DNA of 64,000 bases from Bradyrhizobium sp. RD5-C2 (GTDB lineage Bacteria; Pseudomonadota; Alphaproteobacteria; Rhizobiales; Xanthobacteraceae), in contig NZ_BOVL01000012.1 in assembly GCF_019972155.1 (NCBI RefSeq), forward strand, positions 173,855-237,854. The letters are read 5' to 3'. Below are positions 1 through 64,000 of this stretch, piece by piece. A program made the position numbers and the translations under genes. How positions within the stretch are numbered: the first letter of the stretch is position 1; each line of letters opens with the position of its first letter. The notes under the pieces were generated by a model, which saw only the letters and a program-made list of their open reading frames with translations, had not been told where the DNA came from and made no database searches.

Positions 1-408
1 GGTGATCATGCGCGGCTCGATCGGCATGGTCGCGCAGAACTCGAGCGGCGTGCCGGCCGGATCGGTGGCCTGCAGCGTGCGGCCCTGGTAGGGAGCCTCG
101 GCCCAGGCGGCCGCGCAGCCATGCGCTTCGAAGAAGGCCTTGAGCCGGTCGAGGTCATCATCCCTGAACACCCGCAGGCCGAGCCGCGCGCAGACGGCGT
201 CTCCGCCCTTGCGCAACACAAGGCTGTGATGACAGGCCTCCTCGACGCCGCGGAAATAGAGCGCATCGCCCTCCTCCGCGGTCAGGATTAGCCCGATCAC
301 CTCCTCATAGAACCGCCGGCTCGCTGCGAGGTCACGGACGGTCAGCACGACGTGGCTGGCCCGCGTGATCCGAAACCCGGGATCGTGGTTCGTGATCGGG
401 AGGCTCAT
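1..408 (-). CDS. Extradiol ring-cleavage dioxygenase, VOC superfamily (3' end outside window)
   Basis: The first 136 residues are present and the C-terminal part lies beyond the window. The start is the ATG at 406-408. Residues 15-40 form a VOC-type opening (SHVVLTVRDL, then SRRFYEEVIGL), followed by ACHHSLVLRKG around residues 58-68. This resembles the N-terminal domain of 3,4-dihydroxyphenylacetate or catechol 2,3-dioxygenases. In that family the Fe/Mn ligands lie mostly in the C-terminal domain, so activity cannot be judged here. The expected reaction is meta-cleavage of a catechol in the cytoplasm. The gene points away from the GGDEF gene, and two tandem palindromes lie about 95-130 bases upstream. 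A plain glyoxalase-fold protein is the alternative. Confidence 0.72.
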   Translation of the reverse strand, partial: MSLPITNHDPGFRITRASHVVLTVRDLAASRRFYEEVIGLILTAEEGDALYFRGVEEACHHSLVLRKGGDAVCARLGLRVFRDDDLDRLKAFFEAHGCAAAWAEAPYQGRTLQATDPAGTPLEFCATMPIEPRMIT

Positions 409-693
409 ACGCACCTTCTGGTTCTTGCCGTTCGCGGGAACTCAAGTCATTGCGAAAAACCGGCGGAGGATCAAGCCGCGCAGGTCCCACCTTTGCTGGT
501 CCGTGACACCGGTCACGGCCCGCCGTGATACCCGTCACGCATTTCTATCGATTTGTTAGCAATGCTGCCGGCGGGAACCAAAACGTGAGCCCGCCGTGGC
601 ACGGTTCGTTCCAATAGTTCATAGTTTGTCAAAGGTTTGCAGAGAATTCTTGGTCCCTGCGCATGGTCAAACCACGCAGGCAAATGTAGCGAG
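409..693. other. Divergent intergenic region with tandem palindromes
   Basis: No protein gene is supported here. The stretch separates the leftward dioxygenase from the rightward GGDEF-EAL gene. It holds the two related palindromes at 501-518 and 523-540, listed separately. The remainder shows no clear repeat or hairpin. Confidence 0.6.
501..540. promoter_or_regulatory. Two tandem 18-bp palindromic operators, 22 bp apart
   Basis: The copy at 501-518 reads CCGTGACACCGGTCACGG, with CCGTGAC and GTCACGG arms around four bases. The copy at 523-540 reads CCGTGATACCCGTCACGC. They match at 15 of 18 positions and start 22 bases apart, close to two helical turns. This layout suits cooperative binding of a dimeric regulator controlling the dioxygenase (start 408), the GGDEF gene (start 694), or both. 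The cognate regulator is not identifiable. Confidence 0.5.
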
Positions 694-2655
694 ATGCGTA
701 TCGATCTCAGATCATATTTCGCGGCCCTGTTCGCGGGTGACCTCGCGGCCTTCGGCGCACCACCGACCGACGAAGCGCTTGCCGGCCACATCCGCGCCGA
801 GCAGGTTTCGCTCGTGCTCGGCTATTCCTTCGGCATCATGCTGGCCAACGCCTGCAACGCGCTGGTGCTCGCGGCTGCGCTGTGGCAATCGCCGGATTGG
901 GCCTTCGCGCTGGTGTGGGCCGCCGCCGTGAGCAGCGCGGCGCTGTTCTTCGGCCTGCAAGCGCGCGCCTCGCGCCGCATCGCCAAGCCGCAATTCGTAT
1001 CGCGCCGAACCATGTACCGGCTGGTGCGCAACGCATTCGCGCTCGGCGCCGCCTGGGGCGTCGTGCCGGTCGCCTTCTTCGCCGGCGCATCGAGCGGCGC
1101 ACAATTGGTGATCACCTGTCTCTGCGCCGGCATGCTGGCCGGCGGCGCCTTCGCTTTCTCCACCATCCCGATCGCCGCGATCGCCTTCACCGGGCCGATC
1201 TTCGTCGGCACCGCGATCTGCCTCGGCAGGGACGGCGACTTCATCTATCTCTTGATGGCCGTCCTCGTCCTGGTCTACGGCTCCGTGCTGCTGCGCGGCG
1301 TCTTCCTCAACGCATTCGAGTTCAGGCGCCGCATCATCGCCCAGCACGAGGCCGAACGGACGGTGCGGCAGGATCCGCTGACGCATTTGCCGAACCGCGT
1401 CGCCTTCAACGAGGCGCTCAATGGCGCGCTGAGCCGGCTGGAGCGCTCGGGCGAGGAATTCGCGGTGCTGCTGCTCGATCTCGATCGCCTCAAGGAGATC
1501 AACGACAGGTTCGGCCATCCGGCAGGCGACGAGCTCCTGGTGCAGCTTGCGGCCCGGTTGCAGCGCTGCACGCGCGCGGCCGAACATGTCGCACGGATCG
1601 GCGGCGACGAGTTCGCGCTGATCATGTCCAATTTGACGCGGCCCGAGGATGCGCTCGCGATCGCCGAGCGGTTCGTCGCGGCATTCGCCGATCCGTTTGC
1701 GATCGACGGGTTCGAAATCACCAGCGCCATCAGCATCGGCATCGTGCTCGCGCCGCGGGACGGCAACACCTCCCACGAACTGCTCAAGCATGTCGACATC
1801 GCGCTTTACCGGGCGAAGAAATCCGGTCCCGGCACGATCTGCTTCTTCGAGGCCAGCGACGACCAGTCGGCGCGGGACCGCCGCGCCCTGCAGCGCGACC
1901 TGGAACAGGCCATCGAGGCGGACCAGCTGTTTCTGGTCTACCAGCCATTCCTCGACATCCGCAAAGGCCGCGTCACCGGCTTCGAGGCGCTGTTGCGCTG
2001 GCAGCATCCGACGCGTGGTCTGGTCCCGCCAAGCGTCTTCATTCCGATCGCCGAGGAGAGCGGACTGATCCACCAACTCGGCGAGTGGGTGATCCGTCGC
2101 GCCTGCACGATGCTGTCACGCTGGCCTGACGACATCAGGATCGCGGTAAATTTCTCCGCGGTCCAGTTCCAGAACGTCGGCATCCTGCAGACCATCGTCG
2201 AGGCGCTTGCCGAGGCCAATGTCGCGCCGAACCGGCTGGAAATCGAAATCACCGAATCGATGCTGATCTCGAAATACGGATCGGCGGCCGCGATCCTGAA
2301 CGGGCTGCTCGAGCTCGGCCTCACGGTCGCGCTCGACGATTTCGGCACCGGCTTCTCGTCGCTGACCTATCTGCGCAAGCTGCCATTCAGCCGCATCAAG
2401 ATCGATCAATCCTTCATCCGAGACATGTTGACCCAGCCGGATTGCGCCGCGATCGTCAAATCGGTGATCGGCCTCGCGCAGGACCTGCAGATCGGCGTCG
2501 TGGCCGAAGGCGTCGAGACCGCCGATCAGCTCGAATATCTGCGCCAGACCAGCTGCGACGAGGTGCAGGGCTATCTGATCGGCCGGCCGATGTCGGGCAG
2601 CGATATCTCCGCGCTGCTCGATCGCAATCCGCAGCACTCGGAGCACGCGGCGTAA
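694..2655 (+). CDS. Membrane-bound GGDEF-EAL cyclic-di-GMP protein
   Basis: This 653-residue protein has about five or six hydrophobic segments between residues 38 and 206, then a GGDEF domain (motif at residues 303-307) and an EAL domain (EALLR at 431-435). The EAL domain keeps NFSA, ITES, LDDFGTGFSS and AEGVET. Both domains therefore look catalytically intact. The inhibitory RxxD site before GGDEF reads RAAE and is degenerate. It should make or break cyclic di-GMP at the inner membrane. The ATG at 694 was chosen over an upstream ATG at 637 because the intervening residues do not look like the protein's body. It converges on the reductase gene at 2671. Confidence 0.9.
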   Translation: MRIDLRSYFAALFAGDLAAFGAPPTDEALAGHIRAEQVSLVLGYSFGIMLANACNALVLAAALWQSPDWAFALVWAAAVSSAALFFGLQARASRRIAKPQFVSRRTMYRLVRNAFALGAAWGVVPVAFFAGASSGAQLVITCLCAGMLAGGAFAFSTIPIAAIAFTGPIFVGTAICLGRDGDFIYLLMAVLVLVYGSVLLRGVFLNAFEFRRRIIAQHEAERTVRQDPLTHLPNRVAFNEALNGALSRLERSGEEFAVLLLDLDRLKEINDRFGHPAGDELLVQLAARLQRCTRAAEHVARIGGDEFALIMSNLTRPEDALAIAERFVAAFADPFAIDGFEITSAISIGIVLAPRDGNTSHELLKHVDIALYRAKKSGPGTICFFEASDDQSARDRRALQRDLEQAIEADQLFLVYQPFLDIRKGRVTGFEALLRWQHPTRGLVPPSVFIPIAEESGLIHQLGEWVIRRACTMLSRWPDDIRIAVNFSAVQFQNVGILQTIVEALAEANVAPNRLEIEITESMLISKYGSAAAILNGLLELGLTVALDDFGTGFSSLTYLRKLPFSRIKIDQSFIRDMLTQPDCAAIVKSVIGLAQDLQIGVVAEGVETADQLEYLRQTSCDEVQGYLIGRPMSGSDISALLDRNPQHSEHAA

Positions 2656-2670
2656 CCCCGATCCGCCGCG

Positions 2671-3651
2671 TCAGAGCGTATCGGCACGATGCAGGGTGTC
2701 GACCGTGATGGTGCCGCGGGCACGCGAGACGCACGCGCAGATCTTGCCGCTCGCCTGCTTCTGGTGATCGCTGAAGAAGACGTCGCGGTGGTCGATTTCG
2801 CCGTCGACAGCGACCACGTCAATCGCGCAGACGCCGCATTCGCCGCGCCGGCAGTCGCTCATCACCTCATGGCCGGCTTCGTTGAGCACGTCCAGCATCG
2901 AGCGGTCGCGCGGGATCACGAACTCGGTTCCATCACCCTTGAGCCGGACACGGAACGCCTCGGTCGGCAGCAGCCCGCTCGATCCAAAGGTCTCGTAACG
3001 CAGATCGGTCAGCGGGCGGCCGGACGCTTCCCACGCGCGCCGCGCCGCATCCAGCATCCGCATCGGGCCGCAGAACAACGTCATGGTATCCTGCGGTAGC
3101 CTTACGAAGACGCTGTCGAGGTCGAGCCGTCTACCCTCGTCACCGGCATGGACGATGAGGCGGTCGCCGAGCAGACGATCGAGCGTATCGAGGTACGCCG
3201 CATCGCCGCGCGTGCGCACGGCATAGTGCAAGGTCACGCCGGCATCGCGGCGGACCAGCGCCTCGGCCGCACCGACGATCGGCGTAATGCCGATGCCGCC
3301 CGCGACCAGGCAGAATTGCCGCCGCGTCCAGTCGAGCTGCACCAGTGAGGCGGGCTGCGTGATGGCGAGCCGCGCCCCCGGCACAAGCGACCACATATAG
3401 CGCGAGCCGCCGCGGGAATCCGCTGCGTGCCGCACCGCGATCCGGAAACCTTGCGGATCGACTTCGCCGACCAGCGAATAGGACCGGGTCTGCGGCTGGC
3501 CGTCGATGGTGACGCCGACGTCGATGTGGCTGCCGACGGGATAGGGCGCGCCGGTGAAATCATCCGGCCGCAGCAGGAATTCGCGGATGCCGGGCGTGAG
3601 GTCGCGCACAGCAAGCAGCGTGGCTGACGTCCAGGTGTCAATGAATCGCAT
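2671..3651 (-). CDS. VanB/PDR-type ferredoxin reductase partner of the Rieske oxygenase
   Basis: The 326-residue protein has an FMN/FAD-binding barrel (RSYSL around residues 56-60), an NAD(P)-binding domain (VAGGIGITPI near 117-126) and a C-terminal plant-type 2Fe-2S domain with CRRGECGVC and a later Cys. That order is typical of phthalate dioxygenase reductase and vanillate demethylase reductase (VanB). It passes electrons from NAD(P)H to a Rieske oxygenase. The likely partner is the VanA-like gene at 4419-5468, two genes upstream on the same strand. The gap to the preceding regulator gene is only 12 bases, so co-transcription is likely. Confidence 0.9.
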   Translation of the reverse strand: MRFIDTWTSATLLAVRDLTPGIREFLLRPDDFTGAPYPVGSHIDVGVTIDGQPQTRSYSLVGEVDPQGFRIAVRHAADSRGGSRYMWSLVPGARLAITQPASLVQLDWTRRQFCLVAGGIGITPIVGAAEALVRRDAGVTLHYAVRTRGDAAYLDTLDRLLGDRLIVHAGDEGRRLDLDSVFVRLPQDTMTLFCGPMRMLDAARRAWEASGRPLTDLRYETFGSSGLLPTEAFRVRLKGDGTEFVIPRDRSMLDVLNEAGHEVMSDCRRGECGVCAIDVVAVDGEIDHRDVFFSDHQKQASGKICACVSRARGTITVDTLHRADTL

Positions 3652-3663
3652 AGCGCGCTCCGT

Positions 3664-4410
3664 TCAGCCGGTCGTGACCAGCGCCAGCGCCGGCAGCAGA
3701 TCAAGGTGCGTGCGGTTGCGCAGCGCCAGCCGCAGATTGCGAGCCGCAAGCCGGGCATGCTCGCGCATGATCGCTTCGGCACGCGCACCCTCGCGGTTCT
3801 CAATGGCGTCGACCACGACGCGATGATGGTCCTGCGCGATCAGCAGGATCTGGCGCGCCTCGGGCAAGGCCGATTGCGCCATCACGAAGCCGCTCGGCGA
3901 GGCGAACGGCAGCGCCGAGGCGCGGTCGATCTGCCGGATCAGCGGCGGACTGCGCGACAGCTCGGTGAGCAGCGCGTGGAAGCGTGCATTGAGCGCGACA
4001 TAGGACGAGAACGCTTCGACCGAGATCGGGTCCTGCCGCACCAGGCCGTCGATCTCGTTGAGACACTCTTTCAGCGGCTCGAGATCGCGCGACGACACGC
4101 CGCGCTCGGCGGCAAAGCGCGCGGCGAGCCCTTCCAGCGTGCCGCGCAGCTCGATCGAATCAAGAATGTCGCGCTCCGAAAATGCCTTGACCATGAAGCC
4201 GCCGGACGGGATCGCCTCCAGCAGGCCTTCCTCCTCCAGCCGGACCAGCGCCATGCGCACCGGCGTGCGCGACACCCCGGTGATCTCGACCGCCTGCAGC
4301 TCCGAGATGCGCTCGCCCGGCCGCAGCCGGCCCGAGAGAACCAGGTCGCGCAACGCGAGCTGCGCCCGCACGGTGTGCGATACTGAGCGATCGGCTTCGC
4401 GTTCCGCCAT
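3664..4410 (-). CDS. GntR family regulator, FCD subfamily
   Basis: The protein is 248 residues from the ATG at 4408-4410. An N-terminal winged helix (residues about 14-75, with GVSRTPVRMALVRLEEEGLL) is followed by an FCD ligand-binding domain with the usual Asp and His residues (ARFHALL, HHRVVVDAI, REHA). FCD regulators usually bind small carboxylic acids. The gene sits between the Rieske oxygenase stop (8-base gap) and the reductase, so the regulator is inside the operon it probably controls. Candidate sites are the GTATAC palindromes at 5497 and 5560. Confidence 0.9.
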   Translation of the reverse strand: MAEREADRSVSHTVRAQLALRDLVLSGRLRPGERISELQAVEITGVSRTPVRMALVRLEEEGLLEAIPSGGFMVKAFSERDILDSIELRGTLEGLAARFAAERGVSSRDLEPLKECLNEIDGLVRQDPISVEAFSSYVALNARFHALLTELSRSPPLIRQIDRASALPFASPSGFVMAQSALPEARQILLIAQDHHRVVVDAIENREGARAEAIMREHARLAARNLRLALRNRTHLDLLPALALVTTG

Positions 4411-4418
4411 GGCCCGGC

Positions 4419-5468
4419 CTACTCCGCCGCCTGCAACTGCTGCGGCGGAGTTTCCTTCGCCACCATGCGGTCGACGACGCGCCGCGCCCACATCGCGCCG
4501 GCATCGATGTTGAGATTGTAGAACACACGGTCCGGATTCTCGTCCATCGCGCGCTGCTGCGCCTCCAGGATGATCTCGTCCTCGTGGAAGATGCCGGCGA
4601 CGCCGTCGCGGATTTCGCTCGTGAGGCGCTGCTCGGTGATGCGGTGATTGCGGACGAAGGCCCAGAAATAGTGGCAGGTCTTCTCGGTCTCCGGCGTGAT
4701 GGTGTTGAGCACATAGCCGTTGACGCCCTGCGAGCGATCGCCCTCCGGCGCGCCCGATCCGGCCGGCGCGACGCCGACGTCGATATTGACGGTGCACGGC
4801 GCCTCGAAGCGGATGATCTGCCAGCGATCGACCGGGCCCGGCTTCTGCAGTTGTTTGGCCCAGAACGGCGGCGCCTCGATGCCCCTCATCCAGCGCGTGA
4901 CGGTCACGGTCTTCTCGCCATGGGTGACGTCGAACGGCGCTTCGGCGACCGCATCATTGCCGATGCTCGAGCCGTGCACGAAGGTCTCGTGGGTCAGGTC
5001 CATCAGATTGTCGACGACCAGGCGGTAATCGCATTTGACGTGAATGGTCTTGCCGTCGCCGGCCCATGCCGGATCGTGATTCCAGTGCATGTCGGGCACC
5101 AGCGCGGGATCGGCGAGCGCGGGATCGCCCATCCAGAGCCAGATGAAACGATGGCGTTCGACGACCGGATAGGCGCGCACGCAGGCCGACGGATTGATGG
5201 TTTCCTGCGAGGGCATGAAGGTGCAGCGGCCCTGAGCATTGTATTTCAGGCCATGATAGCCGCAGACCACGGTATCGCCGTCGAGCCGGCCCTTGGAGAG
5301 CGGCACGAGGCGATGCCAGCAGGCATCTTCCAGCGCCACGACCTCGCCGTCGCCCTTCCGGTACATCACGACATGCCTGCCGCAGATCGTCCGCGGCAAC
5401 AGCGCGTGCTTGATCTCGGCATCCCAGCCGGCTGCGTACCACGCGTTCATTGGAAAGGGTTTTGGCAA
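4419..5468 (-). CDS. Rieske non-heme iron oxygenase, VanA-like (aromatic O-demethylase/hydroxylase)
   Basis: The 349-residue protein carries a Rieske 2Fe-2S site, CWH near residue 51 and CGYH near residue 71. The mononuclear iron site follows as DNLMDLTHETFVH around residues 150-162. Length and motif spacing match the single-subunit VanA family, which oxidatively demethylates or hydroxylates aromatic acids using a VanB-type reductase. The reductase is encoded downstream at 2671-3651. Vanillate is only one possible substrate, since family members also act on other methoxy- and N-methyl compounds. The gene is divergent from a second FCD regulator, which heads an importer operon likely to bring in the substrate. 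Confidence 0.9.
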   Translation of the reverse strand: MPKPFPMNAWYAAGWDAEIKHALLPRTICGRHVVMYRKGDGEVVALEDACWHRLVPLSKGRLDGDTVVCGYHGLKYNAQGRCTFMPSQETINPSACVRAYPVVERHRFIWLWMGDPALADPALVPDMHWNHDPAWAGDGKTIHVKCDYRLVVDNLMDLTHETFVHGSSIGNDAVAEAPFDVTHGEKTVTVTRWMRGIEAPPFWAKQLQKPGPVDRWQIIRFEAPCTVNIDVGVAPAGSGAPEGDRSQGVNGYVLNTITPETEKTCHYFWAFVRNHRITEQRLTSEIRDGVAGIFHEDEIILEAQQRAMDENPDRVFYNLNIDAGAMWARRVVDRMVAKETPPQQLQAAE

Positions 5469-5495
5469 GCGATCCTCCGTCCTTTGAATTCACCG

Positions 5496-5568
5496 TGTAT
5501 ACATTATCTTCGAAATATAGGCAATTCACACTAGAAACCAATCGGTATTCCCGATCTTGGTATACATA
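5496..5568. promoter_or_regulatory. Divergent operator region with paired GTATAC palindromes
   Basis: Between the Rieske oxygenase (start 5468) and the rightward GntR gene lie TGTATACA (5496-5503) and GGTATACAT (5559-5567). Their GTATAC cores are 63 bases apart, about six helical turns. A further inverted repeat, ATCGG-N5-CCGAT, lies at 5541-5555. The region is clearly AT-richer than its surroundings and probably carries both promoters. Two FCD-GntR regulators are encoded next to it and either could bind here. Confidence 0.5.
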
Positions 5569-5648
5569 CATGCAATAGTTTCTCGCATTTCCGGAAAAAA
5601 ATCGATTTTCGATTGACGGTAATACGGCCGTCAGCCAGTCTATCGCGC

Positions 5649-6374
5649 ATGAATATCGGGTTGAGTTTTCGCGAGGGCTTGTCCGGCGAAGGGCCGCGAA
5701 GCCTGACATCGGCGGTTCAGGAGCGGCTGCGGGCCGACATCCTTTCGACCCGGCTGCTTCCGGGCCAGAAGCTGCACATCGCCGGCCTCGCCAAGCAGTT
5801 TTCGGTCAGCCTCGCCGCCGTCCGCGAGGCGTTGTCACGATTGGTGGCTGACGGTCTGGTGCAAGCCTCCGACCAGCGCGGCTTTCGCGTCTGCCCGGTC
5901 TCGCTCGCCGACCTCGCCGACGTCACGCAAACCCGGATCGACATCGAGGGACTCGCGATCCGGCGCTCGATCGAGCGCGGCGACAATGCCTGGCTCGCCT
6001 CTGTCGCGGCCGCCTGGGAATCGCTCAAGGCCGTTCCCCATCGCTACCCTGACGATCCAACCGTGCACTACGAGGAATGGGTGGTCCGTCACCGCATCTT
6101 CCATCGCGCGCTGGTCAACGCCTGCGGTTCGCAATGGCTGCTCGGCTTCCGCGACGTGCTGCATGAGCAGAGCGAGCGCTATCGGCGGCTTTCGATCCGC
6201 CGCGAGGTCGGCAGGGCGCGCGATGTCGAGGCCGAGCACGCCGCGATTGTAGACGCCGTTCTGGCGCGCGATGCGGATGCAGCAGTTCGCGCATTGTCAA
6301 AGCACTTTGGCATCACCAAGGAATTCGTCGAGCTCGCCGCTCCGCGTATTGCGGAGGTCAACGGCAAGACGTGA
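5649..6374 (+). CDS. GntR family regulator, FCD subfamily
   Basis: The protein is about 241 residues from the ATG at 5649. An upstream in-frame start at 5613 would add 12 residues. A winged-helix domain (residues about 17-75, with AAVREALSRLVADGLV) precedes an FCD domain with RHRIFHRALV, HEQSERYRRL and EAEHAAIVDA. It is divergent from the Rieske gene and immediately upstream of the importer operon starting at 6434. It is therefore the likely local sensor for the imported compound. It is a paralogue, not a copy, of the regulator at 3664-4410. Confidence 0.88.
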   Translation: MNIGLSFREGLSGEGPRSLTSAVQERLRADILSTRLLPGQKLHIAGLAKQFSVSLAAVREALSRLVADGLVQASDQRGFRVCPVSLADLADVTQTRIDIEGLAIRRSIERGDNAWLASVAAAWESLKAVPHRYPDDPTVHYEEWVVRHRIFHRALVNACGSQWLLGFRDVLHEQSERYRRLSIRREVGRARDVEAEHAAIVDAVLARDADAAVRALSKHFGITKEFVELAAPRIAEVNGKT

Positions 6375-6433
6375 CTCTCCGGCGCAAAGCGCGCCGAAAA
6401 TAACAACAATCGATTCCCGGGAGAAACAACACC

Positions 6434-7399
6434 ATGAACATCACGCGTCGCCGCGCGCTGGCAACCCTGATCGCCACCACCTTGCTGGCCGGCCCGGCCT
6501 ATGCTGCTGACACGATCCGCGTCGGCCTGCCCACCAAGACCTATTGGCCGACGACGATCGCCGAGACCGCGGTCCGGCAGAAGCTGTTCGAGAAGGAAGG
6601 CATCAAGGCCGAGCTGACCGTCTACCGCAGCGGCGCCGAGACCTTCGAGGGCATGGCCGCGGGCGCAGCCGACATCATCCTCGATCCGCCGTCGCTGGTG
6701 TCTGCCGGCCGCAAGAAGGGCGTGATGTCGCGGATCGTCGCCAATGCTGCGATGGGCAATTTCGGCTGGCAATTGATGGTGCCGGCCAAGTCGACGCTCG
6801 AGGTCAAGGATCTCAACGGCAAGAAGGTCGGGATCACCGCAGCCGGCTCCGGCTCAGACCTGCTGGCGCTCTGGACCATCCAGGACCGGAAGATCGACTT
6901 CACCCGCGTGCCGGTCGGCGGCGGCGGCCTGGTGCCGAACCTGCTCGCCGGCAATGTCGATGCCGCCGTGGTCTATTCGCCGCTCAGCTTCCAGGTCGCC
7001 AAATCGGGCGAGGCGAAGACCATCCTCGACTACGCGACCGCGGCGCCGCCGAACCTCACCGCAGGCTGGATCGTGCTCGACAAGTTCGCCGAGGCCAAGC
7101 CGGACGTGGTGCAGAAGGCCGTCAACGCGCTCTATGGCGCCGTGCAATACATGCGCGCCAACCGCGACGTCACCGTGAAGCTGATTGCCGACCTCTATGA
7201 GATGCCGGCCGAGATCGCCGCGATGGAATACGACAACACCATCATGAAGCTCGAGACCGACGGCAACATGGGCGCGGCCAATGTGCCGGCGGCGGTGCAG
7301 CTGTCGCTTGACCTCGCCAAGCTCGGCGGACTGAAAGACATCGTTCCGGTCGAGGATGTGATCTCGACCAGGTTCAAGCCGGTTCCGACCAAGCCATAA
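6434..7399 (+). CDS. ABC importer substrate-binding protein, NitT/TauT (SsuA/THI5-like) type
   Basis: This 321-residue protein has a Sec signal peptide (RRRALATLIATTLLAGPAYA) cut near residue 24. The mature part is an NMT1/THI5-like binding domain, recognisable from the ETAVRQKLFEKEGIK and GAADIILDPPSLV segments. It captures a small organic solute in the periplasm for the permeases at 7401 and 8949 and the ATPase at 8135. The permease start follows the stop codon after one base. The neighbouring catabolic genes suggest an aromatic or heterocyclic acid as cargo rather than nitrate or taurine, but that is inference. Confidence 0.9.
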   Translation: MNITRRRALATLIATTLLAGPAYAADTIRVGLPTKTYWPTTIAETAVRQKLFEKEGIKAELTVYRSGAETFEGMAAGAADIILDPPSLVSAGRKKGVMSRIVANAAMGNFGWQLMVPAKSTLEVKDLNGKKVGITAAGSGSDLLALWTIQDRKIDFTRVPVGGGGLVPNLLAGNVDAAVVYSPLSFQVAKSGEAKTILDYATAAPPNLTAGWIVLDKFAEAKPDVVQKAVNALYGAVQYMRANRDVTVKLIADLYEMPAEIAAMEYDNTIMKLETDGNMGAANVPAAVQLSLDLAKLGGLKDIVPVEDVISTRFKPVPTKP

Positions 7400-7400
7400 G

Positions 7401-8156
7401 ATGCAGGCCACCCTCACCATCAAGCTCGCCCGGATCGCGATCGTGATCGCGAGCTTCGCGCTGTGGGAGATCCTGTCGCGGACCGGGCTCGTCAATCCGC
7501 GCCTGCTGCCGTCGGCATCGGACACGCTTTTGACGCTCGGCGACCTCCTGCAGCGATCGAGCGTCCGGACCGACCTGATGGTGACCGCCACCGAGGTGCT
7601 GGCCGCGTTCGCGCTCGCGGTACCGATGGGGGCGCTGATCGGCTTCCTGATCGCGGAGAACCGCTATTTTGCCGATGTCGCAAAGCCGCTGCTGTTCTTC
7701 GCCTTCAGCATCCCCAAATCGATCTTCCTGCCGATGTTCATCCTGGTGTTCGGCGTCGGCTTCGCCCAAAAGGTCGGCTTCGGCTTCTTCTCGACGATCT
7801 TCATCGTGATCATGTCGACCACGACGGCCGTGGAATCGGTCAAGATCGAGCACCTGACGGTGGCCCGTTCCTATGGCGCCACGCGCACGCAGACCGCATT
7901 CCGCGTCTACCTGCCGAGCATGCTGCCGGTGCTGCTGGAAGCATTGCGGATTTCGATGATCTTCAACCTCACCGGCGTGATCCTCGCCGAAATGTACGCC
8001 TCGCGCGACGGCATCGGTCACCAGATCGCGACCTGGGGCGAGAATTTCCAGATGAAGCAGCTGCTCGCCGGCGTCGTCATGGTCGCCGCGATCGCCATGA
8101 CCTTCAATGAACTGATCAGATGGGTGGAAACACGATGCAGCCATTGGCGAACGTGA
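7401..8156 (+). CDS. ABC importer permease, NitT/TauT type (first of two)
   Basis: The 251-residue protein has about six membrane segments. Its EAL-type coupling loop reads TVARSYGATRTQTAFRVYLP around residues 153-172. It is homologous to the second permease of the same operon (8949-9749) but clearly different, so the importer probably has a heterodimeric membrane part. Many NitT/TauT systems use a homodimer. The start codon is one base after the stop of the binding protein, and the 3' end overlaps the ATPase start. Confidence 0.9.
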   Translation: MQATLTIKLARIAIVIASFALWEILSRTGLVNPRLLPSASDTLLTLGDLLQRSSVRTDLMVTATEVLAAFALAVPMGALIGFLIAENRYFADVAKPLLFFAFSIPKSIFLPMFILVFGVGFAQKVGFGFFSTIFIVIMSTTTAVESVKIEHLTVARSYGATRTQTAFRVYLPSMLPVLLEALRISMIFNLTGVILAEMYASRDGIGHQIATWGENFQMKQLLAGVVMVAAIAMTFNELIRWVETRCSHWRT

Positions 8157-8941
8157 CACCGTTGAAGCCCGCGTCGCGCGCCGGCGCGATCGAGGTCAGG
8201 AATGTCGGCCAGGTGTTCCGGACCAGGTCCCAGGACGTCGTCGCGCTGGAGGATGTCTCGCTCGACATCAAGCCGGGGCGCTTCGTCGTGCTGGTCGGCC
8301 CGAGCGGCTGCGGCAAGTCCACGCTCCTGATGATGATGGCCGGGCTGCGTACGCAGACCTCGGGCACCATCACCATCAACGGCGCGCCGATCCCGCAGCC
8401 GGACCCGAACCGCGTCGGCGTCGTGTTCCAGGAGGCGAGCCTGTTTCCGTGGTTGACGGCGGAAGACAATGTCGAGTTTCCGCTGGCGCTGCGGGGCGTC
8501 GCCAAGGCGGAGCGCCGGGCCAAGGCGCAGGACGCACTCAAGCTGGTCGGCCTCGAAGGCTTCGGCAAGCGCCACCCACACGAACTTTCCGGCGGCATGA
8601 AGCAACGCGTTTCGATCGCGCGTGGCCTGGTGCAGGATCCGCCGGTGCTGTTGATGGACGAGCCGTTCGCCGCGCTCGACGAGCAGACCCGCATGACGAT
8701 GGGCGACGAGCTGCTGCGGATCTGGGCCGCGACCGGCAAGACGGTGGTGTTCGTGACCCACAGCCTGACCGAGGCGGTCTATCTCGCCGACGAGGTGATC
8801 GTGATGTCGCCGCGGCCCGGCCGCATCGTCGATCAGCTGCAGGTCAATTTGCCGCGGCCACGGACCTACGAGATGCTGAGCGGCGACGCCTTCGGTGCGC
8901 TGCGCGACCGCATCTGGCGCCACATCCGCAAATCGGCGTGA
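8135..8941 (+). CDS. ABC importer ATP-binding protein, NitT/TauT type
   Basis: The 268-residue ATPase carries Walker A (GPSGCGKST), the signature LSGGMKQR, Walker B (VLLMDEP), the D-loop ALD and the switch His (FVTHSLTEA). It energises the importer formed with the permeases at 7401 and 8949. The ATG at 8135 has GGTGGA upstream and lies inside the end of the permease gene, which implies translational coupling. An in-frame GTG or ATG at 8120 would add five residues. Confidence 0.92.
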   Translation: MQPLANVTPLKPASRAGAIEVRNVGQVFRTRSQDVVALEDVSLDIKPGRFVVLVGPSGCGKSTLLMMMAGLRTQTSGTITINGAPIPQPDPNRVGVVFQEASLFPWLTAEDNVEFPLALRGVAKAERRAKAQDALKLVGLEGFGKRHPHELSGGMKQRVSIARGLVQDPPVLLMDEPFAALDEQTRMTMGDELLRIWAATGKTVVFVTHSLTEAVYLADEVIVMSPRPGRIVDQLQVNLPRPRTYEMLSGDAFGALRDRIWRHIRKSA

Positions 8942-8948
8942 GGCGACG

Positions 8949-9749
8949 ATGAGCGCGAAAACGCTTCGCCATCTGATCGTCGTCGGCCTGCTCGCGCTGT
9001 GGGAGCTGCTGCCGCGCACCGGGCTGATCCCTGAATTGTTCCTGCCGTCGCTGTCCTCTACCCTGCTCGCCGGCTGGAACGAGGCCGCCGAATATGGCCA
9101 TGCGCTCGCGGTGACGCTCTACGAGGTCGCGGTCTCAATGGCGTTCGCCTGTGGCGGCGGCATCCTGCTCGGCGCCATCGTCGGCAGCCTGCCGCGCCCT
9201 CGCCTGCTGATCATGCCGATGGTCTCGAGCCTCTATGCGGTACCGCTCGTGATCCTCTATCCGGTCTTCACGGTGTGGCTCGGCATCGGCTCGGAGTCCA
9301 AGATCGCCTTCGCCTCGATCTACGGTTTCCTGCCGACCATGCTGGCGACCGCTGCCGGAATTCAGACCATCGACCCGCAACTGCTGCTCGCCGCCCGCAG
9401 CATGGGCGCGACGCTGAGCCAGCGGCTGGTCCGCGTCATCATCCCCGCGGCGATCCCGACCGTGCTGTCGGGCCTGCGGGTCGGCGGTGCGCTCGTCATC
9501 GTCGGCGTGGTGGTCTCGGAGATGCTGATTTCGTCGGCGGGCATCGGCTATCTGATCTCGCGCTACCGTACCATTCTCGACAGCCCGCACGTCTTCGCCG
9601 GCGTGCTGCTGGTGTTGTTCATGGCGATCGCCTTCAACGCCGCGATCCGCTGGGTCGAGCGCAAGGCCGCGATCTGGCAGACCGGAACGCGCGCCGGCCA
9701 GCGCACGGCCGACGAGGTCGGGCCCAGCGCGATGCAGCCGGCGACATAG
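8949..9749 (+). CDS. ABC importer permease, NitT/TauT type (second of two)
   Basis: The 266-residue permease has about six membrane segments and the coupling-loop pattern LLLAARSMGATLSQRLVRVI around residues 138-157. It begins seven bases after the ATPase stop. It pairs with the permease at 7401-8156, to which it is only distantly similar. The C-terminal 20 residues after the last helix are polar and variable. Confidence 0.9.
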   Translation: MSAKTLRHLIVVGLLALWELLPRTGLIPELFLPSLSSTLLAGWNEAAEYGHALAVTLYEVAVSMAFACGGGILLGAIVGSLPRPRLLIMPMVSSLYAVPLVILYPVFTVWLGIGSESKIAFASIYGFLPTMLATAAGIQTIDPQLLLAARSMGATLSQRLVRVIIPAAIPTVLSGLRVGGALVIVGVVVSEMLISSAGIGYLISRYRTILDSPHVFAGVLLVLFMAIAFNAAIRWVERKAAIWQTGTRAGQRTADEVGPSAMQPAT

Positions 9750-9760
9750 GGGATCGCGAC

Positions 9761-10426
9761 GTGTTCGACCTGACCTTGACGTTCGACAATGGACCGGAGC
9801 CCGACGTCACACCGAGGGTACTCGATATCCTTGGCGAACGCGGCATCAAGACCACGTTCTTCGTGATCGGCGAGAAGCTCGACGACCCCGCACGTCGCCG
9901 CCTCGCTTCCCGCGCAGCCGACGAAGGCCACTGGATCGGCAATCACACCTATACGCACAGCGTGCCGCTCGGCCGGCAGCCCGGCGCGGAGACGGCCCAG
10001 CGTGAGATCGGCAGGACGCAAGCCGCGATCGGCGAGCTCACCCATCCCGACCGCTGGTTCCGGCCGTTTGGCGGCGGCGGCAATCTCGACGATCGGCTGC
10101 TGAAACCCTCTGTGGTCGATTATCTCGCCCTCAACAAGCACAGCTGCGTGCTCTGGAACGCGATCCCGCGCGACTGGGACGATCCCGACGGCTGGACAGA
10201 CCGCGCGCTCGACCAATGCCGTGCGCAGCCATGGACGCTGCTGGTGCTGCACGATCTGCCGACCGGTGCGATGGCGCATCTCGAGCGCTTCCTCGAACGC
10301 GCGGAAACGAACGGCGCTCGCTTCCGCCAGGATTTTCCGCCGCAATGCGTTCCGATGCGCAACGGCGAGATTGCGCTTCCCATCCAGTCCTATGTTTCCT
10401 CGATCGAAGAGAGTGAGAGACCATGA
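9761..10426 (+). CDS. Polysaccharide-deacetylase-fold (NodB-like) hydrolase
   Basis: The protein has 221 residues from a GTG start at 9761. NodB-fold motifs are visible: TFDNGP (residues 6-11), the metal pair in NHTYTH, RPFGGGG as motif 3, and LLVLHDLP as motif 5. Motif 1 normally reads TFDDGP, so one Asp metal ligand is Asn here. The protein lacks a signal peptide and sits in a transporter-catabolism operon, so cell-wall deacetylation is unlikely. This fold also includes small-molecule amidases such as cyclic imidases and allantoinase-like enzymes. Hydrolysis of an amide or imide in the imported compound is a reasonable guess. The TGA stop overlaps the next ATG (ATGA). Confidence 0.75.
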   Translation: MFDLTLTFDNGPEPDVTPRVLDILGERGIKTTFFVIGEKLDDPARRRLASRAADEGHWIGNHTYTHSVPLGRQPGAETAQREIGRTQAAIGELTHPDRWFRPFGGGGNLDDRLLKPSVVDYLALNKHSCVLWNAIPRDWDDPDGWTDRALDQCRAQPWTLLVLHDLPTGAMAHLERFLERAETNGARFRQDFPPQCVPMRNGEIALPIQSYVSSIEESERP

Positions 10427-11292
10427 AGATCGCAAGTTTCAAGGCGGCGGATACCGCGAGCTATGGCATCGTGACCGACGCGGGGCTGATCGACGCCAGC
10501 AAGCGGCTGAAGGCGCAGCCGACGCTGAAGGCGCTGCTGACGACGGGTTCGCTGGATGAACTGAAGAAGCTGCAGGGCGAGCGCCCCGACTATGCGCTCA
10601 AGGATGTCGAGCTGCTGCCGACCGTGCCCGATCCCGACAAGATCTTCTGCATCGGCGTCAACTATGCGACGCATCTTGCCGAGAGCGGCCATCCGACGCC
10701 GCCATATCCGATGATCTTCACCCGCTTCGCCAACAGCCAGGTCGGCGCCGGGCAGCCGATGATCCGGCCGCTGGAGTCGGAGCGGTTCGACTATGAGGGC
10801 GAAATGGCCGTCATCATCGGCAAGGCCGGCCGCCGCATCTCGCGCGAGGCTGCGCTCGGCCATGTCGCCGGCTATGCCTGCTACAATGACGGCAGCATCC
10901 GCGACTGGCAGCGCCACACCTCGCAATTCGCGCCCGGCAAGAATTTCGTCGGTACCGGCGGCTTCGGACCTTGGATGGTGACGACCGACGAGCTTCCCGA
11001 CATCACCAAGCAGCACATCGCAACCCGCCTCAACGGCGTCGAGGTGCAGGCCGCGCCGATCTCGGACCTCGTGTTCGACGTCGCGACCCTGATCGCCTAT
11101 TGCTCGACCTTCACCGAGCTGGTGCCGGGAGACGTCATCGTCACCGGCACCACCGGCGGCGTCGGCGCCTATCGCACGCCACCGTTGTGGATGAAGGATG
11201 GCGACGTCGTCGAAGTCGAGATTTCCGGCATCGGCGTGCTGCGCAACCCGGTGAAGGACGAAGCTGCGGCAACCGCAACGCGCGCGGCCTGA
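10423..11292 (+). CDS. Fumarylacetoacetate hydrolase family protein
   Basis: The 289-residue protein has a short N-terminal domain and a C-terminal FAH catalytic domain. GVNYATHLAESG and the metal-binding DYEGEMAVIIG are both visible, as is the late VTGTTGGVGAYRTPPLW segment. FAH-family enzymes cleave C-C bonds in diketo acids, hydrate dienoates or decarboxylate oxoacids during aromatic ring breakdown. Its ATG overlaps the stop of the deacetylase-fold gene, so the two are translationally coupled. It would act after ring cleavage of the compound handled by the Rieske/importer locus. The exact substrate is unknown. Confidence 0.9.
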   Translation: MKIASFKAADTASYGIVTDAGLIDASKRLKAQPTLKALLTTGSLDELKKLQGERPDYALKDVELLPTVPDPDKIFCIGVNYATHLAESGHPTPPYPMIFTRFANSQVGAGQPMIRPLESERFDYEGEMAVIIGKAGRRISREAALGHVAGYACYNDGSIRDWQRHTSQFAPGKNFVGTGGFGPWMVTTDELPDITKQHIATRLNGVEVQAAPISDLVFDVATLIAYCSTFTELVPGDVIVTGTTGGVGAYRTPPLWMKDGDVVEVEISGIGVLRNPVKDEAAATATRAA

Positions 11293-11324
11293 TTGGGCCG
11301 CACAACAACAAGAAGGAGGATATC

Positions 11325-12368
11325 ATGAACCTGCCCAGGCATCTGCTGCCGACCACCGTCGTCGGCAGCTACCCGCAGCCGGAATGGCTGGTCGATCGCG
11401 CCATGCTCTCGAAGTCGGTGCCACGGACCCGCATGCACGCGATGTGGCGCCTGCCGGCCGAGCATCTCGAGGAAGCACAGGACGACGCGACCATCGTGGC
11501 GATCAGGGACATGGAGCGCGCCGGCATCGACATCGTGACCGATGGCGAGATCCGACGCGAAAGCTACTCCAACCGGTTCGCCACCGCGCTTGAGGGCGTC
11601 GATGCCGACAATCCCGCTGTCATCACGGCGCGCACCGGCAGCACGCAGACGCCGGTGCCGCGGGTCGCCGGCCCGGTGAAGCGCAAGGGCCCGGTCGAGC
11701 TGCATGACATGCAGTTCCTGCGCAAGAACACCGACCGTGCCGCCAAGATCACCCTGCCCGGCCCGTTCACGATGAGCCAGCAGGCGAAGAACGAGTTCTA
11801 CAAGGACGACGAAGAGCTCGCGATGGCTTTCGCCGCCGCCGTCAACGCCGAGGCGCGCGACCTCGAGAAGGCCGGCGCTGACGTCATCCAGCTCGACGAG
11901 CCCTGGGTGCGCAACAATCCGGATCTCGCCAGGCGCTATGCGGTGAAGGCGATCAATCGCGCGCTCGAGGGCATCACCATCCCGACCGTGGTGCATCTCT
12001 GCTTCGGTTATGCAGCTGTCGTGCCGGGCTCGACCAAGCCGGCCGGCTATTCCTTCCTTGCCGAACTCGATGAGACCATCGCCGACCAGATATCGATCGA
12101 GGCGGCCCAGCCGAAGCTCGATCTCGGCGTACTCAGGGACCTGTCCTCGAAGAAGATCATGCTCGGCGTGCTCGACCTCGGCAATCCCGAGATCGAATCC
12201 GCAGCCGTCGTCGCCGATCGCATTCGCAACGGCCTGAAGCATGTGCCGGCGGAGCGACTGGTGGTCGCGCCGGACTGCGGCATGAAGTACATGCCGCGGC
12301 ACGTCGCATTCGGAAAGCTGAAGGCGATGTGTGACGCCGCGGCGACGGTCAGGAAAGAGATCGGCTAG
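11325..12368 (+). CDS. MetE C-terminal-domain-like zinc protein (cobalamin-independent methionine synthase family)
   Basis: The 347-residue protein matches only the catalytic half of MetE, which is about 750 residues. The zinc ligands of the family are all present: H224-x-C226 (VVHLC), E259 and C318 (PDCGMKY). QLDEP near residues 189-193 is also conserved. A strong AGGAGGA site precedes the ATG at 11325. Stand-alone proteins of this kind include archaeal methionine synthases and catabolic thiol alkyltransferases such as epoxyalkane:CoM transferase. As the last gene of a catabolic operon with a VanA-like demethylase nearby, it may move a methyl or alkyl group from substrate to a thiol. That role is an inference, and methionine synthesis is the default alternative. 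Confidence 0.8.
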   Translation: MNLPRHLLPTTVVGSYPQPEWLVDRAMLSKSVPRTRMHAMWRLPAEHLEEAQDDATIVAIRDMERAGIDIVTDGEIRRESYSNRFATALEGVDADNPAVITARTGSTQTPVPRVAGPVKRKGPVELHDMQFLRKNTDRAAKITLPGPFTMSQQAKNEFYKDDEELAMAFAAAVNAEARDLEKAGADVIQLDEPWVRNNPDLARRYAVKAINRALEGITIPTVVHLCFGYAAVVPGSTKPAGYSFLAELDETIADQISIEAAQPKLDLGVLRDLSSKKIMLGVLDLGNPEIESAAVVADRIRNGLKHVPAERLVVAPDCGMKYMPRHVAFGKLKAMCDAAATVRKEIG

Positions 12369-12395
12369 CTATCTTCCGCGGCCAGCACAGGATCT

Positions 12396-12416
12396 GTCGC
12401 CAGCGGCGCTGGCGAC
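12396..12416. terminator. GC-rich hairpin between convergent genes
   Basis: A perfect 9-bp stem (GTCGCCAGC and GCTGGCGAC) with a 3-base loop lies in the 60-base gap between the MetE-like gene and the leftward Tlde1-fold gene. No T-run follows on either strand, so it is a possible but unproven bidirectional terminator. Confidence 0.35.
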
Positions 12417-12428
12417 GGCGCTCGCGGC

Positions 12429-13475
12429 CTACGAGTTCGACGCCGCGCGGGTCGAGGCCGACTTGACGTCCTTGATGCTGACCACGACGGCGATGCGCTT
12501 GATCGAGCCGCTGCGATAGGCCTGCAGGAATTTGTCGTAGTGCTTGACCGAGATGCAGCCGTTCGAGTCGCCGTTCGGCCCGAGCATGTAGCTATGGACG
12601 AGCAGGCCGACACGCCCGAACGTATCGCTGCCATCGACCGGGGTCATGCGCAGCGCGGGCACGCCGTGGAACAACTTCTCGCGCGGCTTCATCTCGTAGA
12701 CGCCGGGCGGCGTCGCACCGGCGTTGCGGGCGGTCACATGCGACGGATCGTCGAGCAGATTGCCGAGCCCCGAATGCGCTTCGAACTTCGTGCCGTCGGG
12801 CATGTACACGATACGGCCGGTGATGTCGTAGACCGCCGTGGTGCTGTCATAACCGAGCGCACCGAGATCGAGGCTTGGGCCGGACAACAAGCCATCATTC
12901 GGATCGATCGAGGCCAACTGCAGCTTGCCCGGCATCATGTCGGCGATTTTCTGCAGGAACGTCCGGTTGTCGCCCTGCTGCACCGGCGCCTGCGGCGGCA
13001 GCGGCTGATCGTTGCGCGCGAGCAGATTGGCCTCGACCGGCCGCGATCGCGGCATCGGCACGGCGGAAGCTGCGGTCGAGGTCGTGGCCGCGACCGATGC
13101 CGTCGCCGGCTGGCTGGCCGGCAGTTCGGTCTGGGTGTCACGCAGCTGGCCCGACAGCGCGTCCTCGATCTGACCGAACTCGGAATCGAAATCGCCGCGG
13201 CTCGAACGGAACCCGCGGCGCAGAGGATAATAGAGCGAAGCCGTGTTGATCGTGGAGCGAGAGCCGAAGCGATCGTCGAAATTCAGCGAGGCCGTGGTGT
13301 TGGCGAGTGCCGGTCCATGCAGCCAAGCGGTCGGGTCGATGCCGACCATCCAGGCGGCAAGGCCAGACGACAGGACGAGCGCGGTCACGGCGAACGCCGT
13401 GCTGCCCACCAGAGACACGCCGCGGTTCGACTTACGCGCGGCTGCTTTCGTCGTACGTTGACCCATCATCCCCAA
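12429..13475 (-). CDS. DUF2778/Tlde1-fold (L,D-transpeptidase-like) envelope protein
   Basis: The 348-residue protein has one N-terminal membrane segment (residues about 22-46), a long Ala/Pro/Ser-rich low-complexity linker (about 100-170) and a C-terminal DUF2778 domain. That domain ends with a catalytic-type signature, VHSYMLGPNGDSNGCIS, giving His and Cys of the L,D-transpeptidase-like active site. Tlde1 proteins act on tetrapeptide stems of peptidoglycan. In rhizobia such proteins occur as anchored housekeeping envelope proteins, not only as secreted toxins. No immunity-like gene is adjacent, so an effector role is unlikely here. It converges on the MetE-like gene. Confidence 0.8.
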   Translation of the reverse strand: MGMMGQRTTKAAARKSNRGVSLVGSTAFAVTALVLSSGLAAWMVGIDPTAWLHGPALANTTASLNFDDRFGSRSTINTASLYYPLRRGFRSSRGDFDSEFGQIEDALSGQLRDTQTELPASQPATASVAATTSTAASAVPMPRSRPVEANLLARNDQPLPPQAPVQQGDNRTFLQKIADMMPGKLQLASIDPNDGLLSGPSLDLGALGYDSTTAVYDITGRIVYMPDGTKFEAHSGLGNLLDDPSHVTARNAGATPPGVYEMKPREKLFHGVPALRMTPVDGSDTFGRVGLLVHSYMLGPNGDSNGCISVKHYDKFLQAYRSGSIKRIAVVVSIKDVKSASTRAASNS

Positions 13476-13678
13476 GTCGGTGCTCTGGGGCCTGTTACCC
13501 GGCCCACGTTGGATTCACCGTTCACACATCATATCAGGGAATTAGAGTAAGGCATAATCGAGACGAAGCGGGCAACGACAGGATTTTTAAACGTTTTTCG
13601 GATGGAAAGTGCCGGCGAATCAGCCCCGGGCGGGGCGAAATGGCCGAAAAAGTCCCGTTTCGGGACAATTTCGGCGAC

Positions 13679-16060
13679 TCAGGCGATCTTTTCTTCCCGG
13701 AGGGTGAGCACCGGAACCGGCTTCCCGATGGCGTACCCTTGGGCGTAGTCGACCCCGATCAGGCGCAGCTCGTCCAGGATCGCGAGGCTCTCGACGAATT
13801 CGGCGACCACCTGCTTCTGCATGATCTTCGCGGTCTTGGTGATCATCTCGACCATCGCGCGATCGACCTTGCTGTTCAGGATCTCCTTCACGAACGAGCC
13901 GTCGATCTTGATGATGTCGACCGGCAGGTGCTTCAGATAGGCGATCGAGGACATGCCGGTGCCGAAATCGTCGAGCGAGAAGCTGCAGCCGATCTCGTGC
14001 AACCGCGCGATGAATGTCTGCGCCTCATCGAGATTCGAGATCGCGCTGGTCTCGGTGATCTCGAAACACACCAATGCCGGCGAAAAATCATGCTGCGCAA
14101 ACAGCTCGGCGACGAAGTCGACGAAGTCGCCGTCGCCGATCGTGGCGCCGGAAAGATTGATGGCGTAGCTCGCCACCCTGCGTGCGTGGTGTTTGCGCTC
14201 GGCGATGATCTCGAAGGCGCGGCGAACCACCCAGCGGTCGATCAGCGGCATCAGCCCGTAGCGTTCGGCCGCGGGCAGGAAGCTGCCGGGCGGCACCAGC
14301 GCACCGTTCTCGTCGCGCAGCCGCAGCAGCAGTTCGCGCCGCTCGTTGCCCCTCAGCGCACCGTTGATCGGGCGGATCTCCTGCTCGTAGAGGCAGAAGC
14401 GCCCCTCGTCCAATCCCCTGCGGATTCGATTGACCCAGCTCATCTCGGCGACGCGCACCGCCATGCCGGTATCGGACGGACGGTGCTCCTGGACGCGATT
14501 GCGTCCCTTGTCCTTGGCGAGGAAGCAGGCGACGTCGGCAAGCCGCAGCGCGTCCTGCACGCCGGCGCTGTCGCAAAGCGCGACCAGGCCGATGCTTGCG
14601 CTGATCCGGAAGCTCGAGCCCTCATGGACGAAGCTCGACTGCTCGACCACCGCCCTGATCCGCTCCGCGACATCGGCCGCAACGTCGTGCGTGGCGGAGC
14701 CATCGTCGCGCAGCAGAATGCCGAATTCGTCGCCGCCGAGACGCGCAACCAGCCCGCTGTCGCCGACCTCGGCGGCCAGCATCTTCGCCACCTGCTTCAG
14801 CAGCCGGTCACCCGCCATGTGGCCGCAGGTGTCGTTGACGATCTTGAACTGGTCGAGGTCGATCAGCATCAGATCGGCGCCCACGACCGGCGAGCCCGAC
14901 ATCGCCTTGTGCAGTTCGAACTCGAATTGCCGCCGGTTCGCAAGGCCGGTGAGCGCGTCATGGGACGCCGCCCAGGCCAGTTCCTCGACCAGCCGCCGCT
15001 CGGCGGTCATGTCGTGAATGATCATGACGCGGCCGGCCGGTTCGCGGGCATGCACGATCGCCGTCTCGACCACCGAGACCGGCACGCTGGAATGATCCGG
15101 CCGCACCAGCAGCCGCTGCTGCGGCCGGCTCTCGTCGTCGGCATCGGTGCTCTGGAACGATCCCCGCACCGGCTGCTCGGCAATGTTGAACAGCGATGAA
15201 AGCTGCCATCCGGTCACGTCCCGCCCCGGCGCGATCAGCCGCTGCGCGGCGCCGTTCATGTAACCGACGCGATCGTCCTGCGTGGTCACGATGACCGCGT
15301 CGCCGATCGAGGCCAGCGTGAGCTGGGCGCGCTCCTTCTCGACCGCGAGCGCGGTCTCGGCAAGCCAGCGGCGCCACAGCATCCGCCTTGTGTGGAACAG
15401 CACGATGCCGGCAAGGCAGGCCGCGATCACGAGATTGACCAGCTGCAACAGCGCGGAGACCTGACGCGACGCCTTCCCCAACTGGTCGGAGAAATCGACG
15501 GCGAGCGTGCTCAGTGCGGCGTCGACCGCACCGATCCGTTCGGCCCAGTGTTTGATGGTCGCAGCCGAGGGATCATGCAGCGCGACGTCGCTCGCGGCCT
15601 CGTTCCTGATTTCGATCAGCTGATCGAGCAGTGCATCCGAATTCCGCCAGGCCGTCACCGCGCCAGCCACGTGGTGCATCGTGCGGAAATATTTGAACAG
15701 CCAGATCAGGCCGCCGATGTCATCGTCATGATTGCCCGCTTTGGCGAAGCCACTCCTGGCCACGGCGTCGTTGTTGCCGGGCGCTTCCAGCCCGCGCCGC
15801 GCCGTGCGATCGGCCAGCGGCACCGCGATCGCGGCATCGAACTTCTGCAGATAGAGCGGCGCGCCGGTGCTGACATAGGTCTGAAGGTAGTAGATGGCGT
15901 CCTTCTGCCCCTTCGACCACAGGCTCTCGCCCGCCACATAGGCACGCACCGCGGACATCACCTGCAGGCTGCCGGCCGACAGACCGCCCAGCAGCAGCAC
16001 GATGGCGAGCAGAGGCCCGACCACCCGCCACAGTGACCAGCTTCGAAACGAAAAGAACAT
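13679..16060 (-). CDS. Membrane sensor GGDEF-EAL protein with PAS-like domain
   Basis: The protein has about 793 residues from the ATG at 16060. Longer versions would need a TTG at 16126. Two membrane segments bracket a periplasmic sensor region (residues about 12-245). A PAS-like domain follows, then GGDEF (ARLGGDEFG) and an EAL domain. The EAL motif itself is altered to ELLLR, but the Glu metal ligand is kept, as are CFEITET and LDDFGTG. The usual EGVE segment reads EFVES. It probably controls cyclic di-GMP in response to a periplasmic signal. The helical sensor domain is not a family I can name. Confidence 0.87.
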   Translation of the reverse strand: MFFSFRSWSLWRVVGPLLAIVLLLGGLSAGSLQVMSAVRAYVAGESLWSKGQKDAIYYLQTYVSTGAPLYLQKFDAAIAVPLADRTARRGLEAPGNNDAVARSGFAKAGNHDDDIGGLIWLFKYFRTMHHVAGAVTAWRNSDALLDQLIEIRNEAASDVALHDPSAATIKHWAERIGAVDAALSTLAVDFSDQLGKASRQVSALLQLVNLVIAACLAGIVLFHTRRMLWRRWLAETALAVEKERAQLTLASIGDAVIVTTQDDRVGYMNGAAQRLIAPGRDVTGWQLSSLFNIAEQPVRGSFQSTDADDESRPQQRLLVRPDHSSVPVSVVETAIVHAREPAGRVMIIHDMTAERRLVEELAWAASHDALTGLANRRQFEFELHKAMSGSPVVGADLMLIDLDQFKIVNDTCGHMAGDRLLKQVAKMLAAEVGDSGLVARLGGDEFGILLRDDGSATHDVAADVAERIRAVVEQSSFVHEGSSFRISASIGLVALCDSAGVQDALRLADVACFLAKDKGRNRVQEHRPSDTGMAVRVAEMSWVNRIRRGLDEGRFCLYEQEIRPINGALRGNERRELLLRLRDENGALVPPGSFLPAAERYGLMPLIDRWVVRRAFEIIAERKHHARRVASYAINLSGATIGDGDFVDFVAELFAQHDFSPALVCFEITETSAISNLDEAQTFIARLHEIGCSFSLDDFGTGMSSIAYLKHLPVDIIKIDGSFVKEILNSKVDRAMVEMITKTAKIMQKQVVAEFVESLAILDELRLIGVDYAQGYAIGKPVPVLTLREEKIA

Positions 16061-16206
16061 GCCCAATGCGCCCGACCCTGAAATGTCGGGTAAGCCTAGG
16101 AATGCCGGCTTAACCTCACGTTGCAAAACGCGATGAGTTTGAAACGACTTGGCTGTAACGCAATTGCGTCAAACTTTACCCGTCCCGTCCGACCGCAGCC
16201 GGCCGC

Positions 16207-16617
16207 TCAGGGACGCAATGTCGGCGACGTGTTCGGAGCCGGCGCCTGCTCCATTTCGGCGTCCTCGGGCAGCTTGTCGGCATGGACGGCAAGCGGCGTG
16301 CCGATCCAGAGCGGATCGTCGCGATGATCGCGGCGCGGATTGGTGGTGTTGGGATGGACCAGGATGCTCAGGCTGCCGTGGTTCAGCATCAGCCACGGTA
16401 CCAGGGTCGGAAACAGCTCGGCCGCAAACGCCACCTGATACATCGCCTGATCGTGCGGCCCGACCTTGACGTCGTGCCAGCGCCCGAGCGTGACCAGGAA
16501 ACGCTCGCCCATCCAGTCGCGCAGGCGTTCGGCCTCGCCCCGGCTGGTGGCGGGGTCGTAATAGACATGGGCGTGATAGCTCGCGATCTCGCCGATCGCC
16601 CGTGGCGCGTCCGTCAT
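16207..16617 (-). CDS. DOPA 4,5-dioxygenase family protein
   Basis: The protein has 136 residues from an ATG at 16617, preceded by AGGAGAGG. Family motifs are visible: SYHAHVYYD near the N-terminus, [18 protein letters not shown] in the middle, and [19 protein letters not shown] near the end. These match small bacterial and fungal DOPA extradiol dioxygenases, in which the His residues coordinate Fe(II). Its physiological substrate in bacteria is usually unknown. It begins 23 bases after the stop of the methyltransferase and is probably co-transcribed with it. Confidence 0.85.
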
Positions 16618-16640
16618 GTCACCTCTCCTTCGGCGGCCGG

Positions 16641-17312
16641 TCACGTCCGCCGCAGCACACTGAACTGGAACGACTGCGTCGCGCCCCAGGGCGTGACGTG
16701 CCGGTGCGCCTCATGCGCGATCAGCTCGAATGCCGGACCGACGATCCGGCTGAGCGTTGCCGGATCATAGCGCTGCACCGGCAGGCCGCTGCACTTTTCC
16801 GGACCGTCCAGCGCGAAGGTGCCGATCACGGCGTGGCCGCCTGCCTTGACGCCGCGATGCAGTCTCTCGAGATAGGCCGCGCGGTCGCTCTCCGCGACGA
16901 GAAAATGAAACGCCGCGCGATCGTGCCAGATGTCGAAAGCCTGCGGCGGCTGCCAGACCGTCGCATCGTCGGCAACCCAGCGCACCACCGCGCCGGCTGC
17001 GCCGATCCGCTCCCGCGCGCTCGCCAGCGCAGCTTCCGAGAGATCGAGCACGGTCAGATCATGAAAGCCACTCGTCAGCAGCGCATCGATGAGGCGCGAG
17101 GCTCCGCCGCCGATGTCGATGATCGACGCGGCGCGGCCGGGCGCAACGGATTCGATCAGACGCAGCGACGGCTGCGGGTCGGCCTGCGACCAGCTCACCT
17201 GCTGCTCGCCCTTGGTCAGATAGACGGTCTGCCAATGCGACTGGCGATCAGAAGCGGTCACGGCGATAGGTCCCGAAAGCGGCAGCAACCCTCGTTGCGC
17301 ACCATTAACCAT
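16641..17312 (-). CDS. SAM-dependent methyltransferase, class I
   Basis: The 223-residue protein has the Rossmann SAM-binding motif [14 protein letters not shown] near residues 63-76 and an acidic strand end VLDLSEAAL. The N-terminal [12 protein letters not shown] pattern is typical of small thiopurine-type or unassigned methyltransferases that modify small molecules. The substrate cannot be told. The ATG at 17312 is the longest start. A GTG at 17261 would remove 17 residues of uncertain value. It lies directly upstream of the DOPA-dioxygenase-like gene. Confidence 0.85.
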
Positions 17313-17446
17313 GAGCTAGGCGCGGCGGTCTCCCGCGTCAACCGGCAGCAGCGGACACGCACGGCCGCGCAGCGGCAAATGCCGCATTTGCATCGCGGCA
17401 TTTTCCATTTAACCTGATGGCGAGGTTGAGATCGGGGCGTCCGGGG

Positions 17447-18151
17447 ATGGCCAATTTCGGCTGGACACGCGGCAACAAGCCTGCACAGACGGACGACGCC
17501 GCCAGCGACTTGCGCGGCCTCACCGATCCATCCGCGTTTCTCGCCGCGCTCGACAAGGTGGTGCCGCGCTATCTCGATCTCGCCGACAACGACGTGCTGG
17601 TCTATCCGGCCTGCAAGCGCAAGCCCGGCGACCTGCTCGGCGATGTCAGGGCGATCTGGGAGCACACGCGGCTCGAAGCGGTGCGCTATGTCCCGATGGT
17701 GCCGCGGAAAGACACCTCGCTGCTGGTCGATCCGGCGCGCCAGGCCGAGATGATCGACGCCTTCCTGCGCCAACGCGCGCATGACAACACCGTCGTCGAT
17801 TTCACGGGCACTGCGATCGAGGATTACGGCATCGCGATCTATGCGGCGCTGAACTGGCTGAACCATTGCGGCACCATCGTGGGTGCCGATCCGCAAAAAT
17901 TCTCCGGCACGCTGCGCAGCTTCCGCAAGGTCATGGTCGTCGCCCGGCAGTGGTGGGCGCTCGATGGCGCCGCCGAGCGCTGCCGGCAGATGCTGGAGGC
18001 GCGCGAGCGGCCGCCGCTGGTGTTCTTCCTGCTGTGGGCCGAATGCACCAATCTGGCGCGCGAGATCGCGATCGCGGCGGCCGGCGAAGCTGCGACCGAA
18101 GGCAGCATCGCGCGCCTGCGCGCGGCCGACGATCCGGATGAGCTGGCGTAA
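17447..18151 (+). CDS. Conserved hypothetical protein, function unknown
   Basis: The protein has 234 residues from the ATG at 17447 (GGGG upstream), or 244 from the ATG at 17417. It is soluble, with no signal peptide or membrane segment. Its composition and codon use match its neighbours. A Trp-rich stretch (residues about 128-175) and a hydrophobic FFLLWAECTNLA segment suggest a compact helical domain. I recognise no catalytic motif. It is divergent from the methyltransferase gene and followed by repeat-like intergenic DNA. Confidence 0.75.
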   Translation: MANFGWTRGNKPAQTDDAASDLRGLTDPSAFLAALDKVVPRYLDLADNDVLVYPACKRKPGDLLGDVRAIWEHTRLEAVRYVPMVPRKDTSLLVDPARQAEMIDAFLRQRAHDNTVVDFTGTAIEDYGIAIYAALNWLNHCGTIVGADPQKFSGTLRSFRKVMVVARQWWALDGAAERCRQMLEARERPPLVFFLLWAECTNLAREIAIAAAGEAATEGSIARLRAADDPDELA

Positions 18152-18379
18152 TGCGCGGATCTGACGCGCGGCCGCAGACTAGGGTGCGTACTCCTAAATT
18201 CAGGATGTCCGCTTTCGAGCAGTAAAGCGGACTCGCGGCCTCGACCACAGGGATATCGCCTTTTGACCCAGCTCGGACATGTCCGCACGCCTGCGGAGTG
18301 TCTATTCGCTGATTGCGTTGCTACCGCCGCGCCAGATTGATCCTTCAGCGCGGCGCCGGTGGCAGCGTCACCGGCGCTG
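18152..18379. repeat. Intergenic stretch with degenerate repeat and hairpin
   Basis: No gene is seen. Around 18255-18290 lies a copy of the degenerate spacer motif with core TTTTGACCC followed by a CGGACATGTCC-like tract. Related pieces occur near 23510, 27855 and 29470. A 9-bp stem (GCGCCGGTG, 18353-18361, with CACCGGCGC, 18369-18377) lies just past the stop of the leftward SphA-like gene and could end its transcript, although no T-run follows. Confidence 0.4.
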
Positions 18380-19471
18380 CTACTTTGTGAATCTGGGCCT
18401 TGTGGATGTCGGCGGCGTTGGCGCCGCGGGCTGAAGATTGAACGTCAGCCAGACGTTCCAGCCTGCTGGCCGATTTTCATTGGCGAATTCGCCGTAGCCC
18501 TTCAGGTTCAGATATCCCTGCATGTCCCCCACCGGGAAAATGTAGCCGACCTGCGGGCCGACGCCGGCCACGCGCGACCGAAAGCAGCCGACGCGATCGC
18601 CGGAGCCGCTGTCGCATCCGAGCCCCTGATAGAGGTAACCGACGAGGCCGACCTGCCACTGCTTGGTCAGGAATTGCGACGCGCCCCAGTCGAGGTGCAT
18701 GTCGACGCCGCTTTGATATTCAGTGGAGGGGTTGACGAAGTTGTAGGTGAACCCCAGCACTGCCGAAAATTCGTGCCCGGTCTTTGGATCGAAATAGGTG
18801 TAGCCGCCGCCCGCGTCGATTGCCCAGTGCCCAATCCCCAAATTCGCGAGGCGGGTCGACTGGTAGGCGCCGGCCGGGAGGTCGGCGGTAATGTACGTCA
18901 TGTAATTGTTGACACCGGCATTCCAGCGCAGCGCGAACTGCGGGATCAGGTCGCCGAATGCAATGAGCGAGCTGTCGATGCTGTCAAACCGGGAGAAGGG
19001 GGACGTGGCGCCGCCCGGTCCCGTCAACGTCCCCACAAGCGATCCAGCGAGCGAGGTGGAGTTGGATCCGTAGGCCGCCAACAGGGTGGCAGAGGCCTGA
19101 CCACCAAGCACCGGTGTCGCAAAAGTATAAGTCCCGGCCAGAAAGCCAAGGTTCACATTCGCATTGACGTTCGCGCTCACGTTGGCTGTCAGATTCGCGG
19201 GAAAGCGACCGAGCGTGATTTCGCGCGACCGCGCCACGTCGGCGCCGGCGGAAACAGAGGTGTGATAATAAATCGAGGTCACCGACCAGCCCGGCGCCTG
19301 CTGAGGAACAGCCGCGAGGCTGCCAAAAAATCCGGGCACCCAAAAGCTGATGCCATTTTCATCGGCGCGAGCCGCTGGGGTGGAAAGCACCAGCAGAGCG
19401 GCAAGCGCCCCAACACTCAAATGCCACTGCGAAAAAAATCTGCGTCGCAAACCCGGTCCAAGGTACCACAT
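18380..19471 (-). CDS. SphA/MetA-pathway family outer-membrane protein
   Basis: The protein has about 363 residues from the ATG at 19471, with a signal peptide whose hydrophobic core is GALAALLVLST and which is cut after ARA. An upstream start at 19570 would precede the signal with 33 odd residues. The mature part opens GISFWVPGFFGSLAAVPQ and consists of alternating strands ending in an aromatic residue (NVWLTFNLQP), as in beta-barrels of the phenol-degradation MetA/SphA family. It probably forms an outer-membrane channel for hydrophobic or aromatic compounds. It is divergent from the formylglycine-generating enzyme/sulfatase operon, so uptake of aryl sulfates or release of their products is a plausible role. 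Confidence 0.82.
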   Translation of the reverse strand: MWYLGPGLRRRFFSQWHLSVGALAALLVLSTPAARADENGISFWVPGFFGSLAAVPQQAPGWSVTSIYYHTSVSAGADVARSREITLGRFPANLTANVSANVNANVNLGFLAGTYTFATPVLGGQASATLLAAYGSNSTSLAGSLVGTLTGPGGATSPFSRFDSIDSSLIAFGDLIPQFALRWNAGVNNYMTYITADLPAGAYQSTRLANLGIGHWAIDAGGGYTYFDPKTGHEFSAVLGFTYNFVNPSTEYQSGVDMHLDWGASQFLTKQWQVGLVGYLYQGLGCDSGSGDRVGCFRSRVAGVGPQVGYIFPVGDMQGYLNLKGYGEFANENRPAGWNVWLTFNLQPAAPTPPTSTRPRFTK

Positions 19472-19900
19472 CGCCGATCCCCCGACTCTCGCGATCCCGC
19501 CATTGCTCCGGCGGGGTAGAAACTCGGAAAGAGTAAGCTGACGCTGCCGTTGGTCCATGCGAAATCGCAATACTTGCGTTCAGCCGGCCTTTTTATTGAT
19601 GGGCTGTGTCGATGACACCACAGCGTTGGCACTTTTTGCATAGTCGTCAGGGGCTCTTGATAAGGAAGACGCGACCTGACTCGATTGACCTAGATCAACA
19701 TAGAAGGATGCCTTGCTGGAGCATCTTATCTTGTCTAGTTCGTAGACGCCTTGTAGTCGCGTTTCAGATACTCGATCGTCTTTTGACTGACCAAGGCGTT
19801 AAGCCGTTCCCCGAAGCAATCGGCGAACTAGAAAGCTGCCGAGAGCTTCTTGCTCAGGGCGGCGTCGGTAACCTTGAAACTCGTTCACTGCGGGCAGCCC
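19472..19900. promoter_or_regulatory. Divergent control region of the sulfatase island
   Basis: About 430 bases separate the SphA-like gene from the FGE-like gene. A FixK/FNR-type box at 19685-19698 lies almost midway and could serve either direction. TATCTT at 19727-19732 is a possible rightward -10 element at the distance expected from an activator centred at -41.5. No other gene is supported. Confidence 0.45.
19685..19698. promoter_or_regulatory. FixK/FNR-type box TTGACCTAGATCAA
   Basis: The 14-mer has perfect TTGA-N6-TCAA half-sites, the established FNR/FixK recognition pattern. It lies 202 bases before the FGE ATG and 213 bases before the SphA-like ATG. An identical copy occurs at 23357-23370. 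Confidence 0.65.
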
Positions 19901-20884
19901 ATGCACGACGTTGGCGTTGCGGCAGGCGTGCCTTTGTCGGATGGGCCCGGCCAAAGGTGCATGATCTGGATCCCCGGCGGCACGTTCCGCATGGGCTCCG
20001 ACAGGCACTATGCCGAAGAGGCGCCGGTCCATCGCGTCTCGGTGAGCGGCTTCTGGATGGATGCAACGCCGGTCACCAATCGCGATTTTCGCAAGTTCGT
20101 CAACACAACAGGCTACGTGACACTCGCGGAGACGCGGCCTGACGCAAAAGACTATCCGGGCGCACTGCCGCACATGCTCAAGGCAGGCTCGCTGGTTTTC
20201 ACGCCACCGAAGCATCCGGTCGATTTGCGCGACTGGTCGCAATGGTGGAGTTTCAAATTTGGCGCCAACTGGCGCCGGCCATACGGCCCCCGCAGTTCGA
20301 TCAGCGGCCTCGACGATCATCCCGTGGTCCACATTGCCTATCGTGATGCTGAGGCCTACGCGGCGTGGGCTGGCAAGGACTTGCCGACCGAAGCCGAATG
20401 GGAGTTTGCCGCGCGCGGCGGACTCGACGGCGCGGAATTCGCATGGGGTGACGAGCAACTTCCCGGCGGCAGGCACATGGCGAATACCTGGCAGGGCAAT
20501 TTCCCGCACCAGAATCTGGTGGCTGATGGCTTCGAACGCACCTCGCCCGTCACCGCGTTCCCGGTCAATGGCTACGGCCTTCATGACATGATCGGCAATG
20601 TCTGGGAATGGACGGCCGATTGGTATTCACAGAGGCACGACGCAGACGCCCCGAAAGCCTGCTGCATTCCGCAAAATCCTCGCGGCGGGTCCGAGGGCGC
20701 GAGCTACGACTCTGGTCAGCCGAACCTCAGAATTCCGCGCAAGGTGCTTAAAGGCGGCTCGCATCTTTGCGCGCCCAGCTACTGCCGCCGCTATCGTCCG
20801 GCCGCGCGTCATGCCGAGCCGATCGACACCTCAGCAAGCCATGTCGGCTTCAGGTGCATCACCAGGAAGAGGATCACGTCATGA
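19901..20884 (+). CDS. Formylglycine-generating enzyme (sulfatase-activating, SUMF1/FGE type)
   Basis: The protein has 327 residues from the ATG at 19901. A TTG at 19850 would add 17. The FGE-sulfatase fold shows in the WIPGGTFRMGSD opening, LPTEAEWEFAARGG and GNVWEWTADWY. The two active-site cysteines of genuine FGE are present as C290 and C295 in LCAPSYCRRYR, which distinguishes it from ergothioneine or PvdO relatives. It would convert the Cys of a sulfatase CxPxR/CxAxR motif to formylglycine in the cytoplasm before export. Its TGA overlaps the ATG of the sulfatase at 20881, so enzyme and substrate are translationally coupled. Confidence 0.93.
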   Translation: MHDVGVAAGVPLSDGPGQRCMIWIPGGTFRMGSDRHYAEEAPVHRVSVSGFWMDATPVTNRDFRKFVNTTGYVTLAETRPDAKDYPGALPHMLKAGSLVFTPPKHPVDLRDWSQWWSFKFGANWRRPYGPRSSISGLDDHPVVHIAYRDAEAYAAWAGKDLPTEAEWEFAARGGLDGAEFAWGDEQLPGGRHMANTWQGNFPHQNLVADGFERTSPVTAFPVNGYGLHDMIGNVWEWTADWYSQRHDADAPKACCIPQNPRGGSEGASYDSGQPNLRIPRKVLKGGSHLCAPSYCRRYRPAARHAEPIDTSASHVGFRCITRKRITS

Positions 20885-22596
20885 GTAACGATACGATTCC
20901 GGAAAAGCCTGAGATGAGCACGGGACCCACCAGCGCAGGATTGAAACGCCGCGATCTGTTGTTGAGCGGTAGTTCGCTCGTCGCCGCTTCAGCACTCTCT
21001 GCCGTTGGTGCGACAAGCTTCGCACAAGCGCAGCAACCAACGTCGGCCCCGGTGCCCGCGCCGGCCGGACAGCGGCCCAATATCGTCGTCATCATGGGTG
21101 ACGACATCGGCATCTGGAATATCGGCGCCTACCACCGCGGCATGATGGCGGGCCGGACGCCGAATCTCGATCAGATCGCCGCCGAGGGCATGCTGTTCAC
21201 CGATTACTACGCCGAGGCGAGTTGCACAGCGGGCCGCGCCAACTTCATCACCGGCGAGCTGCCGATCCGGACCGGGATGACCACGGTCGGCCAGGCCGGC
21301 GCACCCACAGGCATACCCGCGCAGGCCGTAACCATCGCTACCGCGCTGAAAGGAATGGGCTACGCCACCGGCCAGTTCGGCAAGAACCACCTTGGCGACA
21401 AAAACGAGTTTCTGCCGACGGTGCACGGTTTCGACGAGTTCTTCGGCTACCTGTATCACCTCGATGCGATGGAAGATCCAGCGCATCCCGCCTATCCTCA
21501 GGAGTTGCTGAACACCGTCGGTCCACGCAACATGCTCCATTGTTATGCGACCAATGTCGACGACGCTACCGTGGATCCGCGCTGGGGCAAGGTCGGCAAA
21601 CAGAAGATCGAGGACGCGGGCACGCTCTATCCCAAGCGGATGGAAACCGTGGACGACGAAATCCGCGACTTTGCGCTCAAGTTCATCGACAAGGCCAAGG
21701 CCGACAACAAGCCGTTCTTCCTGTGGCTCAATCCGACCCGCATGCACATCGTCACCCATCTGTCGCCGAAGTACGAAGCGCTGCGCAACTCCAAGAACGG
21801 CTGGACCATCCATGAGGCCGGCATGGCGCAGCTCGACGACGACGTCGGCATCGTGATGAAGAAACTCAAGGACATGGGCGTCGACGACAACACCATCGTG
21901 ATCTTCACTACCGACAACGGCACCGAGGTATTCACCTGGCCTGATGGTGGACAGACGCCATTCGCGCAGAGCAAGGGCACGGTCTTGGAAGGCGGCTTCC
22001 GCGCGCCGGCGATGATCCGCTGGCCGGGCAAGGTGCCGGCGGGCAAGGTCGAGAACGGCATCATCTCCGGGCTGGACTGGTTTCCGACCCTCCTTGCGGC
22101 GGCCGGCAACCCGAACATTGTCGAAGAGCTGAAGAAGGGCAAGCAGATCGGTGACACGACCTACAAATGTCATCTGGACGGCTATAACCAGATGGACATG
22201 ATTACCGGCAAGGGGCCGTCGAACCGGCACGAAATCTGGTACTTCGGGGAAAGCGAACTGGGTGCCGTGCGCATCGACGACTACAAGTATCGCTTCATCG
22301 ACCAGCCTGGAGGCTGGCTGGGTGAAAAAACCAAGCCTGACGTGCCCTACCTGATTAACCTTCGCCTCGATCCTTTCGAGCGAACGGGATGGCCCGATAG
22401 CGGGACCAAATACGGCGCGCAACAATACTTTGACTGGTTCAAATTCGAATTCTGGCGCTTTGTGTTTGTTCAGCAGCAGGTGGAAAAGCTGGCGATGACG
22501 GCGATCGAGTTTCCGCCGATGCAGAAAGGCGCGAGTTTCAATCTCGATGCCGTGAAGGCGAAAATCGAGGCCGCCAGGACGGCGATGGCAAAATAG
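20881..22596 (+). CDS. Exported Cys-type sulfatase with CTAGR motif
   Basis: The 571-residue protein has a Tat-type signal (LKRRDLLLSGSSLVAASALS), with the mature part starting near residue 51. Alkaline-phosphatase-fold sulfatase features are MGDDIG (72-77) and C115-T-A-G-R, where C115 would become formylglycine. GKNHLGD and FTTDNG complete the metal and sulfate site. The third motif residue is Ala rather than the classical Pro. It probably removes sulfate from a periplasmic sulfate ester. Tat export of a folded protein fits cytoplasmic modification by the FGE encoded just upstream (ATGA overlap). The natural substrate is unknown. Confidence 0.93.
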   Translation: MSNDTIPEKPEMSTGPTSAGLKRRDLLLSGSSLVAASALSAVGATSFAQAQQPTSAPVPAPAGQRPNIVVIMGDDIGIWNIGAYHRGMMAGRTPNLDQIAAEGMLFTDYYAEASCTAGRANFITGELPIRTGMTTVGQAGAPTGIPAQAVTIATALKGMGYATGQFGKNHLGDKNEFLPTVHGFDEFFGYLYHLDAMEDPAHPAYPQELLNTVGPRNMLHCYATNVDDATVDPRWGKVGKQKIEDAGTLYPKRMETVDDEIRDFALKFIDKAKADNKPFFLWLNPTRMHIVTHLSPKYEALRNSKNGWTIHEAGMAQLDDDVGIVMKKLKDMGVDDNTIVIFTTDNGTEVFTWPDGGQTPFAQSKGTVLEGGFRAPAMIRWPGKVPAGKVENGIISGLDWFPTLLAAAGNPNIVEELKKGKQIGDTTYKCHLDGYNQMDMITGKGPSNRHEIWYFGESELGAVRIDDYKYRFIDQPGGWLGEKTKPDVPYLINLRLDPFERTGWPDSGTKYGAQQYFDWFKFEFWRFVFVQQQVEKLAMTAIEFPPMQKGASFNLDAVKAKIEAARTAMAK

Positions 22597-22623
22597 CATG
22601 TATTCATGATCGGCATGGTGCGA

Positions 22624-22639
22624 GCGGCCTCTAGGCCGC
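22624..22639 (+). terminator. Hairpin after the first sulfatase
   Basis: GCGGCC and GGCCGC arms flank a TCTA loop 28 bases past the sulfatase stop. No T-run follows. It is a weak terminator candidate. Confidence 0.3.
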
Positions 22640-22667
22640 CCGCGCAGCACCGGGAAAGTGTCTCCTC

Positions 22668-22751
22668 CTGGCCCTGAGCGGCCGACCCGGCATGTCCGCT
22701 CCATACCCGCTCCTTGGGGGTGAAGTGGACTTGATAAGCTTAACCCGAGTT
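22668..22751. repeat. Direct repeat copy 1 flanking the second sulfatase cassette
   Basis: This 84-base element starts CTGGCCCTGAGCGG and ends TTAACCCGAGTT. It is identical to the element at 26307-26379 except for an 11-base insertion (ATACCCGCTCC) and one A/T change. The two copies lie in the same orientation about 3.6 kb apart and bracket the small periplasmic protein and the second sulfatase. Confidence 0.85.
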
Positions 22752-22837
22752 CTTCCGGATCTGACCCAGATCGGAAGTCAAGCCTACGACGCTATGCTCC
22801 TAGGCTCCCACGGCCGGATCATTCATCCACGTCTTAC

Positions 22838-23254
22838 TCAAGTCTTCCCCGCGGACGTCACATCGCAGCGAACATACTGCGTTTCCATTGGCACCGGCTT
22901 CTTGGAGCTGAGTGTGATGCTATTCTCTCCGGTGATTTTCACGTCAAATGGCACATCTGAAACCGCGACGCCGTCAGAGCACGACGCAATCACTTGCAGA
23001 TCCGCCCCGTCATCGTGCAACGATTTGACAGTGCATTTTTGAAATGTGCCAGTTATTTGCTTTCCTTGAACGATTAAACCGCCCGCGTGGAGATCAGCAT
23101 CTTGCTTGAATGCAAGTTTGTTGTTCTTTTTGGTGAAGATCTGACTGCAGGCCGACGCGTCGTCGGTCCAAGCTCCGTTCAAATCCGCAGCCTGTGTCGA
23201 GGCGGATTGCGTAAGGAGAAGTGCTAACAGCACCAACGGATTGAAGGCTCTCAT
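22838..23254 (-). CDS. Small secreted protein, function unknown
   Basis: The 138-residue protein has a clear signal peptide (core NPLVLLALLLTQSAS, cut after QAA). The mature part of about 116 residues starts DLNGAWTDD and contains four Cys, suggesting periplasmic disulfides. The beta-rich pattern (GLIVQGKQITGTF, DVKITGENSITL) recalls small lipocalin-like domains, but I cannot name a family. It is divergent from the second sulfatase and has its own FixK/FNR-type box about 103 bases upstream. It lies inside the direct-repeat-flanked segment. Confidence 0.75.
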   Translation of the reverse strand: MRAFNPLVLLALLLTQSASTQAADLNGAWTDDASACSQIFTKKNNKLAFKQDADLHAGGLIVQGKQITGTFQKCTVKSLHDDGADLQVIASCSDGVAVSDVPFDVKITGENSITLSSKKPVPMETQYVRCDVTSAGKT

Positions 23255-23356
23255 GAAACCCTCCTCAAATGGTCAATTGGCTACCGGAGTCCAACACGAG
23301 AGAGCAGAGGCTGTCCCGCCGCAGCAAGTTGCAATAACAAAAAAGCGCATGCGATC

Positions 23357-23370
23357 TTGACCTAGATCAA
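23357..23370. promoter_or_regulatory. FixK/FNR-type box TTGACCTAGATCAA
   Basis: This 14-mer is identical to the one at 19685-19698. Centred 109 bases before the small secreted protein's ATG, it would place a transcription start near 23322 with a leader of about 68 bases if it works as a class II activator site. Confidence 0.65.
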
Positions 23371-23548
23371 GCTTTGTTCGCGGCATTCTGTCCCGGTAGT
23401 CGTTCAGAGTGGCGCCGCTTCGGCACTCCGTGCCGCGACATCAATTCAAGCAGCTCAGGCACAGCAAACGGCGGGTCAAAAGCCGAACATTCTGTTCAAT
23501 AGGCGACTTTTGACCCGAAGCTGACGTTTCAGACCCGTGGGCGGAATG

Positions 23549-23562
23549 TTGATCTGGATCAC
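23549..23562. promoter_or_regulatory. FixK/FNR-type box TTGATCTGGATCAC (one mismatch)
   Basis: The left half-site TTGAT is perfect and the right reads ATCAC instead of ATCAA. It is centred about 78 bases before the ATG of the second sulfatase, a plausible activator position giving a leader of about 37 bases. Confidence 0.5.
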
Positions 23563-23633
23563 CAGAAGCGTTGCTGCATTGTGTCGCAGATCGGCGCCGA
23601 CAGGGTTCTGACCTCTCCAAGAGGGAACTTCCA

Positions 23634-26195
23634 ATGTCCCGCATCCGTCAGAATGGCGATAGCTTAAAGCCAGACAGCCGCTTACTATACCGTCGCAACA
23701 TGCTGCTTTGCGGCACCACACTCACCGCCGCTTATTTGCTGTGCGCGCTGGGAACAACCAGCCTCGCGCAGCAAACCACCGGCACGCCGGGCTCACCCGG
23801 CGCCACCACGACGATCGATGGAAAGTATCTTCCGCCGCCACCGTCAAAGTTCGGCGGTGACATCAATCTACAGGCCAGCCAGTCAAAACCGTATTGGCCC
23901 GCCCGAGTGGTGCCGCCCAAGGATGCACCCAACGTTCTCCTGATCATGACCGACGACCAAGGCTATGGAGTTTCTGGGACGTTCGGCGGCGTCATCCCGA
24001 CACCTGCGATGGATCGCATTGCGCAGATGGGGCTGCGCTACACTCAGTTCCATTCCACAGCATTATGCTCGCCGACGCGGGCAGCGCTGATCACTGGCCG
24101 TAACCACCACTCGGTGGGGTTTGGCGTCATTTCTGAGCAATCGACGGGCTATCCGGGTTACGACAGCATTATTGGACCGGAGAACGCCACCATTGGCACG
24201 ATCCTGAAGCAGAACGGCTACGCCACGTCCTGGTTCGGCAAGAACCACAACACGCCCAGCTATCAGTACAGCTCGGCCGGTCCCTTCGACCAGTGGCCAA
24301 TCGGCATGGGCTTCGACTATTTCTACGGCTTCATGGGCGGCGAGACCGACCAGTGGACGCCGTATCTGTTCCAGAACACGACGCAGGTTTTCCCCTGGGT
24401 CGGAAAGCCCGGCTACAATCTGACTACGGACCTGGCCGATGATGCGATTGCCCACTTGCGGCAGCTCAATGCCGCCGCCCCCGATCAGCCGTTCTTCGTC
24501 TACTACGTGCCCGGTGGCACCCATTCGCCGCATCAGCCGACCAAGGAATGGATCGACAAGTTCAAGGGCAAGTTCGACATGGGCTGGAACGCCCTGCGTG
24601 ACCAGATTTTCGCCAATCAAAAGCGGCTTGGCGTCATTCCTGGGAACACCCAGCTCACAGCCTGGCCGGACGTCCTGCAGAAGTGGGAGACTTTGACGGC
24701 CGATGAAAAGAAGCTTTTTGCAAGGCAGGCTGAAGTGTTCGCCGGTTATGTCGCCTACACCGACCATGAGATCGGCCGCGTGATCCAGGAAGTCCAGGAC
24801 GAAGGTAAGCTCGACAACACACTGATCATCTATATCAGTGGTGACAACGGCACGAGTCCTGAAGGCACAGCGCGCGGGACGCCGAACCAATATACCGCTT
24901 ACAACGGCATATTGGATCTTCCGATTGCCGAGCAGTTGAAAGTCTATGACGCCTGGGGCTCGGCGGTTACATACCCGCACATGGCGGTGGCCTGGTCATG
25001 GGCCTTCGACACGCCGTTCAAATGGACGAAAGAGGTGGCGTCGCACTTCGGCGGCACCCGGCAGGGCATGGCGATCTGCTGGCCGAACCGCATCAAGGAT
25101 GCCGGCGGCATCCGCACCCAGTTCCACCACATGATCGACATCGTGCCGACCATCCTTGAGGCAACCGGCATTCCCGCGCCGGTGATGGTCAACGGCATCG
25201 CACAGAAGCCGATCGAAGGGGTGGGTATGGCGTACACCTTTGACAAGGCAAACACCAACGTTCCGTCCGCGCGCACGACGCAGTATTTCGAGATGTTCGC
25301 CAACCGCGCGATCTATCACGACAGCTGGATCGCGGCGACAACACCGCCCGCGCCGCCATGGCTCATGGGCACCGCCAAGCTGCCGGAGGACGTGGTCAAT
25401 GGCTACAAGTGGGAACTCTACAACATCGCTGAGGACTACTCGGAGAGCAACGACCTCGCCGGAAGTATGCCTGACAAGCTGCGCGAGCTGCAGGAGCTAT
25501 TCATGGTAGAGGCGACGAAGTACAATGTGTTTCCGCTGGACAACTCGGTCCTTGCGCGCGTCATCGCACCAAGGCCCAGCGCGACCGCCGGTCGGAACAT
25601 TTTCACCTATTCGGGTGAGGTGGCGGGTATCCCCGCAAGCGATGCGCCCAGCATCCTGAACAGGTCCTTTACGATCACCGCCGAAGTGGACGTTCCGAGC
25701 CGTGCAGGCGTTACCGTTGGGAATACGAGCCCACAGGGCAGCAGCGAAGGGATGATCGTCACCCTCGGCGGCCGTTTCGGTGGCTATGGCCTGTATCTGC
25801 TCAAGGGCAAGCCGGTTTTCGTCTATAACTTCGCCGACCTCGAACGCTTCCGCTGGGAAGGCAAGGATGCGCTCACGCCGGGCAAGCACACCATCGTGTT
25901 CGACTTTAAATACGATGGACCCGGCTTCGGCAAGGGCGGCACAGGCGTGCTGAAGGTGGACGATAACGAGGCTGCGACCAGCAAAGTCCCGCACACCCTT
26001 CCATTCATCATGTCAATTGACGAAACCTTCGATGTGGGTGTCGATACCCGTACCCCCGTTGACGACAAGGACTATCAGGTGCCCTTCCGCTTTACGGGCA
26101 ACCTTGACAACCTCACCTTCAAGGTCGGCCCGGTGCAACTCACCAGCGAGGAGCATCAGGTCATTCGACACGCGCGCGCTGGCGCGAACAACTGA
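23634..26195 (+). CDS. Large exported arylsulfatase with CSPTR motif
   Basis: The 853-residue protein has an N-terminal export signal (residues about 19-47, with an RR pair before the hydrophobic core). Catalytic elements are IMTDDQGYG (104-112), C145-S-P-T-R and GRNHH, followed by YISGDNGTS. This is the classical AtsA-type Cys sulfatase. A C-terminal extension beyond about residue 700 looks beta-rich, perhaps a lectin-like fold. Activation needs an FGE, and the only one in the window is at 19901-20884. The ATG at 23634 has AGAGGGA upstream. The gene is bracketed by direct repeats and preceded by FixK-type boxes. Confidence 0.93.
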   Translation: MSRIRQNGDSLKPDSRLLYRRNMLLCGTTLTAAYLLCALGTTSLAQQTTGTPGSPGATTTIDGKYLPPPPSKFGGDINLQASQSKPYWPARVVPPKDAPNVLLIMTDDQGYGVSGTFGGVIPTPAMDRIAQMGLRYTQFHSTALCSPTRAALITGRNHHSVGFGVISEQSTGYPGYDSIIGPENATIGTILKQNGYATSWFGKNHNTPSYQYSSAGPFDQWPIGMGFDYFYGFMGGETDQWTPYLFQNTTQVFPWVGKPGYNLTTDLADDAIAHLRQLNAAAPDQPFFVYYVPGGTHSPHQPTKEWIDKFKGKFDMGWNALRDQIFANQKRLGVIPGNTQLTAWPDVLQKWETLTADEKKLFARQAEVFAGYVAYTDHEIGRVIQEVQDEGKLDNTLIIYISGDNGTSPEGTARGTPNQYTAYNGILDLPIAEQLKVYDAWGSAVTYPHMAVAWSWAFDTPFKWTKEVASHFGGTRQGMAICWPNRIKDAGGIRTQFHHMIDIVPTILEATGIPAPVMVNGIAQKPIEGVGMAYTFDKANTNVPSARTTQYFEMFANRAIYHDSWIAATTPPAPPWLMGTAKLPEDVVNGYKWELYNIAEDYSESNDLAGSMPDKLRELQELFMVEATKYNVFPLDNSVLARVIAPRPSATAGRNIFTYSGEVAGIPASDAPSILNRSFTITAEVDVPSRAGVTVGNTSPQGSSEGMIVTLGGRFGGYGLYLLKGKPVFVYNFADLERFRWEGKDALTPGKHTIVFDFKYDGPGFGKGGTGVLKVDDNEAATSKVPHTLPFIMSIDETFDVGVDTRTPVDDKDYQVPFRFTGNLDNLTFKVGPVQLTSEEHQVIRHARAGANN

Positions 26196-26205
26196 TGCCT
26201 CAGCA

Positions 26206-26247
26206 GTCCGGCCGGGCGTCCCTTTCCTCGAGAGGGCCCGACCGGAC
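26206..26247 (+). terminator. Interrupted GC-rich hairpin after the second sulfatase
   Basis: Arms GTCCGG/CCGGAC and CGGGC/GCCCG pair across a loop of about 16-18 bases, 11 bases past the stop codon. No T-run follows. It is a possible terminator. Confidence 0.35.
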
Positions 26248-26306
26248 GTGGGCCCGCCGATGTCCAGCAAATCCATCGAACTTCGCACGGCGTGTCATCT
26301 CAGCTT

Positions 26307-26379
26307 CTGGCCCTGAGCGGCCGACCCGGCATGTCCGCTCCTTGGGGGTGAAGTGGACTTGATATGCTTAACCCGAGTT
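26307..26379. repeat. Direct repeat copy 2 flanking the second sulfatase cassette
   Basis: This 73-base element matches copy 1 at 22668-22751, lacking only the 11-base insertion and differing by one base near its right end. It lies just upstream of the TAXI-family gene. Confidence 0.85.
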
Positions 26380-26454
26380 ACGCAGCGTACCCCCGGTCGG
26401 TAATATCCCACGTTCAGCGCGTTGGGGCTGGCATGAATATCGAGGGACGGTTTC

Positions 26455-27753
26455 ATGGCTGCCAAGGAATTTCTGCGAAACAATTGGCCTGCGATCACGA
26501 TCGGCGTGACCGCCGCCGCGATCGCGTTGGCGGCTATTGTGATGCTGATCAATATGCCTCCACGTACGGTTGTCATGGCGACCGGTCCCGAGGGAGGCGC
26601 CTACCAAGAGCTTGGTAAGCGCTATCGCGCGGAACTCGCGAAGGAAGGCGTAGAGGTGCGACTGATGCCGACTGCAGGTTCGCCCGAAAACCGGGCGCTG
26701 CTGCTCGACCAGCATTCGGGAGTAAGCGTCGCGCTGATCCAGGGTGGCACTATGAGCCAGGAAGATGGTTCGAAGCTTGCCTCACTCGGAACGCTCTACT
26801 ACGAGCCCTTGTGGTGGTTCCGCAGGCGCGAGATCCAAGTTGATGGAGCCGCTTATCTCGTGGGCAAGAGACTGTCGATTGGGCCCGAGGGCAGCGGGAC
26901 TCGAGCGCTATCGCTCGAATACTTCAAAATCCTCGGATTTGACCAGCAGGTCGGTGAATGGCTAGCCCTGCCTACGCAAACTGCTGGAGAAAGTCTCTTG
27001 GCCGGTCAGATCGATGCAGTATCGATGGTGGCTGCATGGGACGCACCCGAGGTGCAGCAACTTCTCGGCGACGAGCGCGTCACCCTCACGGGTTATCGGC
27101 GCTTGAATGCCCTTATCGCGCGCCTTCCATTTTTGAGCAAGGTGGTGGTGCCAAGGGGAGTCAGAGACCTAGCAAAGGATCTGCCGCCAACGGATGTGAC
27201 CTTGATCGCAGTGAAGGCCAACTTGATAGTGCGAAACGATCTGCATTCGGCCCTTCAGTACCTGCTGCTCGACGCGGCGGAGCATATCCACTCGTCACCG
27301 AGTATTTTTCAACGCGCCAATGAATTTCCCGCTGGCGAAGCCGTCGATGTTCCACTGAGCAACGAGGCGCTGCGATTCTACAAATCGGGGCGGCCTTTCC
27401 TGCACGATTATCTTCCGTTCTGGGTCGCGGAGCTGACTGGCAAGCTGTTTATCCTACTCATTCCGATCCTGGGCGTGCTCTACCCAATGACGCAATATCT
27501 GCCTCGCCTATATGACTGGGCGATGCGATCGAAGGTATTGCGCATGTACGGAGAACTGCGGTTTCTGGAAGATGAGATCGCGGACGCCCGACGCACCAAG
27601 CGTGATACGAGGGAAATGGTCTTGCAGCTCAATGGCCTCAAGGAGCAAGCAAACCGACTAAAGGTTCCGATTGCTTATGCGGATATGCTGTACTCTCTGC
27701 GAGCTCATATCGACCTCGCACACGAAAAAGTACGCCGACAATTAGCTGAATAA
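26455..27753 (+). CDS. Membrane-anchored TAXI-family (TRAP-type) binding protein
   Basis: The 432-residue protein has an uncleaved-looking N-terminal membrane helix (residues 12-33). A TAXI/NMT1-like periplasmic binding domain follows (ATGPEGGAYQELG at 42-54, IGPEGSGTR at 142-150). A second membrane helix lies at about 325-345, then a charged, probably coiled-coil cytoplasmic tail. Classical TAXI binding proteins are soluble and pair with a fused DctQM permease. No permease gene is adjacent. With two anchors and a cytoplasmic tail, a sensing or assembly role is as likely as transport. It follows the second sulfatase and direct repeat copy 2. Confidence 0.85.
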   Translation: MAAKEFLRNNWPAITIGVTAAAIALAAIVMLINMPPRTVVMATGPEGGAYQELGKRYRAELAKEGVEVRLMPTAGSPENRALLLDQHSGVSVALIQGGTMSQEDGSKLASLGTLYYEPLWWFRRREIQVDGAAYLVGKRLSIGPEGSGTRALSLEYFKILGFDQQVGEWLALPTQTAGESLLAGQIDAVSMVAAWDAPEVQQLLGDERVTLTGYRRLNALIARLPFLSKVVVPRGVRDLAKDLPPTDVTLIAVKANLIVRNDLHSALQYLLLDAAEHIHSSPSIFQRANEFPAGEAVDVPLSNEALRFYKSGRPFLHDYLPFWVAELTGKLFILLIPILGVLYPMTQYLPRLYDWAMRSKVLRMYGELRFLEDEIADARRTKRDTREMVLQLNGLKEQANRLKVPIAYADMLYSLRAHIDLAHEKVRRQLAE

Positions 27754-27955
27754 CCGGCGGGTCCAATCCGATGTCGGCGATCCAGCGGGATAGGGGGCGG
27801 GAATACTGACGGGTCGTCATGTGTCCAGTCCAATTCGAGCGATGAGAGGGCTGATTTTGACCCGTAGCGGAAGTGAGGCGGGCGGGCTGGGCATCCACCT
27901 GATCGCCGCGCCCCGAACGGAGAACGCCGCGGTGCGACGCAAGATCGCGGCGTCG
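27754..27955. repeat. Intergenic degenerate repeat fragment
   Basis: This 202-base gap contains no gene. A TTTTGACCC-core fragment with a GCGGGCGGGC tract lies around 27855-27890, related to pieces in the spacers near 18260 and 23510. It separates the TAXI gene from the convergent acyltransferase gene. Confidence 0.4.
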
Positions 27956-29140
27956 CTACAGCACGTATTTGGCGCCCGGCAGCTTGCGCAGCACGGCGGT
28001 GGCGGCCCAGCTCAGCGCCACGGTGGCGAAGAACACGATCGCGGCCTTGGCGATCGCCGGCAGGTCGAAATCGAACAACCAGTATTGCAGCCACAGCACG
28101 ATCGGATAGTGCACCAGGAACATGCCGTAGGCGTCGCCCTGCATGCGGTCGAGCAGCGTCGGGCCCGACGATTTCGATTGCAGGAAGTAGGCCAGGATCG
28201 CGAACAGGATCGAGGCACTGAACAGCACGAAGAAGGTGCCATAGATCGAAAGATACCAGCCCGGCAGCGGATTGGGGTTACCGATGATCTCGCGCTTGAT
28301 GTAGATCATCACCCACATCAGGCCGTAGGGGATCACGGTGATGCCGGTCCAGAACCAGCGCCGCTCGGTCAGCCGTCCGTGCGCGCTGAGCAGGCCGCTC
28401 TCGAAGTTTGCGGCACCGATGCCTGCGCCGACGAAGAAATAGGCCGCATACAGCAGCACGCGGCTGGCCTGCACCGAAAACGGTCCGAACTCGAACCAAT
28501 AGTACGGACCGTAACGGACCAGCAACGGCACGTAGACGGTGGCACTGACGACGACGAGAAACAGCCAGAACTTCCAAGGATGATCAAATCCCTTGATCGA
28601 CAGCCGGTTGATCGGCTCGAGCAGACGCGACGACACCCGGTATAGCAGGCTTGCCGTCAGGTCGAAGGTCATCAGGACATAGACGAACCAGATCGGCCCG
28701 CTCGGCCAAGGCCCGAAAATCATGGTCTTCCGCCAGAACTCGGAGAAGGTCAGCTCCGGCGTCTCGCGCAGCGCGATCGCGTAATAGGCGATGGGAATGA
28801 CGGTGACCGCACAGATCACAAACGGCAGGCCGAGCCGCAGCAGCCGGTCGCGCAGGAAGATCAGCCACGGCTTGTGGCCGAGCCCGGGCCAGACGAACAA
28901 CCCGGACAGGAAGAAGAACATCGCCATGAAGAAGCTGTCGGTGGCGAGCACGACGCAGTCGAAGCCGATCCACGATGTCGGGTCGGTGTGCCCGAAATGG
29001 GTGTAGGGGATCACGGCGTGATGCAGCAGCACGACCAGCGTCAGGAAGGTGCGCGCACGGTCCAGCGCGACATTGCGCTTGTGGAGCTTCGGTGCTGCCT
29101 GGACGTCGACGGCCGGAGCCGCGTGAGCAATTGACTTCAT
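27956..29140 (-). CDS. Acyltransferase family 3 (OpgC/OafA-like) membrane protein
   Basis: The 394-residue protein has about ten to eleven membrane segments. The acyltransferase-3 opening is present as RNVALDRARTFLTLVVLLHHAV with the conserved Arg and His pair, and SGLFVWPG follows around residues 79-86. Such enzymes O-acylate glycans, glucans or small molecules on the inner membrane. The target cannot be read from the sequence. No glycan gene is adjacent, and the upstream 435 bases hold no gene. Confidence 0.88.
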   Translation of the reverse strand: MKSIAHAAPAVDVQAAPKLHKRNVALDRARTFLTLVVLLHHAVIPYTHFGHTDPTSWIGFDCVVLATDSFFMAMFFFLSGLFVWPGLGHKPWLIFLRDRLLRLGLPFVICAVTVIPIAYYAIALRETPELTFSEFWRKTMIFGPWPSGPIWFVYVLMTFDLTASLLYRVSSRLLEPINRLSIKGFDHPWKFWLFLVVVSATVYVPLLVRYGPYYWFEFGPFSVQASRVLLYAAYFFVGAGIGAANFESGLLSAHGRLTERRWFWTGITVIPYGLMWVMIYIKREIIGNPNPLPGWYLSIYGTFFVLFSASILFAILAYFLQSKSSGPTLLDRMQGDAYGMFLVHYPIVLWLQYWLFDFDLPAIAKAAIVFFATVALSWAATAVLRKLPGAKYVL

Positions 29141-29575
29141 GGCACCCCCGCCGGGGTATGCAGCTCATAGTGCAGTCGAGAACCCGATTAGCAAGGCCAA
29201 TTGCTCACTAGATTAGACCCCGAACCAACATTTTACCATCCACTCCTCCTCGTCCCTGGTTGTCAGGCTGCGAGAGAGGCCCAAGCAGGATATGTAATTT
29301 GTGCCATTGCAGCTCAGACGTCTCCCTCTGTAAGTCAGACTGTATGTCCCAAAGGGACGCCTCAATAGAAGCAATCCCGGCCTCTTCGATCCCGATCAGA
29401 CGGCAGGAAACTAGAAATTGAGGCCCGTCTCATGCGCGGTGCTATTCCAATTGCTGCGATGTCGGCTTCTGGCCCTTTGCGGACATTCACTTAGGCGTCC
29501 GTCGATGTCTGCTTTGGAGGACAACTCGGACCTCGCTATCTCTGGACGCGCGTACCAGATTTATGATTACACGCC
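29141..29575. other. 435-base gene-free stretch with repeat remnant
   Basis: No convincing open frame or RNA gene is visible. Around 29464-29530 is a decayed copy of the island's spacer repeat (TTCTGGCCCTTTGCGGACAT, then GTCTGCTTTGG), related to the left part of the direct repeats at 22668 and 26307. The right-hand side near 29110-29220 presumably carries the acyltransferase promoter. Confidence 0.5.
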
Positions 29576-30226
29576 CTAGGCAACAGGATCCGCGTCGGCG
29601 GACACCAGCAGGTCCTTGGATTTGCGCGCGATGAGGCGGCCGAGATCGCCCTGCTTGTAGGTCTCGACGAACTTGATGGCGAAGCCGTTCGGCAGATGCC
29701 GGACCACGCGGCCGACGCAGGCGCCGATCGCCAGCGGCATGCCGATCGGCGGCTGCAGCTCGGAGGACACCGCCGCGCCTGACAGCGACATGTCGATGAT
29801 GAAGCAGCTCTGCATGGTGCCGTCCGCCAGCGTCAGCATGGCATGCGGCGCGACGGGCACGAAACGCGGATTGTTGCGCGCCTCGCGGACGCTCGGATCC
29901 TTCTGCTTCTTCTCGATCCAAGTCAGCTTGTCGGCGAACTTCTCGCGCCTGGCATGCGTCATCTCGAGCTCGACCAGGAAGCTGCCGCTCATCGTGTCGG
30001 TGATGCAGCCTTCGAACTTGCCGAACTCCTCGAAATACGACGTCAGCCGGTCGCCGACCTTGCCGACAACAGGCACGTCCACGATCATCCGGAACGGCGA
30101 GACGCGCGTTGTGCGGCAGGCGAAGGTGCGCAGCTTGCCCTGCGCATCGTACCAGTTCGGCAGCGTGTAGCTGCCGTTGACGATGATCCTCACCGCGCGT
30201 TGCTTGAGAAACTTTTCGACAGACAC
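29576..30226 (-). CDS. PilZ-domain protein
   Basis: The protein has 216 residues from a GTG at 30226 with GAGGT seven bases upstream. A second GTG at 30259 would add 11. Residues about 1-110 form a small beta-rich domain (GSYTLPNWYDAQGKLRTF). The C-terminal part is PilZ, with the RNNPR cyclic-di-GMP-binding arginines and DMSLSGAAV matching the D/NxSxxG signature. It is probably a cyclic-di-GMP effector acting in the cytoplasm on motility or envelope functions. Two GGDEF-EAL proteins are encoded earlier in the window but not adjacent. Confidence 0.88.
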   Translation of the reverse strand: MSVEKFLKQRAVRIIVNGSYTLPNWYDAQGKLRTFACRTTRVSPFRMIVDVPVVGKVGDRLTSYFEEFGKFEGCITDTMSGSFLVELEMTHARREKFADKLTWIEKKQKDPSVREARNNPRFVPVAPHAMLTLADGTMQSCFIIDMSLSGAAVSSELQPPIGMPLAIGACVGRVVRHLPNGFAIKFVETYKQGDLGRLIARKSKDLLVSADADPVA

Positions 30227-30635
30227 GACTGGACCTCGCCCGAGGCGATCTGAGTGCACGGAGGTCTGGGGTTGACCGACATCCGTGGTCGGTCTGGTGG
30301 CGGGGACATCCGTTACCGACGCGGTACCAGCGGGAAGGCTGCGGGTTGCGTCCCAGCGCGTCGCGCATCGTCCTGGCGCGCAGGTGCGTACAGTCGTACC
30401 GTCGAAACACTAGGGAAAAGTTAAACCGGGACAGAGCGCGGGCGGCGCACTCTATGGCGCGACCCTTACGCGTCAGTTTATTTTGCGAGCCGTACAACTA
30501 CCGGGAGAGTTGCGGCACGTCGTTGCAATCGCGCCGTGCTCCAAACGGCCTGCCTCGGCTCACAACCGGGTGCTAGCCTTGATCGTAGCCTCAACCTTGA
30601 AACCAGCCTTGGCCGAAATCAGACCGGATCCTCAT
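30227..30635. other. 409-base divergent spacer
   Basis: The spacer lies between the PilZ gene and the enoyl-CoA hydratase gene. It contains a short inverted repeat (CCGAC/GTCGG, about 30273-30290) and an imperfect second CCGACxCGG tract downstream, but no gene. A longer start of the hydratase frame at 30483 is possible but poorly supported. Confidence 0.45.
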
Positions 30636-31448
30636 ATGCCAACCATCTCAGACGAGTCGCTTGCCGACGGCAAGATCCTGCAAAGCGTGGTCGACGGCGT
30701 CGGCGTCATCACCTTCAACAATCCCGAAAAGCGCAACGCGATGTCGCTTGAGATGTGGGAAGGGCTCGGCGAGGCGCTGACCGCGTTGCGCGACGATCCG
30801 GCCGTCCGCGTCGTGATCCTGGTCGGCGCCGGCGACAAGGCGTTCGTGTCCGGCGCCGATATCAGCCAGTTCGAGAAGACCCGCCACAATGCGGAAGCCT
30901 CCGAGGAATACTCACGGCGCAGCGCCGCCCAGCGCGCCCTGCTCGCCGACTACCCGAAGCCGACCATCGCCTGCGTCCGCGGCTTCTGCCTCGGCGGCGG
31001 CATGCAGGTCGCGATGCTGACCGATATCCGCATCTCCGGCACCAGCGGCCAGTTCGGCATTCCCGCCGCCAAGCTCGGCATCGCCTATGGCTACGACGGG
31101 CTGCGCCATCTGGTGTCGCTGGTCGGCCCGTCCTGGGCGCGGCTGATCATGTATACCGGCATGCGGATCGACTCCGCGGAAGCGCTGCGGATCGGCCTCG
31201 TTGATCGCGTGCTGCCGGAGGCCGAACTGTGGGACGCGACCATGGAGATCGCGCGCACGATTTCGGGCAACGCGCCGCTGGCGATCAAGGCCGCCAAGAT
31301 CACCATCGCACAGGTGCTGAAGGATCCAGCCGATCGCGACATGGCCGCGATCAAGCAGATCGGCATCGACTGCATGGACAGCGCGGATTTCCGCGAAGGC
31401 CGCAACGCCTTCATGGAAAAGCGCAAGCCGCAGTTCAAGGGGCGGTAG
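30636..31448 (+). CDS. Enoyl-CoA hydratase/isomerase family protein
   Basis: The protein has 270 residues from the ATG at 30636. The crotonase fold shows in NPEKRNAMS, the oxyanion-hole segment FVSGADISQF, and RGFCLGGGMQVAMLTDIRI. Asp or Gly replaces one of the two hydratase Glu residues at the usual positions, so the exact reaction (hydration, isomerisation or hydrolysis of an acyl-CoA) is uncertain. It stands alone between a PilZ gene and a repeat-containing spacer, so context does not reveal its pathway. Confidence 0.9.
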   Translation: MPTISDESLADGKILQSVVDGVGVITFNNPEKRNAMSLEMWEGLGEALTALRDDPAVRVVILVGAGDKAFVSGADISQFEKTRHNAEASEEYSRRSAAQRALLADYPKPTIACVRGFCLGGGMQVAMLTDIRISGTSGQFGIPAAKLGIAYGYDGLRHLVSLVGPSWARLIMYTGMRIDSAEALRIGLVDRVLPEAELWDATMEIARTISGNAPLAIKAAKITIAQVLKDPADRDMAAIKQIGIDCMDSADFREGRNAFMEKRKPQFKGR

Positions 31449-31746
31449 CCATCCGGTGTCATCACCCGCGCATGCCTTCGCGGACAATGACAGCTGAGAG
31501 TGCGGTAACAGCGGTGGTCCATCCCCCGTCGTCGTTGCCACGCAACACACTGTCATCGACCGGCTTCGACCGGGCGATGACAGGTGAGGATGGGGATGCC
31601 GCTCACGCTATTTCTGAATAATAGAATAATACCGCCGATTTGCCTGACATGTCAAGTTGCCGTGTCGAACGCCGGGCAGCCGCCGGCTACTTTGCATGGG
31701 GTTGTTTTCGATATTTTGGCGATGCGCTCGCGATCGAACCTGCCGC
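31449..31746. repeat. Repeat-bearing spacer between convergent genes
   Basis: No gene is seen. An inverted repeat CTGTCATCG (31550-31558) with CGATGACAG (31575-31583) and the surrounding GGTGTCATC/GATGACAGG tracts look like a short REP-type element of the kind scattered in Bradyrhizobium spacers. It could act as a bidirectional terminator between the hydratase and SDR genes. Confidence 0.5.
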
Positions 31747-32529
31747 CTACTTCTTCTCGTTGACCGGCACCGTGTAGTTGAGGATCAACCGCCCGCCGTC
31801 TGGATAGATGGTCTGACCGGTGATGTAGGAGGCATCGTCGCTGGCAAGGAACGCCACGACGGACGCGACCTCGCTCGGCTCGCCGCAGCGCCCGGCCGGG
31901 GTGCGCGACAGCACGCTGCGCCGCGCGTCCTCCGACGAGAAGATCGCCGTCGCCACCATCTCGGTCAGGATCGTGCCGGGCCCGACCGCCACGACGCGAA
32001 TGCCGTGCGGCGCCAACGCCACGGCGGCCACCGAGGTGAGCTGCTTCATCGCGCCCTTCGACATCGCATAGGTCGCAAGCGAGGGGATCGCGAGCAGCGC
32101 GTTGACCGAGGACATGTTGACGACGACGCCGCCACCGCCCTGCGCGATCATCTGGCGCGCCGCGGCCTGAACGCCGAAGAACGCGCCCTTGAGGTTGATC
32201 CCCATCACGTCGTCGAATTCGGCCTCGCTGATGTCGAGGAAGTCGCGGTTGCGCGCGACGCCGGCATTGTTGACCATGACGTCGAGCCGGCCGAACTCCT
32301 TCACCGTGTGAGCCACGATACGATCGACGTCGGCGCGCTTGCTGACGTCGGCCTCGACGGCCCGCAACCGATCCTCATGTCCGAGTTCCTGGGCGGTGTG
32401 GACGAGCCCCGCAGCGTCGACATCCGAGATCACGACCCTGGCGCCATCGGCCAGGAAGCGCGCCGCGCAGGCCTTGCCGATGCCGCGCGCCGCCCCGGTG
32501 ATGGCGACGACCTTGCCGGAATTCTTCAT
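31747..32529 (-). CDS. Short-chain dehydrogenase/reductase (SDR)
   Basis: The 260-residue classical SDR has the cofactor motif TGAARGIGKA (residues 10-19), NNAG, the catalytic Ser in NMSSVNA and Y-x-x-x-K in YAMSKGA. The D following the second beta strand (ISDVDAAG) favours NAD(H). It oxidises or reduces an unidentified alcohol or ketone. It is the last gene of a leftward cluster with a DUF1932-type dehydrogenase, a Pht5-like protein and a TetR regulator. The 86-base gap before it may hold a separate promoter. Confidence 0.92.
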   Translation of the reverse strand: MKNSGKVVAITGAARGIGKACAARFLADGARVVISDVDAAGLVHTAQELGHEDRLRAVEADVSKRADVDRIVAHTVKEFGRLDVMVNNAGVARNRDFLDISEAEFDDVMGINLKGAFFGVQAAARQMIAQGGGGVVVNMSSVNALLAIPSLATYAMSKGAMKQLTSVAAVALAPHGIRVVAVGPGTILTEMVATAIFSSEDARRSVLSRTPAGRCGEPSEVASVVAFLASDDASYITGQTIYPDGGRLILNYTVPVNEKK

Positions 32530-32615
32530 GGGAGTGCCTCCAGACCAAAACTATTCGCAGAGCAATAGCGCATTGCGCGTCGGCAGGGAACGCGGCGGAT
32601 TCTCCGCGCGAGATT

Positions 32616-33539
32616 TCAGGACTTGATGCGCGCGAGGATCCGGTCGGCTTCGGTGCGCCAGTCGGCGCTGCGGGCGAAGTCCGGCGTTCCCTTCGGTCCG
32701 AAAACCCCCTCGTCGGCAAGATCGGCGATCCAGCCCTGCCGCTCGGCGGTGCCGGACGCGGACCATGGCGTCAGGTGGGCCTCACGCACGGTCTCCGCCA
32801 CCTCGCGCACCTCCTCGGCACGCCGCCGACCATGCTCGATCATCCGCTGGAAGAAATAGGCGCCCTGCTTCTCCCAATCGATGCCCGGAAAGGTCTCCTT
32901 GAGCGAGGCGAGCACCGCATCCTCGACGCCATAGGCGCGTGCGGTGGTAAAGCTCTCGATCACCATGGCCTCGAGGCCCTTGATCATGATGCTGCGGCAC
33001 ATCTTGACCGCCGAGGACACGCCAAGCTCGTCGCTCGCGACCTTCGCCGCGAACCCGAGCGCGACCAAAAGCGGCGCCAGCTCGCGCGCGCCTTCGCCGC
33101 CGAGCAGCAGCGGCACCTTGATCCGGTACGGCGGCAGCGAGGTCATCACCGCGCCCTCGACATAACGGCCGCCGGCACCATCGATGTGGGCCGCCGCGCG
33201 CCGTTTCGCGCCGGGCGAAGCCGAATTGAAATCAAGAAACCAGGCACCGTTCCGGATCGCAGGCGCGCAGGCCTCGGCCACCGGCACCGCCTGGCTCGCC
33301 GTCACCGCCGAGATGATGAAATCGGCCCGTGCTGCGAGATCGGCATGCGATTGCGCGAGCGCGACGCCGATCTCCGCCGCATGCGCACGCAGCGGCGTGC
33401 CCGCCTCGCGGTCGAGCTTGATGTCGTAGGCAGCGACCTTGATGTCCTGCTTGCGCAGGTCTTCGGCGAAGATGCGTCCGACCTCGCCATAGCCGAGCAT
33501 GCCGACCTGCCACTGCCGCGGATCGCTGGAGATTGTCAT
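32616..33539 (-). CDS. 6-phosphogluconate-dehydrogenase-like NAD(P)-binding protein with DUF1932 domain
   Basis: The protein has 307 residues from the ATG at 33539. An N-terminal Rossmann domain (GMLGYGEVGRIFA, residues about 13-25) is followed by the 3-hydroxyisobutyrate-dehydrogenase-like core (EGAVMTSLPP, SAVKMCRSIMIKG) and a helical C-terminal DUF1932 domain. The catalytic Lys of the family is likely in the KMCRSIMIKG segment. It should oxidise a beta-hydroxy acid, substrate unknown. Its ATG overlaps the stop of the upstream Pht5-like gene (ATGA), indicating coupled translation and a shared pathway. Confidence 0.88.
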   Translation of the reverse strand: MTISSDPRQWQVGMLGYGEVGRIFAEDLRKQDIKVAAYDIKLDREAGTPLRAHAAEIGVALAQSHADLAARADFIISAVTASQAVPVAEACAPAIRNGAWFLDFNSASPGAKRRAAAHIDGAGGRYVEGAVMTSLPPYRIKVPLLLGGEGARELAPLLVALGFAAKVASDELGVSSAVKMCRSIMIKGLEAMVIESFTTARAYGVEDAVLASLKETFPGIDWEKQGAYFFQRMIEHGRRRAEEVREVAETVREAHLTPWSASGTAERQGWIADLADEGVFGPKGTPDFARSADWRTEADRILARIKS

Positions 33540-34408
33540 CAATTCAAGTCCCGTGTTGTGTCGTCGAACAGCTCGTCGACCGTGACGCGCCGGGGGATCA
33601 ACGCCTGCTGGACGCAATAGGCGATCATCCGTTCGAGCGGCCTGCGGTTCGCCTCGACGCCGAACGGCAGCAGGTCGGGCACATCAGCCGGACCGGCGTT
33701 CACCTTGGCGCGCTTGAGGAGTTCGTAGAGGGTTCGCACCACGTCCGGGCGCGACATTGCGAGCTGCTTCGTCACCACCACCAGATGATTGACCGGCACG
33801 ACACCATGCCGCGCGTACCACCGCTCAGCCTCTGCGGCCGGATCGGCGAACAACGGCCTGAGCGCCGGATCGCTGGAGGTCTCGCCCAGCACGGCATCGA
33901 GCTCGCCGTCCTTCAGCATCTGGATGATGGCGCTGCCTTTCGGGGCCCGTTCGGTGCTGTCGGCATATTCGGCGACATGCGGGTCCTCGAACGTGACCCA
34001 GTTGATCCGGTCGAGGTTCACGCCATGATCGTTGGCAAGGATGCCGCGCATCCATGCGCCGGTCGTGGTGGTGAACGAGCGGATGCCGACCCGCTTGCCT
34101 TCGAGTTCGGCAGGCATGAGCGTGCCGCGGTCGGCGCGATAGAGCGCATGGCCATGCTGAAAGCGGCCGACCATCGGCGCCGGCAGCAGCACCAGCGGCT
34201 TGCCGTGCGCCCTCGCCATCAGATAGGTCACGATCGCCATCTCGCAGACATCGAACGCCTGCTCGCGCACCATTGGCTTGAACGCGGCGTTGGTCGGCGT
34301 GAACTCGGTGAAGTCGAGATCGAACAGCTCCGAGCGCAGCTCACCGCGCTTCACCGCCTGGACATGCGGGTGATTGCCAAGCACCGTTCGCAGCCGAAGT
34401 TTCTCCAT
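33539..34408 (-). CDS. 4,5-dihydroxyphthalate decarboxylase-like protein (Pht5 family)
   Basis: The protein has 289 residues from the ATG at 34408, without a signal peptide. The fold is that of a periplasmic binding protein, but the sequence matches the Pht5 group (RLRTVLGNHPH, EMAIVTYLMARAHGKP, GKRVGIRSFTTTTGAWMRG). In that family the cytoplasmic protein decarboxylates 4,5-dihydroxyphthalate to protocatechuate. Whether phthalate is the substrate here is uncertain, since no phthalate dioxygenase lies beside it. It starts 20 bases after the TetR stop and overlaps the dehydrogenase gene. Confidence 0.8.
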   Translation of the reverse strand: MEKLRLRTVLGNHPHVQAVKRGELRSELFDLDFTEFTPTNAAFKPMVREQAFDVCEMAIVTYLMARAHGKPLVLLPAPMVGRFQHGHALYRADRGTLMPAELEGKRVGIRSFTTTTGAWMRGILANDHGVNLDRINWVTFEDPHVAEYADSTERAPKGSAIIQMLKDGELDAVLGETSSDPALRPLFADPAAEAERWYARHGVVPVNHLVVVTKQLAMSRPDVVRTLYELLKRAKVNAGPADVPDLLPFGVEANRRPLERMIAYCVQQALIPRRVTVDELFDDTTRDLN

Positions 34409-34428
34409 GGCGACGAACTCCGCGGGGG

Positions 34429-35175
34429 TCAGGTCAGCGCGCGCCCTGGATTCACGCCTGCGGCCTTGCGCGGCACGGGCGTTGGTTGATCGAGCGGCGC
34501 GGCCTGCAGCGCGGCAACCGTCGCGCACACCAGCTCCTCGATGGCGTGGCCGGCATCGGTGCCGTCGGCGCTGCCGCGCGACAGGCGCGAGACGCGCTCC
34601 GGCGTCACCAGCGTGTAGTAGAGCGCGCCGAGCAGGAAGTGGCCGCGCCAGACCAGATCGGTACGTGGAATGTGCGGCAGGCTTTCATGGATCGCGTCGA
34701 TGAAGGCATGGCTGGTGTCGTCGAAGGTCTGCGCGATGATCTTGCGCACGACCTCGTTGCCCTCGGCCGACATGATCGCACGCAGCCGCGTGAACCGCGT
34801 TCCACCGCCGGCGAGATCGCTGCCCGAGGTGAAGGCCGGCAGCACATAGGCGCGCACGATCGCCTCCAGCCGGTCCTGCAGGTCGCGCACCCGCCGCGCC
34901 GCCGCCAACAGCTCCGAGCGCCGCCGGTTCATCGGGCCGCAATGGCGCCGATAGATCTCCAGCAGCAGGCCGTCCTTGGTCTTGAAGTGATAGGTCACGC
35001 TGCCGGGATTGGCGCCGGCCGCCTGCGCGATGTCGCGCACCGAGACGGCGTTGAAGCCGTAGGTCGAGAACAATTCCTCCGCCGCGGCGAGGATCGCCTC
35101 GCGCATGTTCGGCTTGCGGGTGCTGGCGACCTTGGCGTCGGCCTTGATGCCGGACTTGGCAGGTTTGCGGACCAT
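34429..35175 (-). CDS. TetR family regulator
   Basis: The protein has 248 residues from the ATG at 35175. The basic N-terminus precedes a TetR helix-turn-helix (residues about 24-70, GFNAVSVRDIAQAAGANPGS with YHFKTKDGLL). A ligand-binding helical domain follows. It heads the operon with the Pht5-like protein and dehydrogenase and most likely controls it. A perfect inverted repeat ATATTTG-N10-CAAATAT begins at the start codon, which suggests autorepression. Confidence 0.9.
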   Translation of the reverse strand: MVRKPAKSGIKADAKVASTRKPNMREAILAAAEELFSTYGFNAVSVRDIAQAAGANPGSVTYHFKTKDGLLLEIYRRHCGPMNRRRSELLAAARRVRDLQDRLEAIVRAYVLPAFTSGSDLAGGGTRFTRLRAIMSAEGNEVVRKIIAQTFDDTSHAFIDAIHESLPHIPRTDLVWRGHFLLGALYYTLVTPERVSRLSRGSADGTDAGHAIEELVCATVAALQAAPLDQPTPVPRKAAGVNPGRALT

Positions 35176-35197
35176 ATTTGTACTATCGTCCAAATAT
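35174..35197. promoter_or_regulatory. TetR-type operator overlapping the TetR start codon
   Basis: ATATTTG (35174-35180) and CAAATAT (35191-35197) form a perfect 7-bp inverted repeat with a 10-base spacer that holds TACTATCGTC. It begins at the TetR ATG, so the transcript is either leaderless or the operator lies just inside it. Binding would block the TetR-Pht5-dehydrogenase operon. Confidence 0.6.
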
Positions 35198-35232
35198 TCA
35201 GGTCGCGTCAACAACGCGGCGCCAACCCGCAT

Positions 35233-36138
35233 TCAGGTCATTTTGACGTCAGGCTCGGCACGGCCGCGCGCCGCGGCATCGAGCAGAAAGGTTTGACCGT
35301 GGCCGGGATCGGCCGCGCGCTGGGCCTCATCCATATCCTGCCACGCCGACGTAACGAGCACGCGCGCAAAATCGCGGCCGACAAAGGCCGGGCAGCTCGA
35401 CTGCTTCGCCGGCACCTTCAGCGAGCGCAAATGCCGGCCGCTGGGGTCGTAGACATCGACGCAGCCACCGCCCCAGCGCGCGTTCCAGATCATTCCATCG
35501 GCATCGACGATCGCGCCGTCGAGCCCGCCGGTGCCTTGATGTCTGATCAGGTCGACAGGCTCGCCGGTCGGCAATCCCGTCGATGGATCGAGCGGCACGC
35601 GATGCAGCACATTGGTCGCGGTATCCGCGAAATAGCCGACGTCGCCTGCGGGCGAGAAGCAGATCGCATTGGGGATCGTGATCCCGGGATAGAGCCGCGT
35701 GATGCGGCCGTGATGCAGCGCGTAGATCGCGCCGGCGCCGTGCTCGGCCTGACGCCCCATCGTACCGAGCCAGAACGTCCCCGACGGATGCACGCGCGCA
35801 TCGTTGGAGCGCGTCACCGGATTATCGGCTTCGAGTGCGGCGAACAGTTCCAGCCGGCCGCCGGCGACCTGCCGGACGTAAAGCCCATCCTCGGCGAGGA
35901 TGAGCTGCCGCTCGCCATCGATCCGCGCCAACGCGCTCGCCATTTTCGGCAACTCGTGAATGATGGTGCCGCCGCTTGCAAAACGATGCTCGAACAGGCG
36001 GCGCTCGCGGATGTCGAACCACCATGCGGTGTCGGTCGCCGCGTCATAGGTCGGGCCCTCGCCGAGATGACAGCGCTCGGCTGATAGCACCGATGTCGGC
36101 ACCTGTTCGATCAGCGGTTCGGCGGCACGGTCGGTCAT
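35233..36138 (-). CDS. SMP-30/gluconolactonase family lactonase
   Basis: The protein has 301 residues from the ATG at 36138. A GTG at 36150 overlapping the previous stop would add four. Metal-site residues of the six-bladed propeller are visible: Glu in HLGEGPTYD, Asn in SNDARVHPSG and Asp in DGAIVDADGMIWNA. The family hydrolyses sugar lactones such as galactonolactone, arabinonolactone or gluconolactone. It follows an aldose 1-epimerase and a sugar dehydrogenase in one operon, which gives the order pyranose, lactone, acid. Confidence 0.92.
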   Translation of the reverse strand: MTDRAAEPLIEQVPTSVLSAERCHLGEGPTYDAATDTAWWFDIRERRLFEHRFASGGTIIHELPKMASALARIDGERQLILAEDGLYVRQVAGGRLELFAALEADNPVTRSNDARVHPSGTFWLGTMGRQAEHGAGAIYALHHGRITRLYPGITIPNAICFSPAGDVGYFADTATNVLHRVPLDPSTGLPTGEPVDLIRHQGTGGLDGAIVDADGMIWNARWGGGCVDVYDPSGRHLRSLKVPAKQSSCPAFVGRDFARVLVTSAWQDMDEAQRAADPGHGQTFLLDAAARGRAEPDVKMT

Positions 36139-36146
36139 GGCGTCAC

Positions 36147-37217
36147 TCACATGGTCGAGAATCGATAGATCGCGGTACGGCGATAGATCTGCCCGGGATC
36201 GAGCCGCGCCGACGGGAAGTCGGGCCGGTTCGGCGTGTCCGGCCAGGCGTGCGGCTCCAGACAGAGCGCGTCGGATTGGCGATACAGCCGATCGCCCTTG
36301 CCGGCGCTCGAGCCGTCGAGGAAATTGCCGGAATAGAACTGCAACCCCGGCTGATCGGTGAACAGCTCCATCACGCGGCCAGAGTGCGGCGCCTCGAGGC
36401 GCGCGGCGAAGCGAACGCCCGTCCCCGCGGCCAGACAGAAATTGTGGTCGTAGCCGCGCCCGAGCCGCAGCTGCTCGTCATTCATCCTGATCCGCGCGCC
36501 GATCGCGGTGGGCTTGCGGAAGTCGAACGGCGTGCCGTCAACCATCCGCGGCGGCTCTGGCAACGGGATGGCCGTGGCGTCCACCGCGAGGAAATGATCT
36601 GAGGCGATCGTCAGCCTGTGATCGAGGATTTGCGTGCCCGAGCGCGCGCCGTCGAGATTGAAGAAGCTGTGATTGGTGAGGTTGACGTAGGTCGGCCGGT
36701 CGGTGGTCGCCTCGTAGGTAACCGCGAGTTCCATCGGGTTGCGCACCTGATACGTCACCCGGGTCTGAAGATTGCCCGGATAGCCCTCTTCGCCATGCGG
36801 GCTTTCGCGCTCCAGCACCAGCGCCGGCCCCGGTTGATCTGACAGTTCGACGATTCGCCACAGCTTGCGATCAAAGCCCTGCAACCCGCCATGCAGCGCG
36901 TTGGGGCCGTTGTTAGCGTCAAGTTTCACCATCTCGCCATCGAGCATGAAGCGCGCGGCGGCGATCCGGTTGGCGTAGCGCCCGATGGTCGCGCCGAAGA
37001 ATTTGCGTTGCGCGAGATAGCCGTCGAATTCGTCATGGCCAAGCACGACGTCGTCACAATGCCCGCCGCGATCGGGTACGAGCAGCGCTTGCAGCGTGGC
37101 GCCGAAGGTGAGGATGCTGGCCTCGAAGCCGCGTTCGCCGCGCAGCGTCACGCGCTCGACCACAGTGCCGTTGGGCAAGGTGCCGAAGGGCACGCGAGCA
37201 ATGCTGGCTGATGTCAT
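36147..37217 (-). CDS. galM: Aldose 1-epimerase (mutarotase)
   Basis: The 356-residue GalM-family protein has the family Arg in GATIGRYANRIA, a first His in NGPNALHGGLQGFDRKLW, a second His in VNLTNHSFFNLDG, an Asp in RGYDHNFCL and the late Glu in APHSGRVMELFTDQPGLQFYSG. It interconverts the alpha and beta anomers of galactose or a related sugar, supplying the form used by the dehydrogenase encoded two bases upstream at 37220. No signal peptide is present. Confidence 0.93.
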   Translation of the reverse strand: MTSASIARVPFGTLPNGTVVERVTLRGERGFEASILTFGATLQALLVPDRGGHCDDVVLGHDEFDGYLAQRKFFGATIGRYANRIAAARFMLDGEMVKLDANNGPNALHGGLQGFDRKLWRIVELSDQPGPALVLERESPHGEEGYPGNLQTRVTYQVRNPMELAVTYEATTDRPTYVNLTNHSFFNLDGARSGTQILDHRLTIASDHFLAVDATAIPLPEPPRMVDGTPFDFRKPTAIGARIRMNDEQLRLGRGYDHNFCLAAGTGVRFAARLEAPHSGRVMELFTDQPGLQFYSGNFLDGSSAGKGDRLYRQSDALCLEPHAWPDTPNRPDFPSARLDPGQIYRRTAIYRFSTM

Positions 37218-37219
37218 CG

Positions 37220-38149
37220 TCAGTCCCCGAACGCCTCGACAAGACGCCGTCGCCCCAGCATGAAGCTATCGGCGACGAGCCGCAAGGGCGCGAGGTCGAC
37301 GTCGGATTTTTCGTCCGACGTCAGCGCAACGAAGCGGCGATACAGCGCGGGATACTCTTCGTCCGTGGCATCGACCACCAACCTGTTGCCGTCGCGCAGC
37401 TGCCGTCCGCCTTTCGACAGCGCCACAGGCCCGGCCTCGGTCTCGCACAGGATGTCCCAGCTCGGCGGACCGGTCTGGCGAAAATCGAACTCGGCGTGGA
37501 TCGGCAGGCCGTTCTCATCGGACAGCTCGACAGCTGCAGCAATCGGCGCCTCCCGGTTGGAAGGAACGTCCAACATCGCGCTCCTGACGAAGACGGGATG
37601 CGGCAGGATCTCGGTCAGGATCGACAGCGCGTTGATGCCGGGATCGAACACGCCGAAGCCACCGGCCTCGAAGATCCAGGCCTGGCCCGGATGCCAGACG
37701 CGGACGTCTTCCTTCCAGATGATCGTTACCTTGCTGATCGTGCGGCCGGCGAGCAATTGCCGCGCCGGCCCAACCGCTGGTGCGTAGCGCGAATGCCATG
37801 TCGCAAACAAAGTCCGGCCCGCCTCGCCCGCAGCAGCGATCAATGGGGTGAGTTCGCTGAGCGTAGACCCAGGCGGCTTCTCCAGCAGCACATGTTTGCC
37901 CGCAGCCAGTGCCGTGGCGGCCTGCGCGTGACGCGCCTGCGGCGGCGTGCACAGCGCAACGGCATCGATCTCCGGCCCGTCGCGCAACAACTCCTGCAGG
38001 TCGCGGAAATGCGGCAGGCCGGATGGGCTCTTGGTCGGATCGGCCACGGCGACGAGTGCAGCGCCTGATGTCTTGGCGATCGCAGGCACGTGCTGCCGGC
38101 ACGCGATCTCCCCGAACCCGACGATGGCGATGCGGAGCAGATCGCTCAT
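37220..38149 (-). CDS. Gfo/Idh/MocA sugar dehydrogenase, D-galactose 1-dehydrogenase-like
   Basis: The 309-residue protein has an N-terminal NAD(P) motif (IAIVGFGEIACRQHVPA, residues 7-23) and the family EKPPG motif near residues 94-98. A WHPGQAWIFEAGGFGVFDPGIN-type segment carries the second catalytic region. Together with the mutarotase and lactonase genes, it points to oxidation of galactose or arabinose to the lactone, as in the non-phosphorylating aldose pathway. Sugar specificity between D-galactose and L-arabinose cannot be settled by eye. The candidate operator at 38243-38258 lies upstream. Confidence 0.88.
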   Translation of the reverse strand: MSDLLRIAIVGFGEIACRQHVPAIAKTSGAALVAVADPTKSPSGLPHFRDLQELLRDGPEIDAVALCTPPQARHAQAATALAAGKHVLLEKPPGSTLSELTPLIAAAGEAGRTLFATWHSRYAPAVGPARQLLAGRTISKVTIIWKEDVRVWHPGQAWIFEAGGFGVFDPGINALSILTEILPHPVFVRSAMLDVPSNREAPIAAAVELSDENGLPIHAEFDFRQTGPPSWDILCETEAGPVALSKGGRQLRDGNRLVVDATDEEYPALYRRFVALTSDEKSDVDLAPLRLVADSFMLGRRRLVEAFGD

Positions 38150-38386
38150 GGCCGTCCTCGCGTTGCTGCCCGCCCGGACGGCAGATGCCGCCAGGCAGGA
38201 TCATAGGCCACCGCCGGATACCAACGGCATGATCCGCTTTTGGTTGCAAACGTGCAACTCCACGACGCCTTGTTGTGCAGCGCACGGCGGGGGCATCGGT
38301 TCCGATCAATCACAACCGATGCTCCAGACTGTTGATTTGACGGGTTTTCTTCACGCGAACCGATCACCACGCCATTCGAAACCGGG
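38150..38386. promoter_or_regulatory. Promoter region of the sugar-oxidation operon
   Basis: This 237-base spacer holds no gene. It lies between the sugar dehydrogenase (start 38149) and the end of the amidohydrolase gene at 38387. A perfect inverted repeat at 38243-38258 is the only clear signal. Confidence 0.4.
38243..38258. promoter_or_regulatory. Palindromic operator GTTGCA-AACG-TGCAAC
   Basis: A perfect 6-bp inverted repeat with a 4-base spacer is centred about 100 bases upstream of the sugar dehydrogenase ATG. The pattern recalls LacI-type or GntR-type operators. No regulator gene lies in this operon, so the binding protein would be encoded elsewhere. Confidence 0.45.
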
Positions 38387-39412
38387 CTAGCGCGCGGCTT
38401 CGAATCCGCCGAGCACCGCCGTCAGATTGGCACCGAGGATGTCGGAGAGATAGCCGCCCTCCTGCACCAGCACCGTCGGCAGGCCGAACCGGGCCAGCGC
38501 TTCGCCGATCCGGCGGAAGCCGTCGGTGGTGACGGCGAGGCCCGCGAGCGGGTCCTTCTCGGAGGCGTCGAGCCCGAGCGCAACCACGAGCGCGGTCGGC
38601 GCGAAGGAACGGATCGCCTTCTCCGCCGCCGCGAGCGCCTTGATGTAGTCGTCGTCGCCGGTGCCCCTGGCGAGGGGAATGTTGAGATTGGTGCCGAGGC
38701 CGGGCCCGGCGCCGCGCTCATGCGCATAGCCCCAGACGAACGGATAGAAGAACGACGGATCGGCATGGATCGAGACGGCGAAGACATCTCCCCGCTCGTA
38801 GAAGATGCCTTGCGTGCCGTTGCCGTGATGCACGTCGACATCGAGGATCGCGACACGCTCGTGCTTCTGGCGCAGATGCTCGGCCGCGATCGCGCTGTTG
38901 TTGAGGAAGCAGAAGCCGCCGGCAAGATCGCGATAGGCGTGGTGGCCGGGCGGACGACACAGCGCGTAGACCGCGTCCTCGCCATCGAGCACCATCTGCG
39001 CGGCGGTGACCGCGACGTCGCTCGAGGCGCAGGCACCGGCCCAGGTGCCGGGGCCGATCGGCGCCGCGGTGTCGACCGTATGCCAGCCGAGCTTGCCGAC
39101 GATGTGGGTGGGATAGGTACCGGCGTTGCGCACCGGATGCATGTTCGCGATCATCTCCGGTCCGGCGTTGCCGAGCGCCGACCATTCCTCCCAGGCTCGT
39201 TCGAGAAAGCTCAGATATTCCGGACTGTGCACCCGCGCCCGCGGCCCCTGCCCGAATTTGGTCGGCTCGATCAGCGTGTGCTTGCCGGCCTTCAGCCCCG
39301 CCAGCAGGCGGTCGGCGCGCTCGGGCTGCTCGGTGGTGCGCTGGACCACACCGCGGACCAGGAAGAATTGCGGATCATGGCTGCGGTGCAGATCACTGTA
39401 GACGGCCTTCAC
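38387..39412 (-). CDS. Histone-deacetylase-fold acetylpolyamine amidohydrolase
   Basis: The protein has 341 residues from a GTG at 39412 with AGGAG eight bases upstream. The arginase/deacetylase fold carries RPPGHHA, zinc ligands in ILDVDVHHGNGT and in GLDASEKDP, and the EGGY transition-state Tyr. This matches bacterial acetylpolyamine amidohydrolases, which deacetylate putrescine or cadaverine derivatives. It might instead take another N-acetyl or amide substrate. No polyamine transporter is adjacent. Confidence 0.9.
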   Translation of the reverse strand: MKAVYSDLHRSHDPQFFLVRGVVQRTTEQPERADRLLAGLKAGKHTLIEPTKFGQGPRARVHSPEYLSFLERAWEEWSALGNAGPEMIANMHPVRNAGTYPTHIVGKLGWHTVDTAAPIGPGTWAGACASSDVAVTAAQMVLDGEDAVYALCRPPGHHAYRDLAGGFCFLNNSAIAAEHLRQKHERVAILDVDVHHGNGTQGIFYERGDVFAVSIHADPSFFYPFVWGYAHERGAGPGLGTNLNIPLARGTGDDDYIKALAAAEKAIRSFAPTALVVALGLDASEKDPLAGLAVTTDGFRRIGEALARFGLPTVLVQEGGYLSDILGANLTAVLGGFEAAR

Positions 39413-39530
39413 GGGATACTCCTGTTCGATGAGCAGTTGGGCTGAGCCTTCGCTGGCGGATTGTACCGTATCAGCGGCGGCGATGATCTGAAACAGCGCG
39501 CGATTTCATGCTATGTCCGCAGGCAGCGTA

Positions 39531-40175
39531 ATGATTCAAGCACGCAGGATACCAATCCCGGCCATGGCGGGAAGCAGGGCGGAGACGGAGGATACGACTA
39601 CGGGGCGGCGCGGCCGGCCGCGCTCCGCCGCGACCACGGCCGCGATCCTGCACAGCGCCTATGCGCTGATGGCGACCACCGGCCTTGCCGCCACCACCAT
39701 CGACGCGATCGCGAGACACTCCAACGTCTCGAAGATGACGATCTACAAATGGTGGCCGTCGCGCGAGGCCTTGCTGATCGATGCCTTCCTCGACCAGGCC
39801 TCGCGCGCGGTGCCGCTGCCCGAAGCGGGCCATCCGGTGGCCCGCATCCGCCGACATGTCGCGACCTATGTCGAGGCCTTGCAAGGTGAGTTCGGGCGGG
39901 TACAGCTCGCGGTGATCTCGGAATGCATCTCGCAGACCGGCACGGCCGAACTGTTCTATGAGCGCTACCTCGGCCTTCGCCGCGCCAGGATGCTGGAAAT
40001 CATCGCCGCCGGCCAGAAGGACGGCAGTATCAGCGCGCCGGGCGTGCCCGGCGATATCTATGACGCGATCTACGGCAGTCTGTTCTACCGCTATGCCTTC
40101 GGCATCAAGCCGCTGACGCCGGCCTATGCCCGCAACCTCGTCAATCTGGTGCTGCGGCCGCACGCCGACGCGTGA
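39531..40175 (+). CDS. TetR family regulator
   Basis: The protein has about 214 residues from the ATG at 39531. Starts at 39513 and 39564 are also possible, and none has a strong ribosome-binding site. An AT-hook-like GRRGRPR precedes the TetR helix-turn-helix (LAATTIDAIARHSNVSKMTIYKWW). A TetR_C-like domain follows, with RRHVATYVEAL. It converges on the desaturase-hydrolase pair with a 3-base gap, and those genes are its likeliest targets. The palindrome at 42225-42239 upstream of the hydrolase is a candidate operator. Confidence 0.88.
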   Translation: MIQARRIPIPAMAGSRAETEDTTTGRRGRPRSAATTAAILHSAYALMATTGLAATTIDAIARHSNVSKMTIYKWWPSREALLIDAFLDQASRAVPLPEAGHPVARIRRHVATYVEALQGEFGRVQLAVISECISQTGTAELFYERYLGLRRARMLEIIAAGQKDGSISAPGVPGDIYDAIYGSLFYRYAFGIKPLTPAYARNLVNLVLRPHADA

Positions 40176-40178
40176 ATA

Positions 40179-41129
40179 TCAAGCCGAGCGCTGCCGCTGA
40201 CGGCGGAACCAGGCCCAGGTCTCACGCGTCACGGCGCGGTAGTTGCTGCCGCGATACATGATGTGGCCATCGACGATGGCATTCAGCTTCGGTAACGCAT
40301 GGAACGGCACCGTCGGATAGGCGTGATGCTCGACATGATAGGGCATGTTCCAGGCGAACCATTTCATGATCCGGCCGGTCATCGTGGTGCGGGTGTTCTC
40401 GAACGCACTCCGCGTCCGCTCGCAACCGGTGTGCTCCGCGTAAAGATAAGGGCGCAGGATGAGCTGACCGGCCAGCAGCGGCACGATCCACACAAAGAGC
40501 AGGATCGCGCTGTGCAGTGCGAGCGATGCCGCGAGCAACAGCAGGTAGCCTGCAAGATAAAGCCGGGCTTCAAGCACGATCGCGGCGCGCTTGTGCTGCG
40601 GAATCCACGGCACGATCACCTTCCCGGTGAGGGCATGCCGAAACATCAGCCGAATCCGGACCAGCACCTGCAATAGTCCCGAATAGGCGATTGCGAGCTG
40701 GGTGTCCGACGCCGGCTTGGGACCGACGATCAGCTCCGGGTCCTTCTCCGGATCCTGGGTGTAGCGATGATGGTCCCAGTGAAACAGGCAGTAATATTGG
40801 TAGGGCAATCCGATCATGAAGGCCGACAGGTTGCCGACCACAAGATTGAGTGCGTGACTGCGAAACGCCGTCTTGTGCGCGGTCTCGTGCACGACCATGA
40901 ACAAGAACGCGACGAAATAGCCTTGGATCGCAATCAGCGGCAACGCCCATAGCAAGCCGTAATGCGACGAGACCAACCAGATCAGCGCGCCGACCACAGC
41001 GATCATCCCGTAATGGCTTGCCGCGCGCGCCGCACCGGCAAGGTTCGACTTGGTCGACAGATCGCGCAAGGTCAGCGGGTTGAGCGGCTTCAGGCGGGGT
41101 CCGGCATCACTGGTCTCTGCGGTGCTCAT
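40179..41129 (-). CDS. Membrane fatty-acid desaturase family protein
   Basis: The 316-residue protein has four to six membrane segments and three His boxes: HETAH (near residue 90), HWDHH (near 117) and HVEHHAYPTVPFHALP (near 271). These coordinate the di-iron centre of the desaturase/hydroxylase superfamily. The substrate may be an acyl lipid or another hydrophobic compound, as the family also includes carotenoid and alkane-related hydroxylases. It follows the alpha/beta hydrolase gene after 14 bases, so both are probably made from one transcript. Confidence 0.9.
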   Translation of the reverse strand: MSTAETSDAGPRLKPLNPLTLRDLSTKSNLAGAARAASHYGMIAVVGALIWLVSSHYGLLWALPLIAIQGYFVAFLFMVVHETAHKTAFRSHALNLVVGNLSAFMIGLPYQYYCLFHWDHHRYTQDPEKDPELIVGPKPASDTQLAIAYSGLLQVLVRIRLMFRHALTGKVIVPWIPQHKRAAIVLEARLYLAGYLLLLAASLALHSAILLFVWIVPLLAGQLILRPYLYAEHTGCERTRSAFENTRTTMTGRIMKWFAWNMPYHVEHHAYPTVPFHALPKLNAIVDGHIMYRGSNYRAVTRETWAWFRRQRQRSA

Positions 41130-41143
41130 GGTCGTCTCACCTG

Positions 41144-42175
41144 TCAGCGTTGCAGGAGCGCCGAGATTTCGGCGTTGATGAAGGCGCGGTCTTCGGGGTT
41201 GTTGACGGGATTGCCGGCGCGGTGCCCGTGGATCGAGGGGATCGCGTGCAGCGCCGCGGAGCGGGCATTGACCAGGCGGCCGAGTTCATCCTCGTTGTCG
41301 CGCGGGTCGAAATAGCGGTCGGTGCGACCGGGCATCAGCAGGACGTGGGCCTTGATTGCGGCCAGCGCCCGGTCGAGATCGCCGCCGAATTCGTCGCAGC
41401 GGCTGATATCGCCGGCCTGCCAGATCGCAATCTGCGCCAGCAGATTGTTCGCATCGCGCCGCGCGAAGGCACCGTCCCACGATCCCGCGAGGTAGTCTTC
41501 CAGCGAGTTGAAGCCGGCCTCGCGCCAGACTTCCTCGCGATAGAACTCATGCGACATCGCCCAGCCGGCATAGACACGCCCCATCGCGCGAAGGCCCGCT
41601 GTCGGCTTGGTGACGAAGCGGCCATCCTGGTAGGCCGGGTCGGTGGTCAACGCAGCCTTCACACCTTCGAGGAAGACATGATTGTAAGGCGAGCACCTCG
41701 CGCTGCCGCAGACCACCGCTGCACGCTCCACCATGTCGGGATAGCGCGCGGCCCAGTGATAGGCCTGCATGCCGCCCATCGACCAGCCGTAGACCAGCGC
41801 GAGCTTGGTCACGCCAAACCGCTCGACCAGCAGCCGCCGCTGGATGGCGACGGCGTCATGATAGGTGAAGGCCGGGAACGGTGCGTCGCCGAGCAGCTCG
41901 CTCGAATTCGACGGCGAAGACGACAGGCCATTGCCGAACAGGTTCGCGATGATGATGAAGTAGCGCTCGGGATCGAGTGCCCCGCCCGGCTGCACCAGCC
42001 ATTCGATGTCGTAATGCTGCGCGGCGAACGACGTCGGATAGAGGATGACGTTGTCTTTGGCCGCGTTCAGCGTGCCGTAGGTCTTGTAGGCGAGCGCAAG
42101 CTGCGGAAACACCGCGCCGTCCTGCAAGGTCACCCTGCCTGCCTCGAACACTTCATAGTCGCGTGACGTGGTCAT
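41144..42175 (-). CDS. Alpha/beta hydrolase of the homoserine O-acetyltransferase-like family
   Basis: The protein has 343 residues from the ATG at 42175. The nucleophile elbow is GWSMGGMQ (Ser near residue 130). A catalytic Asp lies in MPGRTDRYF and the His in IPSIHGHRAGNP. The family includes MetX but also many plain esterases and hydrolases. No methionine gene is nearby and it is paired with a desaturase, so an ester or acyl hydrolase is more likely than methionine synthesis. It is divergent from gudP. Confidence 0.85.
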   Translation of the reverse strand: MTTSRDYEVFEAGRVTLQDGAVFPQLALAYKTYGTLNAAKDNVILYPTSFAAQHYDIEWLVQPGGALDPERYFIIIANLFGNGLSSSPSNSSELLGDAPFPAFTYHDAVAIQRRLLVERFGVTKLALVYGWSMGGMQAYHWAARYPDMVERAAVVCGSARCSPYNHVFLEGVKAALTTDPAYQDGRFVTKPTAGLRAMGRVYAGWAMSHEFYREEVWREAGFNSLEDYLAGSWDGAFARRDANNLLAQIAIWQAGDISRCDEFGGDLDRALAAIKAHVLLMPGRTDRYFDPRDNEDELGRLVNARSAALHAIPSIHGHRAGNPVNNPEDRAFINAEISALLQR

Positions 42176-42224
42176 GCGCATTCGACCTCGATCGCAGAGC
42201 GCGACGCTGCGCCCCCTCAATAAC

Positions 42225-42239
42225 TGTACTTATCGTACA
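42225..42239. promoter_or_regulatory. Palindrome TGTAC-N5-GTACA
   Basis: A perfect 5-bp inverted repeat lies 50 bases upstream of the hydrolase ATG (42175) and 150 bases upstream of gudP. The position suits repression of the leftward hydrolase-desaturase operon, possibly by the TetR protein at 39531-40175. Confidence 0.45.
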
Positions 42240-42293
42240 CTAATTAGGAACCGAAGCAAGAGCGGCAAAGGTGGAATGACACCGGGCCGATCC

Positions 42294-42357
42294 ATTCAAA
42301 ATCGGCATCGATCAATACCCGTTTCGGCTTGGACCCATTGCCGTCATCTCTCTAGGA
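42294..42357 (+). promoter_or_regulatory. gudP promoter with LysR-type box
   Basis: A T-N11-A element (42294-42308, ending GGCAT) precedes TTGGAC (42329-42334), then 17 bases, then CTAGGA (42352-42357). The segment 42305-42334 matches 44974-45003 before kdgD at 24 of 30 positions, in the same register. A start near 42364 would give a leader of about 25 bases with TAAGGAGG before the ATG. Confidence 0.65.
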
Positions 42358-42388
42358 CAGACCCCGAGGAAATCTTAAGGAGGCGCGA

Positions 42389-43726
42389 ATGAGCGCAATT
42401 GTGTCCGCCACGGACGCGCGGCGATCCCGCGTCCGGCTGTTGATCGTGACGATGCTGTTTCTCGTCACCACCGTGAACTATGCCGATCGCGCCACGCTCT
42501 CGATCGCAGGCCCAGCCCTCTCCAAGGAACTGCATCTCGACCCCGTCGCGATGGGTTACGTGTTTTCGGCCTTCGGCTGGTCCTATGTGATCGCGCAGGT
42601 GCCGTGCGGCTGGCTGCTCGACCGCTACGGCTCCAAATGGGTCTATGCGATCAGCATCATCGTCTGGTCGATCTTCACCGCGATGCAGGGCCTGACCGGG
42701 TTCCTCTCCGCGGGCGCGGCCGTGGTCCTGCTGTTCGGGTTGCGCTTCCTGGTCGGCTTCGCCGAAGCGCCATCGTTCCCGGCCAACGCCCGCATCGTCG
42801 CGGCCTGGTTCCCCGGCAACGAGCGCGGCACCGCATCGGCGTTCTTCAACTCCGGACAGTATTTCGCGACCGTGATCTTCGCACCGCTGATGGGCTGGAT
42901 CGCGCATGAATACGGCTGGCGCCACGTGTTCTACGTGATGGGCGGGCTCGGCATCATCATGGGCATCGCCTGGATCAAGACGATCTACGAGCCGAAGGAC
43001 CATCCTGGGATCAACGAGGCCGAATTCGACTACATCAAGCAGGGCGGCGCACTGGTCGACATGGATGCGGCGAAGGCCGGCAAGACGCCGGACAGCGGCC
43101 CCGGCTGGGACCATATCCGCCAGCTGCTCGCCAACCGCATGATGCTCGGCGTCTATATCGGCCAGTATTGCATCAACACGCTGACCTACTTCTTCCTGAC
43201 CTGGTTCCCGGTCTATCTGGTGAGGGAGCGCGGGCTGTCGATCCTGCAGGCCGGTTTCGTCGCGACGTTGCCGGCGCTGTGCGGCTTCGTCGGCGGCGTG
43301 CTCGGCGGCGTGATCTCGGACTACCTCTTGCGCCGCACCGGCTCGCTGACCATGGCGCGCAAGATCCCGATCGTCGGCGGCATGCTGCTGTCGATGGTGA
43401 TCGTCGCCTGCAACTACGTCGACAGCCAGGCGCTGGTGGTCGGTTTCATGGCGCTCGCCTTCTTCGGCAAGGGCATCGGCGCGCTCGGCTGGGCCGTCGT
43501 CTCCGACACCTCGCCGAAGGAAGCCGGCGGCGTCTCCGGCGGCTTGTTCAACACCTTCGGCAATCTGTCCTCGATCACCACGCCGATCATCATCGGCTAC
43601 ATCCTCGCCGCCACCGGCTCATTCAACGGCGCGCTGGTGTTCGTCGGCGCCAACGCTCTGGTCGCGGCGATCGCCTATCTGTTCATCGTCGGCGAGATCA
43701 AGCGGGTGCAGCTGAAGGCGGCCTGA
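42389..43726 (+). CDS. gudP: Glucarate/galactarate MFS transporter
   Basis: The 445-residue anion:cation symporter-type MFS protein has twelve predicted membrane segments. Family features are VNYADRATLSIAGP near residue 30, GWLLDRYGSKWVY as the loop 2-3 motif, and FAEAPSFPANARIVAAWFP. This matches the GudP/GarP hexarate transporter family, and the downstream glucarate pathway supports it. It imports D-glucarate and galactarate with protons. It is followed by a strong terminator-like hairpin before the LysR gene. A strong TAAGGAGG site precedes the ATG. Confidence 0.93.
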   Translation: MSAIVSATDARRSRVRLLIVTMLFLVTTVNYADRATLSIAGPALSKELHLDPVAMGYVFSAFGWSYVIAQVPCGWLLDRYGSKWVYAISIIVWSIFTAMQGLTGFLSAGAAVVLLFGLRFLVGFAEAPSFPANARIVAAWFPGNERGTASAFFNSGQYFATVIFAPLMGWIAHEYGWRHVFYVMGGLGIIMGIAWIKTIYEPKDHPGINEAEFDYIKQGGALVDMDAAKAGKTPDSGPGWDHIRQLLANRMMLGVYIGQYCINTLTYFFLTWFPVYLVRERGLSILQAGFVATLPALCGFVGGVLGGVISDYLLRRTGSLTMARKIPIVGGMLLSMVIVACNYVDSQALVVGFMALAFFGKGIGALGWAVVSDTSPKEAGGVSGGLFNTFGNLSSITTPIIIGYILAATGSFNGALVFVGANALVAAIAYLFIVGEIKRVQLKAA

Positions 43727-44057
43727 GCCAGGCCTGAACGCGCTTCACCTCTCCCCGCCCTTCCGCGGGGAGAGGTCGAAATTCGCACAGCGAATTTCGG
43801 GTGAGGGGCGAAGCAATACGTCTCGGCACAAGCTGTCCTTCCGACTCGTTCGGATCGCGCGTGCAAATTGAGGCGGCCGTTGCGCGGAGAGAGCCCCTCA
43901 CCCCAACCCTCTCCCCGTAAGAACGGGGAGAGGGAGCAGAAAGCCAAACGGCGGCTTCGGCCGCCGTCTTTGTCTGCTTTTTTGTCTTCTTGGCCAGTGG
44001 GAGGCATCGATGCTAGAACGTACAAATCCTCGACCGATCCATTCCAGGCTAGCATCG
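43727..44057. repeat. Repeat-rich spacer (REP-type element) between gudP and lysR
   Basis: No gene is seen in these 331 bases. There are three perfect hairpins: CCTCTCCCCGC/GCGGGGAGAGG (43748-43775), CGAAATTCG/CGAATTTCG (43777-43799), and CCCTCTCCCCGT/ACGGGGAGAGGG (43907-43934). The first and third are inverted copies of one motif, as in a mobile REP pair. A terminator and LysR-site repeats follow and are listed separately. Confidence 0.7.
43946..43984 (+). terminator. Rho-independent terminator after gudP
   Basis: A perfect 8-bp stem ACGGCGGC/GCCGCCGT closes on a stable TTCG tetraloop and is followed by CTTTGTCTGCTTTTTT. This is the best intrinsic terminator in the window and separates gudP from the LysR gene. 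Confidence 0.75.
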
Positions 44058-44060
44058 ATG
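44005..44060. promoter_or_regulatory. 12-bp inverted repeat at the LysR gene start
   Basis: CATCGATGCTAG (44005-44016) and CTAGCATCGATG (44049-44060) are perfect inverted copies 32 bases apart. The right copy contains the LysR ATG at 44058. Both contain GCATCGAT, which also occurs in the gudP promoter (42305-42312). An autoregulatory LysR site is likely. Confidence 0.55.
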
Positions 44061-44963
44061 TTCGACCTGAACCAGCTCCGCTGTTTCGTCACGGTGGCCG
44101 AGGAATTGCACTTCGGCCGCGCCGCGGCGCGGCTCAACATGACGCAGCCGCCGCTCAGCCGGCAGATCCAGGTTCTCGAGCACATCATCGACGCGCCGCT
44201 GCTGGAGCGCACCAGCCGTTCGGTGCGGCTGACCCCGGCGGGACGCAGCTTCCTGCCCGAGGCGCGGCGCATCCTGAAGCTCGCGGAATCCGCCGCGCAA
44301 GTCGCCCGCCGCATTGCGCTCGGCAAGACCGGCTCGCTCAAGATCGGCTTCACGGCCGCGGCCGCCTACGGCTTCCTGCCCGATCTGATCGCGGCTGCCC
44401 GCTCCCGCCTGCCCGAAGTCGATTTTTCCCTGAAGGAGATGGTGTCCGGCGATCAGTTCGAGGCGCTGACCACCGGACAGATCGATGCCGGTCTGCTGCG
44501 CCCGCCGATCGCGCGGCCGGAATTCGCCAGTCGGCGCGTCGTGGCCGAGCCGCTGCTCGCCGCGATCCCGAAGAAGCATCCGCTGGCCACGGCCGACACC
44601 GTCAGCATCAAGGATTTCGACGACCAGCCCTTCGTGATGTATTCGCCCTATGAGGCGCGCTACTTCCACGACCTGCTGGTGTCGCTGTTCACGCGCGCCG
44701 ACGTGCTGCCGCGCTATGTGCAACATCTCAGCCAGATCCACTCGATCCTCGCCATGGTTCGCGCCGGGCTCGGCGTCGCGATCGTGCCTGAGGCCGCCGC
44801 CAGCCTGAAGATCGCGGACGTCCGGCTGAAGCCGCTGAAGCTGCGCACGCCGGTGCCGGTCGAGCTGTTCATGGTGTGGCGGCGCGATCACGAGAACCAG
44901 TTGCTGCCGTCCTTGATCGATATCGCAACCGAAATCGCGGCGCCGCATCTGCGCGGCGATTGA
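44058..44963 (+). CDS. LysR family regulator of hexarate catabolism
   Basis: The protein has 301 residues from the ATG at 44058. An in-frame start at 44010 would add 16. The N-terminal helix-turn-helix is FGRAAARLNMTQPPLSRQIQ (residues about 20-39), and a type-2 periplasmic-binding-like effector domain follows. It lies between gudP and kdgD, both of which carry the same LysR-type promoter layout, so it probably activates both on sensing glucarate, galactarate or an intermediate. The 12-bp inverted repeat at its start suggests autoregulation. Confidence 0.9.
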   Translation: MFDLNQLRCFVTVAEELHFGRAAARLNMTQPPLSRQIQVLEHIIDAPLLERTSRSVRLTPAGRSFLPEARRILKLAESAAQVARRIALGKTGSLKIGFTAAAAYGFLPDLIAAARSRLPEVDFSLKEMVSGDQFEALTTGQIDAGLLRPPIARPEFASRRVVAEPLLAAIPKKHPLATADTVSIKDFDDQPFVMYSPYEARYFHDLLVSLFTRADVLPRYVQHLSQIHSILAMVRAGLGVAIVPEAAASLKIADVRLKPLKLRTPVPVELFMVWRRDHENQLLPSLIDIATEIAAPHLRGD

Positions 44964-45026
44964 TGCAGATTGTGCATCGCTCGATACCGCGTTTGGCTTG
45001 GACGCGCATCGAAGCATTCCCTAAGA
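44963..45026 (+). promoter_or_regulatory. kdgD operon promoter with LysR-type box
   Basis: ATGCA-GATTG-TGCAT (44963-44977) is a perfect T-N11-A LysR box centred about 63 bases before the expected start. TTGGAC (44998-45003), 17 bases, and CTAAGA (45021-45026) form a sigma-70-like promoter. The segment 44974-45003 matches the gudP promoter at 24 of 30 positions. Confidence 0.7.
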
Positions 45027-45090
45027 ATTCGGCCATGGACGCGCGCTGCTCGCGCATCCCTCATCCCAACATCATTCAAGGAGTGGCGCC

Positions 45091-46032
45091 ATGAGCAAGA
45101 TGACCCCTCGGGAGATGGCCGCGACAATCGGTGGCGGCCTCCTGTCTTTTCCCGTGACCCCGTTCAAGCCGGACTATTCGTTCGACGAGGCGACCTATCG
45201 CGCCAACATGGACTGGCTGTGCGGCTATGACGTCGCCGGCCTGTTCGCCGCCGGCGGCACCGGCGAGTTCTTCTCGCTGACGCCAGCTGAAGTTCCGCAT
45301 GTCGTAAAGATCGCGGTCGAAGAGACCAAGGGCCGCGTGCCCGTGCTGGCCGGCACCGGTTACGGCACCGCGATCGCGCGCGAGATCGCGATTGGCGCCG
45401 AAAAGGCCGGCGCCGACGGCCTCTTGCTGCTGCCACCCTATCTCACCCATGCCGAGCAGGACGGCCTCGCCGCCCATGTCGAGGCGGTGTGTTCGTCGGT
45501 GAAGATCGGCGTCATCGTCTACAACCGCGACAATGCGATTCTGCAACCGGACACGCTGGCGCGCCTCTGCGAGCGCTGCCCGAACCTCGTCGGCTACAAG
45601 GACGGCATCGGCGACATCGAGCTGATGACCCGCGTCTACACCCGGCTCGGCGACCGCCTGACCTATATTGGCGGCCTGCCGACGGCGGAAACCTTTGCGC
45701 TGCCCTATCTCGACATGGGCGTCACAACTTATTCGTCGGCGGTGTTCAACTTCGTGCCGGAATTCGCGACCCAGTTCTACGCCGCGGTGCGCCGGCGCGA
45801 TCATCAGACCATCCATGCAGGCCTGAAGGATTTCATCCTGCCGCTGATCGCGATACGCAATCGCAAGAAGGGTTATGCCGTGTCGATCATCAAGGCCGGC
45901 ATGAAGGTGATCGGCCGCGATTCCGGCCCGGTGCGGCCGCCGCTGACCGATCTCACCGCGCAGGAGATCGCCGAGCTCACGGCGCTGGTGGCGAAGCTGC
46001 CGCAGACCGCGACCCGGCAGGCGGCGGAATAA
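45091..46032 (+). CDS. kdgD: 5-dehydro-4-deoxyglucarate dehydratase
   Basis: The 313-residue DapA-family protein has the [10 protein letters not shown] carboxylate-binding loop (residues 55-64), Tyr144 in VIVYNRD and the Schiff-base Lys170 in GYKDGIGD. It decarboxylates and dehydrates 5-keto-4-deoxyglucarate to 2,5-dioxopentanoate (2-oxoglutarate semialdehyde). An AAGGAG site precedes the ATG. It is the first gene of a four-gene operon with gudD, the semialdehyde dehydrogenase and garD, and thus replaces the aldolase route of enteric bacteria. Confidence 0.95.
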
Positions 46033-46063
46033 GCCGAACGGCAAACGACACAGGGAGGAGCAG

Positions 46064-47419
46064 ATGATTCAAGACATGATCCGCACCGGCTTTGCCGGCG
46101 CCCCCGTCGTCACGGCGATGGAGGTGATCCCGGTCGCCGGCCGCGACGGCATGCTCCTCAATCTGAGCGGCGCACATGCGCCGTTCTTCACCCGCAACCT
46201 CGTTATCCTCACCGACAATTCCGGCCACACCGGCGTCGGCGAGGTGCCGGGCGGCGAGAAGATCCGCAAGACGCTCGAGGACGCCCGCGACCTCGTCGTC
46301 GGCCAGAGCATCGGCGCCTGCAACAACATCCTGGCATCGATGCGCCAGACCTTCGCCGACCGCGACGCCGGCGGCCGCGGCAAGCAGACATTTGACCTGC
46401 GCGTCACCATCCATGCAGTGACCGCGGTGGAATCCGCGCTGCTCGATCTGCTCGGCCAGCATCTCAATCTCCCGGTCGCGGCGCTGCTCGGTGAAGGCCA
46501 GCAGCGCGCGAGCGTCGAGACGCTCGGCTATCTGTTCTTCGTCGGCGACCGCAAGAAGACCAGCCTTCCTTATGTGGAGGGTGAGACCGGCAAGCCCGAC
46601 TGGTTCAACCTGCGCCATCAGGTGGCGATGACGCCGGAGGCGATCGTGCGCCTCGCCGAGGCGACGCAGGCGCATTACGGCTTTGCCGATTTCAAGCTCA
46701 AGGGCGGCGTGCTCGCGGGCGAGGAGGAGATCGAGGCCGTCACCGCAATTGCAAAACGCTTTCCGAACGCGCGCGTGACGCTCGACCCGAACGGCGCCTG
46801 GTCGCTGGACGAGGCGATCCGGCTTTGCAGCAACATGCATGGCGTGCTCGCCTATGCCGAGGACCCCTGCGGCGCCGAGGCCGGCTTCTCCGGCCGCGAG
46901 ATCATGGCCGAGTTCCGCCGCGCGACGGGACTGCCGACCGCGACCAACATGATCGCGACCGACTGGCGCCAGCTCAGCCACGCGCTGCGGCTAGGGGCGG
47001 TCGACATTCCGCTCGCCGATCCGCATTTCTGGACCATGCAGGGCTCGGTGCGGGTGGCGCAGACCTGCCGCGACAACGGCCTCACCTGGGGCTCGCACTC
47101 CAACAACCATTTCGACATTTCGCTGGCGATGTTCACCCATGTCGGCGCCGCCGCGCCCGGCAAGGTGACCGCGATCGACACCCACTGGATCTGGCAGGAC
47201 GGCCAGGCGTTGACCAGGGAGCCGCTGCAGATCAACGGCGGCAAGATCGCGATCCCGGATCGGCCGGGCCTCGGCATCGAGCTCGATCGCGGTGCCATCG
47301 AGGCGGCGAACGCGCTATACAAGCAGCATGGCCTCGGCGCCCGCGACGACGCGCTGGCCATGCAGTTCCTGATCCCGGGGTGGACGTTCGACGACAAGCG
47401 TCCCTGCCTCGTGCGCTAA
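46064..47419 (+). CDS. gudD: Glucarate dehydratase
   Basis: The 451-residue enolase-superfamily enzyme has the KLKGG motif (K211 and K213), metal ligands D241 and E266 and N295, and H345 in [11 protein letters not shown]. This set marks glucarate dehydratase of the mandelate racemase subgroup. It dehydrates D-glucarate (and L-idarate) to 5-keto-4-deoxyglucarate, the substrate of KdgD. AGGAGGAG precedes the ATG, 31 bases after the kdgD stop. Confidence 0.96.
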
Positions 47420-47436
47420 CAAGAAAGGTTGGAAAC

Positions 47437-48885
47437 ATGACCGCTCACCAGAAGAACTTCATCGCCGGCGAATGGGTCGACGGAACAAGCATTACGCGGG
47501 ACATCAATCCCTCCAACACGGCCGACGTGGTCGGCGAATACGCCAAGGCCGACAAGGCGCAGGCCGAAAAGGCTATCGCCGCGGCGAAGGCCGCCTTCCC
47601 GGCCTGGGCGCGCTCGACGCCGCAGGAGCGCTTTGACGCGCTGACCAAGATCTCCGTCGAAATCCTCGCCCGCAAGGAAGAGCTCGGCCGCCTGCTGGCG
47701 CGCGAGGAAGGCAAGACGCTCCCCGAGGGCATCGGCGAGGTGGCGCGCGCCGGGCAGATCTTTGCGTTCTTTGCCGGCGAGGCGCTGCGGCTGATGGGCG
47801 AGAAGGGCGCGTCGGTGCGCCCCGGTCTCGATGTCGAGATCACCCGCGAGCCGGTCGGCGTCATCGGCATGATCACGCCGTGGAATTTCCCGATCGCGAT
47901 CCCGGCCTGGAAGATCGCGCCTGCGCTCTGCTACGGCAATTCCGTGGTGTTCAAGCCGGCCGAGCTGGTGCCGGGCTCCGCGCACGCGCTGTCCGAGATC
48001 ATCGCGCGCTCCGGGATTCCGGCCGGCGTGTTCAACCTCGTGGTCGGCTCGGGCTCGGTGGTCGGCCAGACCCTGCTCGATCATCCCGATGTCGCCGCGA
48101 CCTCGTTCACTGGGTCGGTTCAGACCGGCCGCAAGATCGCGCAGGCTTGCGTGCTCTCCAATCCGATGAAGAAGTTCCAGCTCGAGATGGGCGGCAAGAA
48201 CCCGCTGGTCGTGCTCGACGACGCCGACGTCAAGGTCGCGGTCGAGGTCGCCGTCAACGGCGCCTATTTCTCGACCGGCCAGCGCTGCACGGCGTCTTCG
48301 CGCCTGATCGTCACCGCGGGGATTCACGACCGCTTCGTCGCCGCGATGACCGAGCGGATGAAGGGGCTTTCGGTGGACGACGCGCTGAAGAGCGGCGTGC
48401 ATGTCGGCCCTGTGGTCGACCAGAGCCAGCTCGACCAGGACCTCCGCTACATCAAGATCGGTCAGGACGAAGGCGCCCGCCTGCACTGGGGCGGCGAGCT
48501 GTTGAACCGCGAGACGCCCGGCTTCTATCTGCAGCCGGCGCTGTTCACCGAGGCGAACAACCAGATGCGGATCGCCCGCGAAGAGATTTTTGGCCCGGTC
48601 GCCTGCGTGATCCGCGCCAAGGATTATGAGGAGGCGCTGGCGATCTCCAACGACACCGAGTTCGGCCTCGCCTCGGGCATCTGCACGTCAAGCCTGAAAT
48701 ACGCCTCGCATTACAAGCGCAACAGCGAGGCCGGCATGGTGATGGTCAATCTGCCGACCGCCGGCGTCGACTATCACGTGCCGTTCGGCGGACGCAAAGG
48801 CTCGAGCTACGGCGCGCGCGAACAAGGCGCCTATGCCCGCGAGTTCTACACCACGGTGAAGACGGCTTACACGTTCCCGGGTTGA
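47437..48885 (+). CDS. 2-oxoglutarate semialdehyde dehydrogenase (aldehyde dehydrogenase family)
   Basis: The 482-residue NAD(P)-dependent aldehyde dehydrogenase has PWNFPIAIP at the cofactor site, the catalytic Glu in LEMGGKNP and the catalytic Cys in STGQRCTASS. Its position after kdgD and gudD identifies the substrate as 2,5-dioxopentanoate, oxidised to 2-oxoglutarate for the TCA cycle. It begins 17 bases after the gudD stop. Specificity is inferred from the operon rather than read from the sequence. Confidence 0.92.
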   Translation: MTAHQKNFIAGEWVDGTSITRDINPSNTADVVGEYAKADKAQAEKAIAAAKAAFPAWARSTPQERFDALTKISVEILARKEELGRLLAREEGKTLPEGIGEVARAGQIFAFFAGEALRLMGEKGASVRPGLDVEITREPVGVIGMITPWNFPIAIPAWKIAPALCYGNSVVFKPAELVPGSAHALSEIIARSGIPAGVFNLVVGSGSVVGQTLLDHPDVAATSFTGSVQTGRKIAQACVLSNPMKKFQLEMGGKNPLVVLDDADVKVAVEVAVNGAYFSTGQRCTASSRLIVTAGIHDRFVAAMTERMKGLSVDDALKSGVHVGPVVDQSQLDQDLRYIKIGQDEGARLHWGGELLNRETPGFYLQPALFTEANNQMRIAREEIFGPVACVIRAKDYEEALAISNDTEFGLASGICTSSLKYASHYKRNSEAGMVMVNLPTAGVDYHVPFGGRKGSSYGAREQGAYAREFYTTVKTAYTFPG

Positions 48886-48890
48886 AATGC

Positions 48891-48975
48891 GTAGGGTGGG
48901 TTAGCGTCAGCGTAACCCACCATCGGCACCGCACATCAAACATGGCGGGTTACGCCTTCGGCTAACCCGCCCTAC
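48891..48975. repeat. REP-type paired hairpin before garD
   Basis: GGTGGGTTA/TAACCCACC (48895-48903 with 48913-48921) and GGCGGGTTA/TAACCCGCC (48944-48952 with 48963-48971) form two hairpins. The outermost GTAGGG and CCCTAC also pair. It sits inside the operon between the dehydrogenase and garD and may tune downstream expression. Confidence 0.65.
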
Positions 48976-48991
48976 AACTTCCGGAGTCCCC

Positions 48992-50530
48992 ATGGACCAG
49001 TCGATCGGCGCGCAGGAGCCCCGCTACATCAAGCTCAACACGCGCGACAATGTCGCGATCGTCGTGAATGATTTCGGCTTGCCTGCCGGCTCGCGTTTCG
49101 CCTGTGGCCTGACGCTGCGCGCCATCGTGCCGCAGGGCCACAAGACGGCGCTGGAAGACATCGCCGAGGGCGCGCCAATCATCCGCTATGGTGAGGTGAT
49201 CGGCCATGCGCTGTCGCCGATCCTGGCCGGCGAATGGGTCGACGAGGCGCGCATCCGCATGCCCGACGCGCCGCCGCTCGATCAGCTCGAGATCGCAACC
49301 GCGGTGCCGCCGGCGCTGCCGCCGCTCGAAGGCTTTACGTTCGAGGGCTTTCGCAATCTCGACGGCTCGGTCGGCACCAAGAACATCCTCGGCATCTCCT
49401 CCTCCGTGCAATGCGTCAAGGGCACGATGGAGTATGCCGTCAAGCGCATCCGCGCCGAGTTGCTGCCGAAATATCCCAATGTCGACGACGTCGTGCCACT
49501 GACCCATGCCTATGGCTGCGGCGTCGCAATTACGGCGCCCGACGCCGTGGTGCCGATCCGCACCCTGCAGAACCTCGCGCTCAATCCGAATTTCGGCGGC
49601 GAGATCCTCGTCATTGGCCTCGGCTGCGAGAAGCTCGCGCCGGAACGGCTGGTGCCCGAAGGCGTCAGCGATGCCATCGTGCGGATGCAGGACGAAGCCT
49701 TTGACGGCTTCGGCGCCATCGTCGATGCCATCATGACCCAGGCCGAGACCCGCCTGAAGGTGCTCAACGCCCGCACGCGCGAGACCTGCCCGGCCGCCGA
49801 TCTCGTGATCGGCCTGCAATGCGGCGGCAGCGATGCGTTCTCCGGCGTTACCGCGAACCCCGCGGTCGGCTTCGCCGCGGACCTCTTGGTTCGCGCCGGC
49901 GCGACCGTGATGTTCTCGGAAGTGACCGAGGTGCGCGACGCGATCCAGCTTCTGACCCGCCGCGCCGTCAATGAGGATGTCGGCCGCGCGCTGATCCGCG
50001 AGATGGCCTGGTATGACGCCTATCTCGCCCGCGGCGGCGCCGACCGCAGCGCCAACACCACGCCGGGCAACAAGAAGGGCGGGCTTGCCAACATCGTCGA
50101 GAAGTCACTCGGCTCGATCGTGAAATCTGGCTCCGGCCCGATCGCGGGCGTGCTGTCGCCGGGCGAGAAGGCGCGGCAGAAGGGCATGCTGTTTGCCGCA
50201 ACCCCGGCCAGCGACTTCATCTGCGGCACCTTGCAACTCGCCTCCGGCATGACCTTGCAGGTGTTCACGACAGGCCGCGGCACGCCCTATGGCCTTGCCG
50301 CCGCGCCCGTCATCAAGGTCGCGACCCGCAGCGAGCTGGCGCGGCGCTGGAAGGACCTGATCGATTTCGACGCCGGCTGCATCGCGACCGGCGAGAAGAC
50401 CATCGAGGAAACCGGCTGGGACCTGTTCCGCCTGATCCTCGACGTCGCGAGCGGGCGGACCAAACCGTGGTCGGACCGCTGGGGCATCCACAACGATCTC
50501 GCGCTGTTCAACCCGGCACCGGTGACCTAG
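48992..50530 (+). CDS. garD: Galactarate dehydratase (UxaA/GarD family)
   Basis: The 512-residue protein has an N-terminal SAF-like domain (residues about 10-95) and a large UxaA-type C-terminal domain ([41 protein letters not shown]). The length and the hexarate operon support galactarate dehydratase over altronate dehydratase. It converts galactarate to 5-keto-4-deoxyglucarate, merging with the GudD branch at KdgD. It is separated from the dehydrogenase gene by a REP-type element. Confidence 0.9.
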
Positions 50531-50733
50531 GCCCGTCGTCATTGCCCGGTGCGCAATTGCGCACCTGAGGGCGCGCCGCTTGGCGCGAGCCCGGGATCCA
50601 TTTATCTCGAGATGCGGTTCGATGGATTCCGGGCTCGACGCTTACGCGTCGCCCCGGAATGACGGCAGAAGAATGAAAGTCCGCCGCGACGACGTCAGCG
50701 GCAGACTTTCATCTTCACGCCAAGCAAGCGCGA
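50531..50733. repeat. REP-type palindromic repeat after garD
   Basis: This gap holds no gene. It starts with CGTCATTGCCCGG and near 50650-50663 has the complementary CCCCGGAATGACGG, with GCGCAATTGCGC and further nested palindromes between. The layout is that of the large palindromic repeats common in Bradyrhizobium spacers. Confidence 0.65.
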
Positions 50734-50991
50734 TCAGTCGTCGTCGTGATGGATCACGGTCTTGCTGCGATTGCCGAACTCGTCCTGCTTCTTGATCACC
50801 GTGGTCCGGTCACTGCGCGGCTCACGCTCCTTGATCACGGTGGTGCGGTCACGATCGCGGTCGCGATATTCATGCGACTCGCCGACGGTCACGCCGGCGC
50901 CGACGGGACCGGCACGAACACCGATTTCATCGGCGAATGCAGGCGATGCGATTGCGGTCACCATGGCCGCGGCAAACAGATACTTTCTCAT
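50734..50991 (-). CDS. Small secreted protein with TVI repeats
   Basis: The 85-residue protein has a signal peptide (MRKYLFAAAMVTAIASPAFA) leaving about 65 residues. The mature part is highly charged and contains three spaced TVIK/TVIH units (RTTVIKERE, RTTVIKKQD, KTVIHHDD) with Arg/Asp pairs between them. It looks disordered or metal/anion-binding. I recognise no family. GGAGGAGAGA lies upstream of the ATG. Confidence 0.7.
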   Translation of the reverse strand: MRKYLFAAAMVTAIASPAFADEIGVRAGPVGAGVTVGESHEYRDRDRDRTTVIKEREPRSDRTTVIKKQDEFGNRSKTVIHHDDD

Positions 50992-51195
50992 AATGTCTCT
51001 CCTCCTCGAGTGGCGATGTGGAGGAGGAACGTCGGGTGCGACAAACCGTTCCTATGTCGCACGCTCCAGCGCAGATGTGGAATGCGCAGGGAACCTCGCT
51101 GAACAGGCATTCACCTGTGTGGCGAAATGCTCATGTTCCACGCGTTGAATAGCCCGATTTGATGGCCCACGTCCTCATCAACAGGAGGACATTCC
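50992..51195. other. Spacer between two small genes
   Basis: This divergent spacer is about 200 bases. I see no gene, repeat or clear palindrome. Both flanking genes have good ribosome-binding sites, so promoters for both directions are expected here. Confidence 0.4.
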
Positions 51196-51399
51196 ATGAA
51201 GCAATCGCAGCACTTCCTCGACAATGCGGAGAACTGCGCGCAGCTTGCCGAGCGCGCGGACGACGAGCCGACCTACAACCGCTACAAGCGCATGGAAGCG
51301 GCATGGCGCGCGCTGGCCAAGGAGCAGGATTGGCTCGACGGCGAGACCTCACCGTCGGAACCGCAGCGCGAACTCTCCGCCGTGCCCCCTCGACCATGA
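51196..51399 (+). CDS. Small cytoplasmic protein, function unknown
   Basis: The 67-residue protein is preceded by AGGAGGAC, a strong ribosome-binding site. The first 45 residues are predicted helical, with heptad-like spacing (FLDNAENCAQLAERA, RYKRMEAAWRALAKEQ). The tail is Pro/Ser-rich. It may be a small regulatory or stress protein, but no family is recognised. It is convergent with the molybdenum hydroxylase genes. Confidence 0.65.
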   Translation: MKQSQHFLDNAENCAQLAERADDEPTYNRYKRMEAAWRALAKEQDWLDGETSPSEPQRELSAVPPRP

Positions 51400-51452
51400 A
51401 CCCTTGGCCGTGAACTCTCACCGATGCATCGCGGCCTTCGTGGCCGCGATGC

Positions 51453-53612
51453 TTAGACCTCCTCGATCGGCAGCTTTCTGATGCGCCGCCCGGTCGCCGC
51501 GAAGATCGCATTGGTTACCGCCGGCGCAACGATCGCCGTGGCGGCCTCGCCGAGGCCTCCGGGATTTTCGGTGCTCGGCACGATGTGCGTCTCGATCCGC
51601 GGAACTTCGTCGATCCGCATCGGCGGATAGCTGTCGAAATTGGACTGTTGGACTCGGCCGTCCTTGATGGTGATCGCGCCGCGCAGCGCCGCTGTCAGCC
51701 CGAAGATCGTGCCGCTCTGCACCTGTGCCTCGATCATGCTCGGGGTCACGGCGATACCGCAGTCCACCGCGCAGACAATCCGCTCGACCTTGACCTTGCC
51801 GTTTGCATCGACCGCGACTTCGGCGACCTGCGACAGATAGCTGCCGAACGCGAACTGCAGCGAGATGCCGCGCGCCTTGCCGGCCGGCATCGTCTGCCCC
51901 CAGCCGGCCTTGTCAGCGGCAAGGTTCAACACCGCGAGCGCGCGCGGATTGTTTGACAAGAGGCGGCGCCGGTAGTCGACGGGGTCCTGCCTGGCCGCGA
52001 ACGCCAGCTCGTCGATGAAGCTCTCGACGATGAACACGTTGTGGACCGGACCAACCCCGCGCCAGAAGCCGGTCGTGATGCTGGCCGGATCGACGCGCAC
52101 ATAGTCGACCAGGATGTTGGGAAACGCATAGGGCGGCTCGGCGGCGCCCTCCACCGCGTCGAAGTCCAGCCCGTTCTTGAACAGCGGCGGCGCAAAGCGC
52201 GCTACCACCGACGAGCCGCAGACCCGATGGTGCCACGCGACCGGATTGCCTGATATGTCGACCGCAGCCGATATCCGGTCGTAGTAATAGGGCCGGTAGA
52301 TATCGTGCTGGATATCCTCCTCGCGGCTCCAGATCACCTTGACCGGGCCATCGACATGCTTGGCGATCTTGACGGCGAGCAGCGTGCCGTCGGGCTCGAG
52401 CCGCCGCCCAAAGCCGCCGCCGAGAAACTGGTTGTGCAGAATGACCGCGTCCTTCGGCAGTCCGGTCAATGCAGCCACCCTGCTCTGCGTCGTCGTCGGC
52501 ACCTGGGTGCCGACCCAGATCTCGCAGGTGTCCTTGCGGAGGTGGACCGTGCAGTTCATCGGCTCCATCGCAGCGTGCGCCAGGAACGGCAGTTCGTAGA
52601 CGGCATCGAACCGCCGCGCAGCCTTGGCAAAGGCCTGCTCGACATTGCCGTCGTTCCGCGCGATGACGCCCGGCGTCTCCGATCCAGCCTTGAGCTGCGC
52701 GACGATGCCCTGGCTATTGATCTGCGCATTCGGACCGTCGTCCCACTGGATCGCCGCGGCCTCCAATCCTTTCTTCGCCGCACCGGTGTGGTCGGCAACG
52801 ACGGCGACGGCCTCATCGATCGCGACGACCTGGCGGACGCCCTTGACCGCCAGCGCCGCGGCCTGGTTCACCTGCTTCGGCTTGCCGCCACCGACCGGCG
52901 AGATCGCAATCGCAGCAAACTTCATCCCCGGCACGATCGCATCGATGCCAAATTGCGTGCGGCCGCTGACCTTGCCGGCGGCCTCCAGCCGCTTCGGCGA
53001 AGTGCCGATCAGCGTGAACTGACCGGGCGCCTTCAGCTTGATCTGGTCGAGTGCCGGCGGCTTGATCTGCGCCGCCGCCAGCGCGACCTCGCGATAGGCC
53101 AGCGAGCGCTGGCCCGAGGGATCGCGGATCACGCCGTCCTTTGCGGTGCATTGGGCCGGATCGACCTTCCAGCGCTGCGCCGCCGCGGTCACCAGCATGA
53201 TGCGCGCCCCCGCGCCCGCCTGGCGCAGCGGCAGCCAGAAGCCGCGGGTCGAGGCCGACAGGCCGGTCGACTGCTCATGCAGGATCGGATTGGCATAGAG
53301 CGCGTTATTCGGCGGTGCGTGCTCGGGCACGATGCTGTCGAGCTTCACCTCGAGTTCCTCGGCGAGCAGCATCGCAAGCGAAGTGTAGGTGCCCTGCCCC
53401 ATCTCAACCATTGGAATGGTGAGATGGATGCGTCCGTCCGGCTCGATGCGAACGAAGCCGTTCAGCGCCGCGCTCTCGGTACCCGCGGCTTCGGATCGGC
53501 CCGGCACGACAAAGCCGAGCGCGAGGCCGCCGGCCGCGGTCGCGCTTGCCTTCAGGAAGGCGCGGCGCGACAGCGCAGCCGAGTCCACGCGATGAGCAAA
53601 GGTTAGCGTCAT
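51453..53612 (-). CDS. Molybdenum hydroxylase large subunit (isoquinoline 1-oxidoreductase beta-like)
   Basis: The 719-residue xanthine-dehydrogenase-family subunit has a Tat signal ([20 protein letters not shown]). Two aldehyde-oxidase-type molybdopterin domains follow, with [12 protein letters not shown] and the catalytic Glu in [11 protein letters not shown] near the C-terminus. Tat export with a separate 2Fe-2S subunit is the IorAB or aldehyde-dehydrogenase (YagR-like) pattern. It oxidises an N-heterocycle or an aldehyde in the periplasm. Its ATG overlaps the stop of the iron-sulfur subunit. No cytochrome subunit is adjacent. Confidence 0.92.
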
Positions 53613-54070
53613 GGCTTTGCTCCGGCGGCAAGCTTGATCGCGTCGCGAATCCGGTTGTAGGTGCCGCAGCGGCAGACATTGCCCGACATCGCATCATTGA
53701 TGTCGCTGTCGCTCGGGTGCGCATTGGACATCAAGAGCGCGGTCGCCGACATGATCTGGCCGGACTGGCAATAGCCGCACTGCACGACATCAAGATCGAG
53801 CCAGGCCTGCTGCACCTTGCGGCCGGCGTCGCTCTGGCCGATCGCCTCAATCGTCGTGATCGCGGCATCGCCGACGCTGTCGATCGTGGTGATGCAGGCA
53901 CGTGTCGCGGCGCCGTCGAGATGCACGGTGCAGGCGCCGCACAACGCCATGCCGCAGCCGAACTTGGTGCCGGTCATCTGCAGCACGTCGCGCAGCACCC
54001 ACAACAGCGGCGTGTCGCCGTCCGCGTCGACCGTATGCGACGCGCCATTTATCTTGAGAACATAGGCCAT
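53609..54070 (-). CDS. 2Fe-2S subunit of the molybdenum hydroxylase (IorA-like)
   Basis: The 153-residue protein has a plant-type 2Fe-2S site ([15 protein letters not shown] with a later Cys) and a helical second cluster ([11 protein letters not shown], then NVCRCGTY). This arrangement defines the small subunit of xanthine-oxidase-family enzymes. It passes electrons from the molybdenum site to an external acceptor. It has no signal peptide and would be exported with the Tat-targeted large subunit. The start at 54070 was chosen over an upstream start lacking family sequence. Confidence 0.94.
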
Positions 54071-54196
54071 TCTGCACCCAGCGAGATTCCGTCCGGCGGA
54101 ACGGCATATGACAGCGCTGGGCTCGATCGTCTCTCGCGGGATTGCCGTGGCGCCCGCGCAATTGCCGCGACCGCTCACATTCCGCTGAATGGCGGG

Positions 54197-55081
54197 TTAT
54201 CGCCGGTAGGCGGCCGGCGACACGCCGACGACCCGCCTGAACGCGGTGGCGAAATGCGATGGGTTGTCATAGCCGCATTTGGCGGCGATCGCCGTCACCG
54301 GCTCGTCGCCGTGCTTCAGCAGCCGCTTCGCTTCTTCCATCCGCAGTTCGGCGAGGCGCCGCAGCGGCGTCTGTCCGAAATGCTTCTTGTAGAGCCGCAA
54401 CAGATGGAAGCGACTGACGCCGGCCTCCTGCGCCAGCATCTCGAGGCTGACCGAAGCGGCGAGGTTATCGCGCATGAACGCATCGACCTGGCGCAGCCGA
54501 CCGCTGTTGCCGCAGGTCTGCGGCTGGGTATCGAACCGGCCGTGACGGACCAGCAGATGCGCGGCGAGCATCTCGGCGGCGGTCTCGGCGTAGAGATCGG
54601 GCGCCCCCGCCCTGAACGCGCGGTCGAGACTGAGCATGACCTGGCTGACCAGCGGATCGACGGTGCCGAGGCCGCTCGGCAATACCGGCCCCGTCTGCCG
54701 CCGCTGTGGCAGGTCCTGCGCGACGCGGTCGAGCGTCTCCGCGGGCAGATGAAGCTGCAGCGTGCTGTGGGTGGTGTCGCCGCGCCAGCGCAGCATCGCG
54801 GCCTCGCCCGGCGCCGTCATGCCGATATGGCCGACCTCGGAGCGAGACCTTTGCCAGCCGCCGCGATAGCGCACCTCGACATCGCAGGCGCCGCCTGTGA
54901 CCAGCACGATCAGAAGGTCACGCGTCGCGGGGGTCACGAATTCGTTAGCCTCAGTGGGATCGTCATAAGCCCGCAACAGCAGCGAGCGCCAGCCGGCCTT
55001 CCAGCTGCACGCGGTCAACGAAGCGCGCAGATATTTATGGGCATCGAGGCTCGAGATCAGGGCCAAGAGAGGGCTCTCCAT
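54197..55081 (-). CDS. AraC family regulator
   Basis: The protein has 294 residues from the ATG at 55081. An N-terminal cupin-like ligand domain is followed by two helix-turn-helix motifs (VSLEMLAQEAGVSRFHLLRLYKKHFG and VTAIAAKCGYDNPSHFATAFRRVVG). It lies upstream of the molybdenum hydroxylase genes in the same direction and is probably their regulator. It is downstream of the leuCDB-importer operon with a gap of about 110 bases. Confidence 0.9.
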   Translation of the reverse strand: MESPLLALISSLDAHKYLRASLTACSWKAGWRSLLLRAYDDPTEANEFVTPATRDLLIVLVTGGACDVEVRYRGGWQRSRSEVGHIGMTAPGEAAMLRWRGDTTHSTLQLHLPAETLDRVAQDLPQRRQTGPVLPSGLGTVDPLVSQVMLSLDRAFRAGAPDLYAETAAEMLAAHLLVRHGRFDTQPQTCGNSGRLRQVDAFMRDNLAASVSLEMLAQEAGVSRFHLLRLYKKHFGQTPLRRLAELRMEEAKRLLKHGDEPVTAIAAKCGYDNPSHFATAFRRVVGVSPAAYRR

Positions 55082-55191
55082 GGATCGGCCGGAGCTTACG
55101 GCGCCGGCCACCCCGCGCTTTTATACCGCCGCCCCCGGCTCAGCCACTCGATGGCCGGCAGCCCCACATGCCAAAACGCCGTGCCGCAGGC

Positions 55192-56064
55192 CTATTCGGC
55201 GCCGCGCTGCCGCTGCCAGCGCAGCAGGTAGGCTTGCAGCCGCCAGATGATCGTCGACAGCACGACGCCGACCAGCATCAGCACCACGACCGCGACCATC
55301 ATGCCGGAGGCCTCGCCGCGGGCCTCCGACTCGATGATCAGGCGGCCGATGCCGCGCTCGGCGCCAATGAACTCGCCGACGATGACGCCGATGAGCGCGA
55401 AAGAGATCGCAGGCGTCAGCGAGGCGAACACCCAGGCCATGGTCGAGGGGATCACCACGGTGCGGGTGATCTGCCACTCGCTGGCGCCGAGCAGCCGCGC
55501 CGCATTGGTGAAACCCTCGTCGATCGACCGCGCGCCCTCGAAGGTGTTGAAGAACACCAGGAACACGACGACGATCCAGGAGGTGACTATCTTCGACATG
55601 TCGCCGATCCCGAACGCCAGCACGATGATCGGCGCCAGCGCAATCCGCGGGATCGAATTCACCGCGGTGATGAACGGCTGGAAGATCGCGCTGAGCCGAT
55701 CGGATCGCCCGAGGATCAGCCCGGCGGCGAAGCCAGAGACCACGCCGGTGACGAAGCCGAAGAAGGTGTTCTTCAGGGTGATCGCCGTCGCGGCCCAGAG
55801 ATTGTTCTCGTTGCGTGCCAGGCACTTTGCGAAATCGCCGTTGAACCAGCCGTTGAAGACGCCGAGCTTCGATTTCAGGCAGCTCTGGATCAGGAAGTTG
55901 TCGAAGATCATCGACGGCTTCGAGATGAAGTACGGATCGAGCAGGTCGGGCACCAGCCACGGCAGCTTGGTGCGGAGATCATAGCCCCATTGCCAGACCG
56001 ACAGCACGATGGCGCAGATCAGGACCTGCCAGCCGACCGTGCCGAGCGTGCTGTATCGCCTCAT
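55192..56064 (-). CDS. ABC importer permease, NitT/TauT type (leuCDB operon)
   Basis: The 290-residue permease has six or seven membrane segments and the coupling loop GFTNAARLLGASEWQITRTVV. Between the first and second membrane segments is a long loop rich in charged residues and two Cys (SCLKSKLGVFNGWFNGDF), unusual for this family. Its ATG overlaps the ATPase stop. It is the last gene of the operon. It imports the solute bound by the protein at 56891-57952. Confidence 0.92.
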   Translation of the reverse strand: MRRYSTLGTVGWQVLICAIVLSVWQWGYDLRTKLPWLVPDLLDPYFISKPSMIFDNFLIQSCLKSKLGVFNGWFNGDFAKCLARNENNLWAATAITLKNTFFGFVTGVVSGFAAGLILGRSDRLSAIFQPFITAVNSIPRIALAPIIVLAFGIGDMSKIVTSWIVVVFLVFFNTFEGARSIDEGFTNAARLLGASEWQITRTVVIPSTMAWVFASLTPAISFALIGVIVGEFIGAERGIGRLIIESEARGEASGMMVAVVVLMLVGVVLSTIIWRLQAYLLRWQRQRGAE

Positions 56065-56894
56065 GCGCTGCGGCCCTTGACGAATTCCTCGCCGAGCGAG
56101 TGCCAGATGTGCTGGAACAGCTCGGCATAACGCGGGGTCTCGCGCACCTTCACCGCATCGCGCGGGCGCGCGAAGTCGACTTCGAACATGTCCTTGATGC
56201 GGCCCGGCCGCGCCGAGAACAGGATGATGCGGTCGGCGAGCGTCAACGCCTCGCCGAGATCGTGGGTGACGAACAGCACGGTCTGCTGCTCGCGCTCCCA
56301 GATCCGGAGCAGCACCTCGTGCATGTCGATCTTGGTGTGGGTGTCGAGCGCGCCGAACGGCTCGTCCATCAGGAGGATCTGCGGCTCGACGATCAGGGTC
56401 CGCATCAGCGCCGCGCGCTGCCGCATGCCGCCCGACAGCGCCGACGGATAGGCGGTCTCGAATCCCTTGAGTCCGGCCTGCGCGACGCATTGCGCGATGC
56501 GCTCTTTCCGTTCCGGCGCCGGCACGCCGGATAGCTCCAGCCCATAGCCGATATTGTCGCCGACGGTCCGCCACGGGAACAGCGTGTCGCGCTGGAACAC
56601 GTAGCCGACATCGGGCGTCGCCTTGCCGGGGACGACGCGCTTGCCGTCGATCAGGATCTCGCCGCCGGTCGGGCGGATCAGCGAGGCGATCATGTTGAGC
56701 ACCGTGCTCTTGCCAGAGCCCGACGGCCCGAGCAGCGCGACGAATTCGCCGCGGCGGACGTCGAAGCTGACGTCGCGCACCGCCTCGATCGTGGTCTTCG
56801 CAAGCTGGAACGACTTGCTCAGGCCCTTGACCTCGACGCGGCGATCGGCCGAGGCGCGCGGCGACAAGGGTGCGCTCGTCTCGAGCGCGCTCAA
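56061..56894 (-). CDS. ABC importer ATP-binding protein (leuCDB operon)
   Basis: The 277-residue protein has Walker A GPSGSGKST, signature LSGGMRQR and Walker B ILLMDEP, with the H-loop FVTHDLGEA. The start is a TTG at 56894 overlapping the TGA of the binding-protein gene, because no in-frame ATG precedes the ATPase core. That weak start may limit its synthesis. It energises the importer that shares this operon with leuC, leuD and leuB. Confidence 0.92.
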   Translation of the reverse strand: MSALETSAPLSPRASADRRVEVKGLSKSFQLAKTTIEAVRDVSFDVRRGEFVALLGPSGSGKSTVLNMIASLIRPTGGEILIDGKRVVPGKATPDVGYVFQRDTLFPWRTVGDNIGYGLELSGVPAPERKERIAQCVAQAGLKGFETAYPSALSGGMRQRAALMRTLIVEPQILLMDEPFGALDTHTKIDMHEVLLRIWEREQQTVLFVTHDLGEALTLADRIILFSARPGRIKDMFEVDFARPRDAVKVRETPRYAELFQHIWHSLGEEFVKGRSA

Positions 56895-57952
56895 CCCGGA
56901 TAGGCCTTTCGCGCCGCGCCGATGAGATCGGAGTTGACCACGTCGGCGATCTTGAGCGGCTTGATGCCGGTCATCTCGCGAAACCAGACCTTCTCGCCGC
57001 GTGCGAAGCTCGCCGCATCGACAATGCCCTCATAGTCCGCGACCTTCTGGATCGCCGATATCTCCAGCAGATTGGCATCGCGCGAGGTGCTGCCGACATA
57101 GGGCTCGATGGCATCATAGACCTCGGTTGCCTTGTGGGTCTTGATCCATTGCGAGGCGCGCCACAGCGCGGTGACGTAGGCCTGCATCTTGGCCGGATCC
57201 TTGTCGATGGTGGCCTGCAATGTGAAATGCGCGGTCACCGGCACTTTGCCGCCGATATGCTTGTTCCATATCGCCTCGTCAGTGCCGTCGAACAGCAATT
57301 CGCCCCAACCCTGCTGCTGCGCCTCGTTCAACAGCGACAGCGAAGAGACCAGGATATCGACCTGCTTCGATTTCAGCGAACCCAGCATGGTGTCGACATT
57401 GCCGGTGCCGATCCAGGTAACCTTGTCGTCGAGTCCCATGGTTTCCATGTAGTAGGATGACCAGACGTGGTTGGTGCCGCCGAGCGAAGAGACCGAGACG
57501 ATCGGCTTGCGGCCGTCGGGCCGCTTCCATTGCGTGAAGGCCTCTAGCGAGTTGATGCCCTGGTCCTTCAGATCCTTGCGCAGGATGAACATCACCGAGT
57601 TCGACCGTGTGTCGACCGGCAGCAGCACGCGCGCAGCACGGCCGTGATTGGTCAGCTGCATCGGATGGGTGACGTCGCCGATCCCGATATCGCCCTGCGA
57701 GGAGGCGATGATCTCGCGGGTCTTCACGCCGCTGCCGCCCTGCACCAGCTTGCAGTCGAGCCCGGCTTCCTTGAAGTAACCGATGCGGTCCGCAACAAAC
57801 TGCGTCTGATAGACCGGCACCGCGACCGGATAGATCGCGCGGCCGGTCGCCGCCTGCGCCCACGCACGCCCGGTCGCCAGCGCCGCGCCACCCGCGGCGA
57901 TCACCGTCAGGGCCGACCGCCGCGAAATGTGGGGCATGGCGACATCAGGCAT
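56891..57952 (-). CDS. ABC importer substrate-binding protein, NitT/TauT type (leuCDB operon)
   Basis: The protein has 353 residues from the ATG at 57952, which overlaps the leuB stop (ATGA). A Tat-like signal (ISRRSALTVIAAGGAALATG) is cut after AWA. The mature domain resembles SsuA/THI5-type binding proteins (YQTQFVADRIGYFKEAGLDC). It binds a small organic acid or similar solute in the periplasm. Direct coupling to leuB implies that the imported compound or its product enters the LeuCDB-like reactions. Confidence 0.92.
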   Translation of the reverse strand: MPDVAMPHISRRSALTVIAAGGAALATGRAWAQAATGRAIYPVAVPVYQTQFVADRIGYFKEAGLDCKLVQGGSGVKTREIIASSQGDIGIGDVTHPMQLTNHGRAARVLLPVDTRSNSVMFILRKDLKDQGINSLEAFTQWKRPDGRKPIVSVSSLGGTNHVWSSYYMETMGLDDKVTWIGTGNVDTMLGSLKSKQVDILVSSLSLLNEAQQQGWGELLFDGTDEAIWNKHIGGKVPVTAHFTLQATIDKDPAKMQAYVTALWRASQWIKTHKATEVYDAIEPYVGSTSRDANLLEISAIQKVADYEGIVDAASFARGEKVWFREMTGIKPLKIADVVNSDLIGAARKAYPG

Positions 57953-59085
57953 CACGCGTGCTCCTTGGCCGAGATCTTGTCCAGCGCGCCGAGCACCGCG
58001 TCGCCCATCTGGACGGTCGACAGCTTCTTCGCACCCGCTTCCGCAATGTCGGCCGTTCGTGCGCCGGAGGCAAGCGCACTCTGCACCGCCTTTTCCACCA
58101 GGTCGGCATCCTCGGGGCGATTCAGCGTCAGGCGCAGCAGCATTGCGACGCTGAGGATCGAGCCGAGCGGATTGGCGACGCCCTTGCCCGCGATATCGGG
58201 TGCGCTGCCATGTACGGGCTCATACAGCGCCTTGCGCCGGCCGAAGCGATCCACCGGGCCGAGCGAGGCCGACGGCAGCATGCCGAGCGAGCCTGACGCC
58301 ATCGCCGCGCAGTCGGACAGGATGTCGCCGAAGATGTTGCCGGTCACCATGACGTCGAACTGCCGCGGCTCGCGCACGATTTGCATCGCGGCGTTGTCGA
58401 CATAGAGATGGGTCAGCTCGACGTCGGAGAATTCCTCCTTGTGCAGCCTGATCACCTCCTCGCGCCAGACCACGCTGGTTTCCAGCACATTGGCCTTGTC
58501 GACCGAGCAGACCTTGTTGCGCCGGGTTCGCGCCAGCTCGAACGCCGAGCGCGCCACGCGGCGGATCTGGTTCGTGGTGTATTGCTCGGTGTTGAAGCCG
58601 CGGCGCTGGCCATCCGGCAAGGTCTCGATGCCGCGCGGCTCGCCGAAATAGATGCCACTGGTCAATTCGCGGATGATGACGAAATCGACGCCGTCGAGCA
58701 CCTCGGGCTTGAGCGGCGCCGACGCCGACAGCGCCGGGCTCGCCACGATCGGCCGCAGATTGGCGTAGAGGTCGTACTTGCTGCGCAGGCCCAAGAGACT
58801 GCCGGCCTTGCGCGCCGCCGCCGGCACTTCGGTGGTCTCGGGACCACCGGTCGCACCCCACAGGATGGCGTCGGCCTCGTCCATCGCCTCTGCGGTGTCT
58901 TCGGGCAGCACCTTGCCGGTCGCCAGATACGGGATCAGACCGTATTGCGCCTCGCGCAAGGTCATCGGCACGTTCCGTTTGGCCGCGAACCACTCGAGCA
59001 CGCGGCGCGACTGCGCGGTGACCTCGGGACCGATGCCCTCGCCACCGACGACGGCGACCTTGACCATGTTGGATTGCGTGCTCAT
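57952..59085 (-). CDS. leuB: 3-isopropylmalate dehydrogenase-like enzyme
   Basis: The 377-residue beta-decarboxylating dehydrogenase has the recognition loop RKAGSLLGLR (92-101), the IPMDH signature RELTSGIYFGEPRG and the catalytic Lys/Asp set (VTGNIFGDILSD). In classical IPMDH a Glu precedes this loop's GxLL. The aligned residue here is Lys93, which may alter specificity. It oxidatively decarboxylates a 2-alkylmalate-type acid. It is clustered with leuC, leuD and an importer, so a catabolic or specialised role may replace leucine synthesis. It overlaps leuD by four bases. Confidence 0.9.
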   Translation of the reverse strand: MSTQSNMVKVAVVGGEGIGPEVTAQSRRVLEWFAAKRNVPMTLREAQYGLIPYLATGKVLPEDTAEAMDEADAILWGATGGPETTEVPAAARKAGSLLGLRSKYDLYANLRPIVASPALSASAPLKPEVLDGVDFVIIRELTSGIYFGEPRGIETLPDGQRRGFNTEQYTTNQIRRVARSAFELARTRRNKVCSVDKANVLETSVVWREEVIRLHKEEFSDVELTHLYVDNAAMQIVREPRQFDVMVTGNIFGDILSDCAAMASGSLGMLPSASLGPVDRFGRRKALYEPVHGSAPDIAGKGVANPLGSILSVAMLLRLTLNRPEDADLVEKAVQSALASGARTADIAEAGAKKLSTVQMGDAVLGALDKISAKEHA

Positions 59086-59732
59086 GCCGATGTCCTTGAA
59101 GCGGGTGTCTTCTGAAAATGAATCCAGGGCCGCGCCGTGCGGTCGGCAGCCTGGAAAGCGTGGATCTCGCCATCGCGCTGCAATGTCAGCGCCACCTCGT
59201 CGAGCCCCTTCAACAGCCCTTCGCGCCGCCGTGGATCGATCTCGAAGGAATGCCGTGCGCCCGACGGCGAGACGATGGTCTGCGCCTCAAGGTCGATCGA
59301 GACCTTGCCCGCGCCCTGCGTCGCCTCGATGTCGGCGGCAAGCTGATCGACCACCGCCTTGTCGACGACGACGGGCAGGATGCCGTTCTGGAAGCAGTTG
59401 GCGAAGAAGATGTCGCCGAAGCCGGAGCCGATGACGGCGCGGATGCCGCGCTCCTGCAGCGACCACACCGCGCCCTCGCGCGACGAGCCGCAGCCGAAAT
59501 TCGGTCCGGTCACCAGGATCTCGGCCTCCCGGTACGGCTCGCGGTTGAGGATGAAATCCGGATTCTCGGAGCCGTCAGCGAGATAGCGCAGCGAGCCGAA
59601 CGCCCATTTGCCGAGCGTGCCGCGGATCGAATTGCCGACCAGGCGCTCGATCCGGATGATCACGTCGGTATCGATATTGGCGCGCATGATCGGCGCAGCA
59701 GTCGCGGTGAGCTTGTCGAACGGTTTCGGCAT
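59082..59732 (-). CDS. leuD: 3-isopropylmalate dehydratase small subunit-like
   Basis: The 216-residue swivel-domain protein opens with ANIDTDVIIRIERL and contains the family loop GPNFGCGSSREGAVWSL. It pairs with LeuC to isomerise isopropylmalate-type acids. The body matches LeuD well, with a slightly longer C-terminus than the usual 200 or so residues. It begins three bases after the leuC stop and overlaps leuB. Confidence 0.92.
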   Translation of the reverse strand: MPKPFDKLTATAAPIMRANIDTDVIIRIERLVGNSIRGTLGKWAFGSLRYLADGSENPDFILNREPYREAEILVTGPNFGCGSSREGAVWSLQERGIRAVIGSGFGDIFFANCFQNGILPVVVDKAVVDQLAADIEATQGAGKVSIDLEAQTIVSPSGARHSFEIDPRRREGLLKGLDEVALTLQRDGEIHAFQAADRTARPWIHFQKTPASRTSA

Positions 59733-59735
59733 CGT

Positions 59736-61139
59736 CTAGCGCCCCATCATCCTGACATCGGCGATCGCACCGGCGATGGCCGAGGCCGCCGCACTCGCTG
59801 GGCTCGCCAGATGCGTCCGCGCCCGCGGTCCCTGCCGGCCGACGAAATTGCGGTTCGAGGTCGAGACCGAGCGCTGCCCGGGCGCCACCACCTCGCCGTT
59901 GGCGGCAAGGCACATCGAGCAGCCCGGCTCGCGCCATTCGAAGCCGGCCTCGATGAAGATCTTGTCGAGCCCTTCGGCAACCGCCTCGCGCTTGACGTTC
60001 TCCGAGCCCGGCACCACCCAGGCGCGGACCCCGGCGGCGACCTTGCGGCCGCGCGCGACTTCGGCCGCGGCGCGCAGATCGCTCAGCCGGCTGTTGGTGC
60101 AGGAGCCGATGAACACCCAGTCGACCGGCGTGCCGGCGATCGGCGCACCGCCCTGCAGGCCCATATACTCGAGCGCGGTCTCGATTGCGGCGCGCCGTGC
60201 CGGATCGTCGACTGCCTTCGGATCGGGAATGAGGCCATCGACGCCGACGACATGCTCGGGGCTGATGCCCCAGGTCACCTGCGGGATGATCTTCTCGACA
60301 TCGATCACGACCTCGCGGTCGAACACCGCATCGGGATCGCTCGGCAATTCGCGCCATGCCTTGACTGCCAGATCCCACATCTCGCCTTGCGGCGCATAGG
60401 GACGGCTGCGCAGGTACTCGAAGGTTTTTTCATCGGGCGCCACCATGCCCATCTTAGCGCCGAGCTCGATCGAGAGGTTGCAGATCGTCAGCCTTCCCTC
60501 GATCGGCAGTTCGCGGATCGCACTGCCGGCATATTCGACCGCGTAGCCGGTGCCGCCGGCCGCACCGATATGCCCGATCAGTGCGAGGATCATGTCCTTG
60601 GCGGTGACGCCGAGCGGCAGCTTGCCCTCGAAGCGCGCGCGCATCGTCTTCGGACGCTTCTGGATCAGCGCCTGCGTCGCCAGCACGTGGGTGAGCTCGC
60701 TCGACCCGATGCCGAAGGCGAGCGCGCCGAGGCCGCCATGGGTGCAGGTGTGGCTGTCGCCGCAGACGATCGTCGCGCCCGGCAGGCTCAAGCCGAGCTC
60801 CGGCCCGATGACATGGACGATGCCCTGGCCGGGCTGATCGACATCGAAGAGCGTGATGCCGCTCGCCGCCGTCTCGGTCCGCAGCGCGGCCAGCAATTCC
60901 TGTCCGATCTTGCTGGTTCCGGCGCGGCCGGGCGCCGTCGACAACGCATGATCCGGCGTCGCAAACGTCAGTTCGGGATTGTGAACCTTGAGGCCACGGC
61001 TCTTGAGATCGAGCAAGCCGCGCGAGCCGCCGAGATCGTGCAGCAGATGGCGATCGATATGAAGGAGGTCCGTGTCCTCGCTCAAACGGGCGATGACATG
61101 CTGGTCCCAGATCTTCTCGAGCAAACTGCGTCCGGGCAT
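59736..61139 (-). CDS. leuC: 3-isopropylmalate dehydratase large subunit-like
   Basis: The protein has 467 residues from the ATG at 61139. It has aconitase-fold 4Fe-4S ligands: Cys in FIGSCTNSR and the pair GCSMC, with VCGDSHTCTHGG as the substrate segment. It dehydrates and rehydrates 2-isopropylmalate or a related 2-alkylmalate with LeuD. It is the first gene of the operon, divergent from an IclR regulator. Leucine genes are not usually IclR-controlled, so this is probably a second, specialised copy. Confidence 0.93.
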   Translation of the reverse strand: MPGRSLLEKIWDQHVIARLSEDTDLLHIDRHLLHDLGGSRGLLDLKSRGLKVHNPELTFATPDHALSTAPGRAGTSKIGQELLAALRTETAASGITLFDVDQPGQGIVHVIGPELGLSLPGATIVCGDSHTCTHGGLGALAFGIGSSELTHVLATQALIQKRPKTMRARFEGKLPLGVTAKDMILALIGHIGAAGGTGYAVEYAGSAIRELPIEGRLTICNLSIELGAKMGMVAPDEKTFEYLRSRPYAPQGEMWDLAVKAWRELPSDPDAVFDREVVIDVEKIIPQVTWGISPEHVVGVDGLIPDPKAVDDPARRAAIETALEYMGLQGGAPIAGTPVDWVFIGSCTNSRLSDLRAAAEVARGRKVAAGVRAWVVPGSENVKREAVAEGLDKIFIEAGFEWREPGCSMCLAANGEVVAPGQRSVSTSNRNFVGRQGPRARTHLASPASAAASAIAGAIADVRMMGR

Positions 61140-61181
61140 CCGCCTTCCCCTGCTCTCCGCGTTTCCATGCGGCTTGATCGA

Positions 61182-61193
61182 ATTGGCGCCAAT
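61182..61193. promoter_or_regulatory. 12-bp palindrome ATTGGCGCCAAT
   Basis: A perfect palindrome lies 43 bases upstream of the leuC ATG in the divergent region. It could be a half of the control region for the leuCDB-importer operon. Confidence 0.45.
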
Positions 61194-61234
61194 CTGTGCC
61201 AAAGTTGTCGTCAAGTGAAGCAGTTTTGCCCTAA

Positions 61235-61250
61235 CATCACATATGTGATG
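61235..61250. promoter_or_regulatory. 16-bp palindrome CATCACATATGTGATG, candidate IclR operator
   Basis: A perfect 16-bp palindrome lies 36 bases before the IclR ATG and 96 bases before the leuC ATG. Its size and position in a divergent region fit an IclR-dimer site controlling both promoters. Confidence 0.6.
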
Positions 61251-61285
61251 GAAGGCGCGGTCGTTGCGCCGCCGCGGAGACAGCC

Positions 61286-62056
61286 ATGCCGAACGCGAAC
61301 AAGACGGCCATCGTCAAATCGGCCATGCGGTCGTTTGCTGTTCTGGAGTTCTTTCGGGAAAGAAAGCGGGCTGCTTCCGTGACTGAAATAGCTTCCGCGC
61401 TTCAGATGCCCCAATCGAGCACGTCAGTGTTGCTTCGCAGTCTCGTTGAATTGAACTACCTTGAATACGACCGACGAACCCGGCGTTTCATCCCCAGCTA
61501 CCGGGTCAATCTGCTTGGTGATTGGATCCGTCGTTCTCCGTTCCGGGACACAAAGCTCACCGATCTGATGGAGGAACTCTGGACCGCGACGGGCGGCGAG
61601 ACCGTGATGCTTGGGCAACAGGCCGGCGCCGCCGGGATGCGGTATCTGCACGTTGTCCCGGGCGGCAATCAGCTTCAGTTCATTGCAAATGCCGGTCAAA
61701 TACGACCGATGGTTCGCACCGCGCTCGGACACGTGCTGCTGAGCCAGATGCCGAACACCAAAATTCGCGGCATCATCCGTCGCAATAACGCCGAGGAGCC
61801 CAGTCAGTCGGCGCGCGTTCGCGAAGCGGCATTTCTGGAAGAGGTCGAGCGCATCCGCCGCCGCGGCTTTTCCGAGTCGAGCGGCCGCACGACGCCGGGC
61901 GCAAACACAATCGGCATGCTTGTTCCCCTGCCAAAGCGACGCGCGCCGCTCGCGATCGGCATCGGCGGGCCAATCGAACGGATCGCGGCAAAGCGCGCGC
62001 AGATCATTGAAGTCATGCAGAGCCGGCTGAAGGAACTGACAGATGTGGCGCCGTAG
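61286..62056 (+). CDS. IclR family regulator
   Basis: The 256-residue protein has an N-terminal winged helix (residues about 13-70, VTEIASALQMPQSSTSVLLRSLV). A C-terminal IclR effector domain follows (TGGETVMLGQQAG, GHVLLSQ, RRRGFSESSGRTTPGANTIG). IclR proteins sense small carboxylates and typically control catabolic operons. It is divergent from leuC-leuD-leuB-importer, its most likely target. Its TAG stop lies within a REP-type inverted repeat. Confidence 0.9.
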   Translation: MPNANKTAIVKSAMRSFAVLEFFRERKRAASVTEIASALQMPQSSTSVLLRSLVELNYLEYDRRTRRFIPSYRVNLLGDWIRRSPFRDTKLTDLMEELWTATGGETVMLGQQAGAAGMRYLHVVPGGNQLQFIANAGQIRPMVRTALGHVLLSQMPNTKIRGIIRRNNAEEPSQSARVREAAFLEEVERIRRRGFSESSGRTTPGANTIGMLVPLPKRRAPLAIGIGGPIERIAAKRAQIIEVMQSRLKELTDVAP

Positions 62057-62121
62057 CCCGGACGGAGCCAACGGGTCGCGCGAAGCGCGCCCGATGACAG
62101 GCTCCGCGCAATCCGGGCTAC
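62053..62121. repeat. Inverted repeat between convergent iclR and ald
   Basis: GTAGCCCGGA (62053-62062) and TCCGGGCTAC (62112-62121) are perfect 10-bp inverted arms around a GC-rich core with nested GCGCG palindromes. The left arm contains the IclR stop codon. It is probably a REP-type element acting as a bidirectional terminator. Confidence 0.65.
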
Positions 62122-62139
62122 AAATGCGCGCCGAAATTC

Positions 62140-63255
<1,116 letters not shown>

Positions 63256-63396
63256 GGTCCGCTCCTTGAAGAATTCGTTTCCCTTAGCCTCAAGGCTATT
63301 CCTCGTCACACGGCGTTTCTCAGCGAATTCCGGCTTGTGCACATGCAAATACGCTCATATCCTTCGTTTCCAGCTCAGCCCTCGAAGGAAAACTGC
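63256..63396. promoter_or_regulatory. Divergent ald-lrp promoter region
   Basis: The spacer is 141 bases. No strict palindrome stands out. The AT-rich patch near 63340-63365 (GCAAATACGCTCATATCC) is the likeliest promoter or Lrp-contact zone. Confidence 0.35.
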
Positions 63397-63870
63397 GTGG
63401 ACGGTCTCGATCGTATCGATCTCAGAATCCTTGCCGAGCTGGTCGCCGATGCGCGCGCTAGCCAGATCGAGCTCGCCGAGAAGGTCGGGCTGTCGCCGAC
63501 CGCCTGCGCGCGGCGCATCCGTCATCTCGAGGAGATCGGCGTGATCCGCGGCTACCGTGTCGACCTCGAGCCGACAGCGCTTGGCCTGGTGACCACCGTC
63601 GTCGTCACCATCACGCTGGAGAAGCAGAGCGAGGATTATCTCGCAGCCTTCGAGGCCGCGATCGCGCGCTGCCCCGACGTCGTGTCCTGCCATCTGATGT
63701 CGGGCAGCGACGATTATCATTTGCAGGTCATCGCCCGCGACATCGCCGACTTCGAGCGCATCCACAAGCAGCATCTGTCGCGGATGCCGGGCGTCGCCCG
63801 CATCCATTCCAGCTTCGCGATGCGCGAGGTGGTCCGCCGCACCATTCCGGAGACCGCGCTGCGCGGCTGA
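63397..63870 (+). CDS. Lrp/AsnC family regulator of ald
   Basis: The protein has 157 residues from a GTG at 63397 with GAAGGAAA upstream. An ATG at 63343 would add 18 residues that do not match the family. The helix-turn-helix (ASQIELAEKVGLSPTACARRI) precedes a RAM ligand domain (VVVTITLEKQ, VVSCHLMSGSDDYHLQVIA). It is the usual alanine-responsive activator of the divergent ald gene. Confidence 0.92.
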   Translation: MDGLDRIDLRILAELVADARASQIELAEKVGLSPTACARRIRHLEEIGVIRGYRVDLEPTALGLVTTVVVTITLEKQSEDYLAAFEAAIARCPDVVSCHLMSGSDDYHLQVIARDIADFERIHKQHLSRMPGVARIHSSFAMREVVRRTIPETALRG

Positions 63871-63885
63871 AGGCCGATCGCCGCG

Positions 63886-64000
63886 TCAGGACGGATGGCG
63901 GCTCGCGCGCGGCCACATCCGCGCCAGCGTGTCGTCCTTCTTGACGACGACATGCCAGAGCGTCGCGGCGATGTGCAGCGCGACCACCGCATAAACGAAG
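63886..64000 (-). CDS. Cytochrome b561-type protein, C-terminal end (5' part outside window)
   Basis: The last 38 codons before the stop at 63886-63888 are present. They contain ALHIAATLWHVVVKKDD, a haem-ligand-type His pattern in the last membrane helix of cytochrome b561 proteins, and a basic tail. It would be a membrane electron carrier, but too little is present to say more. Confidence 0.6.
   Translation of the reverse strand, partial: FVYAVVALHIAATLWHVVVKKDDTLARMWPRASRHPS

Follow-up and report, generated by a model that had tools for sequence, protein, structure and literature searches.

Predicted FNR/FixK-type sites recur at sulfatase and sulfatase-maturase promoters in Bradyrhizobium

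Much of the sulfur in soil is present as sulfate esters, and control of bacterial sulfatases is usually attributed to the supply of sulfur or of substrate. One of the systems nearest to the locus reported here is the FixK2 regulon of Bradyrhizobium diazoefficiens, whose members include napEDABC and nosRZDFYLX; the FixK2 site of napEDABC is TTGATCCAGATCAA, and nosR transcription starts 40.5 bp from the axis of its box (PMC5582078). A comparative study of regulons gives the FnrN/FixK consensus as TTGANCNNGATCAANG (PMC4999443). The locus in Bradyrhizobium sp. RD5-C2 shares with the FixK2 regulon its genus-level setting and the same box, but differs from it in its targets, which are sulfatases, a maturase and envelope proteins rather than genes of respiration and denitrification, and in its setting, a genome without ccoN or nifH above cut-off. 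It resembles the oxygen-sensing FnrN/AadR-type FNR regulons of Alphaproteobacteria in that the genome encodes a second candidate regulator, L126, whose N-terminus is rich in cysteine and whose gene has two boxes of its own at the 5' end. It resembles formylglycine-generating enzyme (FGE)-dependent type I sulfatase systems in the C-x4-C pair of its FGE and in sulfatases that match PF00884 and bear the motifs CTAGR and CSPTR, and differs from them in that the island is placed behind a site for a low-oxygen regulator. The kind of site is already known; the sulfatase genes would be new members of the regulon. A link between low oxygen and sulfatases was not described in the open papers searched, and the word "sulfatase" does not occur in the main text of PMC4999443.

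The window, the whole 64-kb stretch of RD5-C2 DNA analysed, carries the island on both strands. FGE, the sulfatase maturase (plus strand, 19901..20884; PF03781, 275 bits), is given the start codon that we chose, the longest frame beginning at 19850; its C-x4-C pair, the copper/active-site cysteines, aligns to human FGE. This first gene of the island, an oxygen-using enzyme, is absent from the preliminary description. Its stop codon is overlapped by the start codon of sulfatase S1 (plus strand, 20881..22596; PF00884, 175 bits; CTAGR). Sulfatase S2 (plus strand, 23634..26195; PF00884, 203 bits; CSPTR) has arylsulfatase 1hdh as its closest solved relative and, like S1, a twin-arginine-like leader. 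Both have the PF00884 domain together with a C-x-P/A-x-R motif and are predicted to be type I sulfatases. A channel-like outer-membrane protein (minus strand, longest frame 18380..19570; PF13557, 142 bits) is encoded divergently from FGE, and these family matches bear out the proposal of a sulfatase island that includes a channel-like protein. Divergent from S2 lies a gene for a 138-aa exported-looking protein (minus strand, 22838..23254) with a signal-peptide-like start and no match in Pfam or NCBIfam; a 31% identical paralogue is found in the box-rich C24 region. On the 3' side of S2 is a TAXI/NMT1-like solute-binding protein (plus strand, 26455..27753; PF16868, 73.5 bits; TIGR02122, 66.5 bits, under its cut-off).

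Three boxes, to which no strand is assigned, lie among these genes. Box 1 (19685..19698) is situated in the spacer that separates FGE from the divergent channel-like gene; its distance of 202 nt to the FGE start that we chose is far for a site at -40. Box 2 (23357..23370) precedes the 138-aa gene by 102 nt and the start codon of S2 by 263 nt, and is thus closer to the former; box 3 (TTGATCTGGATCAC, 23549..23562) precedes the S2 start by 71 nt. Boxes 1 and 2 are both exactly TTGACCTAGATCAA, as had been reported, and match TTGA-N6-TCAA without exception; box 3, described as a one-mismatch copy, departs from TTGA-N6-TCAA at a single position and from boxes 1 and 2 at three. Boxes 1 and 2 also match the first 14 positions of the published consensus TTGANCNNGATCAANG, to which box 3 conforms except at the last A; the final consensus G, two bases past the box, is absent at all three. 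The boxes had been said to stand in promoter-containing spacers: all three are intergenic, the spacers being delimited by genes with family matches or a signal-peptide-like start, but a scan of 19450-23700 for sigma-70-like promoters gave none (shuffle mean 1.1), nor did a search reveal a -10 element at constant spacing from the boxes.

Such short palindromes could arise by chance, and within the window the case against this is only suggestive: TTGA-N6-TCAA occurs at boxes 1 and 2 alone, with a shuffle mean of 0.32, and two or more sites were reached in 7 of 100 shuffles. Across the 8.26-Mb genome there is an excess, the exact 14-mer of boxes 1 and 2 being present in 6 copies, against 0 for the reversed control, and the pattern TTGAYNNNNATCAA giving 63 strand-hits (46 unique sites) against 1. 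These data, together with the recurrence of boxes at FGE and S2 promoters of other species, where the reversed control has no match, contradict the view that the boxes are chance palindromes, which we regard as extremely improbable; with the evidence from the genome and from other species the enrichment becomes convincing, and the boxes are real and very probably functional.

Recurrence was measured first of all at FGE, in a set made up of 30 initial loci, 60 further rows taken in rank order down to the limit of the set (the G132:C159 row, with no locus, was skipped) and the C10 and C56 copies of RD5-C2, 92 in all, from which five with less than 400 nt upstream were dropped. A strict box is present upstream of 30 of the remaining 87 homologues and the reversed motif upstream of none; without the RD5-C2 genome the count is 29 of 84. 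The other 57 regions, including those of the C10 and C56 copies, have no strict box. Counted by genome, 27 of 54 in the genus have a boxed FGE. Five loci (L031, L033, L034, L036 and L060) retain the box although their FGE gave a partial match or none, and the napEDABC site TTGATCCAGATCAA (PMC5582078) itself recurs at the boxed FGE relatives L165 and L170 and, in reverse direction, at the S2 relative L265. Since selecting on the pattern inflates the mean information when all box positions are counted, we used only the four that the search did not fix; at the FGE boxes of 14 dissimilar sequences these carry 1.1-2.0 bits, compared with about 0.3 in the flanks.

Among named S1 loci, in the best 80 of at least 571 candidates, a strict box lies within 5 kb upstream in 13 of 16 Bradyrhizobium and 2 of 62 others, and within 1.5 kb in 8 of 16 and 0 of 62, respectively; two metagenome loci without a genus name, L030 and L042, both lacking a box, stand outside this comparison. 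The sets used in these counts are not independent, since some genomes occur in both the named and the unnamed group (the FGE rows of L100 and L170, for example, are identical).

Upstream of S2 homologues a strict box is seen in 14 of 30 regions, with 0 for the reversed control, and is missing from the other 16. The place of box 3 is that of intact boxes in the closest S2 orthologues, L265-L268, and the four search-free positions carry 0.65-1.6 bits (13 sequences; flanks about 0.3). Recurrence at homologous promoters across the genus, at FGE and S2 alike, upholds the original assignment of the boxes as FNR/FixK-type sites. An unlinked third sulfatase of RD5-C2 has an exact copy of the box 93 nt before the gene, which is missing from all six orthologues of at least 66% identity. 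The 8 boxed rows of 30 in the scan of this sulfatase were rejected as support, one being RD5-C2 itself and seven being TTGATCCATGTCAA at -336 to -409; comparing positions by eye, we judge that these seven fall within the FGE gene that comes before. The chance of finding three boxed promoters among the 7-10 sulfatase promoters of RD5-C2, a number set by eye, is roughly 4e-7 to 3e-4, on the assumption of uniform or six-fold denser sites.

Real regulator sites might nevertheless serve mainly the divergent channel and 138-aa genes, as part of a low-oxygen envelope response in which the sulfatases are bystanders. All four channel orthologues of at least 81% identity are boxed, at a distance of 126-134 nt when counted from the first residue of their longest frame, a tighter spacing than the 252-290 nt to FGE in the same clade; and the closeness of box 2 to the 138-aa gene is repeated in L032, where a box lies 171 nt before a 71% homologue. 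(Our tblastn search with the 138-aa protein was insensitive, missing the 31% paralogue in L110 that direct comparison showed.) Against this, boxes precede FGE or S1 in clades where no close channel or 138-aa homologue adjoins, S2 orthologues have boxes at the place of box 3, and none of nine more distant channel homologues is boxed. We consider it unlikely that the sulfatases are bystanders. The reading that we favour, and hold to be probable, is that the boxes are binding sites for a regulator of the FNR/FixK type responding to scarce oxygen, box 1 serving FGE-S1 and probably the channel gene, box 3 serving S2, and box 2 probably serving the 138-aa gene and maybe S2.

That a FixK/FNR regulator should be encoded in the genome held true. 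An E-T-V-S-R recognition helix is found in only two of the 22 HTH_Crp_2 matches read in RD5-C2. One, L127, is a FixK relative, with the FixK2 structure 4i2o as its best match (278 bits), scoring 214.6 bits against NCBIfam FixK, under the 300-bit cut-off. The other, L126, is FNR-type; its N-terminal cysteine cluster, spacing judged by eye, presumably corresponds to the FNR pattern. A member of the CRP/FNR family might act here on a different signal, such as nitric oxide, redox state or nitrate, or as a repressor, rather than in a low-oxygen response as such: similar sites are common to CRP/FNR relatives, those of FnrN and FixK being very similar (PMC4999443), and the FixK gene adjoins that of a histidine kinase that matched HisKA and HATPase_c alone and is not an obvious FixL. 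But among the 22 matches read the helix is confined to a FixK-like protein and a second one that begins with a cysteine-rich, FNR-like segment, and other boxed genes, among them an oxidase cluster and an aspartate decarboxylase-antiporter, are in keeping with low oxygen, which leaves this alternative rather improbable. We infer, with good support from these comparisons, that the sulfatase genes are under low-oxygen control. The suggested nodule setting is not supported: neither nifH nor ccoN reached its cut-off, although the genome is rated 100% complete, and a nodule or bacteroid role for RD5-C2 was rejected.

Under the preferred reading, low oxygen would render the FNR-type protein (through an iron-sulfur cluster), the FixK protein, or both, active. 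A dimer of the regulator would bind a box, with transcription predicted to start some 40 bp away (near 19732 for FGE, 19651 for the channel gene, 23323 for the 138-aa gene and 23596 for S2), and activate, by recruiting RNA polymerase, rather than repress: from box 1 the operon of FGE and S1 and, probably, the channel gene on its other side, from box 3 S2, and from box 2 probably the 138-aa gene, with a possible addition to S2. Channel, maturase and two sulfatases, presumably exported, would be produced together, and sulfate esters, the likely substrates, would be cleaved in the periplasm to free sulfate or the desulfated carbon skeleton. No anaerobic sulfatase maturase scored up to its cut-off in the RD5-C2 genome and FGE is of the oxygen-using type, so that a switch set by low oxygen appears to promote a step that itself consumes oxygen. 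Since the recognised maturase type in RD5-C2 has oxygen as a substrate, FGE may be raised along with the sulfatases as compensation for oxygen scarcity, allowing formylglycine formation to keep pace; that this is so, and that sulfate-ester hydrolysis is part of the low-oxygen programme in much of Bradyrhizobium, we put forward tentatively, as possible rather than probable.

As sister species, too, carry boxes ahead of these genes, oxygen supply probably controls access to sulfate esters. If true, a link to oxygen that extends over many species in a major genus of soil bacteria would alter models of sulfur release in waterlogged soil, and it raises the question of how an oxygen-consuming maturase serves enzymes made at low oxygen.

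The island belongs to an 8.26-Mb genome (completeness rating 100%). Its left half comprises a channel-like protein (minus strand), box 1 (19685) and, on the plus strand, the overlapping genes for the formylglycine-generating enzyme (FGE) and sulfatase S1; after S1, the right half runs from a 138-aa exported-looking protein (minus) through boxes 2 (23357) and 3 (23549) to sulfatase S2 and a TAXI-like binding protein (both plus). By eye, both S1 and S2 show a twin-arginine-like leader at the start as well as formylglycine-type motifs. The FGE start that we chose is 202 nt from box 1, and the intervening stretch 19740-19900 resembles, by eye, a decayed minus-strand gene fragment. Boxes 1 and 2 are identical, as the preliminary description had it, both being exact TTGACCTAGATCAA; box 3, TTGATCTGGATCAC, which it called a one-mismatch copy, is so relative to TTGA-N6-TCAA but differs from boxes 1 and 2 at three positions. 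A few kb left of the island (12429-16126), the minus strand encodes a Tlde1-domain protein and a GGDEF-EAL protein.

The two strict (mismatch-free) sites in the window are by themselves weak evidence for more than chance, because 7 of 100 shuffles reach the same number. Genome-wide, the exact 14-mer TTGACCTAGATCAA occurs six times and its reversed control never, and TTGAYNNNNATCAA yields 63 strand-hits (46 unique sites) against 1 for the control. A caution for motif counts comes from TTGATCCATGTCAA, which recurs 336-409 nt ahead of a group of sulfatases (loci L312, L313, L317, L318, L320, L322 and L323), where the copies probably sit inside the coding sequence of the preceding FGE.

A search for FGE homologues across 146 genomes of the genus provided 92 upstream regions, 87 of them with at least 400 nt and used for the box count. 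TTGAYN4RTCAA is present in 30 of the 87 (29/84 excluding the own genome; reversed control 0/87), starting 145-290 nt ahead of FGE codon 39; of the 54 genomes supplying upstream regions, 27 carry one boxed FGE or more. The strict box is missing from 57 of the 87, and the FGE copies on contigs C10 and C56 of the genome under study have none upstream. In a 51-protein FGE tree with 17 boxed members, the box label requires 7 changes (shuffled mean 14.4, none of 500 shuffles as low), the boxed proteins falling in four separate groups. The central four positions, left free by the search, have an information content of 1.1-2.0 bits in the FGE boxes and 0.65-1.6 bits in the S2 boxes, against flank means of about 0.3 (14 FGE and 13 S2 box sequences, similar-flank ones removed).

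A strict box precedes 14 of 30 S2 homologues (600 nt searched; control 0/30), and 16 regions of that length have none. Since the closest S2 orthologues, L265-L268, have intact boxes at a matching position (152-177 nt ahead of codon 53; box 3 at 178), box 3 is probably orthologous to these, its last base changed. Among the best 80 named S1 loci of 571, 13/16 from Bradyrhizobium have a strict box in the 5 kb upstream, versus 2/62 others (box cores CCGCCG and CCGTGG); for 1.5 kb the counts are 8/16 and 0/62. At the boxed S1 loci L031 and L034 no FGE match is seen, and at L033, L036 and L060 the stretch from box to S1 matches FGE only in part, which suggests decay of the maturase gene with box and sulfatase retained. 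A third sulfatase, unlinked to the island (558 aa, CTAGR motif; L116:6083-7866, equivalent to C20:37582-39365), has an exact TTGACCTAGATCAA 93 nt upstream, a box not present in any of its six nearest orthologues (at least 66% identity).

A search of the genome with HTH_Crp_2 gave 22 matches, some belonging to other helix-turn-helix families. The E-T-V-S-R recognition helix, which reads TTGA half-sites, was seen by eye in only two of the proteins read, L126 and L127. L127 (contig C24) has FixK2 as its best solved relative (4i2o, 5.5e-82) and scores under the NCBIfam FixK cut-off. L126 (C57) has a cysteine-rich, FNR-like N-terminus. Two boxes lie at the 5' end of its gene; the second overlaps the longest frame, so translation more probably begins at a later methionine. 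A receiver-like frame and a histidine kinase adjoin the FixK-like gene (L110:16106-19454, C24). Only HisKA and HATPase_c were found in this kinase, and the FixK input here is possibly something other than a classical FixL.

The likeliest mechanism is binding of the FNR-type protein, the FixK protein or both to the boxes when oxygen is low, which would activate FGE-S1, S2 and the genes for the channel and the 138-aa protein. The binding itself, the sign of the control and oxygen as its signal are all predicted. In the available text of PMC4999443 the FnrN/FixK consensus is TTGANCNNGATCAANG, with whose first 14 positions boxes 1 and 2 agree, the final G missing. The available text of PMC5582078 gives the FixK2 site of napEDABC as TTGATCCAGATCAA, a 14-mer also present at boxed FGE relatives, and places the FixK2 box axis of nosR 40.5 bp from the start. 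A search for a -10 element at constant spacing from the boxes found none. This result speaks against the proposed control, as do the 202 nt between box 1 and the FGE start, the FGE and S2 regions that lack a strict box, and the lack of a box at the orthologues of the third sulfatase.

Further boxed genes encode a COX1-type oxidase cluster, an aspartate 4-decarboxylase with antiporter, a Usp protein and PPK2; these look like a low-oxygen regulon. The aspartate 4-decarboxylase and aspartate-alanine antiporter genes (L111:3329-6975, C24) are divergent, with two boxes in their spacer, and the arrangement suggests a proton-motive decarboxylase-antiporter cycle under low-oxygen control. The 138-aa protein (22838-23254) has a 31% identical paralogue at L110:5696-6109, in a box-rich C24 region; this family of exported-looking proteins of about 138 aa has no Pfam match and lies near boxes at both loci. 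One NMT1/TAXI-like protein is encoded at the island, a second in the box-rich C24 region.

A link of sulfatase or arylsulfatase to FixK2, FixK, FNR/Anr or low oxygen was not found in the literature searched, whose scope stopped short of the 2008 FixK2 regulon paper; a sulfatase entry in that regulon is possible. The word 'sulfatase' is absent from the main texts of PMC6515984 and PMC4999443, and PMC3557214 and PMC2245857, in their available parts, are unrelated to such a link. The nodule setting suggested earlier is unsupported for this organism, because its best matches to nifH (24.4 bits, cut-off 394) and ccoN (22.9 bits, cut-off 583) are far below cut-off; waterlogged or microoxic soil is a possible setting.

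FGE uses molecular oxygen and copper, according to the available text of PMC4505483, and the island FGE aligns with the human enzyme through the C-x4-C pair. The radical-SAM sulfatase maturase family has a single match in the genome, which scores 37 bits where the cut-off is 349. The maturase being thus of the oxygen-using type, a low-oxygen regulator seems to boost production of an enzyme that consumes oxygen—an upregulation that possibly compensates for scarcity of its oxygen substrate.
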